Positions 1-64,000 of a stretch of 64,000 bases of DNA are shown in pieces. Positions within the stretch are counted from its first letter, which is position 1. The number at the start of each line of letters is the position of its first letter. This DNA is from Denitrovibrio acetiphilus DSM 12809. Lineage in GTDB: Bacteria; Chrysiogenota; Deferribacteres; Deferribacterales; Geovibrionaceae. Position numbers and translations under genes: made by a program. The stretch is from assembly GCF_000025725.1 (NCBI RefSeq), contig NC_013943.1:1-64000 (forward strand). The letters run 5' to 3'. The notes under the pieces are model-generated. The model was not told the DNA's origin, searched no databases, and worked only from the letters and a program-made list of their open reading frames with translations.

Positions 1-35
1 AACCGTTCTTTAATAATTCAGGATTTACTATTAGT

Positions 36-1376
36 ATGGATGAAAGCAGTATTTGGGAAGAGGTTCTTAAAAACCTCCAGAGTGAACTTGATGAAAGCGA
101 GATAAAGACGTGGCTTGAGCCGCTGACTATCGCAGAACTGAGAGGGGATATGATAACCCTTTCCGCTCCTAATAAGTTTTATAAAAAATGGACAGACGAT
201 AAGTTTCTTAAACATATAAAGAAAGTTTTTAATAATACCCTCGGTATAGATGCTGACGTAACAGTTGTTGTCGGTGGCGTGAAAAAACCGCATACACAGG
301 AAGCCGCAAGCGTTCCTGCCGGTGCTCCTGTATATGTTCATAAAAACGGTTCAGGGCTTAACAGAGATTATACATTCGCTAATTTTGTCGCAGGGGGCTC
401 TAACGAGTTTTCTTTCTCTGCCTGCGAGGCTGTTTCCGAAGGGCAGTTTATGCAGTATAATCCGCTGTTCATATATGGCGGTTCAGGTCTCGGGAAAACT
501 CACCTTATGCACGCAGTCGGCAACCGTATCCTTGAAAAATTTCCTAAGATGAAAGTTCTTTACATAACAAGTGAGACTTTCACTAATGACATGATCAACT
601 CTCTGCGTACCAGAAAGATGGAGGAGTTTCAGGCGAGATACCGCACAATAGATGTTCTCCTTTTTGACGATGTGCAGTTTCTTTCGGGTAAACAGAGAAG
701 CACAGAGGAATTTTTTAATACCTTTAACGCATTATACGATAATCAAAAACAGATAATAATAACCAGTGACAAAACCCCTGCTGAGATTCCCGACATGGAA
801 GACAGGCTTAAAAGCCGGTTTGCATGGGGGCTTATCGCAGATATACAACCCCCCAGCACAGAAGAGAAGACAGCTATACTTATGAAGCGTGCTGAGTTTA
901 TGGGGCTGAAGCTCCCGGGCGAAGTTGCCCTCTTTATCGCTGAAAACATGATTACCGAGAACGTAAGGGAACTTATGGGGGCACTTGTGCGGCTTTCTGC
1001 TTTTGCGTCTTTCCATAAACGCGGGCTCACGATAGATCTTGCTAAAGATGCGCTTGATAAGTTTATAGTAAAAAAAGATAAGATGGTATCCTCAGACGAT
1101 ATTGTGAACGCTGTCTGCAAGTATTTTAATGTGAAGATGGCTGATCTGCGCTCTAAGAAACGTACGAAGAGTATTTCGTTTCCAAGGCAGATAGCAATGT
1201 ATATGCTGCGCGAGAAGCTGAACCTGTCATTGCAGGAGGTCGGCTCAATCTTTGGCGGGCGTGACCACTCCACTGTGCTTCATGCGGTGAACTCAATCGC
1301 CGGTAAGCATGAGGAGAGTAAGGAAATTCAACTAATAATCTCCACACTGGAGAAGGATCTTTACTGTCAGTCCTAA
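36..1376 (+). CDS. dnaA: Chromosomal replication initiator DnaA
   Basis: Replication initiator that binds DnaA boxes and melts the origin. The 446-residue length is normal. Visible in order: an N-terminal helicase-loading domain (1-80), a short linker, and an AAA+ core with Walker A GGSGLGKTH (148-156) and Walker B LLFDDVQFL (D211, D212). The C-terminal domain IV carries the signature GGRDHSTVLHAV near residue 407. Only 35 bases lie upstream, so its promoter and any origin boxes cannot be judged. It is not followed by dnaN: the next gene, dapL, faces it. A hairpin terminator and a dispersed repeat follow. Confidence 0.98.
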   Translation: MDESSIWEEVLKNLQSELDESEIKTWLEPLTIAELRGDMITLSAPNKFYKKWTDDKFLKHIKKVFNNTLGIDADVTVVVGGVKKPHTQEAASVPAGAPVYVHKNGSGLNRDYTFANFVAGGSNEFSFSACEAVSEGQFMQYNPLFIYGGSGLGKTHLMHAVGNRILEKFPKMKVLYITSETFTNDMINSLRTRKMEEFQARYRTIDVLLFDDVQFLSGKQRSTEEFFNTFNALYDNQKQIIITSDKTPAEIPDMEDRLKSRFAWGLIADIQPPSTEEKTAILMKRAEFMGLKLPGEVALFIAENMITENVRELMGALVRLSAFASFHKRGLTIDLAKDALDKFIVKKDKMVSSDDIVNAVCKYFNVKMADLRSKKRTKSISFPRQIAMYMLREKLNLSLQEVGSIFGGRDHSTVLHAVNSIAGKHEESKEIQLIISTLEKDLYCQS

Positions 1377-1454
1377 AAGTTGTTGAAAAGTATCATAAGC
1401 AGACAGTCATACTGATTTTCAAAAATTAAATTAAAATATGAATATTTCAATTGA

Positions 1455-1488
1455 AAAGCCGGCTCTTAGTGAACCGGCTTTATCTATT
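1455..1488 (+). terminator. Hairpin terminator after dnaA
   Basis: AAGCCGG (1456-1462) pairs with CCGGCTT (1474-1480) around an 11-base loop. It is followed by a weak T-rich tract (tttatctattt). It lies between convergent dnaA and dapL and could serve either strand. Confidence 0.6.
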
Positions 1489-1681
1489 TATGCGTGGATG
1501 AATGAGTTAATCACAGCTTTAGAGCTTATAAGTCATTGCGAGGAATGTAATGACGAAGCAATCTCAGGATTAACTAACGAGTCCAGAAACTGCCACAGCC
1601 CTGCGGGCATCGCAGTGACATATTTTGCATATGCTCTAGCTGTGAAGCAATAGAACCACGGGTTTACCCGTGAGAATCTAT
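1487..1681 (+). repeat. Dispersed repeat, copy A (shortened)
   Basis: First of four copies of a 195-250 bp intergenic repeat (others at 22217, 31373 and 41773). Shared blocks include GTCATTGCGAGGAATG, GACGAAGCAATCTC, ACTAACGAGTCCAG and GCCACAGCCCTGCGGGC. This copy lacks about 36 bases present in the other three, after 'gctgtga'. It also lacks the left arm of the 5' CCACGCAT hairpin, but keeps a perfect 3' hairpin CACGGG-ttta-CCCGTG. It fills most of the 317 bp between dnaA and dapL. An open frame through it is not a credible gene. Confidence 0.9.
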
Positions 1682-1693
1682 GACGATCGATTA

Positions 1694-2923
1694 TTAGAAT
1701 ATAAATTTTTCTGTAGAGAGTCTTTCGTCTATTATTTTTGCGATACGCTCTTCCTCTTCAACTGTGTCAGCTACAAATGTTGCACTGAAACGCAAGAAGT
1801 TACCTGCGTCATCCCAAGGCACAGAAGAGATAAGTTTCTCTCTGATGAGATAATCACAGAACTGTTCGCCTGATTCAAATTTACGTCCGGACTCTGTAGC
1901 TTTAGGAATGCCGAAGTAAAGGTAAAATGATCCTTTGGGTTCTTCGACGCTGAAGCCGTTTTTGCGGAGTACATTTGCAAGCATATTGAGTCTTCTGCCG
2001 TATTTTTCCTTTGTCGGTGCGATGAGCTCGGGGTGCTCCAAACAGTAACATGCTGCTTTCTGAATAGGTATGAACTGACCTGAGTCATTGTTGTCTTTGA
2101 CTGTTGCAAAAGCTTGTACGAGATGTTTGTTACCGCATACAAAGCCTATCCTCCAGCCTGTCATGTTGAACGACTTTGAGAGAGAGTGTATCTCTATACC
2201 AACGTCCATCGCTCCGTCTACAGATAAAAATGAGGGCTGTTTCTCGCCGAAGGTCAGCTCAATGTATGCCGCATCAGAGATCACAGCAATGTCGTATTTC
2301 TTGGCGAAAGCCACAACTTTTTCGTAAAATTCTTTAGGAGCCAGAACACCGGTAGGGTTGTTAGGGTAGTTAAGGTAGAGGAATTTCGCACGTTTGCAAA
2401 TATCCTCAGGGATGCTGTCGAGATCCGGCAGGAAATTATTTTCTTTCAGCAGCTTAACATTATATACTTCACCGCCGAGGTATTTTGTAGTTGTGCCAGA
2501 GACAGGGTAGCCGGGTACAGTCATTATTGCCACATCGCCGGGGTTAATAAGTGCCAGCGGGAAGAGGGCAAGTGCGGGTTTTGAACCTATACAGTGGTTG
2601 ATCTGCGTTGAAGGGTCAAGCTCGACACCGAATCTTGTTTTCATGTACTCAGCAGAAACAGACTTAAATCCGTCAATACCGTTGTCGGAATAAAATCTGT
2701 TTTCACGTTTTTCCGCTTCCCTCTGGAGGACTTTTACTACATCGCCGTGAGCCATAGCATCAGGCTCGCCAACACCCATGTCTATAAGCTCCATATCAGG
2801 ATTATCCTTAATGGCGGCTCTTTTTGCACGCTTGATTTTTTCGAATTTGTAGATAGTGGTATCTTTACCAAACATTTTTCCGCCGAGTCTTTCGGCAATC
2901 AGGTTCTCCATAAAAAGGCTCAT
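1694..2923 (-). CDS. dapL: LL-diaminopimelate aminotransferase
   Basis: PLP-dependent aminotransferase that converts tetrahydrodipicolinate directly to LL-diaminopimelate, bypassing the acylated intermediates of the DapCDE routes, for lysine and peptidoglycan. Fold type I landmarks are YPNNPTG (186-192), the D217AAY cofactor site and SLSKSFNMTGWR with PLP lysine K250. The start at 2923 (409 aa) is chosen because GGGAGAG precedes it and it overlaps the CDF stop as ATGA; a longer frame begins at 2959. Last gene of a leftward run DUF2232-CDF-dapL. Other class I aminotransferases are the alternative, but the full-length similarity pattern fits DapL. Confidence 0.85.
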   Translation of the reverse strand: MSLFMENLIAERLGGKMFGKDTTIYKFEKIKRAKRAAIKDNPDMELIDMGVGEPDAMAHGDVVKVLQREAEKRENRFYSDNGIDGFKSVSAEYMKTRFGVELDPSTQINHCIGSKPALALFPLALINPGDVAIMTVPGYPVSGTTTKYLGGEVYNVKLLKENNFLPDLDSIPEDICKRAKFLYLNYPNNPTGVLAPKEFYEKVVAFAKKYDIAVISDAAYIELTFGEKQPSFLSVDGAMDVGIEIHSLSKSFNMTGWRIGFVCGNKHLVQAFATVKDNNDSGQFIPIQKAACYCLEHPELIAPTKEKYGRRLNMLANVLRKNGFSVEEPKGSFYLYFGIPKATESGRKFESGEQFCDYLIREKLISSVPWDDAGNFLRFSATFVADTVEEEERIAKIIDERLSTEKFIF

Positions 2924-3843
2924 TTTTCTCTCCCGGAAGTATTTCTGCCGTCGCCGCAAACCTCACATTCATCGCAGATGTCTGCTTTGCACGGCTCGAT
3001 GTATATATTTACATCAGAGTCTTTAAGACTCTTTTTGATTCTGTTTTCTATATCTGTACGCAGGTCGTTAGCCTTCTGAAGGCTCATCCCGTTCCACAGC
3101 ACAAGGTGCATATCTATGAAGCGTTTCGTCCCTGCTTTTCTGGTGCGGAGCTTGTGTACCTCTACGATGTCTTTGCTATGGCTGTTGATTATCTCTTCGA
3201 CAATTGCCAGCTCATCATCAGGGATAACTTCATCCAGCAGATCTTTGGTCACATTGAAGTTGAGTCTTATTGCTGAAAAGATAATATATACTGCAATGAG
3301 TGCACTTACAAGTGAGTCTATCAGATGATAACCGGTAAATTTGATAATAAGCAGTGCCACTAGCACTCCGCCGTTCGTGAGGAGGTCAATTTCGTAGTGC
3401 AGGCTGTCCGCTTCCAAAACCTGTGATTTCTCTGCTTTTGCCACTTTACGCAGGAAGATAACGAGGAAGAGTGTGGCAAACATAGAAAAAAGCATAACGT
3501 ATATGTTGATGCTGATATCTGTTATCACCGCCTGCTGCTCTACATTCGTGTACGCTTTATAAAATATATAAATACCGGAGAACAAAATCAGAAATGACTG
3601 GATCTGTGCTGCAAGGGGCTCGAATTTTGTGTGACCGTATGGATGATTTTCGTCAGGCGGCTGGTCAGAGACCTTTACTGCCACATAGTTAACGCTGGAA
3701 GAAATGATATCAAGGATTGAGTCCAGAGCCGAAGACAGAACAGCAAGCGAACCTGTCAAAAGACCTATTGTTGCCTTTGTAATAGCTAAAACACTGGCTG
3801 TTGCGATTGATACCTTTGTAGCGGTAAGCTTTGTTACTCCGAT
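2920..3843 (-). CDS. Cation diffusion facilitator (CDF) transporter
   Basis: Inner-membrane divalent-cation/proton antiporter of the CDF family. From the TTG at 3759 the frame gives 279 aa, starting inside the TM1-TM2 linker. Metal-site residues are D13 and D17 (DSILD) in TM2 and H121/D125 in TM5; the family motif HPYGHTKFE lies at 39-47. A cytoplasmic dimerisation domain follows, and the C-terminus is Cys-rich (C-x5-C-x2-C-x2-C). Codons upstream of 3759 still encode a TM1-like helix (TKLTATKVSIATASVLAITK). The frame is open to 3879 but holds no ATG, GTG or TTG there. The end given here, 3843, is an ATC preceded by GGAG and is tentative; a TTG start would drop TM1. It overlaps the DUF2232 gene. 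The metal is not predictable. Confidence 0.8.
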   Translation of the reverse strand: MGVTKLTATKVSIATASVLAITKATIGLLTGSLAVLSSALDSILDIISSSVNYVAVKVSDQPPDENHPYGHTKFEPLAAQIQSFLILFSGIYIFYKAYTNVEQQAVITDISINIYVMLFSMFATLFLVIFLRKVAKAEKSQVLEADSLHYEIDLLTNGGVLVALLIIKFTGYHLIDSLVSALIAVYIIFSAIRLNFNVTKDLLDEVIPDDELAIVEEIINSHSKDIVEVHKLRTRKAGTKRFIDMHLVLWNGMSLQKANDLRTDIENRIKKSLKDSDVNIYIEPCKADICDECEVCGDGRNTSGREK

Positions 3844-4742
3844 CGCTCCTGCTCCTCGTCTTTTGGTCTTCCATAGAAATTAAACCATACACTGAAAAGT
3901 CCTACCAGAGAGATAATGAGTATAATCGGGGGTTCAGAAAAAATAAATATGAAAATGATAGCCTTTATAATGGGCAGAACTTTGAAGCGGTTCATCCAGA
4001 AAAGTATTATGTCGAACCCCTGAAATGCATACAGGGTCATAAGTATCATTGCAAAATTGATTCCGGTAAAGCGGAGGAAAAGAGATGAAGTGAATACCAG
4101 TGCAAGAGACGCTATCAGTGCCCAAACCAAGTTGTCCGGAAGACGAAAATTCTCATGCGGGATGTTTTTGATTTTTGAAAAAAGACGCAGGGCTATGAAG
4201 GCGGCAAAAACCGTGTACATGTAATTGAATGCAGGGAATACAAGAACTATGGAAAGTGCTGCCTGATTTCTGTTTTCGTCAATCTGAGTAAAATACGGAG
4301 ACTGAGTCATCGGCGCATTTGCCTCTTTAGCTGCATCCATAAAGGTCTTCAGACCGTTAGAAGCAAATTCAACAAGTCCCTCTCTGTATGAAGCGAAACC
4401 GTAGATTATGACAAAAGTTACAGCAAAAGAGAGAAGTGCCGCCCCGGTCGCCGGGAGCCACGAAGTATAGATTTTTTTGCGCAGACAGTATCTTATAAAG
4501 ACTGCTGAAAAGACAGGAGATATAATAAAGAAAGCAGCCAGAACATGATTGAACACAGCAAGCCCTGCAACAAGGACAACGAGCATGGTGTCATATCTTC
4601 TGTCACGTTCCTGATGTGCAAAGTACAGCAGAAGTACAAGGGGGCTGAAAACAGCCGCAACAAGACCAAACTGCGGGATAACAGCATTGGAAGCAAAAAG
4701 TATTACAGCGATAAGCGGGTATAAGGCTATGTGCATATTCAT
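3834..4742 (-). CDS. DUF2232 (YybS-like) membrane protein
   Basis: Polytopic membrane protein of 302 aa with about eight hydrophobic helices and no catalytic motif that I recognise. The DUF2232/YybS family is often found beside rpsF-ssb-rpsR, as here, which supports the call. The C-terminus is a short charged tail (RPKDEEQERSE). Its last codons overlap, in another frame, the presumed N-terminus of the CDF transporter. Two in-frame ATGs (4742, 4736) are possible starts and neither has a strong ribosome-binding site. Function unknown. Confidence 0.7.
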   Translation of the reverse strand: MNMHIALYPLIAVILFASNAVIPQFGLVAAVFSPLVLLLYFAHQERDRRYDTMLVVLVAGLAVFNHVLAAFFIISPVFSAVFIRYCLRKKIYTSWLPATGAALLSFAVTFVIIYGFASYREGLVEFASNGLKTFMDAAKEANAPMTQSPYFTQIDENRNQAALSIVLVFPAFNYMYTVFAAFIALRLFSKIKNIPHENFRLPDNLVWALIASLALVFTSSLFLRFTGINFAMILMTLYAFQGFDIILFWMNRFKVLPIIKAIIFIFIFSEPPIILIISLVGLFSVWFNFYGRPKDEEQERSE

Positions 4743-4754
4743 ATTTTTGTCATT

Positions 4755-4781
4755 AAAAAAAAAGGGGAGCAGATGCTCCCC
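4755..4781 (-). terminator. Intrinsic terminator of rpsF-ssb-rpsR
   Basis: A GC-rich stem, GGGGAGCA (4764-4771) with TGCTCCCC (4774-4781), is followed on the minus strand by nine T residues. It lies 6 bp beyond the rpsR stop and separates the ribosomal operon from DUF2232. Confidence 0.9.
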
Positions 4782-4786
4782 GGTTA

Positions 4787-5017
4787 TTATTTTGTAAGGC
4801 TGAACGGAAGAAGAGCTATGATTCTTGCCGTTTTAACTGCTGTAGCAAGCTGACGCTGGTGTCTTGCACATGTGCCTGTCAGTCTGCGTGGCATAATTTT
4901 GCCGCGTTCTGTAACGAATTGTCTGAGCAGTTTTACATCTTTGTAGTCTATATCTATAGTTTCTGTGCAGAATCTACAAACTTTTTTACGCTGAAATCTG
5001 CGTTTTACAAAAGCCAT
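4787..5017 (-). CDS. rpsR: 30S ribosomal protein S18
   Basis: S18 binds the 30S platform together with S6. At 76 residues it has normal length. It begins with a basic segment with CRFC, followed by the conserved core around [20 protein letters not shown]. It is third in the rpsF-ssb-rpsR operon, 9 bp after ssb, and ends at a strong terminator. Confidence 0.97.
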
Positions 5018-5026
5018 TAAATCCTC

Positions 5027-5422
5027 CTAAAATGGAATGTCGTCTTCGTCGATAGTGTCAGCGGACGGCTCTTTAAAGGAACTGGAATCATTCCTGTTGT
5101 CATCTCTTCTGGATGATACAAACTGGATGTTCTCAGCAACCACCTCATGCTTGCTCCTTTTCTGGCCTTCCTGCTCCCAGGTATTGTATGAAAGCCTGCC
5201 TTCGATAAGCAACGGCATACCTTTTGTAACGTATTCGCCGCACATTTCAGCAGTTCTGCCGAATGTAACTATGTCGATAAAACAGGTTTCTTCTTTGTCT
5301 TTAGTTTTTCTGTTTACAGCCAGACCAAATTTAGCAACGGGGAGATCACGTCCCGGTATATAACGGACTTCCGGATTCCTAGTTACATTGCCCAGCATCA
5401 TTACTTTGTTCAGAAAACCCAT
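5027..5422 (-). CDS. ssb: Single-stranded DNA-binding protein
   Basis: Protects ssDNA and recruits repair and replication partners. An OB fold spans about residues 1-105. It is followed by a short, polar, disordered tail ending in the acidic partner-binding tip DEDDIPF (125-131). At 131 aa the tail is at the short end of the family. It sits between rpsF and rpsR in the standard bacterial order, so it is co-transcribed with ribosomal genes. Confidence 0.96.
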   Translation of the reverse strand: MGFLNKVMMLGNVTRNPEVRYIPGRDLPVAKFGLAVNRKTKDKEETCFIDIVTFGRTAEMCGEYVTKGMPLLIEGRLSYNTWEQEGQKRSKHEVVAENIQFVSSRRDDNRNDSSSFKEPSADTIDEDDIPF

Positions 5423-5444
5423 AAGATACTCCTAGAGAAGAGAA

Positions 5445-5987
5445 TTAGTCAGCGGACTTTTCAGTCTCTTCTTCTTTTGTTTCAACTGCGGGAGCTTCAG
5501 GTGCTTCGCTTATAGTCTCAGCCTGAGCTGGAGTTTCAGCGGGGGCTTCTGCTGGTGTTTCAGCAGCCGGAGCTTCTACCTTTTTCTCCTCTGTTGTTTC
5601 AGATTGCTCTGCATCCTCTCTTGGTTTCCTAGGACCGCTAGGTTTTTTCCCGTAACGTTTAGGACCGGATGTGTCTCTTTTAGGGTTGAGTTTAAATTTC
5701 TTTTCGTCGATAGCCACAACAACAAATCTGAGAATGTTTTCATTGTAACGGAATCTGAGATTGAGTTCGTCATGATACTCAGTGCTGGCTTCGAACTGGA
5801 TAAGAAAGTATACGCCTTCTCTGAAGTTTTCTATGTCATATGCCATAGTCTGCTTGCCCCAAGGCTCAACTTTAAGAATTTTACCGCCGTGCTGTTCAAT
5901 ATTGCCTTTATAGAACTCAAGCTCTTTGTCGAGTTCCTCCTGTGGCAGATCAGGACGGACGATGAATACGGTTTCGTAAGTGTTCAT
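5445..5987 (-). CDS. rpsF: 30S ribosomal protein S6 with long acidic tail
   Basis: Residues 1-95 form a normal S6 domain (start MNTYETVFIVRPDL). A basic stretch, RDTSGPKRYGKKPSGPRK, follows. The last 65 or so residues are a low-complexity Glu/Ala/Pro/Thr tail. S6 is usually 95-135 aa, so 180 aa is long. Extended acidic S6 tails are known (E. coli adds Glu residues through RimK), but this length is notable. The first gene of its operon, it has a near-consensus promoter and a structured leader. Confidence 0.95.
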   Translation of the reverse strand: MNTYETVFIVRPDLPQEELDKELEFYKGNIEQHGGKILKVEPWGKQTMAYDIENFREGVYFLIQFEASTEYHDELNLRFRYNENILRFVVVAIDEKKFKLNPKRDTSGPKRYGKKPSGPRKPREDAEQSETTEEKKVEAPAAETPAEAPAETPAQAETISEAPEAPAVETKEEETEKSAD

Positions 5988-6012
5988 TTTTCCTCCTTCA
6001 TGGTCTTACGCA

Positions 6013-6038
6013 GTTGCGCACCTATATGTACACGCAAC
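6013..6038 (-). promoter_or_regulatory. Hairpin in the rpsF leader
   Basis: GTTGCG (6013-6018) and CGCAAC (6033-6038) form a stem in the roughly 60-nt rpsF 5' leader. Its loop contains GGTG in the mRNA sense, complementary to CACC just upstream. Many bacteria autoregulate rpsF through an S6:S18-binding leader. The position fits, but I cannot confirm the family's conserved CCG bulge. Confidence 0.35.
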
Positions 6039-6053
6039 AAAGGTGGTCGAACT

Positions 6054-6082
6054 TTATAACGTTACTCACGCTATTATGTCAA
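6054..6082 (-). promoter_or_regulatory. Sigma-70 promoter for rpsF operon
   Basis: On the minus strand: TTGACA (6082-6077), a 17-base spacer, then TTATAA (6059-6054). It lies about 70 bases before the rpsF start. The rest of the 285-bp gap to rluD is AT-rich and holds no other clear feature. Confidence 0.75.
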
Positions 6083-6272
6083 CACTTTATTGCAGGCTGC
6101 TCCTTTCCGGTTGTGTAATACATTATTGTTTAAAAGTTAAAGTTATGGCAATCTCAGTTAATGTATTCTGCGTATACTTATTGTATGTAGCCTCTGAGTG
6201 ATATGGTATTAATACATGGATATTTCACTTAGGGTTGACGATGAAAAATAAAACAACGGATAGAATTAACAA

Positions 6273-7181
6273 ATGTCAGGTATTGAGAAAACAATAAAAC
6301 TAAATGTTGAAACTGGTAATATGCGTCTTGATGCTTATATAGCGGATAATACAGACATCAGCAGGTCTTTTGCCGAGCGTCTGGTGACGGATGAATTTGT
6401 GAAGGTGAACGGTGTATCAAAACCAAAGAAGTATAAAGTCAAATCCGGAGACAGTATTGTAATTGATGTTCCAAGGGAGGAAGTGCCTGAGCTGACACCC
6501 GTAAAAATGGACATAGAAATAATTTACGATTGTGATGAATTTGCCGTGATAAACAAGCCTGCGGGCATAACAGTACACCCCGCACCCGGACATGCGGATG
6601 ATACAATAGTGAATGCGATGCTGGCAGAATTTGATATTACCGATGATAACGACCTGCGACCGGGGATTGTGCATCGGCTGGACAAAGATACATCCGGGCT
6701 TATGATAGTTGCGAAGAATAGAAAATCTAGGGAAGTGTTATCAAAAGTCTTTGCTGACAGGGATATAGACAAAAGATACCTTGCTGTTTGCTGGGGAAAA
6801 CCCAAAGAGTTAGAGTTCACGATCGAGCAACCAATTGGTCGTCATTATAAAGACCGAAAGAGGATGTGTGTACGTGAGGATGGACGATATTCAAAAAGTG
6901 GTGTACGTGTTTTAAAACAAAACAACAATGCATTTCTCGCTGAAATACGCATCTTCACTGGACGAACTCACCAGATAAGAGTACATATGAGTCATGCAGG
7001 ATTCCCCCTTGCCGGGGACGTGGTTTACGGACATCGTCAATCGTTGAAATTGCCTATAAAAAGGCAGGCTCTGCACTCTTTTCGGTTAGCTTTTGTGAGT
7101 CCTTTTACAGGGGAGGATATGGTCTTTGAGTCACCACTTCCGCTTGATATGAAGGAACTTATAATAGGACTTAAATTATAG
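6273..7181 (+). CDS. rluD: Large-subunit pseudouridine synthase (RluD family)
   Basis: Isomerises uridines to pseudouridine in 23S rRNA. An S4 RNA-binding domain (about 16-70) precedes the RluA/RluD catalytic domain. The active-site motif is HRLDKDTSG (134-142) with catalytic Asp D137; the later motif GRTHQIRVH is also present. At 302 aa it matches RluD length. It stands alone between the divergent rpsF operon and nuo. RluC-type specificity cannot be excluded from sequence alone. Confidence 0.9.
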   Translation: MSGIEKTIKLNVETGNMRLDAYIADNTDISRSFAERLVTDEFVKVNGVSKPKKYKVKSGDSIVIDVPREEVPELTPVKMDIEIIYDCDEFAVINKPAGITVHPAPGHADDTIVNAMLAEFDITDDNDLRPGIVHRLDKDTSGLMIVAKNRKSREVLSKVFADRDIDKRYLAVCWGKPKELEFTIEQPIGRHYKDRKRMCVREDGRYSKSGVRVLKQNNNAFLAEIRIFTGRTHQIRVHMSHAGFPLAGDVVYGHRQSLKLPIKRQALHSFRLAFVSPFTGEDMVFESPLPLDMKELIIGLKL

Positions 7182-7269
7182 TAATTTTTGAACTCACGCT
7201 TGTTTGATTTCAATGTGAATGACAGGCGGTTAAACCTGAAAAGTTTTAATCCTAAAACGATGTTTCTTG

Positions 7270-7299
7270 TTGACACCCCCGCTGTGTTCGTGATAGATA
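7270..7299 (+). promoter_or_regulatory. Candidate promoter of the nuo operon
   Basis: TTGACA (7270-7275) is followed 18 bases later by TAGATA (7294-7299), a poor -10, about 35 bp before nuoA. The -35 is exact and the -10 uncertain. Confidence 0.4.
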
Positions 7300-7332
7300 C
7301 TGCATACTGTATACAAAATACAGAGGTGATGT

Positions 7333-7686
7333 ATGAGTGGATATTTGCCTATAGTGTTATTTCTTTTGGTAGCGTCAACGCTCGGCTTAATTGTTATGTT
7401 TGCCGGAGCCATTATACGTCCTAAGAAATACGAAAAAGTGAAATTTAGTGTCTACGAGTGCGGTATGCCGCCACTCGACGAAAACAGAAAGCGCCTTAAT
7501 GTGAGATTTTATATTATCGCTATGCTGTTTGTGATCTTTGACGTGGAGACAGTCTTCCTGTTTCCGTGGGCCGTGGCGTTTGACATGATCGGCCTGTTTG
7601 GACTTATCGAGATGATCTTATTTCTCGTAATACTTGTCTTCGGCTATTTTTATGCTTGGCAGAAAGGAGCGTTAGAATGGGCTTGA
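7333..7686 (+). CDS. nuoA: NADH-quinone oxidoreductase subunit A
   Basis: Small membrane subunit of complex I (117 aa, three TM helices), part of the quinone-site/first-proton-channel interface. Conserved loop YECGMPP (49-55) with the redox-sensitive Cys, and the [12 protein letters not shown] motif in TM2. AGAGGTG precedes the ATG. First gene of a 14-gene nuo operon; its last codons overlap the nuoB start. Confidence 0.97.
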
Positions 7687-8153
7687 TCGATGGTAAATTA
7701 CCAGAAAACGTTTTAACTACAAGTATTGATAACGTTATCAATTATTGTAGGAAAGGCTCTATTTGGCCTGTGACATTTGGTCTTGCCTGCTGCGCGATCG
7801 AAATGATGGCGACTGGTGCTGCGAAATTTGACCTCGACAGAATGGGGATCATATTTCGTGCTACACCAAGACAGGCTGACCTTATGATTGTGGCTGGTAC
7901 AGTTACAAGAAAGATGGCTCCTGTCGTCAGAAAGGTTTACGTTCAGATGCCGGAGCCAAAGTGGGTTATCGCTATGGGGAGCTGTGCTACCTCAGGCGGT
8001 ATCTATGACACATACTCTACAGTTCAGGGTGTGGACGAAGTGATTCCTGTGGACTTTTATGTTCCCGGGTGTCCTCCCAGACCAGAAGCACTGCTAGATG
8101 CAATAGTAGCTCTCCAGTCAAAAATAATGACTGAGAAAGTTCTCAGGAAGTAA
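7677..8153 (+). CDS. nuoB: NADH-quinone oxidoreductase subunit B
   Basis: Carries the terminal [4Fe-4S] cluster N2 next to the quinone site. The ligands are visible: tandem C38-C39, C103 (GSCATSGG) and C132 (VPGCPPRPE). The start at 7677 (158 aa) is preferred over a TTG at 7656 because AAAGGAG lies just upstream and the protein then begins in the usual place. It overlaps nuoA by 10 bp. Confidence 0.97.
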
Positions 8154-8164
8154 GGGGAAATACT

Positions 8165-8662
8165 ATGACGTTCGAGCAACTTACTGAAAAACTGTCTGCA
8201 CAGTTCCCTGAAAAGCTTAACTGCTACACAGAGTTCAAATGCAACTTTATCAAAGTGAAGGATTCTTCTGTTTATAAAGACGTGCTGCAGGCACTGTTTA
8301 CAGAGTTCTCCTTCAAGTATATGGTCGACGTTGTTGCAACACACTGGCCCAAAAAGCGTGAGAAGTTTGAAATAACAAACAATCTGTTCTCTATAGAGAA
8401 TAAGCTCAGGGTCTTTGTTAAGACTGCAAGCGAAGACAACAAGTTCCCGACTATCACAGATATCTGGGCAGGTGCCAATCTGATGGAAAGGGAGCAGTAC
8501 GACCTTGTCGGTGTTATTTTCGAAGGACACCCAGACCTCAAAAGAGTGCTTCTGCCTGAGTTCTTTGAAGGACACCCTCTCAGAAAAGACTTTCCGCTTA
8601 AGGAGAGAACCTGGTTCAACAATGCTGATGAACAGGGTCTCGGACTTAAGTTTACAAGGTAG
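8165..8662 (+). CDS. nuoC: NADH-quinone oxidoreductase subunit C
   Basis: The 30-kDa-type peripheral subunit of complex I (165 aa), without a redox centre. The family signature appears in the second half (ERE-YDL-GV-FEGHPDL-R, then GHPLRKDFPL). It is separate from NuoD, unlike the fused NuoCD of enterobacteria. The Shine-Dalgarno is TAAGGGG, overlapping the nuoB stop. Confidence 0.96.
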   Translation: MTFEQLTEKLSAQFPEKLNCYTEFKCNFIKVKDSSVYKDVLQALFTEFSFKYMVDVVATHWPKKREKFEITNNLFSIENKLRVFVKTASEDNKFPTITDIWAGANLMEREQYDLVGVIFEGHPDLKRVLLPEFFEGHPLRKDFPLKERTWFNNADEQGLGLKFTR

Positions 8663-8673
8663 GGGCTGAAAAT

Positions 8674-9861
8674 ATGAGTAGGATAGAAAACGTATCGGAA
8701 GTAGTAACCATAAACATGGGACCTCAGCACCCCAGTACACATGGTGTTTTGAGACTTATTGTAGACCTTGACGGTGAGACTATCGTCAATGTTGAGCCTG
8801 ACGTGGGCTTTCTGCATAGAGGTACCGAAAAACTTGCTGAAAACAGAACATATCATCAGACAATTCCTCTTACAGACAGACTCGACTACTTATCACCTCT
8901 TTCAAATAACCTTGCATATTGTCTTGCTGTAGAGAAATTTTTTAATGTTGAAATTCCGGAAAGAGCTGAATATCTCAGAATTATTCTTACTGAAATGTCC
9001 AGACTCGTTTCCCACTTAGTATGGATCGCAACTCACGCACTCGATATAGGTGCTATGACAGTGTTCCTTTACGCCTTCCGCGAACGTGAAGAGCTGCTCG
9101 ACCTGTTTGAAATGGGAACAGGACAGCGTATGACATCTTCATGGATGAGGATTGGCGGCGTAAGAGAAGATATGCCTGAAGAGTTTTATACTACTCTTGC
9201 AGACTTCGTCAGCAGATTTGAAGCAAACGTTGACACATATGAAAATCTTCTTACAACCAACAGGATATGGATGGGTCGTACAATAGGAATTGGTCACCTC
9301 ACTGCTGAGGAAACAATGGTCTATGGTACATCAGGCCCTCTTATGAGAGGTTCCGGTGTTGATTTCGACCTGAGAAGGGACGAAACCTACAGCATCTATG
9401 ACAGATTTAACTGGGAAATCCCTGTTGAACAGGAAGGCGATACATACGCCAGATATAAAGTCAGAATGAAAGAGATGCGCGAATCAAATAAAATTCTCGC
9501 TCAGGCTCTCGAACAGATGCCGGCTGAAGGCGAAGTTATGACAGACGATCCACGTGTGTCTATGCCTAAGCATGAAGATGTCTATGAGCGCATGGAAGCT
9601 CTTATTAGAAGATTTTATATTGTTTCCAAAGGCTTCAGACCTCCGAAAGGCGAAACCTATCAAGGCATAGAGGGAACCAAAGGCGAGGTTGGTTTTTACC
9701 TTGTCAGCGAAGGGGAAGAGAGACCTTACAGAATGAAGATCAGATCCCCCTCATTTGTCAACCTTGGAGTTCTCAACAAAATGGCTAAGGGTCACATGCT
9801 GGCTGACCTTGTTGCTGTCATCGGTACAAATGACGTTGTACTCGGTGAGATCGACAGGTAA
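8674..9861 (+). CDS. nuoD: NADH-quinone oxidoreductase subunit D
   Basis: The 49-kDa subunit, related to the [NiFe]-hydrogenase large subunit; it shapes the quinone cavity with NuoB. The start region has the signature NMGPQHPSTHGVLR (14-27), including the His that contacts quinone, then GFLHRGTEK. The C-terminus ends GEIDR as in the family. 395 aa, normal. It lies 11 bp after nuoC. Confidence 0.97.
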   Translation: MSRIENVSEVVTINMGPQHPSTHGVLRLIVDLDGETIVNVEPDVGFLHRGTEKLAENRTYHQTIPLTDRLDYLSPLSNNLAYCLAVEKFFNVEIPERAEYLRIILTEMSRLVSHLVWIATHALDIGAMTVFLYAFREREELLDLFEMGTGQRMTSSWMRIGGVREDMPEEFYTTLADFVSRFEANVDTYENLLTTNRIWMGRTIGIGHLTAEETMVYGTSGPLMRGSGVDFDLRRDETYSIYDRFNWEIPVEQEGDTYARYKVRMKEMRESNKILAQALEQMPAEGEVMTDDPRVSMPKHEDVYERMEALIRRFYIVSKGFRPPKGETYQGIEGTKGEVGFYLVSEGEERPYRMKIRSPSFVNLGVLNKMAKGHMLADLVAVIGTNDVVLGEIDR

Positions 9862-9873
9862 GGGGAAGCAGAT

Positions 9874-10380
9874 ATGGCAGAAAATGAAGTATTAGTAACT
9901 CAGGAATTCGATCCGACAGTATGTGACGAGATATGTGAGCAGTATAAAGACTGGGCGGGAGCAACAATACCTGTTCTTCAGAAAACTCAGGATGCTTACG
10001 GATTTCTCTTCCCGGAACTCGTAGAGAGAATTGCGGACAATCTGAATATGTCACCGCACCAGATTTACGGTGTGATAACCTTTTACGCACAGTTCTATAC
10101 CAAACCAAGAGGTAAATATATCATAAGGGTTTGCAGAGGGACTGCTTGCCACGTTCAGGGTTCAGGGCGTATCTCTGAGATTGTTAAAGAAGAGTTTAAA
10201 ATTAGTAACGGTGAAACAAGTGGGGATCTTAAGTTCACACTTGAAGAGGTTTCCTGCATCGGTGCATGCGGTATGGCTCCCGTTATTATGATTAATAATA
10301 AAACTTACGGTAACCTTAAACCTGAAGATGCCAGAAAGATCTTCAGGGAATATGCGAACCTTCCGGAAGATCAGGGGTAG
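9874..10380 (+). CDS. nuoE: NADH-quinone oxidoreductase subunit E
   Basis: The 24-kDa thioredoxin-like subunit carrying [2Fe-2S] cluster N1a in the NADH-dehydrogenase arm. Four cysteine ligands are present: C87 and C92 (CRGTAC), then C128 and C132 (CIGAC). The 168 aa length is normal. Three bases separate its stop from nuoF, so the two are tightly coupled. Confidence 0.97.
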   Translation: MAENEVLVTQEFDPTVCDEICEQYKDWAGATIPVLQKTQDAYGFLFPELVERIADNLNMSPHQIYGVITFYAQFYTKPRGKYIIRVCRGTACHVQGSGRISEIVKEEFKISNGETSGDLKFTLEEVSCIGACGMAPVIMINNKTYGNLKPEDARKIFREYANLPEDQG

Positions 10381-10383
10381 GTT

Positions 10384-12177
10384 ATGAACGAATTTAAAAC
10401 AGATCACGTTGAAGTTCACGTCTGCATGGGAACCGCAGGGGTTGCCTCAGGCGCGATAGAGGTTATGGCTGCCCTCGACGAACAGTTCGAGAAGCATGGT
10501 CTCAAAAACGCTGAATCGAAAGAGAGAAACTGTGAAGCCAAGCAGACAGGATGTCGGGGACTGTGTGCCCGTGACGTGCTTATTGATGTATATATGCCTG
10601 GCGAAAAGTCCATCACATATGAGCATGTTACTGCTGAGATGGTTCCTACCATTGTTGAGGAACACATTATCGGTGGTCAGGTCGTTGAAAAGTGGGCGGC
10701 TAAGGCTGACTACTTCCAGTTCTATGATAAACAGAAGCGCTATGTGCTTCATGACTGCGGTCGTGTAGACCCAGAGAGCCTCGAAGACTATGTAAAACTC
10801 GGCGGATACGAAGCTATCAAAAAAGCTATCACTATGAAGCCGGAAGAAGTTATTGAGGAAGTTAAAGCGTCAGGGCTTCGTGGTCGTGGGGGCGGTGGCT
10901 TCCCGACAGGTCTTAAGTGGACATTTTGCCGTGGAGCTAAAACTGAAGATCATAAATATCTCATCTGTAATGCGGATGAGGGTGACCCTGGAGCGTTCAT
11001 GGATCGTTCCATTATCGAGGGTAACCCCCACGCTGTTATAGAAGGTATGCTTATAGCTGGATACGCAATCGGGTGTGACGAAGGTTACATATACTGTCGT
11101 GCTGAGTATCCTCTTGCTATTGAGCGTGTAATAAAAGCTATCAAAGATGCGGAAGCTGCCGGATATCTCGGCAAAGGTGTTTTCAGCTCTGACTACAACT
11201 TCAAACTGAAGCTGAAAGAGGGTGCCGGAGCATTTGTCTGCGGTGAAGAGACTGCACTTATCGCATCTATTGAAGGCGAAAGAGGGATGCCGAGACCAAG
11301 ACCTCCTTTCCCTGCTGTCCGTGGGTTGTGGCAGAAACCGTCTAACGTTAACAACGTTGAGACATTCGCCAACCTCCCGAACATAATCCTTAAGGGTTCA
11401 GGATGGTATTCCGGAATAGGTACAGAGAAATCAAAAGGTACAAAAATCTTTGCACTTTCAGGAAAGATTAAGTCCAGCGGTCTTGTGGAAGTTCCTATGG
11501 GAATTACTGTGCGCGAGCTCATTTTTGACGTTGGCGGTGGTATCCCGAAAAAGAGAAAATTCAAGGCTGTTCAGCTTGGCGGGCCATCAGGTGGCTGCCT
11601 TACTCCTGACCACCTTGAGACACCGATAGATTACGACTCACTAATAGCTGCGGGTGCCATGATGGGTTCCGGCGGTGTGGTTGTTATGGATGAAACAAAC
11701 TGCATGGTTAACGTTGCGCAGTTCTTCCTCACATTCACTCAGAGAGAGTCATGCGGTAAATGTATACCATGCCGAATCGGTACTAAGACAATGCTTGATA
11801 TCCTCGACAGAATCACAACCGGTAAAGGGCGTGAGGGAGACATCGAACTGCTCCAGCAGATCGGTGAGGACATCAAGACATCTTCACTTTGCGGTCTCGG
11901 ACAGACAGCGCCTAACCCGGTACTTACTACTATTAAGTACTTCAGGCACGAGTACGAGGCGCACATCAAAGACAAAAAATGCCCTGCAAGGGAATGTGCG
12001 GAGCTGATAGAATTTGTCGTTGTGAACGAAAGATGTAAGAAATGCGGTCTCTGTAAAAAAGCCTGCCCTGTTGATGCTATCACATGGGAAAAGAAGCAGT
12101 TTGCAGTTATCGACAACGAAAAATGCGTTAAGTGTCGCGAGTGTATCGTGAACTGCCCATTTAACGCGATAGATTAG
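10384..12177 (+). CDS. nuoF: NuoF with extra ferredoxin domains (HydB-like)
   Basis: The FMN- and NADH-binding subunit. The core contains RGRGGGGFPTGLKW, NADEGDPGAFMDR and the N3 cluster motif SCGKCIPC. At 597 aa it is about 150-170 longer than classical NuoF. Residues 1-75 form a thioredoxin-like [2Fe-2S] domain and the C-terminus adds two [4Fe-4S] motifs (CKKCGLCKKACP, CVKCRECIVNCP). This is the layout of HydB/HndC in multimeric and electron-bifurcating enzymes. In the N-terminal domain the expected second Cys is Gly19 (C14-MGTA-G19), while C57 and C61 are kept and C50 is extra. It remains embedded in a full nuo operon. Confidence 0.94.
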   Translation: MNEFKTDHVEVHVCMGTAGVASGAIEVMAALDEQFEKHGLKNAESKERNCEAKQTGCRGLCARDVLIDVYMPGEKSITYEHVTAEMVPTIVEEHIIGGQVVEKWAAKADYFQFYDKQKRYVLHDCGRVDPESLEDYVKLGGYEAIKKAITMKPEEVIEEVKASGLRGRGGGGFPTGLKWTFCRGAKTEDHKYLICNADEGDPGAFMDRSIIEGNPHAVIEGMLIAGYAIGCDEGYIYCRAEYPLAIERVIKAIKDAEAAGYLGKGVFSSDYNFKLKLKEGAGAFVCGEETALIASIEGERGMPRPRPPFPAVRGLWQKPSNVNNVETFANLPNIILKGSGWYSGIGTEKSKGTKIFALSGKIKSSGLVEVPMGITVRELIFDVGGGIPKKRKFKAVQLGGPSGGCLTPDHLETPIDYDSLIAAGAMMGSGGVVVMDETNCMVNVAQFFLTFTQRESCGKCIPCRIGTKTMLDILDRITTGKGREGDIELLQQIGEDIKTSSLCGLGQTAPNPVLTTIKYFRHEYEAHIKDKKCPARECAELIEFVVVNERCKKCGLCKKACPVDAITWEKKQFAVIDNEKCVKCRECIVNCPFNAID

Positions 12178-12196
12178 GACCGAGGAGAATTTCAGT

Positions 12197-14443
12197 ATGC
12201 TTACTGTAAAAATAAACGGAAAAGAGGTTGAGGTTCCGGCTGGGACAACGATACTCGATGCCGCAAAAGAGGCAGGAGTTCATATTCCCGTGCTTTGCCA
12301 CGACTCCAGACTCAATCCATTCGGTGCTTGCAGGGTCTGCCTTGTTGAGCAGGTTGGTATGCCTAAGCTTCAGGCTGCATGTACAACCCCAGTCACCGAC
12401 AAAATGGAAATCATAACTGAATCTGAAAAGCTCTCCAGAGTGCGTAAGACAGCGGTTGAACTGCTTCTTATAAATCACCCCCTTGACTGTCCTGTTTGTG
12501 ACAAAGGTGGTGAGTGTACTCTGCAAGACCTTACATATGAAGTTGGTGTAACAAAAGTTCGCTTTGACGCTGTACCTAATGACACTCCTGTTGACCACAC
12601 TAACCCTTTCATAGAAAGGGATATAGACAGATGTGTTCTTTGCGGACGCTGTGTGCGTATTTGTGACGAGGTTGTTAATATTCAGGCGATTAGTTTCCTG
12701 AACCGTGGTACAGACACTATGATCGGTACCTCTTTTGAACAGCCTTGGAACTGTGAATACTGCGGTCAATGTATTAGCGTATGTCCTGTCGGCTCACTCA
12801 ACAACAGGGTTTATCTGTTCAAAAACAGACCATGGAATCTGGAAAGTGAAAAGACGATATGTGGTCTCTGCTCTTGCGGATGTACTGTGAGCATCGACTA
12901 CGAAGGGAACGAAGTCTTCCGCATGAATGATATGCCGGAAGAGGGCGTTAATCACGGATACATGTGCGCTAAAGGCCGTTTTGGTTTCGACTTTATGAAT
13001 AGTGTAAAGCGCGAGACTGAGGCTCAGGTCAAAGTTAAAGGCGAAGCTAAAAAAGTTTCTGTAACGGAAGCTGTTGAATATGCCGCTGATAAGATAAAAG
13101 GGGTTTCAAAAGAGAGTGTTGCTCTCGTCGTCTCCCCAAGACTTACAAATGAGGAAGCTTTCCTCGCTGCTAAGCTTGCGTCTGCTATCGGTACTTCAAA
13201 TGTCTTTTCAACTGAGACTGACGAAATTATGCCGGAAGGCACATATGAGGATGTAGAGAACAGTGATGCTCTTACAGTCCTCAATATAAACGTAACAGAA
13301 TCCAATCCTATTCTCGGACTCGCTGTGAGAGTTGCCGCAAGGAAAGAGGGGAGTTCACTTCTTGTCTTCTATCCAAGCATGACTGCACTCAGAAGGGTTT
13401 CCACAAAATTTGTGACAGGCAACCCTGAGAAACTTGCAGAAGAGATGGAGAAATTCTGCGCTGCTATGGGCGGAGCTGACAATGAATACGCTGCTGATGC
13501 CAAGCTTATGCTTGACGCTGAGAAGCCTGTTCTTGTGTTTGACCCGCACAGTAAAGCAGATGCTTATATCGCACAAGAGATCAAGAAGGCTTGCAGCAAA
13601 GTCAAACTTGTTCCTGCCAAACACAAAAATAACTCAGTCGGCATTGTCGACATGGGCTGTGGTGCTAAATCTCCTGCGGAGTTTGCAGCGGGCGTCGAGT
13701 CCGGAAAAATCAAGGCTGTCGTTTGTCTCGGTGAAAACATTGTGACAAGAACAGGCTGGAGCAAACTTTCAGGAGCACTTCAGAAACTTGATCTGCTTAT
13801 GGTTACCGATCCTTTCATGAGCGACACCGCAAAGCTGGCAAATGTCTACATCCCTGTAGCTACTTTTGCAGAGAAGAACGGTTCTTTTACTAACCTTGAA
13901 GGACGTGTTCAACTTGTCAGTAAAGCTGTAGACAAAGGCGTCCCAAGTGATGCCGAGGTGCTGGCTGCATTAGGAAAGGAATTCGGTGCAGAGCTTCCTG
14001 CGGATGCTTATTCCGTGAGAAAGCTTATTGAGAAAGAGGTGAAACTTTATTCCGGTGTCGAGTGGGACGGCGGTACTGTTCCTTATCCATCAGTTTTCAA
14101 AAAAGACATGGAAAAAGCAGCGGTTACAGCTAAAGGCAGCGGCAGGTTCTACCTTTATCCCGCCAGCCTCAGGCTGCATTCAGGTTCTTACACAAGATGG
14201 TCGCCAGACCTCGCGAAAGTATACGGTTCACCGGTGCTTGAGGTAAGCGTTGACGACGCAAAGGAGATGGACCTTAAAGACGGTGACACCGTCAAACTTA
14301 AAGGGGACAGCTTCACTGGTGAGTTTGTTGTTGAGATAGATAAGCAAATGACCAAAGGATGTATATCACTTCCTGAGGACTTTGCTGATACAGCCGACAT
14401 CTTCTCCAACGGAAGATACTTAAAAGCGGAAATTATTAAGTAA
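12197..14443 (+). CDS. nuoG: NADH-quinone oxidoreductase subunit G
   Basis: The 75-kDa iron-sulphur subunit. Clusters in order: a [2Fe-2S] plant-type domain (C34, C45, C48, C62), a His-Cys cluster (H94, C98, C101, C107), two four-Cys motifs (C146-C156 and C186-C196) and the Cys group 222-229 that opens a molybdopterin-oxidoreductase-like domain. That last domain is degenerate, as in all NuoG, and is not expected to bind molybdenum. At 748 aa it is within range. The four-Cys pair at 146-196 is also found in hydrogenase HydA, in keeping with the HydB-like NuoF. Confidence 0.95.
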   Translation: MLTVKINGKEVEVPAGTTILDAAKEAGVHIPVLCHDSRLNPFGACRVCLVEQVGMPKLQAACTTPVTDKMEIITESEKLSRVRKTAVELLLINHPLDCPVCDKGGECTLQDLTYEVGVTKVRFDAVPNDTPVDHTNPFIERDIDRCVLCGRCVRICDEVVNIQAISFLNRGTDTMIGTSFEQPWNCEYCGQCISVCPVGSLNNRVYLFKNRPWNLESEKTICGLCSCGCTVSIDYEGNEVFRMNDMPEEGVNHGYMCAKGRFGFDFMNSVKRETEAQVKVKGEAKKVSVTEAVEYAADKIKGVSKESVALVVSPRLTNEEAFLAAKLASAIGTSNVFSTETDEIMPEGTYEDVENSDALTVLNINVTESNPILGLAVRVAARKEGSSLLVFYPSMTALRRVSTKFVTGNPEKLAEEMEKFCAAMGGADNEYAADAKLMLDAEKPVLVFDPHSKADAYIAQEIKKACSKVKLVPAKHKNNSVGIVDMGCGAKSPAEFAAGVESGKIKAVVCLGENIVTRTGWSKLSGALQKLDLLMVTDPFMSDTAKLANVYIPVATFAEKNGSFTNLEGRVQLVSKAVDKGVPSDAEVLAALGKEFGAELPADAYSVRKLIEKEVKLYSGVEWDGGTVPYPSVFKKDMEKAAVTAKGSGRFYLYPASLRLHSGSYTRWSPDLAKVYGSPVLEVSVDDAKEMDLKDGDTVKLKGDSFTGEFVVEIDKQMTKGCISLPEDFADTADIFSNGRYLKAEIIK

Positions 14444-14470
14444 TGAAAGTTATAGATAAGAGGTAGGGGA

Positions 14471-15457
14471 ATGGTACTCGCGATTGTCTTCACACTAATC
14501 AAGATACTGATTATAGTCGTGTGCACGCTTATCGGTGTAGCCTACATGACCTATGCTGAAAGAAAAGTAATTGGTCATATGCAGGTTCGTCTCGGTCCGT
14601 CACACGTGGGTCCTAAAGGACTATTGCAACCCTTGGCCGACGGTCTGAAACTCTTTGCTAAGGAAGATGTGACTCCGGATATGGTTGATAAACCAGTATT
14701 CTATGTTGCTCCTTTCCTTGGGATGGTTCCAGGTCTTGCAGCCTTTGCGGTTATACCTTTTGCCGATGAGATGACTCTCTTCGGTATGAAGGTTCAGCCT
14801 TATGTATCTGATATCAATGTCGGTCTCCTGTATATACTGGCACTCTCATCAGTGGGCGTGTACGGTATTATTATGTCCGGCTGGGCTTCAAACTCGAAGT
14901 ACTCTACTATGGGGTCACTCCGTTCGACAGCTCAGGTTATCAGCTACGAAACATCTATGGGACTTTCACTTATCGGCCCTGTTCTCCTTGCCGGCTCTCT
15001 GAGCCTAAAGGGCATCACTGATGCACAGGCAGGTATGTGGTTTGTTGTCCCTCAGTTTGTTGCATTTGTCATATTTGTTATCTCCGCAGTTGCGGAAACA
15101 AACAGAGCTCCTTTCGACCTTCCAGAGGCTGAAACAGAGATTGTGTCCGGATTCCACACAGAATACTCTTCCATGAGATTTGCTATGTTCTTTCTTGGGG
15201 AATACGCAAACATGTGGGTTATTGCTTGTGTGTGCGCCATTATGTTTCTTGGCGGTTACAACGGACCACTTCTTCCGCCGCTGGTTTGGTTTTTTATCAA
15301 GGTTCTTGCGTTCATGTTTCTGTACCTGTGGCTCAGAGCTACACTTCCAAGGCTCAGATATGACCAGCTTATGAACCTCGGATGGAAAATACTTATTCCA
15401 ATCGCGCTGGCGAATCTGCTTATAACAAGCATTATCGTCTATGCGGTAAGGAATTAA
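14471..15457 (+). CDS. nuoH: NADH-quinone oxidoreductase subunit H
   Basis: Membrane subunit (328 aa, about eight helices) linking the quinone site to the antiporter arm. Family segments: the acidic and Arg-rich loop near ERKVIGHMQVRLGP (about residue 30), and AETNRAPFDLPEAETE (208-223), which lines the quinone chamber. The ATG follows AGGTAGGGG closely. Confidence 0.97.
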   Translation: MVLAIVFTLIKILIIVVCTLIGVAYMTYAERKVIGHMQVRLGPSHVGPKGLLQPLADGLKLFAKEDVTPDMVDKPVFYVAPFLGMVPGLAAFAVIPFADEMTLFGMKVQPYVSDINVGLLYILALSSVGVYGIIMSGWASNSKYSTMGSLRSTAQVISYETSMGLSLIGPVLLAGSLSLKGITDAQAGMWFVVPQFVAFVIFVISAVAETNRAPFDLPEAETEIVSGFHTEYSSMRFAMFFLGEYANMWVIACVCAIMFLGGYNGPLLPPLVWFFIKVLAFMFLYLWLRATLPRLRYDQLMNLGWKILIPIALANLLITSIIVYAVRN

Positions 15458-15468
15458 GGGGTAGTGAA

Positions 15469-15966
15469 ATGAGAAAGAACATATTTGAAACAATCTTCTT
15501 AACTGAAATCCTGAAAGGGCTCAGCATTACCCTCTCGCACATGTTTAAAAAACCTGTGACATATAAGTACCCTTATGAAGCTACTCCTATTATGGACAGA
15601 TTCAGAGGGATTCAGTATATCAAAACACACGAAGACGGCAGGACAAAATGTGTGGGATGCTACCTCTGCCAGAAGGTCTGCCCTTCAGAGTGCATCCACA
15701 TAGAAACTGACTGCGGTCCTAACGGTGAGAGGCTTATCAGGAAGTATGAGCTTGATCTCTCCAGATGTATCTATTGCGGATACTGCGAAGAGGTCTGCCC
15801 TGTTGACGCCATCCATATGGGGTGGGAGTGGAACACTGTTGACTCAAACAGAGACAACTATGTTATCAACATGAAGACACTTTCCCAGAACTACAAGGAC
15901 AACCTTGAAGGTAACTGGAAGAATAAGCACCTCAAAAAGAAACTTGTTGAAGGAGTTAAGCAATGA
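15469..15966 (+). CDS. nuoI: NADH-quinone oxidoreductase subunit I
   Basis: The 8-iron ferredoxin-like subunit (clusters N6a/N6b) that passes electrons to NuoB. Two motifs are visible: CVGCYLCQKVCP and CIYCGYCEEVCP. The start at 15469 (165 aa) is chosen because it follows TTAAGGGGTAG and avoids overlapping nuoH; the frame is open to 15382. Its stop overlaps the nuoJ start as ATGA. Confidence 0.96.
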   Translation: MRKNIFETIFLTEILKGLSITLSHMFKKPVTYKYPYEATPIMDRFRGIQYIKTHEDGRTKCVGCYLCQKVCPSECIHIETDCGPNGERLIRKYELDLSRCIYCGYCEEVCPVDAIHMGWEWNTVDSNRDNYVINMKTLSQNYKDNLEGNWKNKHLKKKLVEGVKQ

Positions 15967-16475
15967 ACGCAATTCTGGCAAACATAGGATTCTGGGTGCT
16001 GGGAATCACTGCGGTTGTCTCTGCTCTGTTTCTCATAACCAGAGAAAACCCGGTACATTCAGCACTATGGATGCTACTCACATTTTTTAGTGTGGCTGGC
16101 ATCTTCGTACAGCTTGACGCCGAGTTCATTGCGGCTATTCAGGTAATGGTATATGCAGGAGCTATTCTTGTACTGTACATGTTCGTTGTGATGCTGCTTA
16201 ACCCGAAGTCAAACGGTTTTATCAAAATGCCGTTTAAAGTCGTTCTCGGAGGAATTGTTGCTTTCATAGTATTCCTTCAGATCGTAATGACTCTTATGGG
16301 GGCTGACATCATCAAAACGGCAAAGCTGACAGGAATTGCAGATCCGCATAACTTCGGAAATGTGAAAATGTTCGGTATAGACCTTTTTACAACATACCTT
16401 GTGCCTTTCGAGATAGTCTCTATCATGCTTCTCGTAGCAATGATCGGCGCAATCGTAATAGCAAAAAAGGATTAA
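15963..16475 (+). CDS. nuoJ: NADH-quinone oxidoreductase subunit J
   Basis: Membrane subunit (170 aa, five helices) with the typical motif [19 protein letters not shown] in TM3, the helix with a pi-bulge that couples redox to pumping. Overlaps nuoI by four bases and is followed by TAAGGGGG and nuoK. Confidence 0.96.
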
Positions 16476-16485
16476 GGGGGAAAAG

Positions 16486-16788
16486 ATGCTTACGCTTGCA
16501 CATTATCTTGTCCTGAGCGGTATCATCTTTGCCATTGGCATGGCTGGTGTTCTTGTCCGCAGGAACCTTATAGTTATGTTCATGTCACTGGAATTGATGC
16601 TTAACGCTGTTAACATCAACCTCGCAGCCTTTTCGAACTATCTACAGTCCATGACCGGACAGATATTTATCGTGTTCGTTATGGCTGTGGCTGCTGCTGA
16701 AGCCGCTGTTGGTCTCGCTCTGATCATTACTATGTTCAGAAACAAGCAGACCATTAACGCTGATGAAATTAATACAATGAGAGGATAG
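16486..16788 (+). CDS. nuoK: NADH-quinone oxidoreductase subunit K
   Basis: A 100-residue, three-helix subunit homologous to MrpC. Membrane glutamates important for pumping are in place: E in [10 protein letters not shown] (about residue 36) and E in [11 protein letters not shown] (about 71). Shine-Dalgarno AGGGGG overlaps the nuoJ stop. Confidence 0.96.
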
Positions 16789-16797
16789 AGGTAGGTT

Positions 16798-18714
16798 ATG
16801 ATATTTGCAGTATTAACACTACTCGGGCCGCTTGTTGCCTTTTTGATAAATGGTCTTCTCGGCAGAAGATACATCAAAAATCTTGCACCAATCGTTGCCA
16901 TAGCAGGTGTTAGTGTTTCCTTTGTCTGCGCTCTGATATTGTTCTACCTTGTTTCTCAAGGTTTCAGTGTAGACGGCACACTTTACACCTGGGTCGTAGC
17001 GGGTAAACTCAGTATTCCTTTTGGTATACTTGTCGATCCGCTGTCATCCATCATGCTTATAGTTGTTACAACAATCTCTCTGATGGTTCACATTTACTCC
17101 ATCGGATATATGCACGGGGATCCTGGATTCTGGAGATTCTTTACATATCTTTCAGTGTTCACACTTTCCATGCTTGTGCTTGTTCTTGGTAACAACTTCC
17201 TTATGCTCTTTGTCGGCTGGGAACTTGTGGGTCTTTCTTCGTACCTGCTTATCGGTTTCTGGTTCCACAAAAAGAGCGCAGCTGATGCATGTAAGAAAGC
17301 TTTTGTTATGAACAGAATCGGTGACTTCGGTTTCTATATCGGTCTCCTGCTGGTGATCGTTACATTTAGAAGCGTTAACTACTCCGATGCTTTCAACTCT
17401 GAAGCTATTCACCATATAAAAGAGGCGGGCTTTATGCTTTTCGGCATGAAAGTTTCCCTCATCGACCTTATGACATTCGGTCTGTTCTGCGGGGCAATGG
17501 GTAAATCTGCTCAGTTTCCTCTGCACACATGGCTTCCGGATGCTATGGAAGGTCCTACACCGGTTTCCGCTCTTATCCACGCGGCAACAATGGTTACTGC
17601 CGGTGTTTACATGGTTGCACGCTGTAACGCTCTCTTTTCTGAAGCGCACATGACATCACAGTTCATCGTGTTTGCGGGTGCTATGACAGCATTCCTCGGT
17701 GCTTCAATCGGTCTTACACAGTATGACCTTAAGAGAATTCTTGCCTACTCCACAGTATCACAGCTTGGTTATATGATCATGGCTACTGGTGTTGGGGCAT
17801 ACGTTGCTGCGATTTTCCACCTTTTCACACACGCAATGTTCAAAGGTCTTCTCTTCCTTTGCTCAGGTTCTGTTATGCATGCTATGCATGACCAGCTTGA
17901 CGTCAGGCTCATGGGTGGTCTGAAAAAGAAGATGCCTTTTACACACTGGACATACCTTATCGGTTGTATCGCCATCGCAGGTATTCCGCCTCTGGCTGGT
18001 TTCTGGTCTAAGGATGAAATCCTCGCCATGACCTTTGCAAGCGGACATAACATAGCATGGTTTGTTGGTACTGCTGTTGCAGGTATGACAGCATTCTATA
18101 TGTTCAGATCTTACTTCCTCGTGTTCCAGGGAACACCGAGAGACCAACATCTGCACGATCACGCTCACGAATCACCATTTTCAATGTGGGGACCGCTTGT
18201 GTTTCTCGCATTCCTCTCAATATTTGTGGGACTGGTATTCGGTTATCCGCTCGAAAACGGATACATACATACTTTCCTCGGACCAGTGCTTACACCTGCA
18301 CATGCGCATCCGCACCACATGGCACACTCAACAGCGACAATGCTGATGATTCTGTCTATTGCTGTGGCTGCTGCGGGTATATTTGTTTCTTATCTCTTCT
18401 ATGTTAAGAACTTCCCTGCACTGCCTGAGAAGACTGTGAAGACATTCAAGCCTCTGCACAAGTTCCTGCTTAACAAATGGTACTTCGACGAGCTTTATGA
18501 CTTCCTCTTTGTTCATCCTATCGTGATGATCTCCAACATACTCTGGAGAGCATTCGATGTAAATGTCATCGACTTCACTGTTAATGCATTCGGGCGTGTT
18601 CCGATGTGGTTCGGCGGTGTTGTAAGGCATATACAGACAGGACGTATACAGACCTATATCTTTACTATGGTCATTGGTATAATCGTCTTTGTCACAATAT
18701 TCTATACAGTGTAA
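16798..18714 (+). CDS. nuoL: NADH-quinone oxidoreductase subunit L
   Basis: Distal antiporter-like proton-pumping subunit (638 aa). Fourteen or so helices, the ion-path motifs GWELVGLSSYLLIGFW and LHTWLPDAMEGPTPVSALIHAATMV (shared with MrpA), and a long C-terminal amphipathic arm. His-rich loops lie near residues 450-510. Standard order in the operon. Confidence 0.97.
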   Translation: MIFAVLTLLGPLVAFLINGLLGRRYIKNLAPIVAIAGVSVSFVCALILFYLVSQGFSVDGTLYTWVVAGKLSIPFGILVDPLSSIMLIVVTTISLMVHIYSIGYMHGDPGFWRFFTYLSVFTLSMLVLVLGNNFLMLFVGWELVGLSSYLLIGFWFHKKSAADACKKAFVMNRIGDFGFYIGLLLVIVTFRSVNYSDAFNSEAIHHIKEAGFMLFGMKVSLIDLMTFGLFCGAMGKSAQFPLHTWLPDAMEGPTPVSALIHAATMVTAGVYMVARCNALFSEAHMTSQFIVFAGAMTAFLGASIGLTQYDLKRILAYSTVSQLGYMIMATGVGAYVAAIFHLFTHAMFKGLLFLCSGSVMHAMHDQLDVRLMGGLKKKMPFTHWTYLIGCIAIAGIPPLAGFWSKDEILAMTFASGHNIAWFVGTAVAGMTAFYMFRSYFLVFQGTPRDQHLHDHAHESPFSMWGPLVFLAFLSIFVGLVFGYPLENGYIHTFLGPVLTPAHAHPHHMAHSTATMLMILSIAVAAAGIFVSYLFYVKNFPALPEKTVKTFKPLHKFLLNKWYFDELYDFLFVHPIVMISNILWRAFDVNVIDFTVNAFGRVPMWFGGVVRHIQTGRIQTYIFTMVIGIIVFVTIFYTV

Positions 18715-18727
18715 GGGGGATGAAAAG

Positions 18728-20227
18728 ATGATGGGAAATATCCTTAGTATCCTTATTTTCTTCCCGCTGGTGGCGGCACTTTTCATCCTTATATTCTTTA
18801 GGGGCGGAAAGTCTACCATGTGGGCTGCTTTTGTGGCATCAGTGATTGAGTTCATAATAACACTGCCTCTGATGGCCAACTTTGATAAATCTAATCCCGG
18901 CATGCAGTTCGTAGAAAAACTCGACTGGATACCCGCTCTCGGCATACAGTATTCTGTGGGTGTCGATGGGATATCTATCTTAATGATTTTTCTGACAACT
19001 CTGCTGACAGCGATAGCAATACTCGGCTCATTCACATATATCCAGAAGAGGCAGAAAGAGTTCTACATAGCTATGCTTGTCCTTGAGACAGGTATGGTTG
19101 GTGTGTTCCTTGCTCTTGACTTCTTTCTCTTCTACATACTCTGGGAAGCAATGCTTATCCCAATGTATCTGATAATTGGTGTTTGGGGCGGTAAGAGAAG
19201 AATATACGCTGCTGTAAAATTCTTCCTGTATACCTTCGCAGGTTCCGTTCTTATGATGATCGCTATTATAGCGCTTTATTTCAAGCACGGTTCGATAACA
19301 GGAGAGTATACATTTGACATACTGAAGATTACTGCCCAGCACGCAAGCTATGGCATGAGTTTTCAGATGCTCATATTTGCAGCTTTCTTCCTCGGCTTTG
19401 CTATAAAAGTACCGATGTTCCCACTGCATACATGGCTCCCTGACGCACACGTTGAGGCGCCTACAGCAGGATCTGTTATCCTTGCTGGTGTACTGCTTAA
19501 GATGGGTACTTACGGTATGCTGAGATTCTGTCTGCCTATGACGCCCCTCGCATCTATCAAGCTGATGCCGTTCGTTGCTGTGATGTCTGTTATAGCGATA
19601 ATATACGGTGCTCTTGTTGCGATGGTGCAGAAAGACATCAAAAAACTTGTTGCATACTCATCTGTTTCACACATGGGTTTTGTAACACTCGGTATATATG
19701 CTCTTAACCAATCCGGTATTGAAGGCGGTATCCTCCAGATGTTTAATCACGGTATTATTACCGGAGCGCTCTTCCTTCTGATCGGTCTGGTCTATGAAAG
19801 AACGCATACAAGGGAGATAGCTGACTATGGTGGCATCGCTAAGAGCGTACCTGTGTTTGCTACAATCTTCCTTATCTTTACTATGGGCTCTATAGGGCTT
19901 CCGTCTATGGGTGCATTTATCGGTGAATTCCTCGTGCTTGTGGGCGCGTTTCAGGCTTTTTCCGACTGGGCAATCCTCGCTGCAATAGGTGTGATTTTCT
20001 CCGCCGTTTATATGCTGTGGGTTTTCCAGCGTGTATTCTATCAGTCACTTAATACTAAGTGGGAAAAACTGAAAGACATGAACCTGAGAGAAGTAATATA
20101 CATCTTCCCTCTGCTCATAATAGTGTTCTGGGTTGGTATGTATCCTGAGACTTTCACTAACTACATGCACGCAAGTGTACAACATCTCGTCGACCACATG
20201 CAGTCTGCTGCAGTGGCGATGAAGTAA
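18728..20227 (+). CDS. nuoM: NADH-quinone oxidoreductase subunit M
   Basis: Second antiporter-like subunit (499 aa from this start). It shows LWEAMLIPMYLIIGVWGG with the key TM5 Glu, and PLHTWLPDAHVEAPTAGSV with the transport Lys nearby. The start at 18728 follows AAGGGGGATG at good spacing; an upstream in-frame start at 18689 would lie inside nuoL. Confidence 0.96.
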   Translation: MMGNILSILIFFPLVAALFILIFFRGGKSTMWAAFVASVIEFIITLPLMANFDKSNPGMQFVEKLDWIPALGIQYSVGVDGISILMIFLTTLLTAIAILGSFTYIQKRQKEFYIAMLVLETGMVGVFLALDFFLFYILWEAMLIPMYLIIGVWGGKRRIYAAVKFFLYTFAGSVLMMIAIIALYFKHGSITGEYTFDILKITAQHASYGMSFQMLIFAAFFLGFAIKVPMFPLHTWLPDAHVEAPTAGSVILAGVLLKMGTYGMLRFCLPMTPLASIKLMPFVAVMSVIAIIYGALVAMVQKDIKKLVAYSSVSHMGFVTLGIYALNQSGIEGGILQMFNHGIITGALFLLIGLVYERTHTREIADYGGIAKSVPVFATIFLIFTMGSIGLPSMGAFIGEFLVLVGAFQAFSDWAILAAIGVIFSAVYMLWVFQRVFYQSLNTKWEKLKDMNLREVIYIFPLLIIVFWVGMYPETFTNYMHASVQHLVDHMQSAAVAMK

Positions 20228-20243
20228 GGGGAGGTTAAAAGAT

Positions 20244-21683
20244 ATGTCACCACAAGGAATATTAAATCTTCTGTCTATTTACCCAGAAGTAATAATGACC
20301 GTGTTTGGACTTGTGCTTGTCGTGCTTGATGTCATGACAAAGGACGAGAAGAAATCCATGGTCGGATACTTCGGGATAGCGTTTATAATAATTACCGTGC
20401 TTATTTCCTGGCCGCCGGTTGGGAAAAAATTCCTCGGTTTCGGGAACATGGTAATGTGGGACTCGTACTCTTTTGTGTTCTTTCTGATTTTCGGTATAGC
20501 ATACACACTTACAGCCCTTGGCTCTGTGAGCTATCTGAAAGAAAACGGAATACTCAAAGGCGAGTTCTATTCGATACTGTTTTTCAGTATCATCGGAATG
20601 ATGTTCATGGTTTCAGCATTTGACCTGACAGTGTTCTACGCTGGTATGGAAACAATGGCGATCTCCATGTACATAATGGCTGGATTCAATAAAAAGTGTG
20701 TAAGGTCTACAGAGGCTGGTATTAAGTACTTCATTATTGGTGCTTTCTCATCCGGTATCTTTCTGTACGGGCTTACATTTGTATATGGCTCAACCGGCTC
20801 TATGAACTATCTTGAGATTGCAGCTGCACTTAAGGGCGGAGCTGCAGACCTTACAACATTTAAGTTTGGTCTTGTTCTCATGCTTGCCGGTTTTGCTTTT
20901 AAAATCTCTGCTGTACCTTTTCACATGTGGGCTCCTGATGTTTATCAGGGAGCGCCAACACCTGCTTCAGGTTTTATGACAGTGGCTCCGAAAGCCGCTG
21001 CTATGGGTGCACTGATAAGATTTTGCTGGATAGCACTTGAACCTGTGAGCGGTATGTGGGGGATGTTCTTCTCCATACTCGCTGTGCTGACTATGACATA
21101 TGGTAACCTTGTTGCTCTTGCTCAGAATAATGTCAAGAGGATGCTCGGTTACTCTGCCATAGCTCATGCCGGATTTATGCTGATAGGTCTTGTTTCTATG
21201 AACCCTGAAGGTTACCAGTCTGTTGCATTATATGCGATAATCTATGCCTTTATGAACATAGGAGCATTTACCCTGCTGGGACTCGTTAAGAACAAAGGTA
21301 TGATTGACGATGAGAGGATCGAAAGTTTTGCTGGTCTTTCCAAAAAGAACCCTATGTATGCTCTTGGTATGCTTATCTTTATGTTCTCACTCGCAGGTAT
21401 ACCGCCCCTTGCGGGATTTATCGGTAAATTTCAGATCCTTATGGCTGCTATGAAAGCCGAGCTGTACTGGCTCGCTATCATCGGCGGCCTTAACAGTGCA
21501 CTTGCATGTTACTACTACATGCGTGTCACAATTTACATGTACTTCAAAGAGCCGGAGTACGAAGTGGATGCAACCGTTAGCCGCTCTGCATTTATCACCT
21601 CCTTCATCGGGGCAGTGATGGTGCTTGCGATAGGTTTCTTCCCATCGTTCTTTGTCAACCTTGTGAAGACACTGCTGGTGTAG
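20244..21683 (+). CDS. nuoN: NADH-quinone oxidoreductase subunit N
   Basis: Third antiporter-like subunit (479 aa). Features: the TM5 segment ETMAISMYIMAGF with its Glu, and FHMWAPDVYQGAPTPASGF, the NuoN form of the conserved TM7-8 motif. It closes the 14-gene complex I set; a ferritin-like gene follows 9 bp later. Confidence 0.97.
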   Translation: MSPQGILNLLSIYPEVIMTVFGLVLVVLDVMTKDEKKSMVGYFGIAFIIITVLISWPPVGKKFLGFGNMVMWDSYSFVFFLIFGIAYTLTALGSVSYLKENGILKGEFYSILFFSIIGMMFMVSAFDLTVFYAGMETMAISMYIMAGFNKKCVRSTEAGIKYFIIGAFSSGIFLYGLTFVYGSTGSMNYLEIAAALKGGAADLTTFKFGLVLMLAGFAFKISAVPFHMWAPDVYQGAPTPASGFMTVAPKAAAMGALIRFCWIALEPVSGMWGMFFSILAVLTMTYGNLVALAQNNVKRMLGYSAIAHAGFMLIGLVSMNPEGYQSVALYAIIYAFMNIGAFTLLGLVKNKGMIDDERIESFAGLSKKNPMYALGMLIFMFSLAGIPPLAGFIGKFQILMAAMKAELYWLAIIGGLNSALACYYYMRVTIYMYFKEPEYEVDATVSRSAFITSFIGAVMVLAIGFFPSFFVNLVKTLLV

Positions 21684-21692
21684 GAGAGTTAA

Positions 21693-22154
21693 ATGGAAGC
21701 AACAGTTGTAGAGGCTTTGAAAGAAGCCGCACAGAAAGAACAGCTTACTTATGACTTCTATGAGAAACTTCTCTCACTTGTATCTGAGCTGAGTGCCAAA
21801 AAGATCATTCAGGAGCTTATGGATACAAAGCAGAGGTTTAAGAAGGATATAGAAGACTCTATCATGTGTGGATGCCTCGATAAACTGGGGCTCGACTCAA
21901 CATGTAAGCTTAGAGACCTTGGTATAGGCAAAACAGGACATTCTGAGGTCGTTAAACCTGACCTGAATGTTCAGGAACTCCTTCTTATTGCTATCAGGCA
22001 CGAAGATACTTCAATGAAGTTCTATGAGAAGATGGCAGAGAAGTTTGCTGGTTCAGAAGCTGGTGAGGCTTTCACCAGACTTGCTTATGACGTTGCCTGT
22101 CACAAGAAAGACATACAGTACATCTATGATGATATTGTAAATATCGAGAATTAA
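21693..22154 (+). CDS. Ferritin-like/rubrerythrin-fold protein
   Basis: A 153-residue four-helix protein of the ferritin/rubrerythrin superfamily, 9 bp after nuoN and before the operon terminator, so presumably co-transcribed with complex I. Helix 1 keeps E16 and helix 3 keeps E104 followed by FY. Helix 4 keeps H137 but has V134 where Glu is expected. Helix 2 lacks the usual ExxH (T45/K46, F49). With half the ligands, a classical diiron site looks unlikely. Three cysteines (C59, C61, C71) lie in the central loop. A role in oxygen or peroxide defence, or in complex I assembly, is only a guess. Confidence 0.65.
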   Translation: MEATVVEALKEAAQKEQLTYDFYEKLLSLVSELSAKKIIQELMDTKQRFKKDIEDSIMCGCLDKLGLDSTCKLRDLGIGKTGHSEVVKPDLNVQELLLIAIRHEDTSMKFYEKMAEKFAGSEAGEAFTRLAYDVACHKKDIQYIYDDIVNIEN

Positions 22155-22180
22155 GAGTAACTGCTCTTTAGATATTAAAA

Positions 22181-22209
22181 TGGCCGCCTTTTACGGGCGG
22201 CCTTTTTTT
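22181..22209 (+). terminator. Terminator of the nuo operon
   Basis: Perfect stem GGCCGCC (22182-22188) / GGCGGCC (22196-22202) with a 7-base loop and seven T residues. It ends the run that starts at nuoA. Confidence 0.95.
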
Positions 22210-22216
22210 ATGCGGT

Positions 22217-22468
22217 CGAAGACAGGACACCACGCATTTATGCGTGGATGAATGAGCTAATCGCAGCTTTAGAGCTTATGGGTCATTGCGGGGAATGTAA
22301 TGACGAAGCGATCTCAGGAACAATTACCGAGTCCAGTGAATGCCACAGCCCTGCGGGCTTCGCAGTGACGTATTTTGCATATGCTCTAGCTGTGACAACT
22401 AAGTTGTAACTTCGTGTGTTAAGTACGTGCAAAGCAATACAACCGCGGGGTGCTCCGTGGAAATCTAC
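22217..22468 (+). repeat. Dispersed repeat, copy B
   Basis: Full-length copy of the family seen at 1487, 31373 and 41773. It opens with a hairpin CCACGCAT-tt-ATGCGTGG (22230-22247) and closes with a similar CCGCGG/CCGTGG hairpin. The core carries GTCATTGCGGGGAATG and GCCACAGCCCTGCGGGC. It starts 8 bases after the T-tract of the nuo terminator. Confidence 0.9.
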
Positions 22469-22580
22469 GCGTATATATACCAAAAATAATATTTAAGCAC
22501 TATTTGAAATTTAACTGTACGTAACCGTAAGTATGATGCAGATCACTGTCACCCTAGGTTACCTGTTAGCTATCTATCAA
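22469..22580. other. Remainder of the nuo/SIMPL gap
   Basis: The rest of the 426-bp gap beyond terminator and repeat is AT-rich. GTAACC and GGTTAC recur in inverted order about 40 bases apart near 22520-22565. I see no gene or clear terminator here. Confidence 0.4.
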
Positions 22581-23270
22581 TTATTTGCATATCAGCATGA
22601 ATTCAGCAGATACTGATGTTTCAGAATTCTTTTTATCCGGAGAGCTTGTGTCAAAAGAAGCTTTAGCTGAGCGCATTACAGGAGCCATTTCAAAAGGCAT
22701 GTTGTCTGACGCGCCGGAAAATGTTATTGCAGACGGCTCGCAATTCTTTTTAGTTGACCTGCTGTAAGCAGTTGCAACTGCGCCTATCTGGGTAATCAAT
22801 TCATTTTTAAGACCCTGCCTTGCAGCATCTATAATAGATTTACTCACGGTCCAGTTCACAGGGGACACTGAAATGTCAAAGGTGTTATCGTTCTCCGCCA
22901 CTGAGTTTATGTCGTTGAGAAGCTTGTTATAGGGCTTCATGTTGTTGAACTCACAAGGCACATATATGTATCCTGAAAAGCCGTCGTCGTGACGAATTGA
23001 GTCCTGATACCGGTATTTAGGGGTGACACGATAGCTGTTAAATGTGCAGATTTCACTGTAATTTTTGACAACAGAAGCTATCTGTTCCATTTTGGCAATG
23101 GCGGTTGCAAAGGTTTCGGATGTCGCAGATACCGTTATAGTTGAAACCATAGTATCCGGAGCAACTGAATCTGTAACAGTCAGGGTGTCGTTAATGCGGA
23201 GCGGCATGTCCCCCGCAAAGGTTGTTGATCCTGCCGCTAAAGATAAAGCCAGAACTAAAAATAATCTCAT
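22581..23270 (-). CDS. Periplasmic SIMPL (DUF541) domain protein
   Basis: Exported protein of 229 aa: a signal peptide (MRLFLVLALSLAAGSTTFA, cut near residue 19) and a SIMPL-type region with the family's rhythm, short strands followed by the helix ATAIAKMEQIASVVK. Its molecular function is unknown. The start at 23270 has GAGGTG 4 bases upstream. An ATG at 23282 overlaps the preceding stop as ATGA and would add four residues. Last gene of a three-gene leftward cassette. Confidence 0.65.
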   Translation of the reverse strand: MRLFLVLALSLAAGSTTFAGDMPLRINDTLTVTDSVAPDTMVSTITVSATSETFATAIAKMEQIASVVKNYSEICTFNSYRVTPKYRYQDSIRHDDGFSGYIYVPCEFNNMKPYNKLLNDINSVAENDNTFDISVSPVNWTVSKSIIDAARQGLKNELITQIGAVATAYSRSTKKNCEPSAITFSGASDNMPFEMAPVMRSAKASFDTSSPDKKNSETSVSAEFMLICK

Positions 23271-23278
23271 AATGCACC

Positions 23279-23734
23279 TCATTCGTATGTTTTACCATTA
23301 TATTTCAAAACTCTATTATCTACTTTAATATCTTTGTAACCAAGTGTAGCAGTCTCCAAAACCTGCATGTTAAATGAACTGATACGAGGCAGATCCTTTA
23401 GAACATCATAGCTGTAATCATTCTTCACATAGATATAAAGCGGGTACGTTCCATCTTCTCTGAATTTCCTATGATTAATTGTTGCTATTACGTCCTCTCT
23501 GCCGTCATTGTTAAGGTCTGCCCCTGCGGAGAGGAAGTCTGATTCCTGCGGGCGCAGCAACTCAGGAGTAAGGGACAGCTGTATTTTAACTGATTGGGTA
23601 TAGGCGTATCTTTCAATAAGGGTGTGGTGGTGTATTCTGTCATAGTAAAAGTCACTTTGAGGGCTGAACCTGTGGTTTGCCGGCGCACATGCCAACACTG
23701 AAGATAAAAGTACAATCGAAATAATCACACGCAT
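23279..23734 (-). CDS. Putative lipoprotein, unknown function
   Basis: A 151-residue exported protein with a lipoprotein-like signal (MRVIISIVLLSSVLAC), lipid-modified Cys at residue 16. A DLNNDGRED segment (about 75-83) resembles a calcium-binding loop of the DxNxDGxxD type, followed by short beta-rich sequence. I recognise no family. The start at 23734 follows GGAGG at good spacing; an in-frame ATG at 23746 lies upstream. Its stop abuts or overlaps the SIMPL gene, so the two are probably co-expressed. Confidence 0.6.
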   Translation of the reverse strand: MRVIISIVLLSSVLACAPANHRFSPQSDFYYDRIHHHTLIERYAYTQSVKIQLSLTPELLRPQESDFLSAGADLNNDGREDVIATINHRKFREDGTYPLYIYVKNDYSYDVLKDLPRISSFNMQVLETATLGYKDIKVDNRVLKYNGKTYE

Positions 23735-23774
23735 AAAAGCCTCCATAAAATATCAGACAACCGAAGCTCAGAAA

Positions 23775-24299
23775 TTACTCCAGCGACATATCTCCGTTTT
23801 CTATCTCCTGAAAAGCTTCATCCGCTCTTTTATGAGTGAGTTCATGCTTAATAGTTTCTATACGCTCCTTCTGATAGGCAAGAATAGTTTTTTTGTCTAT
23901 GCACCCTTTGACAAAGGCAGTTTTGACGTCCAGGTCATAGTCAATATTCAAAAACTGCATGTTCTTACGGATAAACACAGGTGCGTCCTTGTCATTTTTA
24001 AACATACTCACAAAAGTTTTTTCTTTCGGATCTTTGAGGCTCTTGTATTTATCCTGAATGGTGGCTTCGAGGATATAAGATAATTCATTTTCCATCTTCG
24101 GATAAGTATAATTCTTAGCCTTATCTATAGCTTCCAATCCTCCGGACTGATGATCAAACACGCACACCTGAGCTTCAACGGGCTGCATATACCAACTCGG
24201 TGCACCTTCAATATTAATTTTAACCTGAGAGATCATATATGATTTAAAAAGGAAAGCTGCAAGGGACTTTAAGATAGCAATTCCGATGGTTTCGATCAT
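23775..24299 (-). CDS. Conserved-looking membrane-anchored protein
   Basis: 174 aa from the ATG at 24299, chosen for the CAGGAG site 7 bases upstream; the frame is open to 24395. A hydrophobic helix at 4-18 (TIGIAILKSLAAFLF) is not a typical cleaved signal. It is followed by GAPSWYMQP, a Pro-x-Trp motif reminiscent of LPP20-type envelope proteins, then a helical, lysine-rich C-terminal half. The resemblance is weak and I assign no function. First gene of the cassette with the lipoprotein and SIMPL genes. Confidence 0.55.
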   Translation of the reverse strand: MIETIGIAILKSLAAFLFKSYMISQVKINIEGAPSWYMQPVEAQVCVFDHQSGGLEAIDKAKNYTYPKMENELSYILEATIQDKYKSLKDPKEKTFVSMFKNDKDAPVFIRKNMQFLNIDYDLDVKTAFVKGCIDKKTILAYQKERIETIKHELTHKRADEAFQEIENGDMSLE

Positions 24300-24408
24300 A
24301 TCTATGCTCCTGAGGTCATTACTAATGTAAGGATAACATGCAGATTGACTGAAAGCAGGGTAATAATAACTGATGGCTGGAACTAAAGCGTTCAAGCGGA
24401 GAATCTAT

Positions 24409-24432
24409 AAAAAATACGAAGTAGTATTTAGC
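24409..24432 (-). terminator. Possible terminator of def
   Basis: On the minus strand AAATAC pairs with GTATTT around TACTTC and runs into a T-tract, about 35 bases after the def stop. The stem is short and AT-rich. Confidence 0.4.
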
Positions 24433-24463
24433 TGCAAGTAGCTAATAGATATAAGTACGATAA

Positions 24464-24991
24464 CTATTTAGTACCAGTTACAACATAGTCACCGTCTGCG
24501 ATGCGTCTTTTGATAGTTTTCTTTAGTGTGTCTTTCTTATATGACGGTAGCCTGTCTATGAAAAGAACACCGTCCAGATGATCGATTTCATGCTGGAAAG
24601 CTCTTGCGAGGAAACCTTCCGCCTCCATAGTGTACGGCTTCCCGTTTTCATCCATAGCCTTAACTGTGACTTTTTCGGCACGGCGTACTGGTTCGTATTC
24701 GCCAGGAATACTTAAGCATCCTTCCTCGCCGACCTGTTCACCTTCAGCAGAAATAATTTCAGGGTTTATGACACGAAGAAGCATCCCTTCATTCTCTCCG
24801 GCAGAAGTATCAATGACAATAAGTCTTTTACTGATCCCTACCTGGGGGGCTGCAAGACCGACACCACTTCTGGCATGCATAGTCTCAACCATATTGTCCA
24901 GCAGCTCAGTAATTGACTCATCTATGCTATCCACAGGTTCGGCTTTAATGCGTAAAACCTTATCTGGAAATGTTTTAACTTCAAGAATCAT
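24464..24991 (-). CDS. def: Peptide deformylase
   Basis: Removes the N-formyl group from nascent proteins. All three metal-site motifs are present: GVGLAAPQVG (43-52), EEGCLSIPG (88-96) with the Cys ligand, and QHEIDHLDG (132-140) with two His ligands and the catalytic Glu. 175 aa, normal for the type with a C-terminal helix. A single gene between the envelope cassette and the DciA-like gene. Confidence 0.97.
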   Translation of the reverse strand: MILEVKTFPDKVLRIKAEPVDSIDESITELLDNMVETMHARSGVGLAAPQVGISKRLIVIDTSAGENEGMLLRVINPEIISAEGEQVGEEGCLSIPGEYEPVRRAEKVTVKAMDENGKPYTMEAEGFLARAFQHEIDHLDGVLFIDRLPSYKKDTLKKTIKRRIADGDYVVTGTK

Positions 24992-25067
24992 GTTTCCTCC
25001 ATGATGATAAAATAATTCATATCAAGAAAGTGTAAACAAAAAATTGTATTTGAATTTACATATTAAA

Positions 25068-25511
25068 TCAGCAGTTGAGATAGTCGTCAAGTGTGTAAAC
25101 AGTAAAATAAGCATAAATTGCTTTGCGTAGGGAATTACGTAGATCCTCATTTTCTACTGTTTCAATGAGCTTATCAGCGAATTTCTTTTCCTTTTCGGAC
25201 ATCTCTTTCCGTTTATGAATTGCTTTTGCTGCTTCAGATTGTTTTTTTGCTTTGTAGAAAAAGTTTATGTTAGATATCTCGAGCCCTTGCTGATTAAGTC
25301 TGCTTATGAGCTCGCCCTTTAAAAATCCAATTTCTGAAAGCCATGTCTGGTCATGGACAGCGACATTCAGCACACCGTCTTTTGTGCTTCCAACGGTTGT
25401 GAGGAAAGCAATTGAGTCGCCTGCGCAGTCGTTCCACACCTTCTTGGTTTTAAGGTAAGACTGAAAGTTACCGGGTATCGAGCCGGGGAGTATCTCAGAG
25501 AGTTTCTTCAT
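25068..25511 (-). CDS. DUF721/DciA-like protein
   Basis: 147 aa. The N-terminal 90 residues fit the DUF721 (DciA) domain: VWNDCAGDSIAFLTT, then VLNVAVHDQTWLSEIGFLKGELISRLN. DciA loads the replicative helicase in bacteria that lack DnaC/DnaI. A lysine-rich helix follows. The start lies inside the 3' end of obgE (17-bp overlap), so translation is probably coupled. Confidence 0.75.
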   Translation of the reverse strand: MKKLSEILPGSIPGNFQSYLKTKKVWNDCAGDSIAFLTTVGSTKDGVLNVAVHDQTWLSEIGFLKGELISRLNQQGLEISNINFFYKAKKQSEAAKAIHKRKEMSEKEKKFADKLIETVENEDLRNSLRKAIYAYFTVYTLDDYLNC

Positions 25512-26520
25512 CCTCTTCTCCGAAAAGTTCGGACAGGCTGTCGTCCAGATGCTTTATAAGTTCATCTGTTCCCTGTTTAGCTATGGAAGATATTTTAAAG
25601 AAAGCAATTTCAGGGTGGTTTTCTTTTAAATATGCTTCGAATTCATCGAGATTTTCCTGATAAACAGAGTCCATTTTAGTAGCTGCAATAACTTCGGGTT
25701 TTTCTGCAACATCATGGCTGAATTTATCAAGTTCGTAGCGTAGTTTTTTGTATCTTTCCACCATAGACTCTTCGTCAGACGCATCTATCAGGTGAAGGAG
25801 AAGTTTGGTTCTTTCGATGTGGCGGAGGAATTGTATACCAAGTCCGACACCTTCGTGTGCGCCTTCTATGAGTCCCGGCATATCTGCGAGTACAAAGGCA
25901 TTTCCGTATACGCCTTTAATAACGCCGAGATTTGGAGTAAGTGTTGTGAAAGGGTAGTCTGCAACTTTTGGTTTAGCAGCGGAAACAGAAGAGATAAAAG
26001 TCGATTTCCCTGCGTTAGGGAAGCCTATAATACCGACATCAGCAATAAGCTTCAGTTCAAGTGCAAGCTTGACAGTTTCTCCCTCGAAACCCGGCTCATG
26101 CCTTGTGGGAGCTCTGTGTGTGGGGGAGGTGAAGTTTGCATTTCCGCGTCCACCTTTGCCGCCCCTTGCCACTATGATCTCTGCGTCCTGACGGGTCAGG
26201 TCAGCAAGGATTTCTCCTGTATCGGCGTTCTTTACCACTGTGCCGATAGGCACAATAACAACAGCATCAGCACCTGATCTTCCGTGCATATCTTTCCCTT
26301 TGCCGTGTATTCCGCGCTCAGCCTTACGGTGATAAATGTAACGCACATCCATCAGAGTATGTTTTGTACTGTCAGCACGCAGAATTACATTACCTCCGGG
26401 GCCGCCGTTTCCGCCATCCGGACCGCCTCTGGGAACAAACTTCTCTCTACGGAAGCTCATGCAGCCGTCGCCGCCTTTGCCGGCTATCGCCATGATCTCA
26501 CAGGTGTCAATAAATTTCAT
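25495..26520 (-). CDS. obgE: Obg family GTPase
   Basis: Ribosome-assembly GTPase. The glycine-rich Obg fold occupies 1-158 (GKGGDGCMSFRRE, GGNGGPGGNVIL). The G domain follows, with G1 GFPNAGKST (166-174), G2 in YPFTT, G3 DMPG and G4 ATKMD. 341 aa. It follows rplU-rpmA, its usual genomic partner, but an intrinsic terminator lies between them, so obgE relies on read-through or its own promoter in about 35 bp. Confidence 0.97.
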   Translation of the reverse strand: MKFIDTCEIMAIAGKGGDGCMSFRREKFVPRGGPDGGNGGPGGNVILRADSTKHTLMDVRYIYHRKAERGIHGKGKDMHGRSGADAVVIVPIGTVVKNADTGEILADLTRQDAEIIVARGGKGGRGNANFTSPTHRAPTRHEPGFEGETVKLALELKLIADVGIIGFPNAGKSTFISSVSAAKPKVADYPFTTLTPNLGVIKGVYGNAFVLADMPGLIEGAHEGVGLGIQFLRHIERTKLLLHLIDASDEESMVERYKKLRYELDKFSHDVAEKPEVIAATKMDSVYQENLDEFEAYLKENHPEIAFFKISSIAKQGTDELIKHLDDSLSELFGEEDEETL

Positions 26521-26555
26521 TGTACTTCCTCATATCTCATATGAAACATCATACC

Positions 26556-26587
26556 AAGAAAAAAGCCCACCTTAAAGGTGAGCTTTA
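26556..26587 (-). terminator. Terminator of rplU-rpmA
   Basis: Minus strand AAAGCTCACCTT / AAGGTGGGCTTT with one G-T wobble or mismatch, followed by a run of T and then C. It lies 40 bases after rpmA. It covers part of the gap 26521-26624. Confidence 0.8.
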
Positions 26588-26624
26588 ATATTATTATTCT
26601 GCTGTAAAATTTAGCTGTGCTAAA

Positions 26625-26885
26625 TTACGCTCTTTCAGGGATAATGTTGATGAATTTACCTTTACTCCCTCTATCCTGAAATTTAACAAATCCAGGTGTG
26701 AGAGCAAAAAGTGTGTCGTCTTTACCGATACCAACATTGATGCCGGGTTTGAACTTAGTGCCACGCTGACGAACTATGATGTTGCCTGCAAGTACTTCTT
26801 CACCATCGTACTTTTTAACGCCGAGGCGTTTAGAGTTCGAGTCCCTTCCGTTTCTGGTACTACCACCAGCTTTCTTGTGAGCCAT
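26625..26885 (-). CDS. rpmA: 50S ribosomal protein L27
   Basis: L27 (86 aa), whose N-terminal tail reaches the peptidyl-transferase centre. The sequence [16 protein letters not shown] begins directly as in mature L27, with no Firmicute-type cleaved prefix. Standard rplU-rpmA order, 11 bp after rplU. Confidence 0.97.
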
Positions 26886-26896
26886 TAGACGCCTCC

Positions 26897-27211
26897 TTAG
26901 CCTACGTTAATGTCTTCGATCTTTATAGATGTAAGAGCAGAACGGTGACCATATCTCTTTTTGTAGTCTTTACGACGTTTTCTTTTGAAAACGAGAATTT
27001 TATCACCTTTGCTGTGCTCAACAATCTTAGCTTTGACAACAGCGCCTTCAACAAAAGGAGCTCCTAAGTTAAGCTGACCGTTTTCGCTAACTGCAAGTAC
27101 ATCTTTAATTTCAATAACAGAATCTTGTTCGGCATTGATACTGTCAACCTTCAGCGTATCGCCGGGTTTGACAGAATATTGTTTTCCGCCGCTCTTTATA
27201 ATTGCGAACAT
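26897..27211 (-). CDS. rplU: 50S ribosomal protein L21
   Basis: L21 (104 aa) with the typical start [14 protein letters not shown] and the basic motif [16 protein letters not shown] that binds 23S rRNA. The start at 27211 is preferred over an in-frame ATG at 27256 because GGAGG precedes it and family members begin here. The roughly 45-base leader contains a CCTGC/GCAGG hairpin (27234-27246). Confidence 0.96.
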
Positions 27212-27255
27212 TATATACGTACCTCCACGAAACCTGCCAAGTGCAGGGAACATCA

Positions 27256-27284
27256 CTTATACATAAGTGCAGTTTATTAGTCAA
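27256..27284 (-). promoter_or_regulatory. Sigma-70 promoter for rplU-rpmA
   Basis: Minus strand TTGACT (27284-27279), 17-base spacer, TATAAG (27261-27256), about 45 bases before the rplU start. Its -35 lies back to back with that of the rpmH promoter. Confidence 0.7.
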
Positions 27285-27307
27285 GAAAAAAATGCAACTT
27301 TCAAATG

Positions 27308-27336
27308 TTGACAAACATGAATCGTGCTTATATAAT
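27308..27336 (+). promoter_or_regulatory. Consensus sigma-70 promoter for rpmH-rnpA
   Basis: TTGACA (27308-27313), exactly 17 bases, then TATAAT (27331-27336): a perfect consensus in both boxes, about 70 bases before rpmH. Confidence 0.9.
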
Positions 27337-27404
27337 CACGGGCTTACCAGACAGTAAGACAGTATAATAGTCTCTATATATAATTAAGGAAAGGAGTGGT
27401 TGTA

Positions 27405-27548
27405 ATGGCACAGATGCTGACAATGAAAAAACCAAGCAACACTAAGCGTAAACGTAAGCACGGTTTCAGAGCCAGAATGAAGACCAGAGGCGGTAAACTC
27501 GCAATAGCCAGAAGAAGGGCTAAAGGCCGTAAGCGTCTTACAGTTTAA
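27405..27548 (+). CDS. rpmH: 50S ribosomal protein L34
   Basis: A 47-residue basic protein with the L34 core [13 protein letters not shown] and the terminal [12 protein letters not shown]. The ATG at 27405 follows AAGGAG; a second in-frame ATG at 27423 would give a start closer to the usual MK-x-PSN. First gene of rpmH-rnpA-yidD-yidC-jag. Confidence 0.95.
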
Positions 27549-27576
27549 CGATCAGCGTTTCAGAAAACAGGAAAGG

Positions 27577-27924
27577 CTGAAGAAAACGAAGGAATTTGAA
27601 CAGGTCTTCAGGCGGGGGCGAAAACTTATCGGTAAGTTTGTTGCTCTGCATTATATATATAATGGAGAAGACCTGCGGAGATTGGGGGTCACCGTCAGCA
27701 AGCGTGTTGACAAAAAAGCGGTGACCCGAAATCGGCTAAAACGAAGCTTCAGAGAAATATTCAGAAGAGATAAAGACAGTTTCCCTTCGGGGCTGGATAT
27801 CGTTCTGAGAGCTCTGCCGAAAAGCGTTGATGCCGACTACGGTGAACTAAGGTATGAAATCCTCTCACTTGCTGAAAATATTAAACCCGAAAAACCTGCT
27901 GATAGCAGTGCTCCGGTTATATAA
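27577..27924 (+). CDS. rnpA: RNase P protein component (non-canonical start)
   Basis: Protein cofactor of RNase P. The family signature [10 protein letters not shown] and the core [13 protein letters not shown] are clear. The family N-terminus ([18 protein letters not shown]) is also encoded, starting near 27571. Yet between the in-frame TAG just before 27508 and the TTG at 27682 there is no ATG, GTG or TTG. I place the start at CTG 27577, with AGGA 4 bases upstream, giving 115 aa, the normal length. The start codon is an inference; a TTG start would delete about a third of the protein. It begins about 28 bp after rpmH and overlaps yidD by 71 bp. Confidence 0.85.
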
Positions 27925-28096
27925 ACTCTTCATATCACCTCTGTTGGGAAACAGATGCCGGTTTTACCCCTCATGCTCTGATTATGCGATGACAGCCCTG
28001 AAAGAGAAGGGGCTCATCAAGGGAACGATGCTCTCCGTTTGGAGAGTAGCCCGATGCAATCCGCTGTCAAAGGGCGGATACGACCCAGTAAAATAA
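27854..28096 (+). CDS. yidD: Membrane protein insertion factor YidD
   Basis: Small (80 aa) YidD family protein that helps membrane insertion. Signature: [24 protein letters not shown] with three Cys, and the C-terminal [11 protein letters not shown]. It overlaps the 3' end of rnpA in another frame, which is common for this pair. A GTG near 27908 would give a shorter form. Confidence 0.92.
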
Positions 28097-28123
28097 ACAG
28101 AAACCTCTGGAGGTTATCTCGAA

Positions 28124-29653
28124 ATGAATAAGAATACCGTACTGGCAATCGGACTGAGTGCGCTGGTTATACTCGCTTTTCAGGTTTTCTTTGCTCCAAA
28201 GCCCACCGTACAGAATCAGGTTCAGCAATCAGCACAGACAGAAGATAATAAAGGTCAGATCGTCCCTGTTGAGGATGCACAGCCTATTACTATAGAAGAG
28301 CAGACTGCTCAGACGGAACCGATGATTCTCGAAACTTTCGATGTACTCACTGATAATGTCAGATACGTCTTTAACGCAAATACAGGTAACATCAGGGAAG
28401 CGGTGATAAACAGTTATCACTCAAGAGACTTGACAAATGTCGGTTTCAAAAGCGTAAACGGCGATGTCGTTTTTGCTGATGTCCCCTTCATCTCTGCCTA
28501 TACTTCAGACGTCCAGAAGACAAACGGCACTACCACTGTGACGTTTTCGGGTTCTCAGGGAGATATTGTTGTCACTAAAAAATATGTCATAAATGATGAC
28601 AGCTATCTTGTGAAAGGTGAGCTTGTCCTTAATAATACTGGTGACAGGACAGTCAATGTTCCACTTACAAGCGGGATTGGTGCGAATGCAGTAGACGGGT
28701 TTGAGTCTGACAGATATTCCTTTCAGGGGCCTCTCATGTTCGACGGCAAAAGGCTAAAGAAAGAGAAAGCTGAAAAAGTTGATAAGAGCATTGTTGTGGA
28801 TCATCCGAAATGGGTTGGCTATATGTCAAAATATTTCATGATAGGTGTGGCTCAGGATTATAGTAAAGGAACTATATCGCCTGCCGGCGGCTCTGCAAAG
28901 ATAACCGGTTCGGCAGATATGAAACTTAATCCGGATGCACGGGAGACTGTGGAGTTTTCATTATTCGCAGGTCCTAAAGAATATGACCTGCTGAAGTCCT
29001 ATGATCTTAAGTTAGAAAAATCAATCGATTTCGGTATATTTTCCTTTATCGCCATCCCGATGCTTAAGTTTCTTAAAATAATTTACAGCTACGTACACAA
29101 CTATGGTGTTGCGATCATCCTGCTGACACTTGTTATTAAGATATTGACTTTCCCACTTACCCAGAAAAGTATGGTAAGTATGAAGAAGATGTCTTCTCTT
29201 CAGCCCAAAATGCTTGAGATCAAAGAAAAGTTTAAAGGCGATAAAGAGAAAACCAATGCGGCTACAATGGAACTGTACAAAAACGAAGGGGTTAACCCCC
29301 TTGGCGGATGTCTGCCTATGGTTTTGCAGATACCTATCTTTTTCGCTCTTTACAAAACTCTCCTGCTGGCAATTGAACTTCAGGGAGCGCCTTTCATGCT
29401 CTGGATAACCGATCTTTCTCTCAAAGACCCCTATTACATCTCTCCGATTCTTATGGGGGCATCAATGTTTCTCCAGCAGAAGATGACACCTTCGACAGCA
29501 CAGGATCCTCTCCAGCAGAAGATATTCACTTTTATGCCGCTTATCTTCACATTCCTGTTTCTTACGTTCCCGGCGGGACTCGTTGTCTACTGGCTGACTA
29601 ATAACGTACTGTCCATTGCGCAGCAGTACTTTATCAACAAAAAACTTGCGTAA
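28124..29653 (+). CDS. yidC: Membrane protein insertase YidC
   Basis: 509 aa, the long Gram-negative form. It has an N-terminal TM helix (5-22), a large periplasmic beta-domain (about 60-300), then five conserved helices with NYGVAIILLTLVIK and NPLGGCLPMVLQIPIFFALY. It is placed 27 bp after yidD in the standard cluster. The linker after TM1 is Gln/Glu rich. Confidence 0.97.
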   Translation: MNKNTVLAIGLSALVILAFQVFFAPKPTVQNQVQQSAQTEDNKGQIVPVEDAQPITIEEQTAQTEPMILETFDVLTDNVRYVFNANTGNIREAVINSYHSRDLTNVGFKSVNGDVVFADVPFISAYTSDVQKTNGTTTVTFSGSQGDIVVTKKYVINDDSYLVKGELVLNNTGDRTVNVPLTSGIGANAVDGFESDRYSFQGPLMFDGKRLKKEKAEKVDKSIVVDHPKWVGYMSKYFMIGVAQDYSKGTISPAGGSAKITGSADMKLNPDARETVEFSLFAGPKEYDLLKSYDLKLEKSIDFGIFSFIAIPMLKFLKIIYSYVHNYGVAIILLTLVIKILTFPLTQKSMVSMKKMSSLQPKMLEIKEKFKGDKEKTNAATMELYKNEGVNPLGGCLPMVLQIPIFFALYKTLLLAIELQGAPFMLWITDLSLKDPYYISPILMGASMFLQQKMTPSTAQDPLQQKIFTFMPLIFTFLFLTFPAGLVVYWLTNNVLSIAQQYFINKKLA

Positions 29654-29673
29654 ATGACGGAGATTTTTAAAAA

Positions 29674-30411
29674 ATGAAATATTTTGAAGTGGAAGGCAGA
29701 ACTGCTGAACAGGCAGTCAACAACTTCCTTACAGAAAAAGATATACCTAAGGATTTTATCGAATATGAAGTCCTTAAAGAGGCTTCGAAAGGCTTTTTGG
29801 GGTTTGGCAGGAAGAATGCGCTGGTAAAGCTTAAATTTAATGACGTTGAGTTTTACACCAGAAAAGCAAAGCTTGTCCTGTCTGAAATACTGGAAAAAGC
29901 TGGTTTTGCTGACTATAGTATTGAAACAAAAAATAGAAATCCTGATATAATACTTAATATAGTTTCTCCCGATTCTAAACTCCTCATAGGCAAAAATGCC
30001 CAGATGCTGGATTCTATGCAGTTTATACTGAACAGAATGCTTGCATGGCAAAGCCCTGACTTCACCTTCATCGTAGATGTAGAGGAGTACAGAGAGAGAG
30101 TTGTGGAAAACCTTAAAGAGAAAGCTGTTAAGCTGGCAAAAACTGTCCGCAGAACAGGAAAGCCCATCAAAATGGCTCCTATGGTTACTATGGTTCGCAA
30201 AGAGATCCATATGGTGCTCAAGGAAGTGCCGGGGATCAGCACTGTGAGCAAAGGTGATGGTCATCTCAAAGAGATTCTTATCGTTCCGGAAAGAAAAGGG
30301 GGCGGTGCTCCGAGAGGACGCAGACCTGACAACAGAAAACCAAGACAAAGAAGACCTCAGAGAGAAGGTCAGAGTACTCCGCAGACAACAAAACCTGAGG
30401 GGAGCGAGTAA
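29674..30411 (+). CDS. jag: RNA-binding protein KhpB/Jag
   Basis: 245 aa. A Jag-N domain (1-50, with KGFLGFGRKNALVK), a type II KH domain (about 75-155, LLIGKNAQMLDSMQFILNR) and an R3H domain (160-205). It then has a basic, disordered Arg/Pro/Gln tail of some 40 residues. KhpB binds RNA with KhpA. Last member of the rpmH cluster; the usual next gene, mnmE, is absent. Confidence 0.93.
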   Translation: MKYFEVEGRTAEQAVNNFLTEKDIPKDFIEYEVLKEASKGFLGFGRKNALVKLKFNDVEFYTRKAKLVLSEILEKAGFADYSIETKNRNPDIILNIVSPDSKLLIGKNAQMLDSMQFILNRMLAWQSPDFTFIVDVEEYRERVVENLKEKAVKLAKTVRRTGKPIKMAPMVTMVRKEIHMVLKEVPGISTVSKGDGHLKEILIVPERKGGGAPRGRRPDNRKPRQRRPQREGQSTPQTTKPEGSE

Positions 30412-30413
30412 AG

Positions 30414-30677
30414 ATGATACTGAAGATAGTTCTTGCTGCCATTATGGCATTTCTGGCTTTTAAGCTTTTCAAGAAGCCTGTCGGGACTGACAGTAAGTCA
30501 AAAATCGACAGCGATGCAGTGGAAACTGTGCAGGATCCTGTCAATGGCGTTTTTGTGGGAAAAGATACTGAGTTTAAAGTAAAATATTACGACAAACTGT
30601 ATTATTTCAGTTCTCAGGAGACAATGGATCAATTTATCGAACAGAAGAAGGGTGACAAAAATGAAGATATTTCTTGA
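30414..30677 (+). CDS. PP0621-like small membrane protein
   Basis: 87 aa: a single N-terminal TM helix (2-18), then DPVNGVFV (41-48) and [12 protein letters not shown], which match the YHS-like pattern of the PP0621 family (DPV-G--V ... Y-FS---C). The family Cys residues are missing (Asn-Gly replaces Cys-Gly), so metal binding is doubtful. It starts 2 bp after jag and overlaps the next gene. Function unknown. Confidence 0.55.
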
Positions 30678-31305
30678 TACGGCGAATATAGAAGAGATCA
30701 AAGAAGTCAAAGACCTCGGTATACTTGACGGGGTTACTACAAATCCCTCTCTTATAGCAAAAGAGAAGAAGGATTTTAAAAAAACTATCGGTGAAATCTG
30801 CGCAGTTGTAAACGGACCTGTCAGTGCAGAAGTTATTGCGCTAGACTGGGAAGGAATGGTGAAAGAAGGACGTGAACTCGCTGAGATAAGCGACCATGTT
30901 GTTGTGAAAATACCATTTACAAAGGACGGTCTTAAAGCCACAAGCATACTCTCAGGCGAAGGGATAAATGTTAATGTTACACTTATCTTCTCTGCTAACC
31001 AGGCGCTGCTTGCATGTAAGGCTGGCGCTGCATACATAAGCCCATTTGCCGGCAGACTGGACGATATCGGACACGACGGCATTGACGTTGTTTCCCAGTG
31101 CCAGAATGTTGTGGATATATATGACTATGATACAGAAGTGATTGCAGCTTCTATCCGCAGTACAGCACATATGCTCCAGTGTCAGGATATCGCTGTGGAT
31201 ATCGCTACTATCCCTTACAAAGTTATTGAGCAAATGATGAAGCACCCACTTACAGATGCAGGAATCAAGCAGTTCCTTGCTGATTGGGAAAATGCAGTAA
31301 AGTAA
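30661..31305 (+). CDS. fsa: Transaldolase/fructose-6-phosphate aldolase family
   Basis: Small TIM-barrel transaldolase (214 aa) of the TalC/FSA type: [26 protein letters not shown] and the Schiff-base lysine in [13 protein letters not shown] (about residue 83). It could act as a true transaldolase in the pentose pathway or as fructose-6-phosphate aldolase; sequence alone does not decide. The ATG at 30661, after GAAGGGTGAC, is preferred over GTG at 30652. A terminator follows. Confidence 0.9.
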
Positions 31306-31333
31306 CTTCTTATATTTTACAAATAAATTAAAC

Positions 31334-31366
31334 AAAGCCTCTCTTCTGAGAGGTTTTGTTGTTTTT
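31334..31366 (+). terminator. Terminator of jag-fsa
   Basis: AAAGCCTCTC (31334-31343) pairs with GAGAGGTTTT (31348-31357) around TTCT; T-rich tract after it. Confidence 0.9.
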
Positions 31367-31372
31367 ATTGTG

Positions 31373-31620
31373 CGAAGACAGAACACCACGCATTTATGCG
31401 TGGATAAATGAGCTAATCACAGCTTTAGATATTATAAGTCATTGTGATGAATGTGATGGCGAAACAATCTTGGGATTAACTAACGAGTCCAGAGACTGCC
31501 ACAGCCCTGCGGGCTTCGCAGTGACATATTTTGCATATTTTCTATCTGCGACAACAAAGTTGTAATTTCGTGTGTTAAGCACGTGCGGAGCAATAGAATC
31601 ACGGGTTTACCTGGTGGAAT
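31373..31620 (+). repeat. Dispersed repeat, copy C
   Basis: Third copy of the family. It has the intact 5' hairpin CCACGCAT-tt-ATGCGTGG and the whole core, though the GTCATTGTGATGAATG block is the most diverged of the four. Its 3' hairpin is imperfect (CACGGG/CCTGGTG). It begins about 15 bases after the fsa terminator stem and runs to the tetR stop, filling the 315-bp gap. Confidence 0.9.
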
Positions 31621-32214
31621 TTATTGTGCGAGCCCTTTCAGTAGCGTATCTATGAGCACTTCAAGTTTATTCTCTCTATCTCTCTCTGAAAACTCAGCAA
31701 CAAGGTTCGGGTGATGAAAAGACATAGTCCCTTCGAATAATACATGCATAGCGGTCTCTTCATGCCCGGCGGCGATGATGCCGGCATAGGCAGCCTTTTT
31801 GATTATCTTTTCCAACATTTGTTTCATGTTGTTCAGGTGAGCAGAGATAAAAGGTCTCATGTTTGCGGAGGCGACATCAAATGCTTTAAAAAGCTCAATG
31901 TCAGTTAGCACTCTTTCTCTTTTCATACGGTGAAGAGCGAGAAACCAGAGATGTATCATTTCATCCGGAGGCATGTCAGACTCTGTTATCTTTGCCAGTG
32001 TGTCATCAATGTCAGCCAGCCAGAGCTCTGAGACTGTGTCAAGCAGTGCCTCTTTGCTTGGAAAATGATTATAGAGGGCTGCGTGGCTTATCCCCATCTC
32101 ATGGGCAATGTCAGTCAGGCGTACTTTGTCAAACCCAAGCAACCGCATTTTGTTAACAGTAATTTCTACAGCTTTTTTCCTGATTTCCTGAGGTGTCAGT
32201 CCTGTTCTTGGCAT
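31621..32214 (-). CDS. TetR family transcriptional regulator
   Basis: 197 aa. An N-terminal helix-turn-helix (about 22-62: VRLTDIAHEMGISHAALYNHFPSKEAL) matches the TetR domain. The C-terminal ligand domain is divergent. It is transcribed away from an SDR gene, with a perfect 28-bp palindrome between them, so it probably represses that gene and itself. Ligand unknown. Confidence 0.92.
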   Translation of the reverse strand: MPRTGLTPQEIRKKAVEITVNKMRLLGFDKVRLTDIAHEMGISHAALYNHFPSKEALLDTVSELWLADIDDTLAKITESDMPPDEMIHLWFLALHRMKRERVLTDIELFKAFDVASANMRPFISAHLNNMKQMLEKIIKKAAYAGIIAAGHEETAMHVLFEGTMSFHHPNLVAEFSERDRENKLEVLIDTLLKGLAQ

Positions 32215-32253
32215 ATTGTCTCGCTTGTTTTTTATTAAATTAAATATAAACTA

Positions 32254-32283
32254 TTGCGTGACAAATTACAACTTACATATTAT
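32254..32283 (+). promoter_or_regulatory. Probable promoter of the SDR gene
   Basis: TTGCGT (32254-32259), 18 bases, TATTAT (32278-32283). The -10 falls inside the palindrome below, so a bound repressor would block it. Confidence 0.5.
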
Positions 32284-32297
32284 GTAATATGTAAGTT
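32270..32297. promoter_or_regulatory. Perfect palindromic operator, TetR type
   Basis: AACTTACATATTA, a TG centre, then TAATATGTAAGTT: 13-bp arms with no mismatch, between divergent tetR and SDR starts. Position and symmetry are those of a TetR-family operator; binding is inferred. Confidence 0.8.
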
Positions 32298-32317
32298 TAC
32301 CAAAAAAGGAGAGAATA

Positions 32318-33064
32318 ATGAATGAACGAAGGGTTGCTCTTGTGACGGGTGGTTCCAGGGGGATAGGTAGAGCAGTGGCTTTACGGCTTGCAGTTGACGG
32401 GTTTGACGTTACGGTCGGGTACGCAGGTAGAAAAGATGCTGCCTCTGAAGTCGTGAGAGAGATAGAGAAGATGGGGAGAAAGGCTTTGGAAGTGCAGGGG
32501 GATATTTCTGTTAAGAGAGATGTTGAAAATATTTTTGAAGCAACATTAAATAGGTTTGGCAGGTTAGACGCTGTTGTCAATTGTGCAGGAGTGATGAGTA
32601 TGTCGGGGGTAGCGGGAGGTTTCACTGATGCAAATATTGAAGCGTTCGACAGGATGACTGCTGTCAATCTGCGCGGAGCATTTCTTGTGCTGGCAAAAGC
32701 TGCCGAAATTCTTAACGAAGGGGGGAGGATCGTACAGTTTTCTACATCAGCGATAGTTCCTGCTTTTCCAAAGTATGGACCCTATACAGCTTCTAAAGCC
32801 GGAGCAGAATTGCTTGTGCGTGTGCTGGCAAACGAACTGCGCGGGAGGAAGATAACTGTAAATGCAATTGCCCCTGGACCAGTAGCAACAGAGCTCTTCT
32901 TTGAAGGGAAATCTGAAGAATTTATACAAAAAATGACTAAACTTCCTCCGCTTGAACGCCTTGGTGAACCTGAAGACATTTCGTCAGTGGTGTCATTCAT
33001 GCTGAGCGATGACAGCGGATGGCTCAATGGTCAGGTGGTAAGGGTAAACGGAGGCTATGTATAG
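32318..33064 (+). CDS. Short-chain dehydrogenase/reductase
   Basis: 248 aa classical SDR. Cofactor motif GGSRGIGRA (11-19), N88-C-A-G, catalytic S142 or S144, Y156 and K160 (YTASK), and the C-terminal [12 protein letters not shown]. Most similar in layout to 3-oxoacyl-ACP reductases, but the TetR-controlled setting away from fab genes suggests a specialised substrate. Ribosome site AAGGAG. Its 3' end overlaps convergent thiD by 10 bp. Confidence 0.88.
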   Translation: MNERRVALVTGGSRGIGRAVALRLAVDGFDVTVGYAGRKDAASEVVREIEKMGRKALEVQGDISVKRDVENIFEATLNRFGRLDAVVNCAGVMSMSGVAGGFTDANIEAFDRMTAVNLRGAFLVLAKAAEILNEGGRIVQFSTSAIVPAFPKYGPYTASKAGAELLVRVLANELRGRKITVNAIAPGPVATELFFEGKSEEFIQKMTKLPPLERLGEPEDISSVVSFMLSDDSGWLNGQVVRVNGGYV

Positions 33065-33849
33065 AATTTATAAAAATGATGTATTGGACCGTGACCGGAG
33101 CCTATATCCAGTTCATCTGCGTGTTCTATGGCACCCTGTATATAGGCTTTTGCCTCACTGACGGCATCAAAAACCGACATTTTCTTAGCCAGATTCGCTG
33201 CAATAGCAGAAGCAAGTGAACATCCGGTACCGTGCGTGTTTTTGGTATCGATACGTTTTGTAGTAAATGTATGGAAATCTGTTCCGTCAAAGAGCAGGTC
33301 GTTTGACTCAGCTGTTCCCATGTGCCCCCCCTTTAAAAGGACTGCGTGTGCCCCCATATCTGTAAGCAGAAGACATGTTTCGTGCATATCTGCTGAGGTG
33401 ACGATCTTTTTTCCAGTGAGGAATTCAGCCTCGGGGACATTAGGCGTGATGACTTTTGCCTGTGGGAAAAGCATTTCGATAAGGTTATGAACAGCCTCAC
33501 GGCTAAGCAGGTTTGCTCCCCCTTTTGCTATCATCACAGGATCCACGACAAGATTTTCAACTTTGTATTCGTGCAGTTTCCTTGCCACCAGAGCCACTGT
33601 GTCCGGGTTAGAAAGCATGCCTGTTTTCACAGCATCGGGGACAATGTCGGCAAAGATACTGTCAATCTGCATGTCGATGTATTCGAGGGGAATGTCAACA
33701 TAACCCTGAACACCGAGCGTATTCTGAGCTGTAACGGCTGCGATAACGCTCATTCCATACACGCCGTTTGCACTGAAAGATTTCAGGTCAGCCTGGATGC
33801 CGGCACCGCCTCCGGAGTCGGATCCTGCTATAGTTAAAGCTTTAAACAT
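33055..33849 (-). CDS. thiD: Hydroxymethylpyrimidine (phosphate) kinase
   Basis: Phosphorylates HMP and HMP-P in thiamine synthesis. Ribokinase fold, 264 aa. Motifs: [16 protein letters not shown] (8-23), the DPVM segment, and [13 protein letters not shown] with the catalytic Cys. It follows dnaE by 8 bp, so it is transcribed with the polymerase gene. thiF and thiS lie 6 kb away on the other strand. No TPP riboswitch is visible. Confidence 0.94.
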
Positions 33850-33857
33850 TTTGTCAC

Positions 33858-36800
33858 CTATGCTGATTTCGAACCATTTTTGCGATAATTATTTTTACGT
33901 TCTTCATGAACGTAGGCTTTGGACTTGATTTCATATCTGTCTTTGCCGAGGAGGTTGTCAATTTCGTTATAGAAATCATATCCAGGCTTTATGCCGAAGT
34001 CGGGACCGGTCTTGATATGTACTCCGTAAGCTTTAGGTTTCTCAAGATAGAGTTTAACAGGTACGTCACCGTGATGTGTTGCTAACGTAGTTTTCAGTTT
34101 ATTCAAAATTTCGGAGGTCATCCCTGTGGATGTTAGTTTTATTGTCACCAGCTCTGTGAGCATTTCCATAGCTTCTGTAACATCCATTATCTTGTCAGCC
34201 ATGATGACGGTATTGTCTTCTTTATGGTCTATTTTGCCTGCAATTATTATTATCTTATCGTTTTCCAGATGCCTTGAATACTGTTCAAAGGTTCTGGGGA
34301 AAACAACAACTTCAACTTCTGAATCCATATCTTCAACGTTGGCAAATGCCATCTTTTCGCCTTTCTTTTTGGTGACTATGCGTTTGACATGTTTTACGAG
34401 ACCGCCGATTACGATATCCCCTTCACTGTCCGGGTTCGCAACTTCTCCGATAGGGATGGTGAATGTCTTCAGAATATTGTTGTAGATAGCCAGAGGGTGA
34501 TTGCTGATGTAAAAGTCGAGAACTTCTTTTTCCATTTTCAAAAGCTCATTCTCCGGCATCTCTTCCACATCAGGGAAAAAGAACTGTTCCTCTTCATCGC
34601 TTTCCTCGTCCACAAGGAACGCCTCAATGGACATGATCCCCTGTTCTGCCATCTTGTGCTTTCTCTGCCCTTCCTCCAGAGCTCTTTCTATAACCTGAAG
34701 ATTCTGACGGCGATTTTTACCTGAACAGTCAAAAGCTCCGGCTTTAACCAGTGATTCCAGTACGCGTTTGTTACATGCACGCAGGTCAACCCGTTCACAG
34801 AAATCATAAATATTTTTGAATTCACCGTTTTTGTCACGTTCCTGCAGTGCAGCTTCTATGGCATTGAACCCGACATTTTTAATAGCGCCGAGACCAAAAT
34901 GTATGGCAGTTCCTTCTATTTCGAAGTTAACGCCTGATTTGTTTATGTTAGGGGGCAGGACATCTATGCCCATATTTTTGCACTCTTCGGTGAAGGTTAC
35001 GATCTTGTCCCCTTTGTCAATTTCACAGGAGAGTATCGCTGCCATGTATTCCACAGGGTACAGAGCTTTCAGGTAGGCTGTCTGGTAGCTGATCAGAGCA
35101 TAGGCTGCGGAGTGAGATTTGTTGAACCCGTATCCGGCAAATTTTGCAAGCTTGTCAAAGAGGTCTTCTGCCATTTTCATATCGTAGCCGCGTGCTTTTG
35201 CGCCCGGGATGGTATCTCCGTCACCATACAGGAAGAACTGTTTCTGTTTTTCCATCTCGGCGGCCTTCTTTTTACCCATTGCACGGCGCAGGTTATCCGC
35301 AGAGCCGAGGGAATATCCGCCGATGATCTGAGCAATCTGCATAACCTGCTCCTGATAGATAACAACGCCTCTTGTCTCTTTCAGGATTTCTTCAAGGTCA
35401 GGAAATATATAGTCGATCTCTTCTTCGCCATATTTTCTTTTTACGAAAGAGTCAAGCATTCCTGATTCCATAGGGCCAGGTCGGTAAAGTGCTACAAGCG
35501 CAATAATATCCTCGAACTGTTCCGGTCGAAGCTTCTTGAGCAGGTTTTTCATACCCGAGCTCTCAAGCTGGAATACCGCAGTGGTGTCCCCTCGGCTTAG
35601 TAGTTCGTAAACTTTTTTATTATCGAGGGGGATGCTCGCAATATCAAGATCTTCCCCTCTGTTCTTTTTAATTTGCTTTATTGCTTCGTCAATGATCGTA
35701 AGGTTGTTGAGTCCCAGAAAGTCGAACTTGACCAACCCTACACTTTCCAGTGTGTCCTTCTCGAATTGAGCGATGACTTCGTTGTTCTGCCCGCGGCAAA
35801 GGGGGACATATTCGTTAAGAGGTTTGTCGCTGATGACGATTCCCGCAGCATGCATGCCAGTGTTCCGCACAAGTCCTTCCAGCTTCACAGCATGGTTTAG
35901 GATGAGTTCTCCCTGCTCTGCTGCCTGAAAAACTTTTCTGAGATCTTCATCTTTTTTGAGCGCTTTACGCAGGGTCATCCCGGGGTCTGACGGGATAGCT
36001 TTTGCCAGTTTATCCACAATAGGTAGAGGAACTTCAAGTACACGCCCCACATCGCGAACGGTGCTTCGACCAAGCAGTTTACCGAATGTTATGATCTGGG
36101 AAACACGGTCATCGCCATACTTTTCACGAACATATTTTATAACCTGTTCACGCCCTTTTACACAGAAATCAATATCAAAGTCGGGCATGGATGATCTTTC
36201 TGGGTTGAGAAACCGCTCAAACAGAAGGTTAAAGTATATAGGGTCAAGGTCTGTTATACCCAGAGAATACGCCACAAGAGAACCGGCACCGGAACCTCGT
36301 CCGGGACCGACAGGTATGCCGACACTTCTGGAGTAATTCATGAAATCCCAAACGATGAGGAAGTATCCGGCAAAGTTTTTGCCTATGATAACGTCAAATT
36401 CTTTCTGCATCCGGTCGTAATATATCTGATGTTTTTCAGAAGGTATTTTTGCAAGTTTTTCGTGCAGTCCTTTTCTTGCAAGGTGTTCAAGGTAACTTGA
36501 AATCGTATAGCCTTCCGGTACTTCGTACTCCGGCAGGTGCAGTTCTCCGAAGGTTATGGATGTGTTGCATCTGTTTGCTATCTCCACAGTGTTTGTCAGA
36601 GCATCGGGAACTTCGCCGAATGCCGCCCACATCTCTTCCGGTGTTTTGACCCAGAGCTGATCAGAGTGTATCTCGAACCTGTTTGGGCTGTTTATAGTGG
36701 ACTGCGTCTGTATGCATATGAGCACTTCATGAGAGAGGTGATCGCCTTTGTTAAGGTAGTGGCAGTCATTGGTTGCAACGAGAGGTATGCCGGAGTCGCG

Positions 36801-37397
36801 GGACATTTTGATGATGTTTCTGTTCACCATCAGCTGTTCCTCAATGCCGTTTTCCTGAATTTCCAGAAAGAAGTTATCCTTGCCGAAAATGTCTCTGTAT
36901 TCGTGTGCTGCCGCAACAGCTTCGTCGTATTGGTCACGTATTATTTTACGTGGGATTTCTCCGGCGAGACAGGCGGACATGGCGATCAGACCTTCGGAAT
37001 ATTGAGCCATGATTTCTTTGTCCACTCTTGGCTTATAATGAAACCCTTCAAACTGTGCCAGAGATACAAGCTTTTGTAGGTTAGACAGCCCTTTGTTGTT
37101 TACTGCCTGAAGTACAAGGTGGTGATTTCTCTCTTGGCCACGTTCGTATGTTGTGTTGAACCGTGAGTCAGGTGCGACATATACCTCACACCCAAGTATA
37201 GGCTTGATATCGTTTGCTCTTGCCTGACGGTAAAAGTCCACTATCCCGTGCATTGTTCCGTGGTCGGAGATGCCCACCATCGGTGTCATTCCTTTTTCTT
37301 TGATCTTCTGCATCAGGTCGCCGACAAGTATTGCGCCGTCCAGAAGTGAATACTGTGTATGTAAATGTAAGTGTACAAAATCTTTACTGTTGTTCAT
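33858..37397 (-). CDS. dnaE: DNA polymerase III alpha subunit
   Basis: The replicative polymerase, 1179 aa from this start. PHP domain at the N-terminus ([22 protein letters not shown]), polymerase core with the catalytic motif PDFDIDF near residue 400, the [10 protein letters not shown] and [13 protein letters not shown] segments, then helix-hairpin-helix and OB domains. The start at 37397 fits the family and has GGAAA upstream; a frame open to 37424 adds nine residues. comEC diverges from it across about 100 bp. Confidence 0.96.
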
Positions 37398-37498
37398 GAA
37401 ATTTCCGGTTTTTTTTGATGTCATATTCTATCAAAAGTATCCTTTATATGAAACCCCAAATACACTAGAATATGATAGTTATCTTTAGAGAGGGTAGG

Positions 37499-39199
37499 GT
37501 GAAAAAACTTTTATACCAGTTGTTTATAATTGGGCAGGGGCGTGTGGAGCTGTTCTTTGTCCTCTGCGTTTTTTCTGCATATGTGCTCTATCCGTCTGTG
37601 TATGCAGGCAGTTTTTCTGCATTTGCTCTACCTGTATATTTCATAAAGAAAAAGAAAGGGGTGGTGATAGGCTTTGCTGTTTTGCTGCTCTACCTATTTG
37701 CTGCCGGAACACTTCTTGTGACCGGAGAGAAAGAGTCAAATGGATCAAAAAACCTTTACAGTACCACAGCAGGAACTCTTGTCGTCTCTCAAAAACTTTT
37801 ACCGGGTGACATCGTTTTCGGGGCTTACAAAATGCGGAAATATGCAGGAGAGCCGGAAGGGAGGTTCGCCAGAGGGTACTATATTTCTGATGTTGAGCTG
37901 CGCAGGATATCTGTTCCTCTGCTCCGTTCAATTCTTCATGTGAGGCAGAGTGTGTCAGAGAAGCTTTTTTATTCCACTGGGGGTGAGCTGAGGCTGACTC
38001 AGGCTGTGATGCTGGGAGACAAGCAGTTCCTGACGCAGGAGACGAAGGATAAATACCTGCTCACCGGGTTGGGGCATCTTCTCGCGATATCCGGGCTGCA
38101 CGTTGGGCTGTATGCAATGGTGTGTTATTTCATATTTGGTTTTCTTCCAAGAAAGCTGAGGCTCATCCCCGCAGGGCTGATGCTTCTGCTTCTCATACCT
38201 TTCACCGGTTTCAAAATCCCTGTACTCCGGGCTGGTCTGCTTGGGTTCTGTATTGTTGTTGCGAAATTTGTTGATTTCAGTACGGATGTGCGCAAGCTGC
38301 TTCTTTTTTTTGCTGGTATATTTATTTTAGTATCCCCTTCGATGATAGTTTCTCCGTCTTTCCTGCTTTCGTTTTCTGCTGTTTACGGACTTTTACACCT
38401 TAATGATCTGAAATATCCGAAGTTTCTGGCTCCTGTTATGGTCGGAATTGTGGCTACAGTATTTATAATACCCGCAGCATCGGCAGCTTTTGGCTCTTTT
38501 AATATAAGCTCTATTATCTCTACGCCGTTTCTTGTGCCGGTGATATCTGCACAGGTGATATGTTTTCTTCTTTACCTTGCTTTACCTTCGCTTTCCCTTG
38601 AACCTGTTATTCTTCTTGAAAAAGTGCATCTGTTGTTCATTGATGTGTTTGCCGAAAAGCTCGGGTTTGTGTTCACCATGTATAAGGCAGAGATATTATG
38701 GGCTGCGGCTATGATGTTTTTTTTGTATGCTTGTGCCAGATTGCGGATGCTGTGGCTTAGCTTTGTTCTGCTTCTTATCCCCTATATCCCCGCTCACGTC
38801 GAGAAAGGGGGATATTTTCCGAATATGGGGCGGTCAAAAGGCTTTGTGGTGGTGGATGACAAGGTTCATATATTCTTTAAAGGGCATCACGGAGATTTTC
38901 TCTATCGGTTTATTCCGTATCTTGCAGAGCTGGGGGTTGAAGCGGCAGACAGAGGAACTATAGACATTTACGGCTCAGAGAATATATTTATACCGGTTAA
39001 GGTCACATCGGAAGACTACGGCTGGATATGCGTCAACAGGCTTGATGAAGAATGCAAAGCAGTATATCATACAAAGTCAAACAGTTACGGCTGTGATGAT
39101 GACAGAGTGCATATACTTTATAAAAATAAGTGCAGCACTGGAAAAACATACTTATTAAGCGACACGGGGGATCTGATCATTGATAATCCGAGTGAATGA
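37499..39199 (+). CDS. comEC: ComEC/Rec2-type DNA uptake channel, no MBL domain
   Basis: Polytopic membrane protein (566 aa from GTG 37499, preceded by GAGAGGGTAGG; an ATG at 37472 lacks such a site). The competence-domain hallmark HLLAISGLHVGLYAMV, with PVLRAGLLG after it, marks the DNA-transport channel. An N-terminal DUF4131-like part is short. The C-terminal metallo-beta-lactamase domain of full ComEC (750 aa or more) is missing; only about 120 soluble residues follow the last helix. Its 3' end overlaps thiF. Confidence 0.8.
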   Translation: MKKLLYQLFIIGQGRVELFFVLCVFSAYVLYPSVYAGSFSAFALPVYFIKKKKGVVIGFAVLLLYLFAAGTLLVTGEKESNGSKNLYSTTAGTLVVSQKLLPGDIVFGAYKMRKYAGEPEGRFARGYYISDVELRRISVPLLRSILHVRQSVSEKLFYSTGGELRLTQAVMLGDKQFLTQETKDKYLLTGLGHLLAISGLHVGLYAMVCYFIFGFLPRKLRLIPAGLMLLLLIPFTGFKIPVLRAGLLGFCIVVAKFVDFSTDVRKLLLFFAGIFILVSPSMIVSPSFLLSFSAVYGLLHLNDLKYPKFLAPVMVGIVATVFIIPAASAAFGSFNISSIISTPFLVPVISAQVICFLLYLALPSLSLEPVILLEKVHLLFIDVFAEKLGFVFTMYKAEILWAAAMMFFLYACARLRMLWLSFVLLLIPYIPAHVEKGGYFPNMGRSKGFVVVDDKVHIFFKGHHGDFLYRFIPYLAELGVEAADRGTIDIYGSENIFIPVKVTSEDYGWICVNRLDEECKAVYHTKSNSYGCDDDRVHILYKNKCSTGKTYLLSDTGDLIIDNPSE

Positions 39200-39989
39200 A
39201 AAAGAAGTGAAAGCCAGAGCCGATGCAACTGCCGGTGATATTGTAAGAGACCATAAGCCTGATACAGACATAATAATACAGAACGGACACATAGTTAAGG
39301 CGGACAGCCTTCTTGAGACAGGTGATTCTGTTTATCTTATAAAAAAAGGTGAAATACCGGACGAAGAGGAGATGAAGTTTCTCATAACTGCAAGGCATAC
39401 TCCGAAAGTTGCCGAACGTATGGGGAAATGCCGGATGGCTGTCTGCGGTCTGGGTGGTCTCGGCTCAAATATAGCCCTTGCTCTCGCCAGAATGGGTGTG
39501 GGAGAACTGCTTCTGATAGATTATGATGTCATAATACCATCAAACATAAACAGACAGCAGTATTATGTAGATCAGATAGGTATGAAAAAAACTGATGCAA
39601 CACTCGCAAATCTCAGGCGGGTAAATCCATATATAGAGTATGATGTCCGTGACCTTTTCATAACGAAAGATAATATAAAAGGTCTTTTTGACGGATGCGA
39701 TGTTATCATAGAGGCGTTTGACGGCGCTGCCACAAAGGCTATGTTTATCCCCGAAGCGTCCCGTGCTTATCCTGATGCGCTCATTGTTGGCGCCTCCGGT
39801 GTTGCCGGGCTTGGTTCCCACGAAAGTTTCAGGGTGGTAAAAGCCGGAAAAAATGTTAAGTTGGTAGGGGATTTCGAGGCAGCAGCTCAGATAGGAAGAG
39901 GTCTGATGTCGACCCGTGTGACGATAGCGGCAGGTATTCAGGCAAATGTAGCTGTTCGCCACGTTCTGGCTGATATTCTGGAGGATTAG
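39180..39989 (+). CDS. thiF: ThiF family 2 adenylyltransferase with ThiS-like N-terminus
   Basis: 269 aa. Residues 1-60 form a beta-grasp, ThiS-like domain ending in KKG, not the GG needed for adenylation. Residues 65-269 are a UBA/ThiF Rossmann domain with GLGGLGSN (90-97), D114 and NRQQYY. The whole matches the 'ThiF family 2' layout, which activates the separate ThiS for thiazole synthesis. It begins with TTG (GGGGGA 9 bases upstream) and overlaps comEC by 20 bp. thiS follows immediately. No CxxC zinc motifs are seen. Confidence 0.85.
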   Translation: MIIRVNEKEVKARADATAGDIVRDHKPDTDIIIQNGHIVKADSLLETGDSVYLIKKGEIPDEEEMKFLITARHTPKVAERMGKCRMAVCGLGGLGSNIALALARMGVGELLLIDYDVIIPSNINRQQYYVDQIGMKKTDATLANLRRVNPYIEYDVRDLFITKDNIKGLFDGCDVIIEAFDGAATKAMFIPEASRAYPDALIVGASGVAGLGSHESFRVVKAGKNVKLVGDFEAAAQIGRGLMSTRVTIAAGIQANVAVRHVLADILED

Positions 39990-39992
39990 TAT

Positions 39993-40193
39993 ATGAAAAT
40001 ACAGTTAAACGGCGAGTCTGTAGAGCTTTCGGATGCAATAAGCTTAAACAGCCTTATAGACAGGTTTGACATGAACAGAGAGACTGTTGTGGTGGAGCTT
40101 AACGGAGATCTGCCGGACAAGTCTGAATATGACAGTATTGTTGTTAACGAAGGAGACAGGATAGAGCTTATACGTTTTGTTGGCGGTGGTTAA
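39993..40193 (+). CDS. thiS: Sulfur carrier protein ThiS
   Basis: 66-residue ubiquitin-fold carrier ending in GGG, so the di-glycine tail for thiocarboxylation is present. Internal VVELNGDLPDKS and GDRIELIRFVGGG match the family. It begins 3 bp after thiF. thiG and thiH are not in the window. Confidence 0.93.
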   Translation: MKIQLNGESVELSDAISLNSLIDRFDMNRETVVVELNGDLPDKSEYDSIVVNEGDRIELIRFVGGG

Positions 40194-40196
40194 GGA

Positions 40197-40610
40197 TTAT
40201 TTTCTTTTAAGGAGAGTTTCCGCGCAGCTCCGCAGAGCCTGCATGAGATCATCTTTCACCACAGGTTTTTTCAGATAGTCTGTGATCCCTATCTCCTCTG
40301 TTTTCTGGATGTAGGGCTTTTCGTTGAAAGCTGTTGTGACGATGATAAGGGCAGAAGGGTTAAGTTCTTTAATACGGCGTGACATTTCAACACCGTCCAT
40401 AACTGGCATCTGTATGTCTGTAATCACAATGTCTGGTTTATGTTCTGTATAAATGTCGAGCCCTTCAGCACCGTCTTTTGCAGAGTAAATAGTGTCAAAG
40501 CGTCTTTTGAGAAAACGCATAAGACTTTCGCGGACGCTGTTGTCGTCCTCAACATGCATTACAGAAAACTGCTTAAGAAGTTCGACGTCTTTAATATAGT
40601 CTGTGTTCAT
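40197..40610 (-). CDS. Stand-alone response regulator receiver
   Basis: 137 aa, only a receiver domain (about 14-130) with short flanks. Phosphorylation pocket E21-D22-D23, D65 in ITDIQMPVMDG, T in IIVTTAF and K in LKKPV. No DNA-binding or enzymatic output domain and no neighbouring histidine kinase, so it resembles CheY or Spo0F. It faces thiS with a 3-bp gap. Partner unknown. Confidence 0.9.
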   Translation of the reverse strand: MNTDYIKDVELLKQFSVMHVEDDNSVRESLMRFLKRRFDTIYSAKDGAEGLDIYTEHKPDIVITDIQMPVMDGVEMSRRIKELNPSALIIVTTAFNEKPYIQKTEEIGITDYLKKPVVKDDLMQALRSCAETLLKRK

Positions 40611-40765
40611 TTGTTACCACGCTCTGAAACTATTCTAACGTTAATCATTTGAACAGGCAATATAAATATGTATATTGATATTTATGTCAGCAAGAAAAAA
40701 TTCTGGCAATAATAAACAAATGTTTATATATTTGGAATCTGACCCAAAACTATGGAGGTATTTTG

Positions 40766-41653
40766 ATGAGTAGTTGTAATTCTGACAGCTCATGTAACTC
40801 ATGCGGTTCACAGTCATCCTGTGACGCAGACGAGAAAAGAAAGCATACACAAGAAATGCTTACTGCAAGACTGTCCAAGATCAAATACAAAATTATGGTG
40901 ATGAGCGGGAAGGGGGGCGTTGGTAAATCAACAGTGAGTGTTAGCCTTGCCTCTGCGCTTCATTCTCTCGGTTTTTCTGTAGGGATCCTGGATGCTGATA
41001 TCCATGGTCCGAATATTCCTAAAATGTTCGGTATGACACAGAAGGGTGTGCAGACAAATGAGAACGGACTTGTGCCTTTTGAGGCTGTGGAAGGTCTCAA
41101 GGTTATGTCTGTAGGCTTTCTCGTGCGTGACGATGATGATGCTGTTATATGGCGCGCCCCTGTAAAACACGGCATGATCGAGCAGTTTATGAGCGAAGTT
41201 GAGTGGGGCGATCTTGACTTTCTTATTATCGATCTTCCGCCAGGCACAGGTGACGAGCCCCTCAGCGTGGCACACACTATAGGTAAAGGACATGTTGACG
41301 GCTGTGTAGTCGTTACAACCCCACAGGAAGTTGCTCTTCTGGACTCCAGAAAGTCTATAACTTTCGCCAGAAAACTAGACATTCCGGTTTTTGGTATTGT
41401 TGAAAATATGTCCGGTCTGGTCTGCCCGCACTGCGGAGAAACAGTTGACCTGTTTAAGTCCGGCGGCGGAGAGAAAGCTGCTGGGGAGATGGATGTAAAT
41501 TTCCTCGGTCGTGTGCCTATAGACCCTATGGTTGTGGTTCAGGGGGACAGTGGAAAGCCTTATGTGCTTGAAGTAACAGACACTCCTACTGCGGCAGCTT
41601 TTAAAAGCATTGCGGAAAATATCCTCAGCCAGACTATTAAGGCTGAAAAATAA
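40766..41653 (+). CDS. apbC: Mrp/NBP35 family Fe-S carrier ATPase
   Basis: 295 aa. Walker A GKGGVGKST (about 48-56) in the deviant P-loop form, DLPPGTGDEP in the switch region, and a C-terminal CPHC motif where family members hold a bridging [4Fe-4S] cluster. The N-terminus adds four cysteines (C4, C10, C13, C19) in a Ser/Asn-rich segment, as in NBP35-like members. Starts at 40766 after GGAGG. Single gene with its own terminator. Confidence 0.9.
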   Translation: MSSCNSDSSCNSCGSQSSCDADEKRKHTQEMLTARLSKIKYKIMVMSGKGGVGKSTVSVSLASALHSLGFSVGILDADIHGPNIPKMFGMTQKGVQTNENGLVPFEAVEGLKVMSVGFLVRDDDDAVIWRAPVKHGMIEQFMSEVEWGDLDFLIIDLPPGTGDEPLSVAHTIGKGHVDGCVVVTTPQEVALLDSRKSITFARKLDIPVFGIVENMSGLVCPHCGETVDLFKSGGGEKAAGEMDVNFLGRVPIDPMVVVQGDSGKPYVLEVTDTPTAAAFKSIAENILSQTIKAEK

Positions 41654-41715
41654 TATAGTCTAAGGCAGTACACTGTGTGCCAGCCCCTTAGCAGCCTTGT
41701 TAAAAGTTTAAAAAA

Positions 41716-41756
41716 ACAAAATCCCCAATTTTGATAACAAGATTGGGGATTTTTAT
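41716..41756 (+). terminator. Terminator of apbC
   Basis: AATCCCCAAT (41720-41729) pairs with ATTGGGGATT (41742-41751), followed by TTTTATT. Confidence 0.92.
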
Positions 41757-41772
41757 TCTAAACTGACACTTT

Positions 41773-41998
41773 CATGGATAAGTTCATCTCAATCAGCTTT
41801 CGAGCTTATAAGTCATTGCGAGGAATGTAATGACGAAGCAATCTCAGGATTAACTAACGAGTCCAGAGGCTGCCACAGCCCTGCGGGCTTCGCGGTGACG
41901 TATTTTACATATGCTCTGGCTGTGACAACGAAGTTGTAAATTCGTGTGTTAAGTATGTGCGAAGCAATAGAACCAAGGGTTTACCTGTGTGAATCTAT
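41773..41998 (+). repeat. Dispersed repeat, copy D
   Basis: Fourth copy. The core is nearly identical to copy A, and it includes the block GACAACGAAGTTGT that A lacks. Both terminal hairpins are degraded (no CCACGCAT arm; AAGGGTTTACCTGT). It starts about 17 bases after the apbC terminator. Confidence 0.9.
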
Positions 41999-42197
41999 CC
42001 CAAAGCAGTCTTTCAAACTGAGAATACCTGAGAACACAGGAGAATATGCAAAGGCTGAAGATTGTTTCACCCTAAAGAGTTCACAATGACTTACATCAAA
42101 ATGTGAGTATTGCAGCATTATTTATTTCACTCGTGTTGATATCTTACCTGAAATAAGTTAAACCTTAGTTGTGTACTATTTGCAGCGAGGTTTATTT
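41999..42197 (+). other. Upstream region of glgA
   Basis: About 200 bp of non-coding sequence between repeat D and glgA, completing a 544-bp gap. It presumably holds the glgA promoter. TTGATA at 42136 has no convincing -10 partner, and I see no riboswitch. Confidence 0.35.
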
Positions 42198-43664
42198 ATG
42201 TCTGTGAACATCATGTTTGTAACAAGTGAGGCAGCTCCGTATGCTAAAACGGGCGGTCTGGCCGATGTCTGTTCTTCACTTCCTAAGGCTCTTTCAAAGG
42301 ACAATAATGTTAAAGTGGTCATGCCTCTTTATTCGTCTATAGACGTTGTTAAATACGGCATTACTCCGTATATGAACGGGTGTTGTGTACATATGGGCAA
42401 TTGTGAAGAGTTCTACTCTATCTATCATACCAGTGACGGCGGAGTGGACTTTTATTTTATAAAATTTGACAAATATTTTGACCGTGAAGGGATATATCAC
42501 ACCAAAGCCGGCGAGTATGGCGATAACCCTTACAGGTTCAGCTTTTTATCCAAAGCCTCTCTTCAGGTGGCGAGAGACATTGAATTTGCTCCTGATGTGG
42601 TGCATGCCAACGACTGGCAGACGGCACTTGTTCCGTATTATCTCAAAAAGCAGTGGGATCCTTACTTTGTAAATACCTCCAGCGTTTTAACTATACATAA
42701 TATAGGATATCAGGGGGTGTATGGAACAGAGTTTATGGAGTATGCGTCTATTGAAAGCGCAGATATGCACCCTATGGCATTTGAGGCGTTCGGTGCTGTG
42801 AACCTTCTGAAAGGGGGGATAGCATTCGCTGATAAGATAACAACAGTCAGTCCTAAATATGCGGAAGAGATAAAGGGACCTATCGGTTCTTCCGGACTTC
42901 ATGAAATACTTAACAGCAGAGAGGCAGATCTTAAAGGGATTCTAAACGGCATCGATACAGATGTGTGGAATCCGGCAAAAGATATTTATATACCTCAGAA
43001 ATTTTCTGTCCGCTCCATAAATAAAAAAGCAAAAAACAAGCTGGAACTTCAGAAGAGGTTCGGTCTGACAGAGAATCCGGATGTTGCTCTATTTGGCTTT
43101 GTCGGGCGCTTTGCCGATCAGAAAGGTGTATATCTGCTCCAGACTGCGATGGAGAGAGCAGTGCGGGAGATGACATGTCAGTTTGTGGTTGTAGGTTCGG
43201 GGGAGCAGCAGTATGAGGACTATTTCGGCGGTATGCCCGCCAGACACCCCGGAGAGTGCGGGAGCTATATCGGGTATAGCGAAGAGCTGGCGCATCTGGT
43301 GGAAGCGGGGGCGGATTTTTTTATCATGCCTTCTCTTTATGAACCCTGTGGTCTGAATCAGATGTATTCACTGGCATATGGTACTCTGCCTGTGGTGCGT
43401 GCAACCGGTGGTCTGGACGATACTGTTGAAAACTATGACGAGACAACGGCGGAAGGTACGGGGTTTAAGTTCTATGCAATAAGCTCGAGCGCCCTTTTTG
43501 ATACTATCGGCTGGGCTGTCAGCACATATTACGACAGACCTGAGCATATGGAGATCATGAAAAAGAGGGCTATGAAAAAAGATTTTAGCTGGAGGAATTC
43601 TGCGAAAGAATATCTTAGCTTATACGCTTCCCTCGGGAATACTTCATCTGACCTGTATTTATAA
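42198..43664 (+). CDS. glgA: Glycogen synthase (ADP-glucose)
   Basis: GT5 glucosyltransferase, 488 aa. ADP-glucose motif AKTGGLADV (about 16-24), HANDWQTALVP, and the C-terminal EPCGLNQMYSLAYGTLPVVRATGG with the catalytic Glu region. The start at 42198 after GCGAGG is chosen over an in-frame ATG at 42171. No glgB, glgC or glgP neighbours. Confidence 0.94.
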   Translation: MSVNIMFVTSEAAPYAKTGGLADVCSSLPKALSKDNNVKVVMPLYSSIDVVKYGITPYMNGCCVHMGNCEEFYSIYHTSDGGVDFYFIKFDKYFDREGIYHTKAGEYGDNPYRFSFLSKASLQVARDIEFAPDVVHANDWQTALVPYYLKKQWDPYFVNTSSVLTIHNIGYQGVYGTEFMEYASIESADMHPMAFEAFGAVNLLKGGIAFADKITTVSPKYAEEIKGPIGSSGLHEILNSREADLKGILNGIDTDVWNPAKDIYIPQKFSVRSINKKAKNKLELQKRFGLTENPDVALFGFVGRFADQKGVYLLQTAMERAVREMTCQFVVVGSGEQQYEDYFGGMPARHPGECGSYIGYSEELAHLVEAGADFFIMPSLYEPCGLNQMYSLAYGTLPVVRATGGLDDTVENYDETTAEGTGFKFYAISSSALFDTIGWAVSTYYDRPEHMEIMKKRAMKKDFSWRNSAKEYLSLYASLGNTSSDLYL

Positions 43665-43667
43665 AGT

Positions 43668-44555
43668 TTAGGCGGCTGGGCGGACTCTTTTGCGGTAGTT
43701 GATCAGATAGACAGCTGTGATGGCTGCGAGACCGCCAACGACGGTGTTTAGCCTTATTGGCTCGTCCAGAAAGATATAGCTCATCAGAAGTGCATTCAAA
43801 GGCACAAGGAAGATGAATGAGCTTGCCTTCTGGCTGCCGAGACTGTTTGTTGCTATAAAATATATTGTTGTGCCGAAAGTTGTTGCTCCGACAGTGATTA
43901 GGAACATGTTTATGACAAATACGTGATTTGCGGCAACGCTGATACTCATCCCTTTGCTGTAAAGAAGTATCAGGTCAAACAGTGCGGTGAACAAGAACAG
44001 ATAAAAGCTGAAAGTGTACGCAGATGTGTATCTGTTCGCTCTCTTGCTGGTGTGGGTTAAGAATGCCCATGTCAGTGCCGCAACCAGAAAATAAGCGTTA
44101 CCGCTTGCAAAAATAAGATGTATATCCAGTTTCCACACTTCCATTATTATGGCAGCCCCTGCAAGCCCCAGCAGAAGTCCGGCAGCATCTTTTACTGACG
44201 GAGCTTTCATGGTAAGCACACATCCGATTCCGAAGGTGAGGATAGGCACAAGTGTTGTTACCAGTATTCCCCCTGCACCGGCAAACCCTGTCACAAGCCC
44301 AGTAAAAAACATCTGATTGTACAGAACAAGAAGCAGCGATGCCACTGCGGCGACAATGAGACCTTTTCTGCTTATGGCAAATGGTTTTTTCATTATGATC
44401 ATGACGGGGATAAATGTCAGCCATGTGATAAAGAAGCGCCAGAAAACAAGCACATCAGGTGATGCAACTCCGGTCAGAAGTTTGGCAGATATCCATGACT
44501 CGCCCCAGCTTACCATTCCGAGAGTTAAAAGCAGATAAAGAAGAGCATTGCTCAT
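43668..44555 (-). CDS. EamA/DMT family transporter
   Basis: 295 aa, ten hydrophobic helices in two EamA repeats, the drug/metabolite transporter fold. The loop SWISAKLL near the start and PLNALLMSYIFLDEPI late in the protein (about residue 255) are typical. The start at 44555 follows GAGGTG; the frame runs on to 44660, into the tRNA terminator, which argues against the longer form. Substrate not predictable. Confidence 0.88.
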   Translation of the reverse strand: MSNALLYLLLTLGMVSWGESWISAKLLTGVASPDVLVFWRFFITWLTFIPVMIIMKKPFAISRKGLIVAAVASLLLVLYNQMFFTGLVTGFAGAGGILVTTLVPILTFGIGCVLTMKAPSVKDAAGLLLGLAGAAIIMEVWKLDIHLIFASGNAYFLVAALTWAFLTHTSKRANRYTSAYTFSFYLFLFTALFDLILLYSKGMSISVAANHVFVINMFLITVGATTFGTTIYFIATNSLGSQKASSFIFLVPLNALLMSYIFLDEPIRLNTVVGGLAAITAVYLINYRKRVRPAA

Positions 44556-44593
44556 TTGGCACCTCGCATAAAAGTTTGCGAACAAAGAATAAT

Positions 44594-44623
44594 AAAACAA
44601 AAAAGCCCACCAGATGGTGGGCT
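44594..44623 (-). terminator. Terminator after tRNA-fMet
   Basis: AGCCCACC / GGTGGGCT stem with AT-rich loop; T-run on the minus strand. It lies about 10 bases past the tRNA 3' end. Confidence 0.92.
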
Positions 44624-44633
44624 GTTGTTGTTT

Positions 44634-44710
<77 letters not shown>

Positions 44711-44723
44711 TCAAGGGAATGGA

Positions 44724-44752
44724 AGATTAGCAACTTTTCATTATTCTGTCAA
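44724..44752 (-). promoter_or_regulatory. Promoter of tRNA-fMet
   Basis: Minus strand TTGACA (44752-44747), 17 bases, TAATCT (44729-44724), 14 bases before the tRNA 5' end. Confidence 0.8.
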
Positions 44753-44856
44753 CCGCTAAATCAAAAAAATATGACATATTTCTTTACACTTGAAATTAGA
44801 GACAAAAAGTAGCTTAATAGTACAAAATAGATTATTGATAATTGAGGTTAGCACTA

Positions 44857-46356
44857 ATGAAGATTTCATGTAGAAAAAAGACAGCACTTAATTCTAAAAA
44901 AGATGCGGTATTGATCCCTGTATATCGTAATATGCGCCCATTAAAGCCACTTACAGGCAAAAAGATAGAAGATGAGATAAATAATGTAATTTCTTCCGAC
45001 TATTTCTCTTATGAAGAGAAGGAGTTTACCGGTTTTTTTATGGAAATCGGTGGAAAACTGAGAAAAGTCTATCTTGTTACCGTACCGAAAGATCCCGCCG
45101 GATACAGATACTATACTGAGCTGGGCGGGGCATTTGCAAAACTGCTTAAGAGTGAGCGGATAACATCATTTTCTATCCTCTCCTTTGAGGATATCTATCT
45201 GGAAAAGAAAGACACTATGTTTACTAAGTCGTTTCTTGACGGTTTCTTTTTCGGACAGTACAGCTTTGACACATTCAAAAGCAAAGTCGAAAAGAGTTAT
45301 CAGTTTGAAGAGGCAGAGGTTATCACCGCTTTTACAAAGTTGAAGAGATTTGTTGATGAGAGCGCAGAGAAATGGAATGCAGTCTTTGACTCTATATATA
45401 TGGCAAAAGACCTTATCAACACTCCCCCTGCTGATATGACACCGGAGATTTTTGCTGAGAAGGCTCTCGAACTTGCAGGGGATAAGCTTAAAGTAAGCGT
45501 GGTTGACGATGTAGAAGTGCTTAAAAAAGACTATCCGCTGGTTTATGCTGTCGGTAAGGGGAGCACAAACCTTCCGAGATTTCTGAAACTGGAATATAAC
45601 GGTGCGCCCGCTACAACCCAGCATGTTGCACTGGTTGGGAAGGGAGTAACATTCGATTCCGGCGGCTCTAATCTGAAGCCTACGGGCTCTATTGAAGACA
45701 TGAAGACAGATATGTCCGGCGCTGCTACAGTTCTCGCTGTTACAAAGATTGCTGCTGATACTGACATGGCTATTAATATCAAAACATACATCCCGTTGGT
45801 GGAGAATATTATCGGCACCTGTGCATATAAACCGGGCGATATCCTTACAAGCAAGATGGGGAAAACCGTTGAAGTTCTGAATACCGACGCAGAAGGGCGC
45901 CTCATTCTGGCTGATGCTCTATATGAGTCTATACAGACAGACCCAGAGGTGATCATAGACGTTGCGACACTTACAGGTGCGTGTGTTGTGGCTCTGGGGT
46001 CACATTGTGCAGGGCTTTTCAGCAACAGGAAATTTCTCGCTAAGAATATATCTGATGTTTCCGGCGAAATCGGAGAAGATATATGGGAACTTCCTCTTCT
46101 GGAGGCATATCAGGAACGCATCAAAAGTGATGTGGCAGACCTGCGCAATATTGCAAAACCAGGTCGTGAGGCAGGTTCTACGATTGCCGGTCTCTTTCTT
46201 CAGGAGTTTGTGGACAACTGGCCGTGGATACACCTTGACATAGCAGGACCAGCATATCTGGATACTGAGCATCCTGTTTTCGGGAAGCACGCAACAGGAT
46301 TCGGAATCAGGCTGATAACAGAGTTTTTGCAGACTCACTACTCAGTAACAGAATAA
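44857..46356 (+). CDS. pepA: Leucyl aminopeptidase (M17)
   Basis: Cytosolic dizinc aminopeptidase, 499 aa. The C-terminal catalytic domain has VGKGVTFDSGG, KTDMSGAATVLA and the M17 signature NTDAEGRLILADAL. Metal-binding Lys, Asp and Glu residues all lie within these. The N-terminal domain is divergent. The start at 44857 follows TTGAGG; a TTG at 44842 is the alternative. Confidence 0.95.
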   Translation: MKISCRKKTALNSKKDAVLIPVYRNMRPLKPLTGKKIEDEINNVISSDYFSYEEKEFTGFFMEIGGKLRKVYLVTVPKDPAGYRYYTELGGAFAKLLKSERITSFSILSFEDIYLEKKDTMFTKSFLDGFFFGQYSFDTFKSKVEKSYQFEEAEVITAFTKLKRFVDESAEKWNAVFDSIYMAKDLINTPPADMTPEIFAEKALELAGDKLKVSVVDDVEVLKKDYPLVYAVGKGSTNLPRFLKLEYNGAPATTQHVALVGKGVTFDSGGSNLKPTGSIEDMKTDMSGAATVLAVTKIAADTDMAINIKTYIPLVENIIGTCAYKPGDILTSKMGKTVEVLNTDAEGRLILADALYESIQTDPEVIIDVATLTGACVVALGSHCAGLFSNRKFLAKNISDVSGEIGEDIWELPLLEAYQERIKSDVADLRNIAKPGREAGSTIAGLFLQEFVDNWPWIHLDIAGPAYLDTEHPVFGKHATGFGIRLITEFLQTHYSVTE

Positions 46357-46361
46357 ATAAT

Positions 46362-46387
46362 AAGGGGGCTTAGGTCCCCTTTTTTTA
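46362..46387 (+). terminator. Terminator of pepA
   Basis: AAGGGG (46362-46367) pairs with CCCCTT (46376-46381), then a T-tract. It ends just 4 bases before the next start codon. Confidence 0.85.
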
Positions 46388-46390
46388 GTT

Positions 46391-47983
46391 ATGAAGCAAA
46401 TACATATATTTATTATCTTTCTGGTTTTTGCATATCTATGTGCTGTTGGTGTGCGTTATCATCAGCATATAGAGCTTTCAGTATATTCAGAACCGATACT
46501 GACAACCCATGACGGTTATCGATGGCTTAGATATGCCGAAGATATAAGTTCCGGAGTTTATAAGTCAGGACTGGATGAATTGTCAGGTGTGCAGGTCAAA
46601 ACAGAGAAACCTCCGGTTGTCCCCCTGATAAGCAGGATCACGTCTTATATCAGTGAAACCTGTGATGTTTCCGGACAGACTGCGGGCAGTTTGATGGCTG
46701 TGCTTTTTTCGGGGCTTTTTATATTTCCTCTGGGCGTATTCTTTTATCTTGCGGGATTTCCTTCTGCGGGGGTGGGGGCTTCTCTGGTGGGGGCGCTTTC
46801 CTTTGCTTATCTTAGCAGGACGTCAGCTTATCAGTTAGATACCGACATGCTGAATCTGTTTTTCGTGTCTTGCGGGGCACTGTTTGTGTTTCTGGCTGGG
46901 CGAGGGCGGTCATATCTCTGGTCTGCAATGGCTGGGCTTTCCATGTATGTGTTCTGGCTATGGTATTTTCACAGCGGATTTTCTGTTGCTTACCTTCTCC
47001 TGCTTGCATATTCTTTGCGTTCAAAAAGTCTGAAAACCATTATGGTATCGCTATTGATCTATGTTGTCTGTGCTTCCCCATTTGTTGTTGCGGGAGGATT
47101 CAGGAATATATTTGAGTTTATAGGCTTTGGCTCCTCGACCATTCGCCCTGTTATGGCGGATGTTGCGGAACTTCAGGTGCTGCCGCTCATGGACACTTTT
47201 AAGAGTATTACGGCATATGGTGTGGCTGGCGTTGCAGGGCTTGCGTTATCACTCCTTGTCGGACGCCGTGCAGTCTTTCTTGCGTTGTTTTATCCGCTTG
47301 GTGTTTTAGCATTTATCAAAGGATTTAGGTTTGCGATGTACCTTGCCCCCCTATGTGGTGCAGGTCTGGGGATAGTTTTTGACTATAGGGTGAAAGGACA
47401 TTTACGTCCACTTGGGTGGGGCATTGTGACGGCTCTTTCCCTGCTGGTGTTTGTGCGTCCTTACATAGGAGAAATACCGCCGGTGGTTGTGAATCCTGTA
47501 ACTTACGACAGTATAAGGGAACTGAAAGGTTTAGAGGATGATGCCGTAATAGGGACTGTCTGGGACAACGGCTTTCTGGTGGAATATCTCACAGGGAAAG
47601 CAGTCTTTGCTGACGGGGCGTCACAGTTTCGTGAAGAGGCAAAGACATACGGCAGAGCGATGCTTCAGTCTGATCCTTTGAAAGCTGCTTCTATGCTGGC
47701 TGATGCTTCAGGAGGTCGTCCAGTGTATCTCCTTTTTACTCCTGATATGGACAGGAAGGTTGGCTCGCTGATAACCAGCGCAGGATATTCGATGGATGTT
47801 TTAGGAGATGACGTTTTTGTGGCTCCTATAGATAAGAATGAAGGCTATTCTGTTGTCCAAATATCGGAAACGCTGCTTTTTGAGATGCATGTTATAGGTG
47901 ATAATGATATCACATGTTTTGACAGGGTTCCCCTTTACAGTAAGGGTTCTGTGGTCTACAGGCTTTCGGATGAATGCAGATAG
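46391..47983 (+). CDS. pglB: STT3/PglB-type oligosaccharyltransferase
   Basis: 530 aa integral membrane protein with an N-terminal region of about 12 helices and a periplasmic C-terminal domain. Motifs line up with STT3/PglB: D41 in THDGYRWLRYAED (first acidic motif), D150-T-D152 in YQLDTDMLNL, PVMADVAELQ with E260 (the SVSE/TIxE position), R313 in KGFRFAMYLAP, and VWDNG (390-394) followed by ADG in place of WWDYG...DGG. That is the order in Campylobacter PglB, but the C-terminal domain is shorter (713 aa there). It would transfer lipid-linked glycan to Asn sequons in the periplasm. No glycan-synthesis genes are adjacent. I saw no strong ribosome site. Confidence 0.8.
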   Translation: MKQIHIFIIFLVFAYLCAVGVRYHQHIELSVYSEPILTTHDGYRWLRYAEDISSGVYKSGLDELSGVQVKTEKPPVVPLISRITSYISETCDVSGQTAGSLMAVLFSGLFIFPLGVFFYLAGFPSAGVGASLVGALSFAYLSRTSAYQLDTDMLNLFFVSCGALFVFLAGRGRSYLWSAMAGLSMYVFWLWYFHSGFSVAYLLLLAYSLRSKSLKTIMVSLLIYVVCASPFVVAGGFRNIFEFIGFGSSTIRPVMADVAELQVLPLMDTFKSITAYGVAGVAGLALSLLVGRRAVFLALFYPLGVLAFIKGFRFAMYLAPLCGAGLGIVFDYRVKGHLRPLGWGIVTALSLLVFVRPYIGEIPPVVVNPVTYDSIRELKGLEDDAVIGTVWDNGFLVEYLTGKAVFADGASQFREEAKTYGRAMLQSDPLKAASMLADASGGRPVYLLFTPDMDRKVGSLITSAGYSMDVLGDDVFVAPIDKNEGYSVVQISETLLFEMHVIGDNDITCFDRVPLYSKGSVVYRLSDECR

Positions 47984-48101
47984 TGTACTTATGCTTTAAG
48001 AATGTTTACATAGTGATTTTTATATATTGATTTTTCCTATCTTTATGTTATTGTTGAATATTCGTTTTGCTATCAGTATTTGTAATAACACGGAGAGTGC
48101 T

Positions 48102-48992
48102 ATGGATTTTAAACAGATCGAAGCTTTTGTATTTGTTGCAAAGTACAAATCCTTTTCAAGAGCCGCAGAGAAGCTTCTGCTTTCCCAGCCAACTATCTCT
48201 ACTCATATCAGTACACTTGAAGAACAGCTCGGAGTAAAGCTTTTCGACAGATTGTCGAAGGAAGTTGTTCTCACAGAAGCGGGGCAGGTCTTTTATCCAT
48301 ACGCAGTTGATATTCTTGATCTGAGAGAGCGTTCTCATGAAGCTGTGAAAGAGTTCCTTAACGAAGTCAGCGGACACCTCCATATAGGTTACAGCACTGT
48401 TGCGGCAGAGTTTATCCTTCCTGAAGTTATAAAAAAGTTTAAAGAAGATTACTATAAAACATTTTTTACTCTTGATAACGGTAATACTCAAAATGTCATT
48501 CAACGACTTTCTGACGGTATACTCGATCTTGCTATTGTTGCCAGGAAGATACCTAAGAAAGATTTGGAATACAAAGTGCTTACAAAAGACAAGATCGTTC
48601 TTATCGTGCATAAAAACCATAAATTTTTCACCCGTGACTCTGTGTTTATCGAAGAGATCCTCGGTGAAGAATTTATCACCCGTGAGGTCGGCTCGGGTAC
48701 GAGAGCTTCTGTCGAGCACGCCTTTAAAAACAAAGGTTATGATTTCGACAGCCTGAACGCAGTTGCTGTGCTAAGTTCAACTTTCTCTATACGCAACGCT
48801 GTTAAGCGTGAGCTCGGTATTGCTTTTATGTCTGAGATGGCGCTCGCTGAAGACGATCACGATACCAGCGTAAAGGCTATCCCGGTAACAGATCTGATGG
48901 TTGAGAAGGATGTCTATGTCGTTTACAGTAAAAACAGAACAAATAAAAAACTTCTCAAACATTTTATCGAAACAATTCTGAAGTTTAAGTGA
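48102..48992 (+). CDS. LysR regulator, probably selenium-linked
   Basis: 296 aa. N-terminal winged HTH (1-62: MDFKQIEAFVFVAKYKSFSR, AAEKLLLSQPTISTHISTLE) and a LysR substrate domain of the CysB/CysL type. Its stop overlaps the mnmH start (GTGA), so the two form an operon. LysR regulators linked to selenium metabolism are known beside selenium genes; that assignment is from context. The start follows GGAGAG; the frame is open to 48027. Confidence 0.85.
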   Translation: MDFKQIEAFVFVAKYKSFSRAAEKLLLSQPTISTHISTLEEQLGVKLFDRLSKEVVLTEAGQVFYPYAVDILDLRERSHEAVKEFLNEVSGHLHIGYSTVAAEFILPEVIKKFKEDYYKTFFTLDNGNTQNVIQRLSDGILDLAIVARKIPKKDLEYKVLTKDKIVLIVHKNHKFFTRDSVFIEEILGEEFITREVGSGTRASVEHAFKNKGYDFDSLNAVAVLSSTFSIRNAVKRELGIAFMSEMALAEDDHDTSVKAIPVTDLMVEKDVYVVYSKNRTNKKLLKHFIETILKFK

Positions 48993-50038
48993 TCCTGAAC
49001 GAAGAACTTGAGCTGAAATACATTCTTGAAAAGGGGTTGGATGAAGTTAATCTGATAGATGTCCGTTCCCCTTTAGAATATAGCGAAGATCACATACCGA
49101 CAGCGGTTAATATACCTCTGCTGGATGATGATGAGCGGAGACTTGTGGGAACCTGCTATAAGCAGAAAGGACCAAAGGATGCTCGCCTGTTAGGAGTTGA
49201 GCTTGTCAGTCCGAAGCTGCCGGAGTTTATCAGGCAGTTTCTGGAAGTTAAGCAGAATAATAAAATGACAATCGCCTACTGCTGGCGCGGCGGTCTCAGA
49301 AGCAACAGCTCTGCCGGGCTGGTGCGGATTGCCGGGATGCAGGTTTATGTTATCAAGGGCGGATGGAAAGAGTTCCGCAGACACGTTGCTGCATTTATGG
49401 AAAATTTTCCTCCAGAACTTCATTTTATAAATTTTTATGGTCCGACAGGTTGTGCAAAGACAGAAATACTCCGCAGACTGGACAGAAGCGGGCTCAATGT
49501 GCTTGATCTGGAAAAGGCAGCGGCGCATAAAGGCTCCAGCTTCGGCAGAGTCGATGAACCGGATTTTAAAAATGTTACTCAGAAAAACTTTGAATCAAAA
49601 ATATGGCATACTTTCTATAGAAAAGGGGGGAGGCTCTTTTTAGTAGAGGGTGAAAGCAAAAAGATAGGAAAAGTGAGTATCCCCAATGCTGTATTTGACC
49701 GGATGCAGTCCGGCGTGAGTGTTGTGGCGGATACAAGTCTTGATTTCAGGGTAGCCTTTACTGTAGAAAATTATAAACCAGACCGATATAAAGAGGAGAT
49801 ACGTGAGTCTCTCATACGGCTTAAAAGATTTATAGGCGCAGCAAAGGTGTCTGAACTGTCCGGTATGCTCGACAGAAATGATTATGAAACATTTACCAGA
49901 GATATGCTGATCAATTATTATGACCCCCTTTACCTGCGCTCGATACCGAAAAAACCGGACTATGTAATTAATTATGAAAGCATTGAAGAAGGCGCAGAAA
50001 AACTTAGCGGCATTTATGAAAACGTCGAGACTGATTAG
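48989..50038 (+). CDS. mnmH: tRNA 2-selenouridine synthase
   Basis: 349 aa. N-terminal rhodanese domain with active-site Cys C98 (AYCWRGGLRS), then a P-loop GPTGCAKT (151-158) in which the last Gly of GxxxxGK is Ala. MnmH (SelU/YbbB) exchanges sulphur for selenium at wobble uridine 34 using selenophosphate. Its presence implies a selD elsewhere. GTG start, overlapping the LysR stop. Its 3' end overlaps rlpA. Confidence 0.9.
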   Translation: MILNEELELKYILEKGLDEVNLIDVRSPLEYSEDHIPTAVNIPLLDDDERRLVGTCYKQKGPKDARLLGVELVSPKLPEFIRQFLEVKQNNKMTIAYCWRGGLRSNSSAGLVRIAGMQVYVIKGGWKEFRRHVAAFMENFPPELHFINFYGPTGCAKTEILRRLDRSGLNVLDLEKAAAHKGSSFGRVDEPDFKNVTQKNFESKIWHTFYRKGGRLFLVEGESKKIGKVSIPNAVFDRMQSGVSVVADTSLDFRVAFTVENYKPDRYKEEIRESLIRLKRFIGAAKVSELSGMLDRNDYETFTRDMLINYYDPLYLRSIPKKPDYVINYESIEEGAEKLSGIYENVETD

Positions 50039-50738
50039 TCTCTGTCTGTTCTTTCTTGCCGCCTGCACATCCACATCCCATTCAGAATACAGCCGAGGCA
50101 CATACGGGTATAAAGTACCCGAAGGCGCAGTAATGTCCGGAGCAGTGTTCGACAGACCTTATACTGTCCGCGGGATAACCTATTATCGTCTTAAATCTGT
50201 AAAGTCATTTAATCAGACAGGTCTTGCAAGCTGGTACGGCAGACAGGAGCATGGGAAACTGACAGCCAGTGGTGAACGATATAACATGTATGCGATGACT
50301 GCCGCTCATAAACAGCTCCCCCTCGGGAGCAAAGTCCTTGTGCGCTGCATGGAGACCAACAGAGAAGTTATTGTCACAATAAACGATAGAGGTCCTCATG
50401 TGCCGGGCAGGGTAATTGATTTATCATACACCGGCGCAGCTAAGCTTGGTATTGTGGACAAAGGGCTGACCAAAGTTACTCTGGAGCTTTTGAATGGAGA
50501 GGAGACAGAACCTGCCGACGGACATTTTTCTGTACAGTTGGCATCATTTTCTATGAAAGCAAACGCACGTGAGCTTGCTGACAGATTTCGCAACTCAAAA
50601 GTTGTTGCGGCATATGTGAACGGCAGGCAGTATTTCAGGGTTAAAGTCACAGGGTTTGCATCCCGCGGCGCCGCTGAAAATTATAAAAGCCGTGTGTCAG
50701 GTCAATATCCAGGAGCACTTGTCATAGCTGAAGATTAG
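50016..50738 (+). CDS. rlpA: RlpA-family lipoprotein with SPOR domain
   Basis: 240 aa. Lipoprotein signal with lipobox FFLAAC (Cys 17). The RlpA double-psi beta-barrel spans about 68-160 (GLASWYGR, GKLTASGE, NDRGPHVPGRVIDLS with the catalytic Asp). A SPOR domain at 165-240 binds denuded glycan at the division site. RlpA is a lytic transglycosylase in some bacteria. Start chosen at 50016, within the mnmH end; the frame is open to 49974. Confidence 0.92.
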   Translation: MKTSRLISLCLFFLAACTSTSHSEYSRGTYGYKVPEGAVMSGAVFDRPYTVRGITYYRLKSVKSFNQTGLASWYGRQEHGKLTASGERYNMYAMTAAHKQLPLGSKVLVRCMETNREVIVTINDRGPHVPGRVIDLSYTGAAKLGIVDKGLTKVTLELLNGEETEPADGHFSVQLASFSMKANARELADRFRNSKVVAAYVNGRQYFRVKVTGFASRGAAENYKSRVSGQYPGALVIAED

Positions 50739-50814
50739 TGCTGAAGTGTTCCCAGCTGCTGACTCTTGGCTTAAAAAGATGTAATGAAGTATTATTAATG
50801 GAGTTTATAAATCA

Positions 50815-51525
50815 ATGAGAAACGAACGAAAAAATGATTCACTGAGAAAAGTTGAGATAATTAAAGACTACATCAGCCACCCGGAAGGCTCTGTTTTAGT
50901 GGCATTTGGAGATACAAAAGTGATCTGTAACGCATCTGTTTCTGAAGGGGTGCCGCCGTTCCTGAGAGATTCCGGCACAGGCTGGGTTACGGCAGAATAC
51001 GCTATGCTCCCCAGAGCTACCCATACAAGAAATCAGCGTGAATCAAAGCGCGGCAAACAGGACGGCAGGTCACAGGAGATATCAAGACTGATAGGCAGAA
51101 GTCTGCGTGCAGCTGTGGATTTTGAAAAACTGGGCGAAAACACTGTTACCATAGACTGTGACGTAATTCAGGCTGACGGCGGTACAAGGACAGCGGCTAT
51201 AACAGGCGGTTTCTGCGCCCTTTACATGGCGTGTGAGTGGATGATTAAACAGGGAATGATAGCAGAGAACCCCGTGACCGGAATGGTTTCGGCGATCAGC
51301 GTCGGTATTGTTATGGGTGAGCCTATGCTTGACCTTGAGTATGCGGAAGACAGCATTGCTGATGTTGATATGAATCTTGTCGTTAAGGATAACGCCGAGA
51401 TAGTCGAGATTCAGGGGAGTGCAGAGAAAGTTGCGTTTGACAGGGATTTGCTCAATAAAATGCTGGATCTTGGCTTTAAGGGTATTAAGGAGCTTACCGA
51501 TATTCAGAAACAGGTAATAAAATGA
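50815..51525 (+). CDS. rph: Ribonuclease PH
   Basis: Phosphate-dependent 3'-5' exoribonuclease that trims tRNA 3' ends, 236 aa. Hallmarks: GTGWVTAEYAMLPRAT (about 59-74), RQDGRSQEISRLIGRSLR-like segment (basic phosphate site) and DCDVIQADGGTRTAAI. Followed by rdgB with an ATGA overlap, a very common pair. Confidence 0.96.
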   Translation: MRNERKNDSLRKVEIIKDYISHPEGSVLVAFGDTKVICNASVSEGVPPFLRDSGTGWVTAEYAMLPRATHTRNQRESKRGKQDGRSQEISRLIGRSLRAAVDFEKLGENTVTIDCDVIQADGGTRTAAITGGFCALYMACEWMIKQGMIAENPVTGMVSAISVGIVMGEPMLDLEYAEDSIADVDMNLVVKDNAEIVEIQGSAEKVAFDRDLLNKMLDLGFKGIKELTDIQKQVIK

Positions 51526-52112
51526 AACTCTTCGTTGCTACAAAAAATCAACATAAGCTCAGAGAGATAAAAGAGATACTGGACGGTATCGAAGTTTGCT
51601 CTGTTTATGATGTTGTGGATAACAGTATAGATGTCGAAGAAACAGGTGTTACGTTTGTGGAGAATGCTTCACTTAAGGCTAAAGCTCTCTCGAAGCTGGT
51701 TGACGGCTATGTGATAGCGGATGATTCAGGGATATCTGTAGATGCTCTGGACGGTGCTCCGGGAGTTTACTCTGCACGATTTGCAGGGGAAGGCGCTACA
51801 GACAGTATGAACAATGAAAAGCTAATGGAGATCATGAAACCTGTTCCAGCCGAGGAGTGCACGGCAAGCTATGTTTGTGTGATTGCTCTGGCAGAAAAGG
51901 GGCTGGTTGAACGGACATTCAGCGGTCTGTGCGAAGGCTTTGTTGCCAAAGAATATAAAGGGGAGAATGGATTTGGGTATGACCCGATGTTTGCGCTCCC
52001 TGACGGACGTCATATGGCGGAACTTAAAGAAGAAGAGAAGAATCGTATAAGTCATCGTCATATGGCTTTACAGGGGCTTGCAGAATACCTTAAGGCAAAA
52101 ACGGAAGAGTGA
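51522..52112 (+). CDS. rdgB: dITP/XTP pyrophosphatase
   Basis: House-cleaning nucleotidase of the HAM1/RdgB family, 196 aa: ATKNQHKLREIKEIL at the N-terminus, VIADDSGISVDALDGAPGVYSARFAG and the terminal SHRHMALQ. Removes deaminated purine triphosphates. Translationally coupled to rph. Confidence 0.96.
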   Translation: MKLFVATKNQHKLREIKEILDGIEVCSVYDVVDNSIDVEETGVTFVENASLKAKALSKLVDGYVIADDSGISVDALDGAPGVYSARFAGEGATDSMNNEKLMEIMKPVPAEECTASYVCVIALAEKGLVERTFSGLCEGFVAKEYKGENGFGYDPMFALPDGRHMAELKEEEKNRISHRHMALQGLAEYLKAKTEE

Positions 52113-52113
52113 A

Positions 52114-54042
52114 ATGACACTAAAGCGGTTTTGGATACTTACAGCATGCGTTTGTCTGGTGTTTTTCGCCGGAATCTCTGCTGTGCTGAATAGTGAGAAA
52201 ACCCTTGTCAGAGGATATAACGCTGATCTTGATGAAATACTGAAAGGTGACAGAAGCGGAAAATCGCTGACTATATATACTGCTGATAATATAAAGATCT
52301 ATGAGAAAATTTACCAGCAGACATCAGAACTGCCTAAAGAAGTGCCGGACGATCTTTTTTATATGGCTGAGTTTGCAGGGGAGAATCTTTTTACCTGTGA
52401 CAAGCCGGACTCGAAAGCCTCCAGGGCTATTCTTGATTTCTATAATATTTCTGAAACAGGGCTTAATAACTGTATAGTTCTGTTTACTGCGGAAAAAGCA
52501 ATCGCCCGTAAAGGTGATAAGGTAAGCAGGCTTAAGCTGTGGAGCACGGCTGCCAGACTCGTTGAAAAATATGGTGTACGCAAAATCATACTTGCTTACA
52601 TGGAGCACTCCTACATGCAGAATGATATATGGGGTGTGGAGGCTGCTGCCTACAGTTACTTTGGGAGCTCAGTCAGGTTTCTGACCATAGCCAAAAAGGC
52701 GTGGCTTATCTCTGTACTCACTCTGGGGCAGATGCCGGATGATGATACCCCCGCTTTTTACAAAAGAAAGGATATGCTCGCATACAGGCTTTACCTCAAA
52801 GGGCTAATTACTTATACGCAGTATAGTGATGCTGCGGAACAGCCCGTTTATAAACTGCATAAGGTCGTGAATACAATGCCTGACTACACTGCCCTTGTGC
52901 TTCAGGAGCTGAAGCGCAAAGGGGTAAAGACCGACCGACAGCTTGTTGTTCATACTAATATCAATCTTTCCACTTTGCGGGCAGCTCAGCATGCGATATC
53001 CAGTAAGCTTAAAAAGTATCCTGACGGTATCAATATCGCCATGGCAGTGGTGAACTATGAAACCGGCGGTGTTGAAGCGCTTGCGGCAAACAATAAATGG
53101 AAATATCATACAATGCAGATGCGCAGACAGATAGGGTCAACATTTAAACCTATAGTTTATCTGACAGCGATAAAAGAGGGTGCATCTCCGAATGAATTAA
53201 TAGTCGATAAGAAGTATCGCTATAACCTTGGAAATTACGTTTACGCTCCTGCAAATTTTGAAGACTATTATATGGGTAAAATCCCTATGAGACTGGGGCT
53301 TGTTCATTCACTCAATAACGCTACCATACACCTTGCAAAGCTTGCAGGATTGCGTAAGGTCAGCAGGATGGCTGTTGATCTCGGGATGGATGCCCGCATA
53401 AAGCCGTATCTTGCCATGCCCCTCGGCATATTTCCAATAACTCCGCTGAATCTTGCTAAAGTATATGCCGCATTTGGTACATATGGTATTAAGAAAGAGA
53501 TCGGGTTTATCAACCGTGTGGAAGACAGCAAAGGGGAGAGAGTTTATCTGCCGAAAGAGATGCCCCGGCGTGTCAGCCCTGAGAGGGAGACATACCAGGT
53601 TGTTTATATGATGAAAGATGTAGTGCGCAGGGGGACAGCGAGGCGGAGCGGTCTTATCCCAGGGACAGCGGCAAAGACCGGAACTACAGATGAGTACAGA
53701 GATGCATGGACAGTTGCTCTTTTCCCGCCGTATGCAGTGGTCTGCTGGGTTGGTTTTGACAGTCACCGCAGTATGGGAGAGAGAGGAACTGGAGGGGGCT
53801 ATGCTGCTCCTGTTATTGCAGAGTTCCAGAGATTACTAACAAAAAAGACTGAAAAAATAGATTTCAATGTTCCCAAAGGTATTGTATTTAAACGGGTAGA
53901 CAGGTATACAGGGGCGGTCACAGGGAAAGGGTGTGGTTCAAAACGAACCTATGCAGAAGCTTTTCTGGAAGAGCGTGTTCCCCCTGTCTGCGGCGGACGA
54001 AATATAGCCTTTGAGAATGTAAAAGAAAATACAGGGAGTTGA
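52114..54042 (+). CDS. Class A-like PBP with degenerate glycosyltransferase domain
   Basis: 642 aa: an N-terminal TM helix (4-24), a GT51-like domain (about 70-240) and a transpeptidase domain (about 270-600). The transpeptidase is intact: S342-TFK (SxxK), S399-L-N and K521TGT. In the GT51 domain motif 1, normally EDRxFxxHxG, reads AEFAGENLFTC and lacks the catalytic Glu; the GGSTITQQ motif is absent. Motif 4 survives (IWGVEAAAYSYFG, 172-184). It therefore probably acts only as a transpeptidase. Start set at 52114, overlapping no gene; the frame is open to 52078. aroK follows by 1 bp. Confidence 0.85.
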   Translation: MTLKRFWILTACVCLVFFAGISAVLNSEKTLVRGYNADLDEILKGDRSGKSLTIYTADNIKIYEKIYQQTSELPKEVPDDLFYMAEFAGENLFTCDKPDSKASRAILDFYNISETGLNNCIVLFTAEKAIARKGDKVSRLKLWSTAARLVEKYGVRKIILAYMEHSYMQNDIWGVEAAAYSYFGSSVRFLTIAKKAWLISVLTLGQMPDDDTPAFYKRKDMLAYRLYLKGLITYTQYSDAAEQPVYKLHKVVNTMPDYTALVLQELKRKGVKTDRQLVVHTNINLSTLRAAQHAISSKLKKYPDGINIAMAVVNYETGGVEALAANNKWKYHTMQMRRQIGSTFKPIVYLTAIKEGASPNELIVDKKYRYNLGNYVYAPANFEDYYMGKIPMRLGLVHSLNNATIHLAKLAGLRKVSRMAVDLGMDARIKPYLAMPLGIFPITPLNLAKVYAAFGTYGIKKEIGFINRVEDSKGERVYLPKEMPRRVSPERETYQVVYMMKDVVRRGTARRSGLIPGTAAKTGTTDEYRDAWTVALFPPYAVVCWVGFDSHRSMGERGTGGGYAAPVIAEFQRLLTKKTEKIDFNVPKGIVFKRVDRYTGAVTGKGCGSKRTYAEAFLEERVPPVCGGRNIAFENVKENTGS

Positions 54043-54043
54043 G

Positions 54044-54559
54044 ATGAAAAATATATATTTGATAGGATTTATGGGGACAGGTAAAAGCTCTGTAGGCAGA
54101 TTGCTGGCAGAGGATCTGGGAGCGTCATATGTGGATACAGACCAGATGGTTATAGAGAAAACCGGCAGGGAGATTACAAATATTTTTGAAGAGGACTCAG
54201 AAGAGGATTTCCGCAGGCTTGAGACAGAAGTTCTGAGCGAGGTTGTAGACAAAGAGAACCTTGTGGTTTCCACCGGAGGCGGTATCGTGGTAACAATGGG
54301 CAATCTGGAAGCGATGAGGCAGACAGGTTTCGTTGTAACACTGATAGCAGATGCGAATACTATCCTTGAAAGGATAAGCAGCGATGAAACATGCAGACCG
54401 CTTCTGGAGGTGGAAGAGCCTTTCGAAGAGATAAAAAGACTGCTGTTTGAGAGAGCATCTTTTTATATTAATGCTCATCATATCGTGGATACTTCCGATA
54501 TAACACCAAGAGAGGCAGCCGACTGCATCCTTGAAAAACTGAAAGAATATAACGGCTGA
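54044..54559 (+). CDS. aroK: Shikimate kinase
   Basis: 171 aa kinase of the shikimate pathway. P-loop GFMGTGKSS (7-15), D32/D34-type shikimate contacts in YVDTD, and FRRLETEVL, VVSTGGGIV. Standard aroK-aroB order with a 9-bp gap. Confidence 0.95.
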   Translation: MKNIYLIGFMGTGKSSVGRLLAEDLGASYVDTDQMVIEKTGREITNIFEEDSEEDFRRLETEVLSEVVDKENLVVSTGGGIVVTMGNLEAMRQTGFVVTLIADANTILERISSDETCRPLLEVEEPFEEIKRLLFERASFYINAHHIVDTSDITPREAADCILEKLKEYNG

Positions 54560-54568
54560 TGTATATTT

Positions 54569-55618
54569 ATGAAAACGGTCAAAGTAAATCTCAAAAAAGA
54601 GGTTGATACCTCTTACGAAATAACAATAGGCTCATCTTTTGCAAAAGAAGTGATTGAGAAAATGCGTGCCGAAGGTGCGTTTTTTATGGTGGATGAAAAT
54701 GTTTTTGAGCTTTACAGTGACCTTTTCACTCATGATAATACTTTTCGTTTCCGTGCTGACGAGCACAACAAAACCCACGAGTCGGTTGTTGCTGTCTTAG
54801 GCTTTCTCTTCAGAGAGGGGGCAAAGCGTGACAGCCTGCTGTCCATTGTCGGAGGCGGAATAACAGGTGATGTGGGAGGCTTTGTTGCTGCAACTTATAT
54901 GCGTGGGATAAGCTTTATTCAGATGCCTACAACCCTGCTGTCTATGGTGGACTCCAGCGTTGGCGGGAAAACAGGCATAAATTTTCGTGGTGCTAAAAAC
55001 AACGTGGGCGCATTTGCTCAGCCGGAGCATGTTTACATAGACATGGATTTCCTGAATACGCTTACTGATGAGGAATTCCTTAATGGTGTTGCAGAAATCA
55101 TAAAGTACGGAGCAATCTTTGATAAAGATTTTTTCCGGTATCTTGAAGAGCATAGAGAGCAGGTAATCGCCAGAGACACCGAAACACTTTCTTATATTGT
55201 TAAAAGGTGTTGTGAAATGAAGGCGGAGGTTGTCCGCAAAGACGAAAAAGAGAGGGGAGACAGAGCACTCCTTAATTTCGGACACACCTTTGCTCATGCC
55301 ATAGAGACTGATTCCCATCACGGTGTTAAGCACGGCTTTGCTGTTGCCACAGGTATGTATCTGGAAACAGACTATGCTGTGAGAGCAGGCGAGGCAGATA
55401 AAGAAACTCTGGAAGCAATTGGGCGCATTCTCACTGACTATGGTTTTGCTCTCTCTTATGACATCGACGACAGGGAGCTTTTCTTTCAGGCGATGCAGGC
55501 AGATAAGAAGGCAGGGAAAAAAGGTCTCAGCCTAGCCTTGACACCTTCCATCGGCTCCGGTAAAATTCTAAAAAACATCCCCCAGCAGTCTGTTGTAGAT
55601 TATTTCAATAATCTCTGA
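54569..55618 (+). CDS. aroB: 3-dehydroquinate synthase
   Basis: Second step of the shikimate pathway, NAD- and zinc-dependent, 349 aa. NAD loop GGGITGDVGGFVAATYMRG (about 91-109), MVDSSVGGKTGIN, and the zinc ligands E in FLNGVAEIIKYG and H residues in FGHTFAHAIE and HHGVKHG. aroQ of the same pathway lies 1.8 kb downstream. Confidence 0.97.
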   Translation: MKTVKVNLKKEVDTSYEITIGSSFAKEVIEKMRAEGAFFMVDENVFELYSDLFTHDNTFRFRADEHNKTHESVVAVLGFLFREGAKRDSLLSIVGGGITGDVGGFVAATYMRGISFIQMPTTLLSMVDSSVGGKTGINFRGAKNNVGAFAQPEHVYIDMDFLNTLTDEEFLNGVAEIIKYGAIFDKDFFRYLEEHREQVIARDTETLSYIVKRCCEMKAEVVRKDEKERGDRALLNFGHTFAHAIETDSHHGVKHGFAVATGMYLETDYAVRAGEADKETLEAIGRILTDYGFALSYDIDDRELFFQAMQADKKAGKKGLSLALTPSIGSGKILKNIPQQSVVDYFNNL

Positions 55619-55649
55619 TCAAAAGCCGCATACAGAGGGTCTCACCTTT

Positions 55650-57248
55650 ATGGAAGAATACGAAAAGTCAGCATATCTTAAAGATATCGATTATTTTGCA
55701 GCTAAACTTGAAGAGAATCCATCCTCAACTCTCTTTGTGCCTCTTGCAAATGCATATATTAAAATGGAACAGTTTAATGAAGCCGTTCGTGTTCTCTCTT
55801 TTGGGATAGATGCCAATCCTGAAATGTATTCGGCTAAGACACTGCTTGCTCAGGCGTATCTCGGCGAAGGGAATATTCAGGAAGCTAAGGCTATCCTGAC
55901 AGAAGTTCAGGTTGTGGACAGGAATAATTATCTTGCCTCCAAACTAATGGGGGATATTCATAGAAATGATGATGACATAAAAAAAGCTCTTGTGTGCTAT
56001 AGGAATGCTCTTATGGTGGCGCCTGAAGATACAGAGCTGCGTGACCTTCTGGAAGAGCTGATGAGCGCCGCAGGTATCGGAGCACATGAGCTGGAAGGTG
56101 AGCAGAGCCTTATAGATGCTGATGATGATCTGCTTGATCAGCTCGGCTCGGAACTCGCAGAAGAGGTTCGTCAGGATGTCGGGGAATCAGAACTAGGAGC
56201 TAAAGAAGCTTCGGATGAAGAGGTCAGCAGTACAGTCGATTCAATCGTAGGTATCGCTGAAGAAGCAGAGGAAGAGATGCCTCTTGACAGCTATCAGGAA
56301 GATTTTACTGATGGCATAACAGATGAGCTCGAAGAAGAGCTTGTTGCGTCATTTGATGATGAAGTAATTCCTACGGCTTTGAGTCCGGAAGAACCTGCGG
56401 ATGCGGATGCTGATGAACCCGGAGCTCAGGAAGTTAAAACAATGGCGGCAGAGATCGGCGCTGATCTTGGGCTCGATACCGGAGATACTGATAATGTCTC
56501 TGCTGATGAGATAGACGAGGCTTTGGACAGTGTTTTTGGCAGCGAAGATGCGCCTGCCGAGTCAGAACCTGAGCTTGACGACGACCTTAAAGCTATCCTC
56601 GGTGAATCAGATGTGCCGTCAGCGGACGTTCCTGTCGAGTCAGAACCAGAACTTGACGACGACCTTAAAGCTATCCTCGGTGAATCAGATGTGCCGTCAG
56701 CGGACACTCCTGCCGAGCCAGAACCTGAGCTTGACGACGATCTTAAAGCTATCCTCGGTGAACCAGATGTGCCGTCAGCAGAAGCACCTGTAGATTCAGA
56801 GCCTGAGCTTGACGACGATGTGAGAGCTATCCTCGGTGAATCAGATGTACCGTCAGCGGACACTCCTGTAGAGTCAGAACCAGAACTTGACGACGACCTT
56901 AAAGCCATTCTCGGTGAATCAGATGTACCGTCAGCAGAAGCACCTGTAGATTCAGAACCTGAGCTTGATGACGACCTTGAAGCTATCCTCGGTGAACCTG
57001 ATGTACCGTCAGCGGACACTCCTGCCGAGCCAGAATCTGAACTTGACGACGATGCTGAAGAAATATTAATAGACACAGATGTTGCCGGAGAACCGGAAGA
57101 AGTGTATGAGGCCTCGATGGAAGAACTTCTGGATGTTGCTCCGGAAAGTTCTGATGACGAGTATGCAGACCTTGATCAGGAAACACGTGAACAGGTGAAC
57201 AGGCTTGAAAACCTGTTGGAAACAATAAAAAATAATGCCGTCAGCTGA
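55650..57248 (+). CDS. Acidic TPR protein with tandem 26-residue repeats
   Basis: 532 aa, cytoplasmic by appearance (no signal or TM). Residues 1-135 form about three TPR motifs (AKLEENPSSTLFVPLANAYI, AVRVLSFGI, AKTLLAQAYLGEGN). The remainder is very acidic. Residues 305-460 are six near-perfect 26-residue repeats, SEPELDDDLKAILGESDVPS plus ADxPxE, and a seventh decayed unit. The C-terminus is a short helix (VNRLENLLETIKNNAV). I recognise no family for the whole. It sits between aroB and aroQ; a scaffold or adaptor role is only a guess. Confidence 0.8.
   Translation: MEEYEKSAYLKDIDYFAAKLEENPSSTLFVPLANAYIKMEQFNEAVRVLSFGIDANPEMYSAKTLLAQAYLGEGNIQEAKAILTEVQVVDRNNYLASKLMGDIHRNDDDIKKALVCYRNALMVAPEDTELRDLLEELMSAAGIGAHELEGEQSLIDADDDLLDQLGSELAEEVRQDVGESELGAKEASDEEVSSTVDSIVGIAEEAEEEMPLDSYQEDFTDGITDELEEELVASFDDEVIPTALSPEEPADADADEPGAQEVKTMAAEIGADLGLDTGDTDNVSADEIDEALDSVFGSEDAPAESEPELDDDLKAILGESDVPSADVPVESEPELDDDLKAILGESDVPSADTPAEPEPELDDDLKAILGEPDVPSAEAPVDSEPELDDDVRAILGESDVPSADTPVESEPELDDDLKAILGESDVPSAEAPVDSEPELDDDLEAILGEPDVPSADTPAEPESELDDDAEEILIDTDVAGEPEEVYEASMEELLDVAPESSDDEYADLDQETREQVNRLENLLETIKNNAVS
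56562..57029 (+). repeat. Six in-frame 78-bp tandem repeats
   Basis: Six units of exactly 78 bp encode the acidic 26-residue motif. Units alternate between a few near-identical versions (ends ADTPAE, AEAPVD, ADTPVE), a sign of recent duplication or exchange. A decayed partial unit follows at 57030. Confidence 0.92.
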
Positions 57249-57396
57249 GAAAGTTTAACAAACTAACTCTTATTACTGGATAAATCCTTATTTTTCGATA
57301 TAATCAACGAGCTTTTTTGCAAATGTCAGTTAAGCTGTGTTAAAATTAATATCTTGTATTATATTAATTGATGCACTGCAATAACAGGAGAAAACT

Positions 57397-57819
57397 GTGG
57401 AAATACTGATAATTAACGGTCCGAACCTTAACATGCTGGGCAAAAGAGAGAAGAGTATTTACGGCGAAATGACTTTGAACAGCATAAATGAGATGCTTCT
57501 TGCGAGAGCAGGCGGCAGGTGCGAGTTAGAATTTTTCCAGTCGAATCACGAAGGCGATATCGTGGGCATGATACAACGCACTGATGCTGATGGGATGATA
57601 ATCAACGCAGGCGCTTTCACACATACAAGTATTGCCATAAGGGATGCGCTGCTTGCGGTTTCCAAGGAATTTATTGAGGTACATATCTCAAACGTTTTTG
57701 CCAGAGAGGATTTCAGGCATAAATCCTATCTTTCTGATATATCAAAAGGTGTCATTAGCGGTTTTGGAGCTATGTCCTACGCTTTTGCACTCGATTATTT
57801 TCTGGAGCAGAAAAAGTGA
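57397..57819 (+). CDS. aroQ: 3-dehydroquinate dehydratase, type II
   Basis: 140 aa. [12 protein letters not shown] (7-18) and Y24 region (SIYG) mark the active site; [10 protein letters not shown] and [17 protein letters not shown] follow, and HISN with the catalytic His. GTG start with AGGAG 7 bases upstream. The 148-bp gap before it is AT-rich and probably holds a promoter. The stop overlaps the next start (GTGA). Confidence 0.96.
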
Positions 57820-58868
57820 ACAACAGAATTAGCACACTACAGAAGAGAATGAGCAGACATGGGGTCTCAAACCTTTTTATTACTTCTTTGTCTGATATAT
57901 ATTATTTTACGGGTTTTACCGGGAGCACAGCGAATTTATTCGTGACCCCCGACTCCGCCGTGTTTACCACAGACGGGAGATACACGGAGCAGGCTGGCAG
58001 GCAGATAGGTTCTGATGCCGAGATCAGAATTGTTCAGGACTACAGAAAAGCCCTGACTGAAATTGCCGATAAAATATCCAGCATTACAGTTACTTATGAC
58101 TGCGGGCTCAATGAATATGAATACCTTTATGAAGAGCTTAAGGATGTTCGTATAGAAAATACCGGCTTGATAGACTATATGCGTGCAGTGAAAGATGAAG
58201 GCGAACTTGACAAGATAAGAGAGATGTTTTTGTGCGCCAGCGACTCTTTCCACGCTTCTCTTGAATACTTTAAGCCGGGGATCAAAGAGCTGTTCTGGGC
58301 AGCCGAGCTTGAAAAAAACATGAAGATGAACGGCGCAAGGTGCCCGTCTTTTGACACGATTGTAGGTTCGGGCTACAGAGGCGCTATGCCTCACGGTATA
58401 GCCTCTGATAAGATCGTAGAGAAGGGAGACGCTGTTGTCGTTGATTTCGGCAGCAAAAAGGAATATTGCAGTGACGTTACAAGGCTTGTTAAAACAGGTC
58501 CTGATTCTGAGGTGGACAAAATCGCTGACATAGTTTATACAGCTCTCTCCAAAGCCAAAGATGCTGTTAGGGCAGGGGTGAAATGTTCTGATATTGACGC
58601 AGTTGCAAGGGATTATATCGCCTCAAAAGGATATGAAGAATATTTTAACCATGGGCTTGGGCATGGTGTCGGTATTGATGTACACGAGAAGCCTGTGTTT
58701 AATCCGAGAGACCATACTGTCCTTGAAGAAAATATGGTACTGACAATTGAACCGGGCATATACCTTCCTGAACGTTTTGGTGTACGCCTGGAAGACACTA
58801 TAGTTGTTAAAAATGACGGCTGTGAAAATCTCACGGCGGTTTTTGAAAAATACATTTATGACATTTAA
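57816..58868 (+). CDS. pepP: Xaa-Pro aminopeptidase (M24B)
   Basis: 350 aa. A creatinase-type N-terminal domain (1-125) and the pita-bread M24 domain. Dimetal ligands: D in [17 protein letters not shown] (two Asp), H in [15 protein letters not shown] in LTIEPGIY and E in VRLEDT. This aroQ-pepP-efp order is common in Gram-positive and deep-branching bacteria. GTG start coupled to aroQ. Confidence 0.93.
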
Positions 58869-58883
58869 AAAATGAGGTGTTAA

Positions 58884-59453
58884 ATGATTACTCCGAACCA
58901 GTTTAAAAGAGGAGCAAAAATCGAGATTGACGGTGAACCGTACGGCATTGTTGAATATCTCCATATCAAATGCGGAAGAGGCGGCGCGACAGTGCGTACA
59001 AAAATGAAAAGCCTCCGTACAGGCGCTGTTATAGAGCGTACTTTCAAGTCTGACGAGAAGATAAAAGAACCCGATTTCGAAGATAAAGAGATGCAGTATC
59101 TTTACAACGACGGCACAGTTTTCTTTTTTATGGATACAGAATCATACGAACAGATAGAGATCCCGGCAGAATTTGTGGGTGATGATTCAGACTTTATGCC
59201 TGACAACATCATGGTGAATGTTCAGGTTTTTAACGGCCAGCCGATAGGCATCACACTGCCTAACTTTGTTGAGCTTGAGATAACATATACCGAACCCGGA
59301 CTTAAAGGAGACACTGTGACAGGGGGGAACAAACCTGCGACAGTGAACACCGGCGGGACAGTTAACGTACCGCTTTTCATTAATATCGGTGACGTTATTA
59401 AGATAGATACAAGAGAGCAGACATATATGGAAAGGGTCAGCTCTGCTAAATAG
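58884..59453 (+). CDS. efp: Elongation factor P
   Basis: 189 aa, three beta-barrel domains; rescues ribosomes stalled at polyproline. The tip of domain I reads IKCGRGGA, with Arg32 where many EF-Ps have the modified Lys34 (KPGKG). Arg at this position is the rhamnosylated residue in EarP-type EF-P, but the surrounding sequence differs and no modifying enzyme is in the window. accB follows. Confidence 0.96.
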   Translation: MITPNQFKRGAKIEIDGEPYGIVEYLHIKCGRGGATVRTKMKSLRTGAVIERTFKSDEKIKEPDFEDKEMQYLYNDGTVFFFMDTESYEQIEIPAEFVGDDSDFMPDNIMVNVQVFNGQPIGITLPNFVELEITYTEPGLKGDTVTGGNKPATVNTGGTVNVPLFINIGDVIKIDTREQTYMERVSSAK

Positions 59454-59462
59454 GAGAGAGTA

Positions 59463-59918
59463 ATGGATATTAAAGAGATCAAAGAACTTATCAAGTATAT
59501 CGAAAAGTCTGAAATCAAAGAATTCCAGTATGAGAATGAGGAAGAAAGCATATATATTTCTAAAATGGACGATGCTCCGCAGATGATGGCACAGCCACAG
59601 TACGCGGCTCCTGTTCAGCAGGCTCCGGCTCCGGCTGCTGCTCCTGCTGTTGAGGCTCCCGCTGCCCCTGCGATAAAAGGGAATGAGGTCGTTTCTCCGA
59701 TAGTGGGGACATTTTATGAGTCTCCTGCTCCCGGTTCTTCTCCTTTTGTCAAAGAGGGCGACACTGTGAGCAAAGGGCAGACCCTCTGCATCGTTGAAGC
59801 TATGAAGATTATGAATGAGATCGAAGCGGAATATGACTGCAAGATCGTAAAAAAGGTAGGTCAGAACGGCGTACCGGTTGAATATGGCGAGACAATATTC
59901 ATCGTTGAACCTCTTTAA
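59463..59918 (+). CDS. accB: Biotin carboxyl carrier protein
   Basis: 151 aa. The N-terminal helix is followed by an Ala/Pro-rich flexible linker (about 45-75) and a biotinyl domain with the attachment motif EAMKIMNE (Lys about residue 118). Carries biotin for acetyl-CoA carboxylase. Immediately precedes accC, the usual pair. Confidence 0.96.
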   Translation: MDIKEIKELIKYIEKSEIKEFQYENEEESIYISKMDDAPQMMAQPQYAAPVQQAPAPAAAPAVEAPAAPAIKGNEVVSPIVGTFYESPAPGSSPFVKEGDTVSKGQTLCIVEAMKIMNEIEAEYDCKIVKKVGQNGVPVEYGETIFIVEPL

Positions 59919-59929
59919 GGGGGAGTTGA

Positions 59930-61267
59930 ATGTTTAAAAAAGTATTGATTGCAAACAGGGGAGAAATCGCCCTGCGTATCATAAGAGCATGTAGAGAACT
60001 CCGCATTAAGACAGTGGCTGTTTACTCTGATGTGGACAGGGAATCTCTGCACGTTGCAATGGCTGACGAGGCTGTATGCATCGGACCTGCTCAGTCGAAA
60101 GACAGCTACCTTAATGTCAAAAGCATTATAGCTGCGGCAGAGATAGCCAATGCAGATGCAATCCACCCGGGGTACGGGTTCCTTGCGGAAAACGCAGAGT
60201 TTGCTGCGATATGCGAAGACTGCGGGTTTAAGTTTATAGGTCCGAGCGCGGAACATATTAATATGATGGGTAATAAATCCAGCGCAAAGGAAGCAATGAA
60301 AAAGTTTGGCGTGCCGGTTGTTCCCGGTTCGGAAGGTGCAGTTAAGGATGCGAAAGAAGCTCGTGCTATAGCCGAAGCGATGGGATATCCTGTAATGATA
60401 AAAGCATCTGCCGGCGGCGGCGGTAAGGGTATGCGTGTTGCGCATAACGAACTCAGCTTTATGAATGCTTTCGAGATGGCTCGCTCAGAAGCCATGAATG
60501 CTTTCGGCTCTGACGAGATTTATGTTGAAAAGTTTATAGAAAACCCGAGACATGTTGAAGTGCAGGTCTTTGGCGACGGCAAAGGTAAGGGACTCCACTT
60601 CTATGAGCGTGAATGTTCCATCCAGCGCCGCCATCAGAAACTTCTGGAAGAAGCGCCAAGTACCGCTATAAGCCAGAAGACAAGAGAGAAAATGGGTAAA
60701 ATTTCTGTTGATGCCGTCGAGTCTCTTAAATATGAGAATGCAGGCACAATAGAATACCTTGTTGATAAAGATGAAAACTTCTACTTCATGGAGATGAACA
60801 CCAGAATACAGGTGGAGCATCCCGTGACAGAGATGGTGACTAATACCGACCTTGTTCAGCTTCAGCTCAGAGTTGCCGCCGGTGAACCGCTTGATATGAA
60901 CCAGGAGGACATCGTTCTGCATGGTCATGCCATAGAATGCCGTGTAAATGCTGAGGATCCTCAGACTTTTATGCCTTCACCTGGGGCTGTGACAGGTTAT
61001 GTTACTCCAGGCGGGTTTGGTACAAGAGTTGATTCTGCATGTTACGACGGATATTACGTTCTTCCGTTTTATGACAGCATGATAGCGAAGCTGATTGTAT
61101 TTGGGCGTAACAGGGAGATGGCTATTGCCCGTATGAACAGAGCGCTGGACGAGTTTGTTGTTGACGGCATCAAAACCACAATCCCTCTGCACAAGAGGAT
61201 TCTCGAACATCATGCTTTCATTGAAGGTGACATTAGCACAGAATTCATAGAAAGGTACTTTGGATGA
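59930..61267 (+). CDS. accC: Biotin carboxylase
   Basis: 445 aa ATP-grasp enzyme of acetyl-CoA carboxylase. [20 protein letters not shown] (N-terminus), glycine-rich loop GGGGKGMR (about 163-170), [14 protein letters not shown] (catalytic Glu/Arg region) and the C-terminal barrel. It follows accB by 11 bp and overlaps the next gene as ATGA. Confidence 0.97.
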
Positions 61268-62865
61268 GGAAAATAACCTCGCTGATTTTGCTTATATTTG
61301 CTTTTGCAGCCTTTGCTGAAGCCGGTATTGCCGGTTACTTCACCGCTGATCATAATGAAGCGGACTCCTGGTATGTGAAAGCATCCCTATACGAACAGGA
61401 TGAGAATTTTGAGGAGGCCTCCAAACTGCTGGAGGCTGTCCTTGAATCTGTTGATGAAGAATATGTCTATCTTAAGCTTGCAGGAATTTACGGCAAACTG
61501 AACGACAAAGAGATGATGCAGTTCACGCTGGAGCGGGGCAGCAGGAAAATGCCTGATTCTGCTGTGCTGAAAGGTGCTCTGGCTGACATTTATATGACAG
61601 AGACAGAAAATATTGGAAAGGCTTATAAGCTCTACAGGCAGGCGTATAAAATTTCAGGCGATGTGATCTATGCCGAGGCAGAGGCAAGAGCTCATGCTTC
61701 CGCAAAAGATTTTAACAGCGCTATCAAAATCTACAGTGACCTGATTAACATAGAAAAGGTTTCAGACTATTATGTTCAGCGTGCGAGGTATTTTGAGAAG
61801 CTGGGGCTGAGTAAAGAGGCTCTCGACGACTATATTTCTGCATCTGATTTGGATAGTAACTTTATAGCATCGGCTAAACTTGCAGATCACTATATCGAGA
61901 CCGGAGATAATGATAAGGCTATTGTCTATCTTAAAAAAGTGATAGATGCCAGCCCTGATATGGTGCTCGCCAAGTTCAGACTGGCGCAGATTCTCAGCAA
62001 AATAGGAAAGACAGAGGAAGCAGAGGGATACTTTACTGCTATTCTGGATTTTCTGAATGAGAGCGAAAAGATATATGTCCTCAAAAGCCTTGCTAATATG
62101 GCGTTTGAAAGAAATGAATACGCTAAGGCAGAAGAGTATTTTGCCCGTGCTTTCGAAATTGATAAAGACATACAGACTGCATATTCTCTTGCCATTATGG
62201 CGGAATCCGCTGGAGAAACAGCAACTGCAAAAAAATGGTATCAGGAAATACTGACGATACGTCCGGACTTTGTAGAGGCGAGCAAAAGGCTTGCTATCAT
62301 ATACCTTAAAGACGGTGAACCGGAAGAAGCTTTGACTGCTGTGCAGAAAGTCGGAGACATCTATCAGGATGTAGACTATCACAGAATAGTCGCTCAGGCA
62401 TATAATGATATGGGTGAACATAAAAAATCTATCGAAGTGCTCACTGCCGCTGTTAAAGAGAATCCGGCGGAAGTTAAGCTCTATCTTGACCTTGCCCTCG
62501 CACTGGATAAGCAGGGGGACAGGAAAGACGCTGAGAATGTTATAAAAAGCGGGATGAAATATTTTCCTGACGACGCTTCCCTTCTTAATTTTCTTGGTTA
62601 TGTTTATGCTGAGCAGGGTGTTAACCTTTCCGATGCGGAAGAGATGATCAGCAGAGCCCTTAAGCAGAATCCCGAAGAGCCTGCATACCTTGACAGTATG
62701 GCATGGGTTTATTATCAGCAAGGTAAATATCAGAAGGCATTCGACTATCAGAAGAGAGCCCTGAAAATGGCGCCTGACGAACAGGAGCTCATTGACCATA
62801 TGAAGGCGATAATGAAGAAGCTTGGTATCAAGAAGAGTTTAGATGAAGTTATACAGGAGAACTGA
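61264..62865 (+). CDS. Exported TPR-repeat protein
   Basis: 533 aa. Signal peptide (1-20, [15 protein letters not shown]) and then at least ten TPR units over 35-525 ([55 protein letters not shown]). The last units match those seen in outer-membrane-assembly or secretion TPR proteins ([22 protein letters not shown]). Specific partner unknown. Coupled to accC upstream and to the LolB-like gene downstream, so it may serve the envelope. Confidence 0.85.
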
Positions 62866-63457
62866 TATAAGATCGGTTCTTTTTCTCTGCGCACTCTTTC
62901 TGTTGAGTGCGTGTACACAGAAAAATATAATTCTCTCTGTTCCGAAAGACCTGACTCAAAAAGTGTCATCGGCTAACCGATCAGTTTGCGCCTATAAAGG
63001 GCGTGTGAGTATAATATATGAGAACGGGTTGGATGATGTTCGCTTTCGCGGGTTTCTGAACAAGGACTGCGACGATAATTTCCAGCTGAAGATACTCGGT
63101 CTGTTCAATTCTGTGGCATACGATGTCAGCTACCAGGGTGGTGTCCTCCAGGCTTTTAAGAAGGACGAGGATGTCAGCCTTGAGATAGATTATTTCATGC
63201 GCTCGAAGGGGCTATATAACATGGTGTCCCTGATACGCTACCCTCATGTGCTGATAGATGACAGCTTTAATGTAAAGGCTGTCGGAGACGAATATATTAT
63301 GACCAAGGGTTCAGTCACGGCAGCAGCCGGGCAGGATTACCTTTTGCGCAGGATAAGCTTCGGCGACGAGACATTTAGTTACAGCTATGACAGCGGGAAA
63401 TTGAGCGGACTAACATACAATACTGAGGAATCGAATCTGGAGATAAAACTGCGATGA
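62843..63457 (+). CDS. LolB-like outer-membrane lipoprotein
   Basis: 204 aa. Lipoprotein signal with lipobox LLSAC (Cys 24). The rest is beta-rich, with a long strand pattern (VSIIYENGLDDVRFRGFLN, FQLKILGLFNSVAYDVSY) like the LolA/LolB half-barrel. In proteobacteria lolB lies directly before ispE, as here (ATGA overlap), and this supports the call. Similarity by eye is weak, and a DUF4292-type relative is possible. Confidence 0.55.
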   Translation: MKLYRRTDIRSVLFLCALFLLSACTQKNIILSVPKDLTQKVSSANRSVCAYKGRVSIIYENGLDDVRFRGFLNKDCDDNFQLKILGLFNSVAYDVSYQGGVLQAFKKDEDVSLEIDYFMRSKGLYNMVSLIRYPHVLIDDSFNVKAVGDEYIMTKGSVTAAAGQDYLLRRISFGDETFSYSYDSGKLSGLTYNTEESNLEIKLR

Positions 63458-64000
63458 ATGAGATATCCCTGAAAAGTTACGGAAAGATAAATATTTTTCT
63501 ACATGTTTTAGGGAAAAGATCAGACGGTTTTCATGAACTTTTCACCCTTTTTTCCAAAATAGCACTTCACGACACACTGAATATAAAGAAATCAGTTTCC
63601 CAGCGAATAGTGTGCTCAAAAAAGAGTATCCCAACAGATGATAGCAATATCATAAATCGTGTTCATAAGATACTTACTGAAAAGCATGGCGTAACTCAGA
63701 ACTTTGAAACTGAGCTTATAAAGCGTATACCTGACGGTGGCGGTCTTGGCGGTGGGAGCAGCAACGGAGCAGCATATCTTAATGGTGTTTGTGATCTCCT
63801 TGAACTTGAAATGTCCATGTCTGTTAAAACATCTGTAATGGCATCAGTGGGTTCAGACACAGCTTTCTTTCTGCATGATGAGCCAATGATAGGCAGGGGT
63901 AGAGGCGAAATATTAGAGCCGTACGGCAGCCTGCCTGAATGCGCGCTGGTGCTGGTGAACCCGAAAGAGCATGTTCCGACCGGAACTGTTTTTACATCAG
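63454..64000 (+). CDS. ispE: IspE, 5' part (runs off window)
   Basis: First 182 residues of 4-diphosphocytidyl-2-C-methyl-D-erythritol kinase of the MEP isoprenoid pathway. GHMP-kinase features: SYGKINIFLHVLGKR with the catalytic Lys, and the ATP loop GGGLGGGSSN (95-104), followed by GSDTAFFL. The frame is open to the window edge. Start overlaps the LolB-like stop by four bases. Confidence 0.92.
   Translation, partial: MNEISLKSYGKINIFLHVLGKRSDGFHELFTLFSKIALHDTLNIKKSVSQRIVCSKKSIPTDDSNIINRVHKILTEKHGVTQNFETELIKRIPDGGGLGGGSSNGAAYLNGVCDLLELEMSMSVKTSVMASVGSDTAFFLHDEPMIGRGRGEILEPYGSLPECALVLVNPKEHVPTGTVFTS

Follow-up and report, generated by a model that had tools for sequence, protein, structure and literature searches.

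Single-subunit oligosaccharyltransferases (OSTs), represented by PglB of Campylobacter lari and C. jejuni, are the closest described counterparts of the enzyme analyzed here. In PglB, the metal is held by D56, R147, D154, D156 and E319, of which D56 and E319 also contact the acceptor amide (PMC7226087), and the pyrophosphate is bound by R375 and Y196 (PMC6215017). The WWD part of the WWDYG motif reads the hydroxyl group of Ser or Thr at position +2 (PMC7226087), and simulations of C. lari PglB identified W463, D465, I572 and T316 as the residues latching a +2 Thr (PMC8479172). In C. jejuni PglB, replacement of the first-Trp equivalent (W457S) or of the Tyr equivalent (Y460N) abolished activity, although both variants were strongly expressed (PMC3527161). 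The shortest OSTs known according to a 2013 description are AglB-S1 and AglB-S2 of Archaeoglobus fulgidus with 591–593 aa (PMC3703281), which were described with a conserved WWDYG and a DK-type motif.

Here, we analyzed an open reading frame (ORF) for a 530-aa protein in the window, i.e. the whole stretch of 64,000 nucleotides under study, from Denitrovibrio acetiphilus, whose genome consists of one contig (3,222,077 bp). The protein has the GT-C fold, the D...R...DTD...E...R constellation and a WD-G loop followed by a DG loop in common with PglB. It differs from PglB in its length (PglB 713 aa), in having VWDNG, DVAE instead of TIxE and MxxK instead of MxxI, in a shorter EL5, in the absence of two C-terminal blocks and in its location outside a pgl cluster. 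The C-terminal domain is reduced as in the A. fulgidus AglB-S proteins, but the D. acetiphilus protein is shorter than these and has lost the first Trp. Long OSTs of the Deferribacterota (e.g. L046, L047, L049, L050; 669–671 aa) share with this short form the slot next to pepA, a sister-clade position, the catalytic residues and MxxK; unlike the short form, they have WWDYG, T-I-x-E, a full EL5 and, in an AF2 model, a beta-rich C-terminal subdomain. A published description of the short clade was not found in open-licence papers. The features of the locus are listed in Table 1.

Table 1. Features of the short-form locus in the window (positions of the whole stretch; residue equivalents refer to C. 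lari PglB).
Feature	Position	Strand	Basis or conservation
pepA (leucyl aminopeptidase), upstream OST neighbour conserved in several families of the order	44842..46356	+	
Intrinsic-terminator-like hairpin and T-run between pepA and the OST ATG	46362..46386	+	
Short-form STT3/PglB-like glycosyltransferase	46391..47983 (including stop)	+	ORF, AF2 model, Foldseek
D41 = PglB D56, metal and acceptor amide	46511..46513	+	Invariant in 54 relatives; 8/8 short forms
R143 and D150-T-D152 = PglB R147 and D154-x-D156, metal site	46817..46846	+	Invariant
Y192 = PglB Y196, pyrophosphate contact	46964..46966	+	8/8 short, 74/82 long; role from PMC6215017
D-V-A-E (EL5) replacing T-I-x-E; E260 = PglB E319 kept, Thr lost	47159..47170	+	Residue comparison
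R313 = PglB R375, pyrophosphate binding	47327..47329	+	Invariant; 8/8 short, 82/82 long
V-W-D-N-G in place of W-W-D-Y-G	47558..47572	+	First Trp 0/8 in short clade, 81/82 long
D-M-D-R-K (residues 452–456), MI/DK equivalent, of the MxxK type that prevails in the phylum	47744..47758	+	Alignment

Family, fold and descent of the short form

The ORF is intact and begins with ATG. As a single sequence, its product scored below the cut-off of the Pfam STT3 model (13.3 bits; cut-off 24.5), matched NCBIfam PglB weakly (E 3.3e-5; 22.6 bits at a cut-off of 1300) and gave noise only in a PDB search. Nevertheless, kinship to STT3/AglB/PglB members became evident with a family profile of 54 relatives, which matched C. 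lari PglB (5ogl, 6gxc, 3rce) over the full length with an E-value of about 1e-104; its matches to human STT3A/B and yeast Stt3 were weaker. In a phylum-wide search with Pfam STT3, the short form was missed in G000, G019, G024, G025 and G026, remained below the cut-off in G028 and was matched in G027.

The AF2 model of the 530-aa protein (mean pLDDT 92.8, pTM 0.91) shows a GT-C/STT3 membrane fold with a periplasmic C-terminal domain. The best PDB match of this model in Foldseek was PglB (6gxc/5ogl; E 8e-17, TM 0.73–0.74 relative to the query), with yeast, human and archaeal OSTs ranking next; the top 19 PDB matches were all OST catalytic subunits, and other GT-C enzymes (DPY19, AftA, ArnT) matched more weakly than OSTs. 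The C-terminal domain of A. fulgidus AglB-S2 appeared as a weak match at rank 31. A control model of a long relative matched PglB with a TM of 0.81.

Residue equivalents were assigned by alignment to C. lari PglB, and 8 short sequences were compared with 82 long ones. D41, R143, D150, D152, E260, R313, W391 and G394 are invariant across the 54 aligned relatives. The two acidic motifs and all metal ligands (equivalents of D56, R147, D154, D156 and E319) are present in the 530-aa protein, as are Y192 and R313 for pyrophosphate binding. All eight short forms keep the equivalents of D56, R147, D154, D156, Y196, E319, R375, W464 and G467, and seven of them that of D465. Because predicted fold and catalytic residues fit, we assign the product to the STT3/PglB family of membrane enzymes. 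An earlier note, made from the sequence of the window, had reported the STT3/PglB landmarks in order, which the alignments bear out, and had named absence of the STT3 fold as a refutation, whereas the model has this fold.

Homologues are present in 47 of 51 Deferribacterota genomes, and a search of viral contigs returned no relatives. The short form, with ORFs of 520–582 aa, occurs in all eight genomes of one clade formed by Denitrovibrio (g1; G000, G018, G019) and Seleniivibrio (g4; G024–G028), and at the thresholds used it was the only form found in G000, G019 and G024–G028. Denitrovibrio sp. BM701 (G018) has a second, full-length OST of 664 aa with WWDDG (L031:5876-7867, minus strand), which adjoins a family-2 glycosyltransferase gene (L031:5069-5857). 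In the genera g2 and g3 (G020–G023) of the same family (f1, Geovibrionaceae according to the NCBI lineage of D. acetiphilus), the gene slot of the short form is occupied by a WWDYG form of 669–671 aa. The gene order pepA – OST – LysR – (SelU) – RlpA – RPH – RdgB – PBP1A is shared by g1 and g4 with the short form and by g2 and g3 with the long form, and pepA is also adjacent to long OST genes in families f6 and f7.

In a careful tree of 39 rows, the short clade was recovered with 100/100 support and was sister to the syntenic long forms with 85/76, which is not strong. A looser, quick tree of 101 rows placed the short clade on a long stem apart from the syntenic long forms, most likely due to long-branch attraction. 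The short form is the positional orthologue of the ordinary long WWDYG enzyme of the phylum; in view of the modest sister support and the deviating 101-row tree, the support for this orthology comes chiefly from synteny. Synteny and the 39-row tree also led us to reject the alternative that a foreign OST was acquired horizontally.

Remodelling of the acceptor side

V390-W391-D392-N393-G394 correspond to PglB W463-W464-D465-Y466-G467, F395 to Y468 and K456 to I572. The altered motif reported in the earlier note was thereby confirmed at residues 390–394, and the weight of its two changes differs. The first Trp is replaced in all eight short forms, by five different residues (Q in three, L in two, V, G and H once each), and is kept in 81 of 82 long forms. 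In contrast, the fourth motif position varies widely among the long relatives (Y42, F18, L6, E4, N3, others) and WWDNG occurs in Magnetobacterium-type sequences, so that the Tyr-to-Asn change is less telling, Asn is not diagnostic and this change was rejected as the key one. The same note took the motif as recognizing the acceptor Asn, which does not agree with PglB, where the WWD part reads the +2 hydroxyl group and not the Asn (PMC7226087). At position 468, F is found in all eight short forms; L, H, F or W also occur in some long forms.

Further changes accompany the loss of the first Trp. The Thr of TIxE is lost in all eight short forms (D3, E2, S, Q, A), compared to T in 46 and S in 20 of the 82 long forms, and EL5 lacks about 10 residues relative to the syntenic long forms. 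At the MI/DK position, the 530-aa protein and most long relatives have an M-x-x-K hybrid; the Seleniivibrio sequences are altered (EVPFK, or Ser replacing Lys), and the K456 equivalent is kept in six of eight short forms. The short C-terminal domain claimed earlier is found as well: W391 and D452 are 61 aa apart, compared to 84–95 aa in most long relatives, and 79 aa instead of about 140 aa follow from D452 to the end, leaving the periplasmic domain about 90 residues short. Across the short clade, these distances are 58–61 and 67–115 aa, compared to mostly 84–95 (few others 63 to 139) and mostly 133–160 aa in long forms. Two blocks of the C-terminal domain are lost in all eight short forms; in a long form modelled with AF2, the missing parts consist of helices and the beta-rich subdomain.

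Altered motifs also occur elsewhere. G023 has a second long OST with WWGNG, in which the Asp of WWD is lost, on a very long branch (L032:7989-10001, minus strand). OSTs of Persephonella/Aquificota (L069, L072, L086) have WWSEG without the Asp of WWD and represent another lineage with an altered motif. FWEYG is found in a sequence labelled Deltaproteobacteria (L105:4089-6143), the sole long relative in the set lacking the first Trp.

We regard it as moderately probable that the short form is an active STT3/PglB-family glycosyltransferase for a lipid-linked glycan, and that its acceptor site is remodelled and works without the usual +2 Ser/Thr pocket. Such an enzyme would have descended vertically from the ordinary PglB-type OST of the phylum, would most likely bind both a divalent metal and an undecaprenyl-pyrophosphate (Und-PP)-linked glycan in the manner of PglB, and would move the glycan on the periplasmic side to an acceptor that is probably a protein or peptide. 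Loss of the first Trp of WWD and of the TIxE Thr, shortening of EL5 and trimming of the periplasmic domain would have rebuilt its acceptor site, so that the standard +2 pocket should not select acceptors.

An ordinary N-X-S/T OST, whose pocket would still function despite the missing first Trp and the smaller C-terminal domain owing to compensating changes, appears unlikely by comparison. The equivalents of W464 and of D465, which forms the strongest contact to +2 in simulations, remain (W391 in 8/8, D392 in 7/8), and the protein could therefore still read a sequon; the retention of K456 in most short forms and the variability of motif position 4 point in the same direction. Moreover, diverse bacterial OSTs vary in their site preference around N-X-S/T (PMC4894442), and Deferribacter desulfuricans of the same phylum is cited with a characterised PglB (PMC6025236). 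These points are opposed by the clade-wide loss of the first Trp with its five different replacements, by the lost Thr and shortened EL5 and by the inactivity of the C. jejuni variants. Since neither a complete WWD(YG) motif (VWDNG) nor TIxE (DVAE) is present, the 530-aa protein is not called a canonical N-OST. N-glycosylation by this protein is plausible, but the N-linked glycosylation that the earlier note took to be implied does not follow, as the changed features are those that read the sequon and the W457S and Y460N variants of C. jejuni PglB had no activity (PMC3527161).

Gene neighbourhood and donor pathway

The gene downstream of the OST gene encodes a LysR regulator (48027-48992) that exceeds the cut-off of the NCBIfam model for selenium-metabolism-associated LysR proteins. 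This regulator gene adjoins a SelU-like gene, and the regulator is 84–96% conserved across the family. The SelU-like gene and two further neighbours, RlpA and RPH, were assigned by sequence. The claim that no pgl cluster is adjacent thus holds.

The hairpin with T-run at the pepA–OST junction ends 4 bases 5′ of the OST ATG, before which no Shine-Dalgarno sequence was seen in the window. A similar element is located just upstream of the ORF in L039, L040 and L045 and overlaps its 5′ end in L041–L044; the sequences of these hairpins differ between the short-form loci, and their position is similar. The hairpins in L040 and L044 escaped the simple detector used and were found by eye; among the long relatives scanned, L049 alone matched, further into the gene. 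The true starts of the Seleniivibrio ORFs in L041–L044 may be GTG or ATG codons inside the hairpin, in which case their N-termini would align with that of the window protein. The hairpin suggests expression of the OST gene by read-through from pepA or attenuation.

Genes for the donor pathway were searched family by family in the D. acetiphilus genome. A WecA/MraY-type phosphoglycosyltransferase (PGT) is encoded by a 710-aa ORF at 2951717 (L146:9718-11847), the C-terminal half of which has no Pfam match. The genome has 16 GT1 matches, including a cluster at 2.85–2.86 Mb with Wzm/Wzt-type transporter genes, and seven ABC exporters, two of them MsbA-like. A PglC-type PGT (PF02397) and a Wzx flippase (PF01943) were not found at the thresholds used, neither of the two MsbA-like transporters scanned reached the cut-off of the PglK equivalog, and a Campylobacter-type pgl cluster (PglC, PglK, glycosyltransferases) is not present. 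The missing PF02397 is not diagnostic and was rejected as a mark of lost function, because the long-form genomes G010, G011 and G013 lack it as well. In Calditerrivibrio-type genomes (G006, G008, G009) and in G015, the OST gene lies beside one for a short PGT (about 205 aa). The Calditerrivibrio-type loci L033, L037 and L038 have tandem OST pairs beside a PglC-type PGT.

From its gene content, the genome likely supplies some Und-PP-linked glycan. The earlier suggestion that the donor is made elsewhere in the genome is therefore plausible in view of the WecA-like PGT, the GT1 proteins and Wzm/Wzt, and incomplete with respect to PglC, PF01943 Wzx and a PglK equivalog. Absence of a lipid-linked glycan pathway, which had been named as a refutation, is only partly excluded by these genes.

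Two further readings share the intact donor side. With the same donor, the enzyme could serve another kind of acceptor, such as a non-Asn residue, a lipid or a polysaccharide, and no longer be an N-OST. The intact donor and metal site next to a remodelled acceptor side would fit, and the GT-C relatives DPY19, ArnT and AftA do match the model, though more weakly than OSTs; this is improbable in that D41 and E260, whose PglB equivalents contact the Asn amide (PMC7226087), are kept in all eight short forms and a separate gene encodes a candidate ligase of the WaaL/Wzy_C type. We consider it highly improbable that the protein is mainly a hydrolase or recycling enzyme for lipid-linked oligosaccharides which frees the glycan after losing efficient acceptor binding. 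PglB and yeast OST were reported to free oligosaccharides without acceptor, but in the same report loss of lipid-linked substrate with PglB was not detected (PMC6215017), and the conservation of D41/E260 and W391/D392 suggests that an acceptor is still bound.

Selection and implications for the family

Selection was analyzed by dN/dS according to Nei-Gojobori. For the short forms of Seleniivibrio, values of 0.070 (G025-G028), 0.103 (G026-G028), 0.118 (G025-G026) and 0.198 (G027-G028) were obtained; these genes are under purifying selection (dN/dS 0.07–0.2). Close long-form pairs showed 0.070–0.082, the value of 0.07 for G020-G022 being equal to that of the short pair G025-G028. The values for Denitrovibrio pairs (0.19–0.22 where computable) and for G024-G028 are unreliable because synonymous sites are near saturation. 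In Denitrovibrio, OST identity is 47–50% compared to 83–84% for pepA. Relative to the neighbour PBP1A, dN was 1.4–2.2 in the short clade and 0.8–1.2 in the long g2/g3 pairs; therefore, the gene evolves faster in the short clade, though it is constrained. In close Seleniivibrio pairs, conservation of the C-terminal domain equals that of the membrane domain.

A pseudogene was rejected based on the intact ORF, the conserved catalytic residues and dN/dS, and an OST decaying towards loss, for which fast evolution in Denitrovibrio, the lost domain blocks and the terminator-like hairpin at the start codon could be cited, is highly improbable given ORFs intact in all eight genomes of two genera, complete catalytic residues, the low dN/dS of the closest Seleniivibrio pair with its evenly conserved C-terminal domain and the high-confidence predicted fold.

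For the preferred reading of an active glycosyltransferase with a remodelled acceptor site, a more specific version can be put forward tentatively: a clade of two genera without the WWD/TIxE latch may keep OST catalysis and glycosylate proteins by a different acceptor rule, either with no need for Ser/Thr at +2 or with a new motif, on an unusually small scaffold.

According to the literature, WWD is highly conserved among OSTs; it accounts for the requirement of N-glycosylation for Ser or Thr at +2. The clade-wide, selected loss of the first Trp and the EL5 Thr with an intact catalytic core is a natural experiment on this point. Comparison of the long orthologues with the short ones at the same locus would allow testing which regions of the protein determine acceptor choice, and might provide a compact transferase that follows another acceptor rule and could be used for glycan attachment in the laboratory.
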